NCBI GenBank assembly: GCA_937897085.1
Contig: CALCOR010000247.1
Coordinates: 1 to 10,405, forward strand
Origin: an uncultured euryarchaeote
Lineage (GTDB): Archaea > Thermoplasmatota > Poseidoniia > Poseidoniales > Thalassarchaeaceae
Reading direction: 5' to 3'
DNA length: 10,405 bases
The position numbers were made by a program, and so were the translations under genes. This document shows positions 1-10,405 of the stretch, one piece after another. Numbering within the stretch: position 1 is the stretch's first letter; the number at the start of each line of letters is the position of its first letter. The notes beneath the pieces are model-generated. The model saw only the letters and a list, made by a program, of their open reading frames with translations. It had not been told where the DNA came from and searched no databases.

Positions 1-35
1 CCCTGATAGCACACATAGCCCTATATGTGACAGGG
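1..35. repeat. Imperfect inverted repeat upstream of the first gene
   Basis: CCCTG (1-5) pairs with CAGGG (31-35), and CACATA (12-17) pairs with TATGTG (24-29). This gives 11 base pairs interrupted by an asymmetric bulge, with a 6-base loop. It overlaps the candidate TATA box, so it could be an operator-like site or the tail of an upstream transcript. No T-run follows, so it is not a classical terminator. It touches the window edge and may be fortuitous. Confidence 0.25.
20..28 (+). promoter_or_regulatory. Candidate TATA box for the double-zinc-ribbon gene
   Basis: The sequence CCTATATGT has a TATA-like core (21-26) centred about 26 bases before ATG 51. That is the usual archaeal TATA-to-start-site distance and would give a leaderless or nearly leaderless transcript. 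It sits inside an imperfect inverted repeat (1-35). The call rests on position and composition only. Confidence 0.35.
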
Positions 36-50
36 CGGGCTTCACCTTTG

Positions 51-1064
51 ATGGGCATCAATCCCCGCGGCGGTCGACGCAAGGCCGCTGAGAACATCGA
101 GGTCAAGGAAGGTGGTGATTGTCCGCGCTGTGGTGGTGGCAAGACACAATCGTCCATTCCCGGATATCTCGCGTGCTCTCGTTGCTCATACGAATGGAAA
201 GATCCAGATTTCACCCCAGTAGGTTCGACGACCGACAGAGCATCCGTTTCACATGATTCTGAACTGATAGAGCAATTCAAGACAGAACTCGAGAGCGGGG
301 GGGAGATTTCTAGAGTGCTTGGAATAGATCAGCAACTCACATCCGAGCAGGAAGGTGCTCTGACGCGGTTGCAGGGCAAGTGGATCGACGGTATGCAGGG
401 GCATTACGACCCCGCGCGGGATGAGCGGAAACCACTCATCATCGCCTTCGACGAAGATGATAACTTGCTCCAGACCGAGGTGGCATCACTCACCGTGGTG
501 AACAACGATTTCGACGGTGGTGAAGAGGTTCGCATCGAGTATCCGGGTCTCGGGACAGAGTTTTTCGGATTCGATGATGACGATGCGCACGGATGGCGCA
601 GGGGACGAACCGCGGAGGAGACAGCTCGCAACATAGCCACGGTCATAAATCGAAACAGCAAGTTGGTTCATGCGCATCATGACGGCGCCTCTGTCTCCTT
701 TGAACTACGCGACTCGAGATTGAACCCAGCGAGTCTGGTGCTGTTCATCGATGACCCCGGTGGCAAGGACCTGGTCGGAGAAAAGGGCGGAGTGTCACTC
801 GATCCTGATGACGTGACCTTAGAAGAGGATTACACTGCTGCCGTTGCACTGATGTTGGAAGATGGAATCATCACTCCTAGCGAGGATCAGTTGCTATGGG
901 CAATGCGGCAGAACCTCGACATCTCTGAAAAACGTCACATCAGGATTATCACCAGCCTGTTCGGAAACAGCGCGTTGAAGGAATGCCATGGTTGTGGTGG
1001 AAACGCCCCGTTTCAAGAGCAGCGTGGTGGTTGGTATTGTGACAAGTGCCGCATCTGGTTGTGA
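51..1064 (+). CDS. Uncharacterised protein with zinc ribbons at both ends
   Basis: I do not recognise a named family for this 337-residue protein. Seen: an N-terminal zinc ribbon with Cys24, Cys27, Cys42 and Cys45 (CPRC...CSRC) and a second one at the extreme C-terminus with Cys312, Cys315, Cys330 and Cys333 (CHGC...CDKC). Residues about 145-235 look like a beta-rich domain with a TAEETARNIATVIN segment, a pattern reminiscent of domains in phage tail or surface proteins, but this resemblance is weak. Residues 261-300 are helical and carry DGIITPSE followed by LDISEKRH, a short helical pattern I associate with archaeal proteins of unknown function. There is no signal peptide or membrane helix, so it is probably cytosolic. 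A GTG at 27 would add 8 residues; ATG 51 is preferred because a TATA-like element at 21-26 would place transcription start near it. It lies 91 bases upstream of the actin gene on the same strand, so co-regulation is possible but unproven. Confidence 0.8.
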   Translation: MGINPRGGRRKAAENIEVKEGGDCPRCGGGKTQSSIPGYLACSRCSYEWKDPDFTPVGSTTDRASVSHDSELIEQFKTELESGGEISRVLGIDQQLTSEQEGALTRLQGKWIDGMQGHYDPARDERKPLIIAFDEDDNLLQTEVASLTVVNNDFDGGEEVRIEYPGLGTEFFGFDDDDAHGWRRGRTAEETARNIATVINRNSKLVHAHHDGASVSFELRDSRLNPASLVLFIDDPGGKDLVGEKGGVSLDPDDVTLEEDYTAAVALMLEDGIITPSEDQLLWAMRQNLDISEKRHIRIITSLFGNSALKECHGCGGNAPFQEQRGGWYCDKCRIWL

Positions 1065-1113
1065 GAATCAGCGACTACTGACAACAATTGCAGAGTGGTG
1101 GTTTGGATATGGT

Positions 1114-1121
1114 TGATATAC
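1114..1121 (+). promoter_or_regulatory. Candidate TATA box for the actin gene
   Basis: TGATATAC in the 91-base gap before the actin gene is its most AT-rich element, and a second GGATAT lies at 1105-1110. A start site about 26 bases downstream would fall near 1144-1147. This gives either a leader of about 10 bases before ATG 1156 or a leaderless message from GTG 1147. It suggests that the actin gene can have its own promoter. Low confidence without transcript data. Confidence 0.3.
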
Positions 1122-1155
1122 CGCCCTCCCCCGCCTTGAGCGTACGGTGAGAACT

Positions 1156-2181
1156 ATGGCAAAGGCTGAGACTCTCTACATCGGAGTCGACCTCGGAACG
1201 TTCCGTTCCGTTGTTGTCTCCAGCGAGAAACATGAGGAAGAGGTGCTGACGGTCATAGGAACCCCGAAAGATTCGATTGCCAAGAATTTCCTGAGGCGTG
1301 ACGTGCTGTTCGGTGAAGAGGCACTCAAGAACAGACTGGCACTCAACCTCTACCGCCCATTGGAACATGGGGTGATCAAAGACTCTCCTGAGGACAAGAA
1401 GTTCATCGCTCACTTCATCAACCACATGATCAACCTCACTGACCCCGAGAGCTACGGTCGCGTGGTAGCTGTCATCGGTGCTCCTGCAGAGGCCAGTCAC
1501 GTGGACAAGACTGCAATATTCGACGCTGCTGCCGGCACGGTGAACGCCTGTATGATCATATCCGAGCCCTTCGCCGTGGCCTACGCACTGGACATGCTCG
1601 AGCACACCATCGTGGTTGACATCGGTGCAGGCACCACAGACATCTGCCGCGTCTACGGTACGATTCCATCGCCGGAGGATCAGTTGCACCTGAACAGTTG
1701 CGGTGATGTCATAGACTCGATGCTGATTCAGGAGATTCAGCGGAAATACGCCGGTGCGCAGATCACAAAGGACATGGCGCGTCGCTGGAAGGAGCAGCAC
1801 TCCTTCACCTCGACTTCACCCCCTGACGACCCGATTATAGTCGAGTTCTCAATCGAGGGCAAAGCGATGTCTCTTGACATCACAGATTGCATGCAGGTGG
1901 CGTGCGAGGAGATCATCGCCCCAATCGTTGCTAACATCAAGGAATTGCTTTCCGAGTCCAACCCCGAATATCACGATCAATTCCGGCAGAACATCATCCT
2001 CGCTGGTGGCGGCTCTGCAATCCGTGGCCTAGGGGCTTCGCTCGAGGAACTGCTGGCGGACATGGGTGAGATCGAGGTACATATCGTCGAGGACCCTGTG
2101 CAACTCGGGGCGCTAGGTGGCCTCAGGCTTGCTCAGGAAGTTCCTGAAGAGTATTGGAAGAACCTCACGATTTCTGATTAG
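1156..2181 (+). CDS. Actin-family filament ATPase, MamK-like
   Basis: Predicted cytoskeletal ATPase of the actin/Hsp70 fold that would polymerise into filaments in the cytoplasm. Seen: phosphate-1 loop GVDLGT near residues 9-14, phosphate-2 loop VVDIGAGTTDIC around 153-164 and adenosine loop ILAGGGSAIRGL around 280-292, in the canonical order and spacing for a compact 342-residue bacterial-type actin. Beyond these general motifs, several stretches match my recollection of magnetosome MamK rather than MreB or ParM: GTPKD after the first domain, VVAVIGAPAEAS, ISEPFAVAYALD, GTIPSPEDQ, KEQHSF and the C-terminal RLAQEVPEEYW. No amphipathic N-terminal helix of the MreB type is evident. ATG 1156 is chosen because GGTGAG (1146-1151) stands just upstream; GTG 1147 would add MRT. 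The next gene is convergent 25 bases away. No other magnetosome gene is present. Haloarchaeal actins (salactin, volactin) are an alternative comparison. Actin family is near certain; the MamK-like subgroup is likely. Confidence 0.93.
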   Translation: MAKAETLYIGVDLGTFRSVVVSSEKHEEEVLTVIGTPKDSIAKNFLRRDVLFGEEALKNRLALNLYRPLEHGVIKDSPEDKKFIAHFINHMINLTDPESYGRVVAVIGAPAEASHVDKTAIFDAAAGTVNACMIISEPFAVAYALDMLEHTIVVDIGAGTTDICRVYGTIPSPEDQLHLNSCGDVIDSMLIQEIQRKYAGAQITKDMARRWKEQHSFTSTSPPDDPIIVEFSIEGKAMSLDITDCMQVACEEIIAPIVANIKELLSESNPEYHDQFRQNIILAGGGSAIRGLGASLEELLADMGEIEVHIVEDPVQLGALGGLRLAQEVPEEYWKNLTISD

Positions 2182-2206
2182 TGAACCGTCCCTTTCGTGA
2201 TTCTAA

Positions 2207-2803
2207 TCACTCCTCTTCGGCGAGTCGAGAGAGTGTTGATTCCAACACCAGCCTCCCTCCGCAATCGGGGTTCGGACAACGCTCGTCCGCTTCGAGCTGG
2301 TCTGGCCTTACTGCCAGAAGAGAGGAGCAATGCGGACAGGCGGCGAGCATCTCACCAGGCTTCAGGTCTAGAAGTGGAGATGAACCATCGCTGCTCCCAG
2401 AGTACCATCCTCTGTAGACCGGGTTATCGAGGGTACTGAATCGACTGAACATGGACCAGGAGAGGTAGAACAGCATGCCACCTAGAATCCATTCTACGAG
2501 GTTTCCCTGCAGGGCGCGGGCGATGTGAAGCAACGCCAGAAGGATGCAGGAGCCCCCAACAACGACCCAACTGAGTTTGACGTGTTGGATGGCAATGTCT
2601 CGTTCGCGGAATTTCCTCCACACCAATAGTTGAACCACTACTCCAATCACTATCACAGGGGAGATGGCGAGCCAGAATGGTCTCGTCAACTCCGGACTGG
2701 AGGCTGCCAGCAGAATCAGGAGTGCATAGACGAGAATGGTGGTTGACAACAACAACGATGAAAGTTGGCGATGGACCGGATCAAGTCCTCCTGTTGTGGT
2801 CAT
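2207..2803 (-). CDS. Four-helix membrane protein with C-terminal zinc ribbon
   Basis: Family not recognised. The 198-residue product has four predicted membrane helices at roughly residues 15-33, 43-63, 78-95 and 104-120. A soluble tail follows, with a zinc ribbon of Cys156, Cys159, Cys176 and Cys181 (CPHC...CPNPDC). The even helix number and the basic WRKFRER segment after helix 2 suggest that both ends are cytoplasmic, placing the zinc ribbon inside the cell. ATG 2803 is chosen; an upstream in-frame start at 2857 would add 18 residues of non-hydrophobic sequence and run into the region shared with coaBC. It is convergent with the actin gene and divergent from coaBC. Short membrane proteins with a terminal zinc ribbon are common in archaea and mostly uncharacterised, so no function is proposed. 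Confidence 0.85.
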   Translation of the reverse strand: MTTTGGLDPVHRQLSSLLLSTTILVYALLILLAASSPELTRPFWLAISPVIVIGVVVQLLVWRKFRERDIAIQHVKLSWVVVGGSCILLALLHIARALQGNLVEWILGGMLFYLSWSMFSRFSTLDNPVYRGWYSGSSDGSSPLLDLKPGEMLAACPHCSSLLAVRPDQLEADERCPNPDCGGRLVLESTLSRLAEEE

Positions 2804-2819
2804 ATTTGCCTGCTTGAGC

Positions 2820-2840
2820 GGTGACTCCTTCAATGTCACC
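2820..2840. repeat. Inverted repeat in the divergent intergenic region
   Basis: GGTGAC (2820-2825) and GTCACC (2835-2840) form a perfect 6-base inverted repeat with a 9-base spacer. It lies between the divergent starts at 2803 (membrane zinc-ribbon protein) and 2890 (coaBC). The 86-base region is GC-rich with no obvious TATA box. The repeat is a plausible operator or short hairpin, but its arms are short enough to occur by chance. Confidence 0.25.
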
Positions 2841-2889
2841 CGCACCGACAGTCCCAAAGAGGGAGACAGTAGCCCGGAAGCCGGTTACC

Positions 2890-4086
2890 ATGAGTTCAGG
2901 GGACCGTACTGTAGAGCGCCGTTCTGAATCCTTGTCGGGTTACAAGGTGCTGCTAGGCATCTGCGGCGGCATCGCTGCTGTAGATTCCGTGCGTCTGCTG
3001 CGTGAACTGCGCAGGCATGGGGCAGACGCTACCGTGATCATGTCCTACTCTGCGCAGCGGGTTATATCCCCACTCGCCGTAGAATGGGCTGCAGGTGTCA
3101 AACCAGTAACCGAGTGGGGCGCTGAGATGGCTCAACTGGAACCCCATGACGCGGTTCTTGTGGCACCCGCGACTCGGCGTTGCCTCGCAGCCCATGTCCA
3201 TGGGGTTCTCGACACCCCACTACAGATGGCACTGAGCGCGGCGCGTGGTCGACGCGACCCAATCATGTTCGTTCCTTCGATGCACGATGACCTGTTCGAC
3301 GACCCGGTAACCGATGATCTGTGCCAAGCGGTTGTCGCCGAGGGTGCATCGGTGGTGTGGGGTAAGAGGGAAGAAGGGCGCTACAAGACTCCTGACGCGG
3401 TGCAGATTGTCGCTGATCTTTGCCATCTGGTTAATTCACGTAGGCCCGAGAGAAGGCGTGTCGTAGTGACACTGGGACGAAATCGAAGTCGCGTGGATGC
3501 TGTTCGTTGGATTACCAATTCGTCGACGGGCCGGACTGGATGGGTGATTGCGGAACACCTCTATAGAATGGGGCATACAGTAGATATCGTTTCAGGTGAA
3601 GTCACCAGCCAGCCAGCAATCGTACTACCATCAATCATCAATGCAGATGACCCAGAAGACATGCTCGGCGCACTGTTGAATCTCGCTGCATCGGACAATG
3701 CCCCTACAGCGTGGGTGCATGCTGCTGCGGTACTCGACTATGTGGTCGCTGAACCTGAATCCACGAAGGTCGCGAGTGGTGCAGAACAATGGGGATTGGG
3801 GTTAGTGCGTTCGACGAAGCATCTCGATGCATTGACACCACTTTGTGGTGATTGTTGCCGTATCGCCTTCAAGCTCGAATCAGGAGTGAGTGACGACCAA
3901 CTCATCGAATCTGCGAGATCACTGCTACAGAAGCATGACTTGGATGGTGTGGTGGCGAATCATCTTGAGGAGGTGTCGGGGAACACTGGCAGGAGGGGTC
4001 TGTGGGTGAGCCAAGATTCGGAACCCAAGTTGATATCCAGCCTCGATGAACTCGCCGAACTGATCGAAGCAGCCATCTGCGGGTGA
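2890..4086 (+). CDS. coaBC: CoaBC bifunctional phosphopantothenoylcysteine synthetase/decarboxylase
   Basis: Makes 4'-phosphopantetheine for coenzyme A: the CoaB half ligates cysteine to 4'-phosphopantothenate and the FMN-binding CoaC half decarboxylates the product. Seen in 398 residues: CoaC about 17-180 with GICGGIAA (23-30), VAPAT (91-95) and PSMH (129-132); CoaB about 188-398 with VRWITNSSTG (205-214), HAAAVLDY (267-274), Lys283, FKLE (317-320) and VVAN (344-347). The length matches archaeal fused CoaBC. Odd points: the position of the bacterial catalytic His (GHIEL in E. coli Dfp) reads AEMAQ, so Glu79 appears to replace it; the PAMN motif Asn reads His132; and the Cys-containing substrate clamp is GKREEGRYKTP. 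The last two may be normal for archaea. Start ATG 2890 is preferred by family N-terminus; GTG 2821 and ATG 2833 lie upstream in frame and would lengthen it into a Pro/Lys/Arg-rich stretch. It heads a cluster with the small membrane protein and proS. Confidence 0.93.
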   Translation: MSSGDRTVERRSESLSGYKVLLGICGGIAAVDSVRLLRELRRHGADATVIMSYSAQRVISPLAVEWAAGVKPVTEWGAEMAQLEPHDAVLVAPATRRCLAAHVHGVLDTPLQMALSAARGRRDPIMFVPSMHDDLFDDPVTDDLCQAVVAEGASVVWGKREEGRYKTPDAVQIVADLCHLVNSRRPERRRVVVTLGRNRSRVDAVRWITNSSTGRTGWVIAEHLYRMGHTVDIVSGEVTSQPAIVLPSIINADDPEDMLGALLNLAASDNAPTAWVHAAAVLDYVVAEPESTKVASGAEQWGLGLVRSTKHLDALTPLCGDCCRIAFKLESGVSDDQLIESARSLLQKHDLDGVVANHLEEVSGNTGRRGLWVSQDSEPKLISSLDELAELIEAAICG

Positions 4087-4090
4087 ACGA

Positions 4091-4378
4091 ATGACGGAAC
4101 AGGTTCTAGCCTACCCTGGACTTGAGCCAGTGACAGCGTTGCTCGCCTACCTCGGCATGCTATGCATTCTAGGTGCGTTCGCATTGGAAACTCGGGGCAT
4201 CATCCACAGCCGCGGCCGTTCCTACCTGGTGTTGATGGCATTCGGATCTGGAATCCTCGGTATTCGGGCGGTACACACCGGGGAATGGGCGTTCGTGGTG
4301 CTTGAAGTGGCGTGGATGCTCGCTTCGCTCGTCGCTTTGGTGAGTCCCCCTGAAGTAAACGGGGCGGACAGCGTCTGA
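4091..4378 (+). CDS. Small three-helix membrane protein, CBU_0592-like
   Basis: The 95-residue protein has three predicted membrane helices at about residues 12-33, 43-60 and 66-84. The order (a YLGMLCILGAFAL helix, a polar HSRGRSY link, then GSGILGIRAVHTGEWAFVVLEVAWMLASLVAL) resembles the small membrane family called CBU_0592-like, whose members keep a hydrophobic-G-A pattern, a conserved Trp in helix 3 and have no known biochemical role. ATG 4091 lies 4 bases after the coaBC stop, and GGTGA at 4082-4086 (inside the end of coaBC) can act as ribosome binding site, so translation is probably coupled to coaBC. The family name is by recollection of the pattern; the existence of the gene is well supported by position and hydrophobicity. 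Confidence 0.82.
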   Translation: MTEQVLAYPGLEPVTALLAYLGMLCILGAFALETRGIIHSRGRSYLVLMAFGSGILGIRAVHTGEWAFVVLEVAWMLASLVALVSPPEVNGADSV

Positions 4379-4417
4379 GGCGTCAGGTTGAAGGACAGAC
4401 CGAATGGGCGGTCGTCC

Positions 4418-5956
4418 ATGGCTGCCGCGGATGAAGATGCACGCGCGGCTGCCAAGCGAGGTATTCCCCCTCACTCGGATTTCAATGCGTGGTATCCCGC
4501 GATAGTCGAGATTGCAGACCTCGTTGACAAACGCTACCCAATCAAAGGAATGGATGTTTGGAGGCCCTATGGATGGAAGACGATGAAGCTCATCGACCGG
4601 TTGACGCACATACAGATGGAGAACACGGGTCACGACGAGGTCAACTTCCCGCTTCTCATCCCGCATGAACTTCTCGAAAAGGAGAACCGGCTCGTCGCCC
4701 GGCTGAAGGCAGCGCGTGAGGCTGGAGTAGACCCTTCAGAACTGCGCATCGAGGATGAACCCGAGGGATTCGCCAACGAGGTGTACTGGGTACGACACGC
4801 TGGAGAGCATGAATTGGACCAGCCAATGTTCCTGCGTCCCACGTCTGAGACTGCAATGTACACTCTGTTCGCCCTGTGGGTGCGCAGCCATGTCGACCTT
4901 CCGCTGAAGACCTACCAGATTGTGAACACGTTCCGCTATGAAACCAAGCAGACCCGCTCGTTCATACGCGTGAGGGAGATTCACTTCTTCGAAGCACACA
5001 CCGCTCATGCAGACGAGGATGACGCAACACGCCAAATCGAGGAGGACCTCGATATCGTATCTCGCTTGATGCACGATCTCTGTCTACCCTACCTTGTCAA
5101 CAGACGTCCGGTATGGGACACCTTTCCTGGTGCGTGGTACACCATCGCCATCGACGTTCTGATGCCTGACGGACGCACACTGCAAGTCGCCTCGTGCCAC
5201 CATTACCGTGACCAGTGGGCCCAAGCCTTCGACATCTCATACGAAGCAGAGGATGGAGAACAACGATACTGCCACCAAACGACGTATGGGATGTCCGAAC
5301 GCCTCCTCGGGGCAGTTGTCGGAGTTCATGGGGACGATGCTGGCCTGATCCTTCCACCCTCCATCGCCCCCCATCAGGTAGTGGTCATCCCAGTGGCTGC
5401 GCACACGTCTCCAGAAGTGGGAGACAAGGTCCGCGAGATCGCCGAACAGTTGCGAACTGCTGGATTGCGTGTGCATGTCGACGACAGGGATCTTCGGCCA
5501 GGACAGAAGTACTACGATTGGGAGATTCGCGGAGTTCCGCTCAGGCTGGAGATCGGGCCACGCGACCTCTCTGCCGGCACTGCGCTGGCGGCAAGGCGGA
5601 CTGGGGGAAAGCAAAGTATCCCCTTGGATGGAATATCCGAAGCGGTCGTGGCTGAACTGGATGCAGTTGCAGACGAACTCAGAACCCGGTCGTCGCAGTA
5701 TCAAGGGAAATGCATCAGGGTGCTACCCGACCTGATTCAGGATGACGATGGCGAATGGAGTCTGTCCGAGAAGATCGAGGATGGGGTGGTGCACGAGGTT
5801 GCGTTCTGCGGTAACGATGCCGCCGCCGAGGTTCTAGAGAAGACGACCGGCCTCACAATCCTCGGACATACCATCGACGAGTTCGATGAACCTCGTCCTT
5901 GCTGCGTGACGGGTGAACTGACCACCAAGCGCCATCATCTGGCGCGGATGTTTTGA
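4418..5956 (+). CDS. proS: Prolyl-tRNA synthetase, archaeal/eukaryotic type
   Basis: Class II aminoacyl-tRNA synthetase charging tRNA-Pro in the cytosol. Seen in 512 residues: N-terminal DFNAWYPAIV and VWRPYGWKTMKLI; motif 1 region GHDEVNFPLLIP (71-82); PTSET proline-binding loop (141-145); motif 2 RYETKQTRSFIRVREIHFFE (173-192); LQVASCHHYRDQWAQAFDI (255-273); motif 3 GMSERLLGAVVGVHGDDAGL (291-310); anticodon-binding domain about 318-425; C-terminal domain 430-512. There is no bacterial-type editing insertion between motifs 2 and 3, which marks the archaeal/eukaryotic class. Oddities: about 20 extra residues near 92-115; the C-terminal zinc site, usually four Cys, keeps only Cys464 and Cys495/496; and the chain ends in Phe where the family typically ends in Tyr. 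ATG 4418 is preferred; TTG 4388 (10 more residues) has a GAGG 7 bases upstream and stays possible. The stop abuts the convergent gene with no gap. Confidence 0.96.
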   Translation: MAAADEDARAAAKRGIPPHSDFNAWYPAIVEIADLVDKRYPIKGMDVWRPYGWKTMKLIDRLTHIQMENTGHDEVNFPLLIPHELLEKENRLVARLKAAREAGVDPSELRIEDEPEGFANEVYWVRHAGEHELDQPMFLRPTSETAMYTLFALWVRSHVDLPLKTYQIVNTFRYETKQTRSFIRVREIHFFEAHTAHADEDDATRQIEEDLDIVSRLMHDLCLPYLVNRRPVWDTFPGAWYTIAIDVLMPDGRTLQVASCHHYRDQWAQAFDISYEAEDGEQRYCHQTTYGMSERLLGAVVGVHGDDAGLILPPSIAPHQVVVIPVAAHTSPEVGDKVREIAEQLRTAGLRVHVDDRDLRPGQKYYDWEIRGVPLRLEIGPRDLSAGTALAARRTGGKQSIPLDGISEAVVAELDAVADELRTRSSQYQGKCIRVLPDLIQDDDGEWSLSEKIEDGVVHEVAFCGNDAAAEVLEKTTGLTILGHTIDEFDEPRPCCVTGELTTKRHHLARMF

Positions 5957-6511
5957 TCAGCCACGCCGCTTGAGGACGGCGGTTACGATTAGTGTCACCA
6001 TCAGGCTGGCAACCACGAGGTCAGGTATACCCATCACACCCGTGGGACCCCACGCTATGTGTTCGGAGGTACGGTGGAACTCGAGCAGATTCAGTTTCAT
6101 GTTCTGGTTACAACTGATGTGAATGCTGCCTGCACATCCTCCGATAATGTTGCCTAGTCCGTAGAAGAGGTTGATTGCGACGAGCATCAATCCGATCACA
6201 CCGGTGACGAGTCCAGCCAACCCCTTGCGTCCTTTCCCTTCTGCAGTAGTGGGATCCGCATGTGTAGGTGGCTCGAACTCGGGGAGGTCATCATCGGGCA
6301 ATTCAATCATCAAATCATCTAGGTCATCGTCGTCCTGCAATGCTTCGGAAAGCGCCCGTTTCGAGTCCCCGCGCGATACTCCCATCTCATCGAGGAAATC
6401 CTCTCCATAGACCCGTTCAGCCAGGCCAGCGAGCATCGGATCTTCTTCAAGTTCCTCCGGAGAAAGTTCGCCATCCAGCAACTTGCGCAGCCGATCACCC
6501 TCGGAACTCAT
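5957..6511 (-). CDS. Acidic two-helix membrane protein, unknown function
   Basis: Family not recognised. The 184-residue protein has a long acidic soluble N-terminal part (1-93; DGELSPEELEEDPMLAGLAE and DDDDLDDLMIELPDDDLPE), a membrane helix at about 97-118, a 40-residue loop and a second helix at about 162-180. Basic residues before helix 1 (KGRKG) and after helix 2 (KRRG) predict both ends in the cytoplasm and the loop outside; the loop holds Cys126 and Cys134, which could form a disulfide. ATG 6511 is preferred; GTG 6520 adds only MVN, and GGTGAAC just before ATG 6511 could serve as a ribosome binding site. It follows the transketolase C-half by 73 bases on the same strand and may share its transcript. 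It ends directly against the proS stop. Confidence 0.82.
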   Translation of the reverse strand: MSSEGDRLRKLLDGELSPEELEEDPMLAGLAERVYGEDFLDEMGVSRGDSKRALSEALQDDDDLDDLMIELPDDDLPEFEPPTHADPTTAEGKGRKGLAGLVTGVIGLMLVAINLFYGLGNIIGGCAGSIHISCNQNMKLNLLEFHRTSEHIAWGPTGVMGIPDLVVASLMVTLIVTAVLKRRG

Positions 6512-6584
6512 GTTCACCACTCACTGCGACGCAGCCGACGGCGCTTCATCAACACTGTGGACGAGAGGGACCTGCCCCATTCGT

Positions 6585-7526
6585 TCAAGCCTTGCGTGCA
6601 ATGGCCCTACGGGCCGCTGCTATGATGTAGTCACTGTTCAATCCGTATTTCTCGAGCAGTTCGTCACCATCTCCTGACTCACCGAAGGTGTCGTTCACCC
6701 CCACCCTCTCAAGTGGTACGGGGCAGTTGGCTGCCAGCAACTCAGCCACAGCCCCGCCAAGACCACCGATTATCGAATGGTCTTCAGCGGTCACTAGCGC
6801 GCCACAGTCTGCGGCAAGCCTCTGAACCAATGCAGAATCCAGCGGTTTGATGGTATGCATGTCCACCACGGTGACTTCGATCCCATCGCGCGAGAGCTCC
6901 TCGGCGGCTGTCATAGCCTCACCCACGAGAACTCCACACGCGAGCAGAGCAACGTCGATTCCTTCGCGCAACACATGCCCCTTGCCGATTCTCAGTGCAG
7001 CGACAGACTCATCGTCATGGATTCGAGGACGCTTGTTGCGCGCCGTGCGCATGTAGGATGGGCCGGACAACGCAGACAGCAGCACGGTGAGGCGTTCGGT
7101 GCTGATGTCATCGCAGGGGTGCATAACCGTCATGTTAGGGAGGGTGCGATAGATGGCCAGGTCCTCTATCGATTGAGCCGAGGAACCGTCCGTTCCCGTG
7201 TGCAGCCCCCCATGTGATCCACACAGGTGCACAGCGTGATTTGGGCGTGCGATTCCATTGCGAACCTGTTCGAATCCACGTTCGGTGAAAATGGCGAATG
7301 TGGAGGCGAATGGCTTGTATCCAGAAGAGGCGAGACCTGCAGCAACCAGCATCATGTTCTGTTCTGAGATACCTAGAGAGAATGTTCGTTCTGGATACAT
7401 CTCACGAAATCGGCAGGATTTGGTGGACTTTCCCAGATCCGCTTCAAGAACAACCACTCGCTCGTCGTCAGCAAGTTGCATCAGCCCTTCTCCATAGCCG
7501 TCACGTGAGGCCACCAATGCGGTCAT
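6585..7526 (-). CDS. tkt: Transketolase, C-terminal subunit
   Basis: This half carries the pyrimidine-binding and C-terminal domains of a split thiamine-diphosphate transketolase, which moves two-carbon ketol units between sugar phosphates. Seen in 313 residues: VVVLEADLGKST (24-35); LGISEQNMMLVAAGLA (51-66) with Glu55 as the expected cofactor-activating glutamate; FASTFAIFTERGFEQVRNGI (73-92); GSHGGLHTGTDGSSAQSIED (103-122) with His105, His109 and Asp113; PNMTVMHPCD (130-139); and a C-terminal domain from about 180 with VVDMHTIKPLD (220-230) and AEDHSIIGGLG (247-257). The ATG overlaps the N-half stop as ATGA (7523-7526), so the subunits are probably translationally coupled in equal amounts. 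In archaea without the oxidative pentose branch this enzyme typically supplies pentose and tetrose phosphates for nucleotides and aromatic amino acids. A relative acting on another sugar phosphate cannot be excluded. Confidence 0.94.
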   Translation of the reverse strand: MTALVASRDGYGEGLMQLADDERVVVLEADLGKSTKSCRFREMYPERTFSLGISEQNMMLVAAGLASSGYKPFASTFAIFTERGFEQVRNGIARPNHAVHLCGSHGGLHTGTDGSSAQSIEDLAIYRTLPNMTVMHPCDDISTERLTVLLSALSGPSYMRTARNKRPRIHDDESVAALRIGKGHVLREGIDVALLACGVLVGEAMTAAEELSRDGIEVTVVDMHTIKPLDSALVQRLAADCGALVTAEDHSIIGGLGGAVAELLAANCPVPLERVGVNDTFGESGDGDELLEKYGLNSDYIIAAARRAIARKA

Positions 7527-8365
7527 TGCAACTCCTCCATCGCTTGCTCCAGTTGTTCATCGGAAGGAGCCGCGCCGTGGAATGAGGGATTATCCTCCAT
7601 GAATGATACACCCTTACCCTTCACTGTGTGAGCGATGACCACGGCCGGGCCGGTGTCTACACCGTCCATCCATTGGATAGCTTCGAGGACCTCTGTCATG
7701 TCGTGCCCATCGATCTCCCGAACCGCCCATCCGAATGCAGCCCACTTGGCCGGCACATCGAACATGCGCATCTGTTTGTCCACGAAGTCGTCATTCTGGA
7801 TGCGATTTCGGTCAACGAACACCTTCAGGTTGTTCAACTCGTGATGAGCCGCGGACATCGCCGCCTCCCAGACTTGTCCTTCCTGCAACTCACCGTCACC
7901 GAGCATCACGAAGACCGTCCGCTTAGAGGCGTCAAGCCGCGCAGCGAACGCGCATCCAATACCAAAGGAGAGGCCCATTCCGAGGCTTCCCGCCGAGAAG
8001 TCCACCCCTGGTGTCCAACCACTGTCCACGTGACCCTGACAGATGCTGCCCAACTTGCGGAATGAGTCGAGTTCTTCCGCCTCGAAGAAGCCACTGTGAG
8101 AGAGGATGGAATACATACCCGGAGATGCATGGCCTTTGGACATGATGAACCGATCACGATCGGGCCAGTCTGGTTCTTCAGATCTGACGCGTAGTCGGGT
8201 ACAATAGAGCGCAACGAGCATGTCGATGGCTGACAGGGATCCGCCGGGGTGACCCGCACCTGCTTTGTGCACCATGCTCACAATCGCCCGGCGACATGCC
8301 AGAGCGACAGATTCCAGTTCTGCGACTTGGGGTTGCCCCTCCGTGCCGCCTGCATCCATACTCAT
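7523..8365 (-). CDS. tkt: Transketolase, N-terminal subunit
   Basis: This half binds the thiamine diphosphate pyrophosphate and pairs with the C-half encoded immediately downstream. Seen in 280 residues: GHPGGSLSAIDML (38-50), MSKGHASPGMYSIL (75-88), GSLGMGLSFGIGCAFA (116-131), the ThDP/Mg motif beginning GDGELQEG (146-153) and ending near NRIQND (177-182), HTVKGKGVSFME (226-237) and His243 in SFHGAAP. ATG 8365 is chosen because GAGGGA stands 7 bases upstream on this strand; ATG 8392, 8371 and 8359 are in-frame alternatives differing only in an unconserved N-terminus. The OPT transporter ends 55 to 82 bases upstream on the same strand, so read-through is possible. Splitting of transketolase into two adjacent genes is widespread in archaea and also occurs in bacteria. 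Confidence 0.94.
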   Translation of the reverse strand: MSMDAGGTEGQPQVAELESVALACRRAIVSMVHKAGAGHPGGSLSAIDMLVALYCTRLRVRSEEPDWPDRDRFIMSKGHASPGMYSILSHSGFFEAEELDSFRKLGSICQGHVDSGWTPGVDFSAGSLGMGLSFGIGCAFAARLDASKRTVFVMLGDGELQEGQVWEAAMSAAHHELNNLKVFVDRNRIQNDDFVDKQMRMFDVPAKWAAFGWAVREIDGHDMTEVLEAIQWMDGVDTGPAVVIAHTVKGKGVSFMEDNPSFHGAAPSDEQLEQAMEELQ

Positions 8366-8447
8366 CGCCATGTCCCTCGGTCGTGGGGCCATCCGCGTCA
8401 GCCTTTGATGGTTTCTTCAGCGGTCACCCGCGTCAACTCCCGCGACC

Positions 8448-10405
8448 TCACTCCTTGTGAGGTACTGATGCCGCCTTCACCAAGCGTCGACCGCCATCGA
8501 CCGCCACTCGCCCCCAGTCCGCCAGCAGGCTGAACGGACCGCCACCTCGAGGTAGTTGGCGTGTGGCCAACCATGTGAATACACCGAAGAACCAGAGGAA
8601 GAACGCTACGGACAACGCAGGGCCCAAAGTGCCCATGAAGGGGAACCAATCCCAAGGCGGCTTCCACGCTATGATGAATACAGCGACGAGAACGCCCATC
8701 AGCGCTTCGCCGGCTATCATTCCAGCCGAGAGCAACAACCCGCGACTGGCGATCGTCTCGCCCGCCGTGCTCGCTGCCTCACTAGGCACTCCTGCGAGGG
8801 TCCCATCGATGCGGTAGTGTGCAGCCCGAACCACGAGGTGGTTCAGAATGCCCCCGAGGAATATTGTGGCGCTCAGGTAGATGGGGAGGTACATCCCGAT
8901 GGCTACCGACATGACTGGTAGTCCGCGCCAGATGATGATGACGGCGATGAGTGCACCCAAGGCCAGCATCGGGGAGTTGACAGTGCCGCCGAACAATCCT
9001 TCGATGAGTGTGCCAATGATCTCTGCCTGAGGTGCTTCAAGTGCGTTGTCGCAGCTAGGATCGTTGGGTAGAGGATTAGCGGCACAGTAGGTTGGAGTGA
9101 TGCGGAAGGCCTCGTTGAGTACAGTCAGCGTCAGCGGAGCCACCATCGCTCCGACGAGCACCCCTACAAGTTCAGCAATCTGCTGCTTCCATGGAGTCGC
9201 CCCCAGCAAGTGCCCGGTCTTCAGATCCTGCATCACGTCTCCGGCTATCGCCGCGTTGACTGCCACGACAGATGCGATGATGAGAGTGGCGAACATCAGG
9301 TCGTCCTGCTCCATTCCCAGAATTATCCCACCCACTATCCAGACAATCAACGAGGTCGCCATCAGGGTGGCGATTGTCATCCCAGACACAGGTGAGTTCG
9401 ATGACCCCACCACACCGGCGATGTAGCCTGCGACAGCGGAGAAGAAGAAAGCGGTGATTGACAGGAAGATTGCGCCGACTATGGCGAGCAGGAGGGAACC
9501 GGTTTTCCACCAGTAGAAGAAGAATGTAAGCACGGCGATGATGATCAGGCCGATGAACGCTCGCTTCATGGGTATATCCCGTTCAGTACGCGGGACCTCG
9601 TCACCAGTGGAGCCCATGTCCGCTTTGATCGCCTTCATGAGGCCACTACCAATCGACTTGCGCATGGAGAACAGAGTCCACAACCCTCCCACGACCATGC
9701 ATCCGACTCCGACGAAGCGGATGTGAGTCGCCCACAGCGTCTTGAATCCGTGTGCGATGTCCTCATCCGCAGGCCAACCGTGGATCAAGCCGTAAATCGG
9801 TGTCAGAATGAAAACACCGAGGAAGGCACCGAAGAAGATGTACGAAGCGATGCGCAGTCCTACGATGTATCCCACCGCGATGAGAGAAAGTGAGAAATCC
9901 AGCGATGCGTAGATTCTGGTCCCGAGAACTTCGAACGCATGTTCAATCTTGGACTCTGTGAGTTTGAATCCTTTGACGAACCACCCATAGATGGCTCCAA
10001 GACCGAGCGCATAGAGGATGACAATCAGTGATGAACCGCCCTTTTCCCCCGCAACCAACACCTCCTCACATGCGATTCCTTCTGGATAGAGAAGTGCCTC
10101 TTCAACAATGAACACCCTGCGCAGGGTGATCGTGAATATGGTGCCCAGTACACCACCAAGACAAGCGACGATGAATGTCGTCAGTGTATCCATTTCACGC
10201 CCCATCACGAGTAGGGCAGGCATCGTGAAGATGATTCCAGCAGCCAGGCTTTCGCCAGCCGAGGTCATGGTCTGTACGACATTGTTCTCGAGGATGCTGA
10301 CATCCTTGAAGCGCAGTAGCCTGAGCACAAGCATCGACATCACAGCGGCTGGGATGGATGCCGAAACAGTCATTCCGATGTACAGTCCGAGATAGGTGTT
10401 GGCCG
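8448..10405 (-). CDS. OPT-family oligopeptide/metal-chelate transporter (5' end outside window)
   Basis: Polytopic membrane transporter of the oligopeptide transporter (OPT) family, whose members bring in small peptides or metal-siderophore complexes, typically with protons. The reading frame stays open to the window edge (ANTYLGLYIG before the Met at 10373), so roughly the first helix or two are missing. Numbered from that Met: SIPAAV (6-11), NNVVQTMTSAGESLAAG (30-46), FTMPALL (49-55), YPEG (96-99), VVGSSNSPVSGMTIATL (341-357), GDVMQDLKTGHLLGATPWKQ (388-407), LPIYLSATIFLGGILNHLV (486-504) and a WFFGVFTWLATRQLP end. The GSSNSPVSG and DLKTGHLLGA motifs are hallmarks of the prokaryotic OPT branch. 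About 12-14 hydrophobic segments are visible. A loop near 435-460 holds two cysteines (440 and 451), possibly extracytoplasmic. Substrate cannot be read from the sequence. A peptide role suits a heterotrophic marine archaeon. Confidence 0.93.
   Translation of the reverse strand, partial: ANTYLGLYIGMTVSASIPAAVMSMLVLRLLRFKDVSILENNVVQTMTSAGESLAAGIIFTMPALLVMGREMDTLTTFIVACLGGVLGTIFTITLRRVFIVEEALLYPEGIACEEVLVAGEKGGSSLIVILYALGLGAIYGWFVKGFKLTESKIEHAFEVLGTRIYASLDFSLSLIAVGYIVGLRIASYIFFGAFLGVFILTPIYGLIHGWPADEDIAHGFKTLWATHIRFVGVGCMVVGGLWTLFSMRKSIGSGLMKAIKADMGSTGDEVPRTERDIPMKRAFIGLIIIAVLTFFFYWWKTGSLLLAIVGAIFLSITAFFFSAVAGYIAGVVGSSNSPVSGMTIATLMATSLIVWIVGGIILGMEQDDLMFATLIIASVVAVNAAIAGDVMQDLKTGHLLGATPWKQQIAELVGVLVGAMVAPLTLTVLNEAFRITPTYCAANPLPNDPSCDNALEAPQAEIIGTLIEGLFGGTVNSPMLALGALIAVIIIWRGLPVMSVAIGMYLPIYLSATIFLGGILNHLVVRAAHYRIDGTLAGVPSEAASTAGETIASRGLLLSAGMIAGEALMGVLVAVFIIAWKPPWDWFPFMGTLGPALSVAFFLWFFGVFTWLATRQLPRGGGPFSLLADWGRVAVDGGRRLVKAASVPHKE

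Follow-up and report, generated by a model that had tools for sequence, protein, structure and literature searches.

The window (the whole stretch of 10,405 nucleotides that was analysed) carries on the forward strand, at 1156..2181, a gene for a MamK-like actin of 341 amino acids, here called actin A, with an ATG at 1156 and a stop codon at 2179-2181; translation could alternatively begin at an in-frame GTG at 1147. A gene for a zinc-ribbon protein (family F1) precedes it on the same strand at 27..1064 (345 amino acids as called from the GTG at 27, with an ATG at 51 also possible). The three ATP-binding loops of actins that had been claimed for this protein in the earlier note were each aligned with a MamK counterpart, namely a phosphate-1 loop, GVDLGTF (residues 10-16, 1183..1203; MamK GIDLGTS), a phosphate-2 loop, DIGAGTTD (residues 155-162, 1618..1641), and an adenosine motif, GGGSAIRG (residues 284-291, 2005..2028; MamK GGGSRIRG), all on the forward strand. 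By the alignment to MamK, E137 (1564..1566) is the equivalent of MamK E143, and D155, in the phosphate-2 loop, is the equivalent of MamK D161; in MamK, E143 has a catalytic role and D161 a functional one. The E137 column held Glu in 130/130 rows of actin A (window copy counted twice), in 9/9 rows of its paralogue actin B and in 66/67 other family rows, and the D155 column held Asp in 206/206 alignment rows. D274 (1975..1977) occupies the position of MamK A278, at which a change to Asp yields a non-polymerising Magnetospirillum MamK according to the title of PDB entry 5ljw.

Convergent to actin A, a gene on the reverse strand at 2207-2857 (family F4, near actin A in 8/10 loci) encodes a small hydrophobic protein with a zinc-ribbon-like C-terminal end. 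A CoaBC-like pantothenate metabolism protein is encoded on the forward strand at 2821-4086 and, because its score of 197.8 bits fell short of the 219.7 cut-off, was regarded as a divergent form. Transketolase is encoded on the reverse strand at 6585-8392 by two adjoining genes for its N-terminal and C-terminal halves. As the earlier note had stated, the window held no mam gene other than actin A (Pfam on ten ORFs; NCBIfam on eight of them).

MamK was the top match of actin A by sequence, profile and predicted fold. The NCBIfam MamK profile matched with an E-value of 1.4e-109, far beyond chance, and the solved MamK (PDB 5ljw) matched over residues 6-337 with an E-value of 3.9e-75; BeeR (1.7e-45) and then MreB (8.6e-15) were the next best. 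Seven stretches likened to MamK in the earlier note were all colinear in the alignment with solved MamK (actin A/MamK: GTPKD/GYPKD, AVIGAPAEAS/AVIGVPARAS, SEPFAVAYALD/SEPFMVGYGLD, GTIPSPEDQ/GTVPGPEDQ, KEQHSF/KEQFSF, AGGGSAIRGL/AGGGSRIRGL and RLAQEVPEEYW/RLAEELPPQYW). The model predicted an actin fold with MamK-type architecture, and the equivalents of E143 and D161 were present. Actin A scored 366.2 bits against the MamK model NF040964, below its cut-off of 400 bits, as did near-full-length Poseidoniales A and B proteins (305-376 bits), and in the phylum survey only SG225.bin14 (genome G212, 435.5 bits) lay above it. Actin A differs from MamK in having no mam genes beside it in the window, with zinc-ribbon, subtilase and coiled-coil genes as the neighbours of the Poseidoniales actins instead, in that most Poseidoniales carriers have two paralogues, and in the Asp at the A278 position.

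The closer relation to MamK claimed in the earlier note was upheld against MreB, salactin, volactin and eukaryotic actin by profiles, PDB alignment and fold. The three-stranded BeeR of Verrucomicrobiota was 33% identical to actin A in structural alignment, and the score against NF053558 (219.4 bits) was under the cut-off of 530; BeeR has a disordered N-terminal extension of 30-50 residues, as described in PMC11929497, whereas actin A has none, its core beginning at residue 6. For MreB, the broad model PF06723 (MreB_Mbl) gave 97.2 bits (E 1.1e-27; cut-off 27), whereas the subfamily models were far from reached (99.7 of 293 for PRK13927 and 87.2 of 365.75 for TIGR00904), and Thermotoga MreB was 25% identical. 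A further difference from MreB is that MGII cells are reported as cocci; in databases, some of the proteins described here are already titled 'rod shape-determining protein'. Salactin and volactin are, like actin A, archaeal proteins of actin fold. The salactin model PF25229 gave 50.9 bits, above its broad cut-off of 27.1. A special kinship to salactin or volactin, which had been suggested as well, was not supported: the salactin equivalog NF053533 gave 53.7 bits, far under its cut-off of 400, and volactin (PF25216) 27.5 bits, below its Pfam cut-off of 35, against 366 bits for MamK, and the salactins sat on a very long branch.

The F1 protein comprised about 340 residues across loci, with pairs of cysteines close to the N-terminus and at the C-terminal end. 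Its gene lay directly upstream of actin A in 10/10 loci compared (the actin itself being split in L030) and in 26/28 named loci taken for Poseidoniales; at L113 a short frame took that place, and at L122 F1 was two genes off on the opposite strand. No actin frame was recognised at L093. F1 was found in 79/79 genomes with A and in three genomes with B only, and in 0/61 actin-lacking genomes, bar two weak matches in G003 to part of the C-terminal half. All 12 members scanned weakly matched Zn_ribbon_IS1595 (best E 6e-6; 19-20 of 25.4 bits in two members), and weak matches near the C-terminus were to ENT in 8/12 (best E 0.01) and to TerB in 5/12 (best E 0.0018). The predicted fold was a low-confidence model (pLDDT 68.9, pTM 0.52) with no clear structural match, the best lying at a TM of about 0.2. 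A thiolase-family gene was also upstream in the A loci compared, except in L027 and in the window and L029, which are cut by contig ends; one such thiolase, searched in eight genomes lacking actin A, gave weak matches (E 1e-5 to 1e-3) in four and none in four. The thiolase was set aside as a partner of actin A, the cluster being a mixture of different thiolases and metabolic in appearance.

Actin B was accompanied by other genes. In 9/9 loci the order on one strand was subtilase, actin B and coiled-coil gene; in a tenth, L171 (genome G051), one additional gene stood between actin B and the coiled-coil gene. Actin B and the coiled coil were about 4 kb apart in G054 and on different contigs in G095, and in G142 B was found with no coiled-coil match. 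The large subtilases matched Peptidase_S8 in the two scanned; their Asp and Ser patterns were recovered in 9/9 and the strict His pattern in 6/9 by motif scan, and a hydropathy scan placed a hydrophobic segment near the C-terminus in 9/9. In its complete form the coiled-coil protein was about 385-440 residues long, and in each of three members tested its 3.5-residue hydrophobic signal reached, or came close to, the extreme of 500 shuffles. The stretch GPRSxSAEHxYL...RNREYexxRRRERRLH was almost invariant in all nine aligned, and Pfam returned scattered weak matches only. This long form was found in 79/80 genomes with B and in no other genome, several copies being split or partial (in G046, just 62 residues next to actin B). 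Another 31 genomes, all without actin, had a short form whose match covered only about the first 160 residues.

Six of the 31 short-form loci, chosen for the short form, were fetched (G020, G102, G004, G071, G022 and G010). At all six, family F11 adjoined the short coiled coil (about 155-178 residues) with no subtilase or actin between; at L169 the short form was placed by search match, the ORF caller having taken an overlapping frame. At the five loci with a continuing contig, F12, F45 and F32 followed on the other side, as at L037 and L044, two f1 loci that carry B. On the F11 flank, F14, F13, F20 and F26 of the B-bearing loci recurred in L164, L165 and L169 with extra genes interspersed; L167 had F13 and F20, and L168 had other genes within the fetched stretch. 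L166 was cut by a contig end and had F32 on the F11 side, and is therefore rearranged. At this site, in these six loci, subtilase and actin B are jointly absent and the coiled coil is shortened. The most economical interpretation is that some f1 genera lost these genes, since the full set occupies the same position in both families.

Both actins were searched in 145 genomes of the order, an even draw from a larger group. The actin A query matched in 87/145 genomes, three of them weakly (E about 1e-4), and the actin B query matched in 84/145 at E 1e-20 or better. In the tally of 145, which includes the split A copies of G018 and G025 and some other partial copies, A was present in 79 genomes, B in 80, either in 84 and both in 75; the nine genomes with only one may be partly due to incomplete assemblies. 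Family f2 held 71 of the 84 carriers and f1 the other 13 (genera g1, g2, g4 and g7), and of the 61 non-carriers the 54 that appear in a listing were without exception f1; genus g2 has both states, with G003 and G069 lacking A and B. On the basis of genome size, f2 probably corresponds to MGIIa and f1 to MGIIb. Surveyed across Marine Group II, as envisaged in the earlier note, the gene and its neighbours were present order-wide in a conserved archaeal gene order, and the recurrence of this order across Poseidoniales genomes bears out the view that the genome is archaeal.

The MamK model was also run over 243 genomes of the phylum, and close matches were restricted to this order and G212. In the rest of the class no genome matched (five are listed without a match). 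Other matches in the phylum were weak (E 2e-10 or worse) and nearly all in frames of 380-690 residues. A replacement actin was considered for the genomes lacking A or B and rejected; those listed gave only weak matches (E 1e-7 to 2e-4) in frames of 381-649 residues, which were taken for Hsp70. Elsewhere in the Thermoplasmatota, two weak matches fell in a single actin-sized frame of 334 residues (G210:C34 20457-21278). The G212 contig is recorded as Thermoplasmata archaeon SG225.bin14, a genome listed with 7% contamination, and its actin lies near archaeal-type RNA polymerase genes and a TsaD/Kae1-like gene (translations judged by eye).

For the trees, an initial 215 rows were reduced to 85 on identity and length and then to 55 and 54 by hand; left out were L057, L094 and L102 (internal stops), the L030 copy with its frameshift, and L045, a duplicate. 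A and B each formed one group in a quick 85-row tree with MreB, BeeR and salactins, and lay with BeeR outside a 66-row MamK group (support 98). In a careful 55-row tree, A, B and BeeR were grouped (94/98) near SG225-type actins (support given as 88-89 or 88-94). BeeR formed a long branch next to B (88/77), and the placement of A and B near BeeR is unstable. Without BeeR (54 rows), A and B formed one group at 93/77, sister to the remaining MamK-like rows at 59/56. Salactins were on a long branch in all three trees. A clade of the Poseidoniales actins and the SG225 pair was rejected on the 54-row tree (AU p 0.004; group picked after seeing the trees). The archaeal branch of MamK-like actins suggested in the earlier note thus stands as far as the Poseidoniales A and B group, and fails as one that would take in the SG225.bin14 actin; Methanoperedens has another actin again. 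The favoured, though unproven, origin of A and B is a gene duplication on the lineage that led to Poseidoniales, and transfer between domains at some depth is likely.

We lean, at a little over an even chance, towards a general reading in which the A/B filament system serves to position complexes in the cell and not to align magnetosomes or set a rod shape. Actin A would be an ATP-binding, filament-forming actin of MamK type and, with B, would make up a two-actin system of Poseidoniales in which both polymerise with ATP. The part of the coiled coil that is missing where B is missing would bind or cross-link the filament, and the B filament would be tied to the membrane and help to place or organise envelope-linked complexes. 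The likeliest client would be the subtilase with its C-terminal hydrophobic segment, which we name with much less confidence than the general reading, and the zinc-ribbon protein may regulate or adapt A. The support in hand is similarity, predicted fold, kept catalytic positions, order-wide conservation, gene order and co-occurrence (A with B, A with the zinc-ribbon gene, B with the long coiled coil); recurring same-strand neighbours of MamK-like actins outside Poseidoniales count in its favour too. Against it stand the Asp at residue 274, the exceptions to the B/coiled-coil arrangement in G051, G054, G095 and G142, and the want of a clear fold match for the zinc-ribbon protein; the co-occurrence counts are inflated by shared ancestry, and neighbour genes need not be partners.

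An envelope-positioning filament is favoured because MGIIa is coccoid, archaellin does not track the actins, the Mad28 system offers a parallel, and salactin and volactin have the roles that they have. PMC6864105 describes MGIIa cells as coccoid and about 0.7 um, with MGIIa and MGIIb apparently similar in morphology and genomes of about 1.9 Mb in MGIIa and 1.4 Mb in MGIIb. An archaellum link was rejected as a simple explanation, archaellin being present in only 7/13 actin-bearing f1 genomes and in 16 f1 genomes without actin. In Desulfovibrio magneticus RS-1, MamK and Mad28 act jointly with coiled-coil Mad proteins, so that two actin-like and coiled-coil proteins form one positioning system (PMC12748827); its cargo is magnetosomes, and the likeness to the Poseidoniales set is one of composition. 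Volactin affects disk formation, and its filament tips bind the membrane, according to PMC10869688.

One rival, which we regard as unlikely, is chromosome or plasmid partitioning, in which A and B would move or anchor DNA like salactin or ParM. MamK is the nearest relative of salactin in published trees (PMC10746226), salactin aids DNA partitioning at low chromosome copy number (PMC10869688), and the partner of A has zinc ribbons, one of them weakly like a transposase zinc ribbon. Against this, no recognised partition gene was fixed beside A or B in the loci compared, where neighbours were partly annotated, related genomes manage without both actins, B lies next to a subtilase gene whose product has a hydrophobic segment near its C-terminus, and salactin itself is distant from actin A.

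A role in cell shape, division or surface growth, like that of MreB, volactin or crenactin, appears improbable. The MreB_Mbl match above its cut-off would fit, as would the position of MamK-like genes after an N-acetylmuramoyl-L-alanine amidase gene in Nitrospirota, Bacteroidota and others, by which the MamK-like family may serve envelope growth. MGIIa and MGIIb are similar in morphology, yet the carriers are mostly f2 and the named non-carriers f1; the coccoid MGIIa and similar MGIIb speak against a rod-shape role, as does the MreB subfamily score far below its cut-off.

Rather more improbable is that the protein acts as a scaffold or as an ATPase switch and has lost the ability to build long filaments. 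This would account for the acidic residue at the A278 position in 120/130 A rows (Asp in 115, Glu in 5), yet such a residue is common there in the family (30/67 other rows), B has Pro, Ser, Thr or Ala (nine rows), and both the catalytic positions and the predicted fold are preserved. A leftover or hidden magnetosome system, recent acquisition from a magnetotactic bacterium, or contamination would explain the high MamK similarity and is very improbable given the order-wide presence in conserved archaeal gene order, the lack of mam genes in the window, the separate lineages of A and B, and named relatives that, among the best 80 of 163, are mostly Planctomycetota and Poseidoniales-type, none of them titled Magnetospirillum.

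Few archaeal lineages have a known cytoskeleton. Two MamK relatives, each accompanied by partner genes of its own, occur in many archaea of Marine Group II and suggest an internal skeleton, so far undescribed, with another job; a two-actin system with co-inherited partners would offer testable cell biology for these uncultured and very abundant archaea of the surface ocean. Presence and absence inside one family, with flanking genes in common, is a natural comparison. The second paralogue, the partner genes and the absence pattern are beyond what the earlier note could know. No description of an actin in Poseidoniales was found in the titles and abstract starts of the best-ranked open-licence literature, and actin, MreB or cytoskelet had no match in the main text of PMC6461757 or in the transcript paper PMC9723583. 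Both 'Poseidoni' and 'cytoskelet' occur in PMC9258230. Poseidoniales copies may have been noticed in the salactin study, because its passages give 28 archaeal matches annotated as MreB, with taxa unnamed (PMC10746226).

In a scan of a species-genome collection, the best 80 of 163 relatives were, besides Poseidoniales-type records, mainly Planctomycetota, with Nitrospirota, Latescibacterota, Gemmatimonadota, Bacteroidota, Acidobacteriota, Schekmanbacteria and unnamed bacteria also represented; archaea beyond Poseidoniales were one Thermoplasmata and two Methanoperedens. A 2020 paper by Cavalier-Smith (PMC7203096) mentions MamK actin ancestors in Planctobacteria.

At 24/50 non-Poseidoniales loci, BLAST clustering gave a common same-strand upstream family ending <=400 bases from the actin match. 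These loci were mostly from Planctomycetota (for example L064 7127-7918, L069 7131-7943), and inspected members were coiled-coil-like with a C-terminal motif xSIYRxVQGL...IFxANL; the cluster may be partly false, because coiled coils give false similarity. Between Poseidoniales, Planctomycetota and SG225, coiled-coil proteins were compared by BLAST clustering. Another upstream gene lay within 400 bases at 12/50 loci and encoded an N-acetylmuramoyl-L-alanine amidase (Amidase_3) in 6/6 scanned (L055, L062, L065, L085, L089 and L101, from Nitrospirota, Bacteroidota, Gemmatimonadota and Acidobacteriota), the called amidase and actin frames overlapping in L055, L062, L065 and L085. At both Methanoperedens loci an Arch_fla_DE protein was encoded directly downstream of the actin (E 4e-17; L084 8997-9566, L107 9057-9656), and a link of that filament to the archaellum or polar cap is possible. 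In SG225 the downstream gene encodes a highly charged protein of 618 residues, with a 154-residue stretch without Pro and Gly.

From these recurring neighbours we tentatively draw the broader reading that MamK-like actins may be a widespread filament class, with magnetosome alignment as one special use. Its general job would be to link a cytoplasmic filament to an enzyme of the envelope through a coiled-coil adaptor devoted to that task, the enzyme being an amidase in several bacterial phyla and a subtilase in Poseidoniales, and Poseidoniales A and B would be the archaeal form, an unreported cytoskeleton. MamK would then sit within a broad actin class, here mostly outside Magnetospirillum, with coiled-coil proteins and envelope enzymes as frequent neighbours, and the origin of magnetosome filaments would become testable.

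Several individual records deserve mention. The Arch_fla_DE protein of L107, with its archaellar FlaD/E domain, has a coiled-coil-like tail. L122 is from a record titled Deltaproteobacteria bacterium AH-558-G13. Its contig encodes an actin A of Poseidoniales type, the zinc-ribbon protein and a prolyl-tRNA synthetase resembling the one in the window, and the record is probably mislabelled. In G025, a single contig, actin A was in two frames (query 5-153 and 155-340; L030 ~7942-8957; G025:C1:1175441-1176447), either as a pseudogene or through sequencing error. In G103 and in G109 a complete actin B was present twice, on different contigs, through either a true duplication or a mixture of strains.
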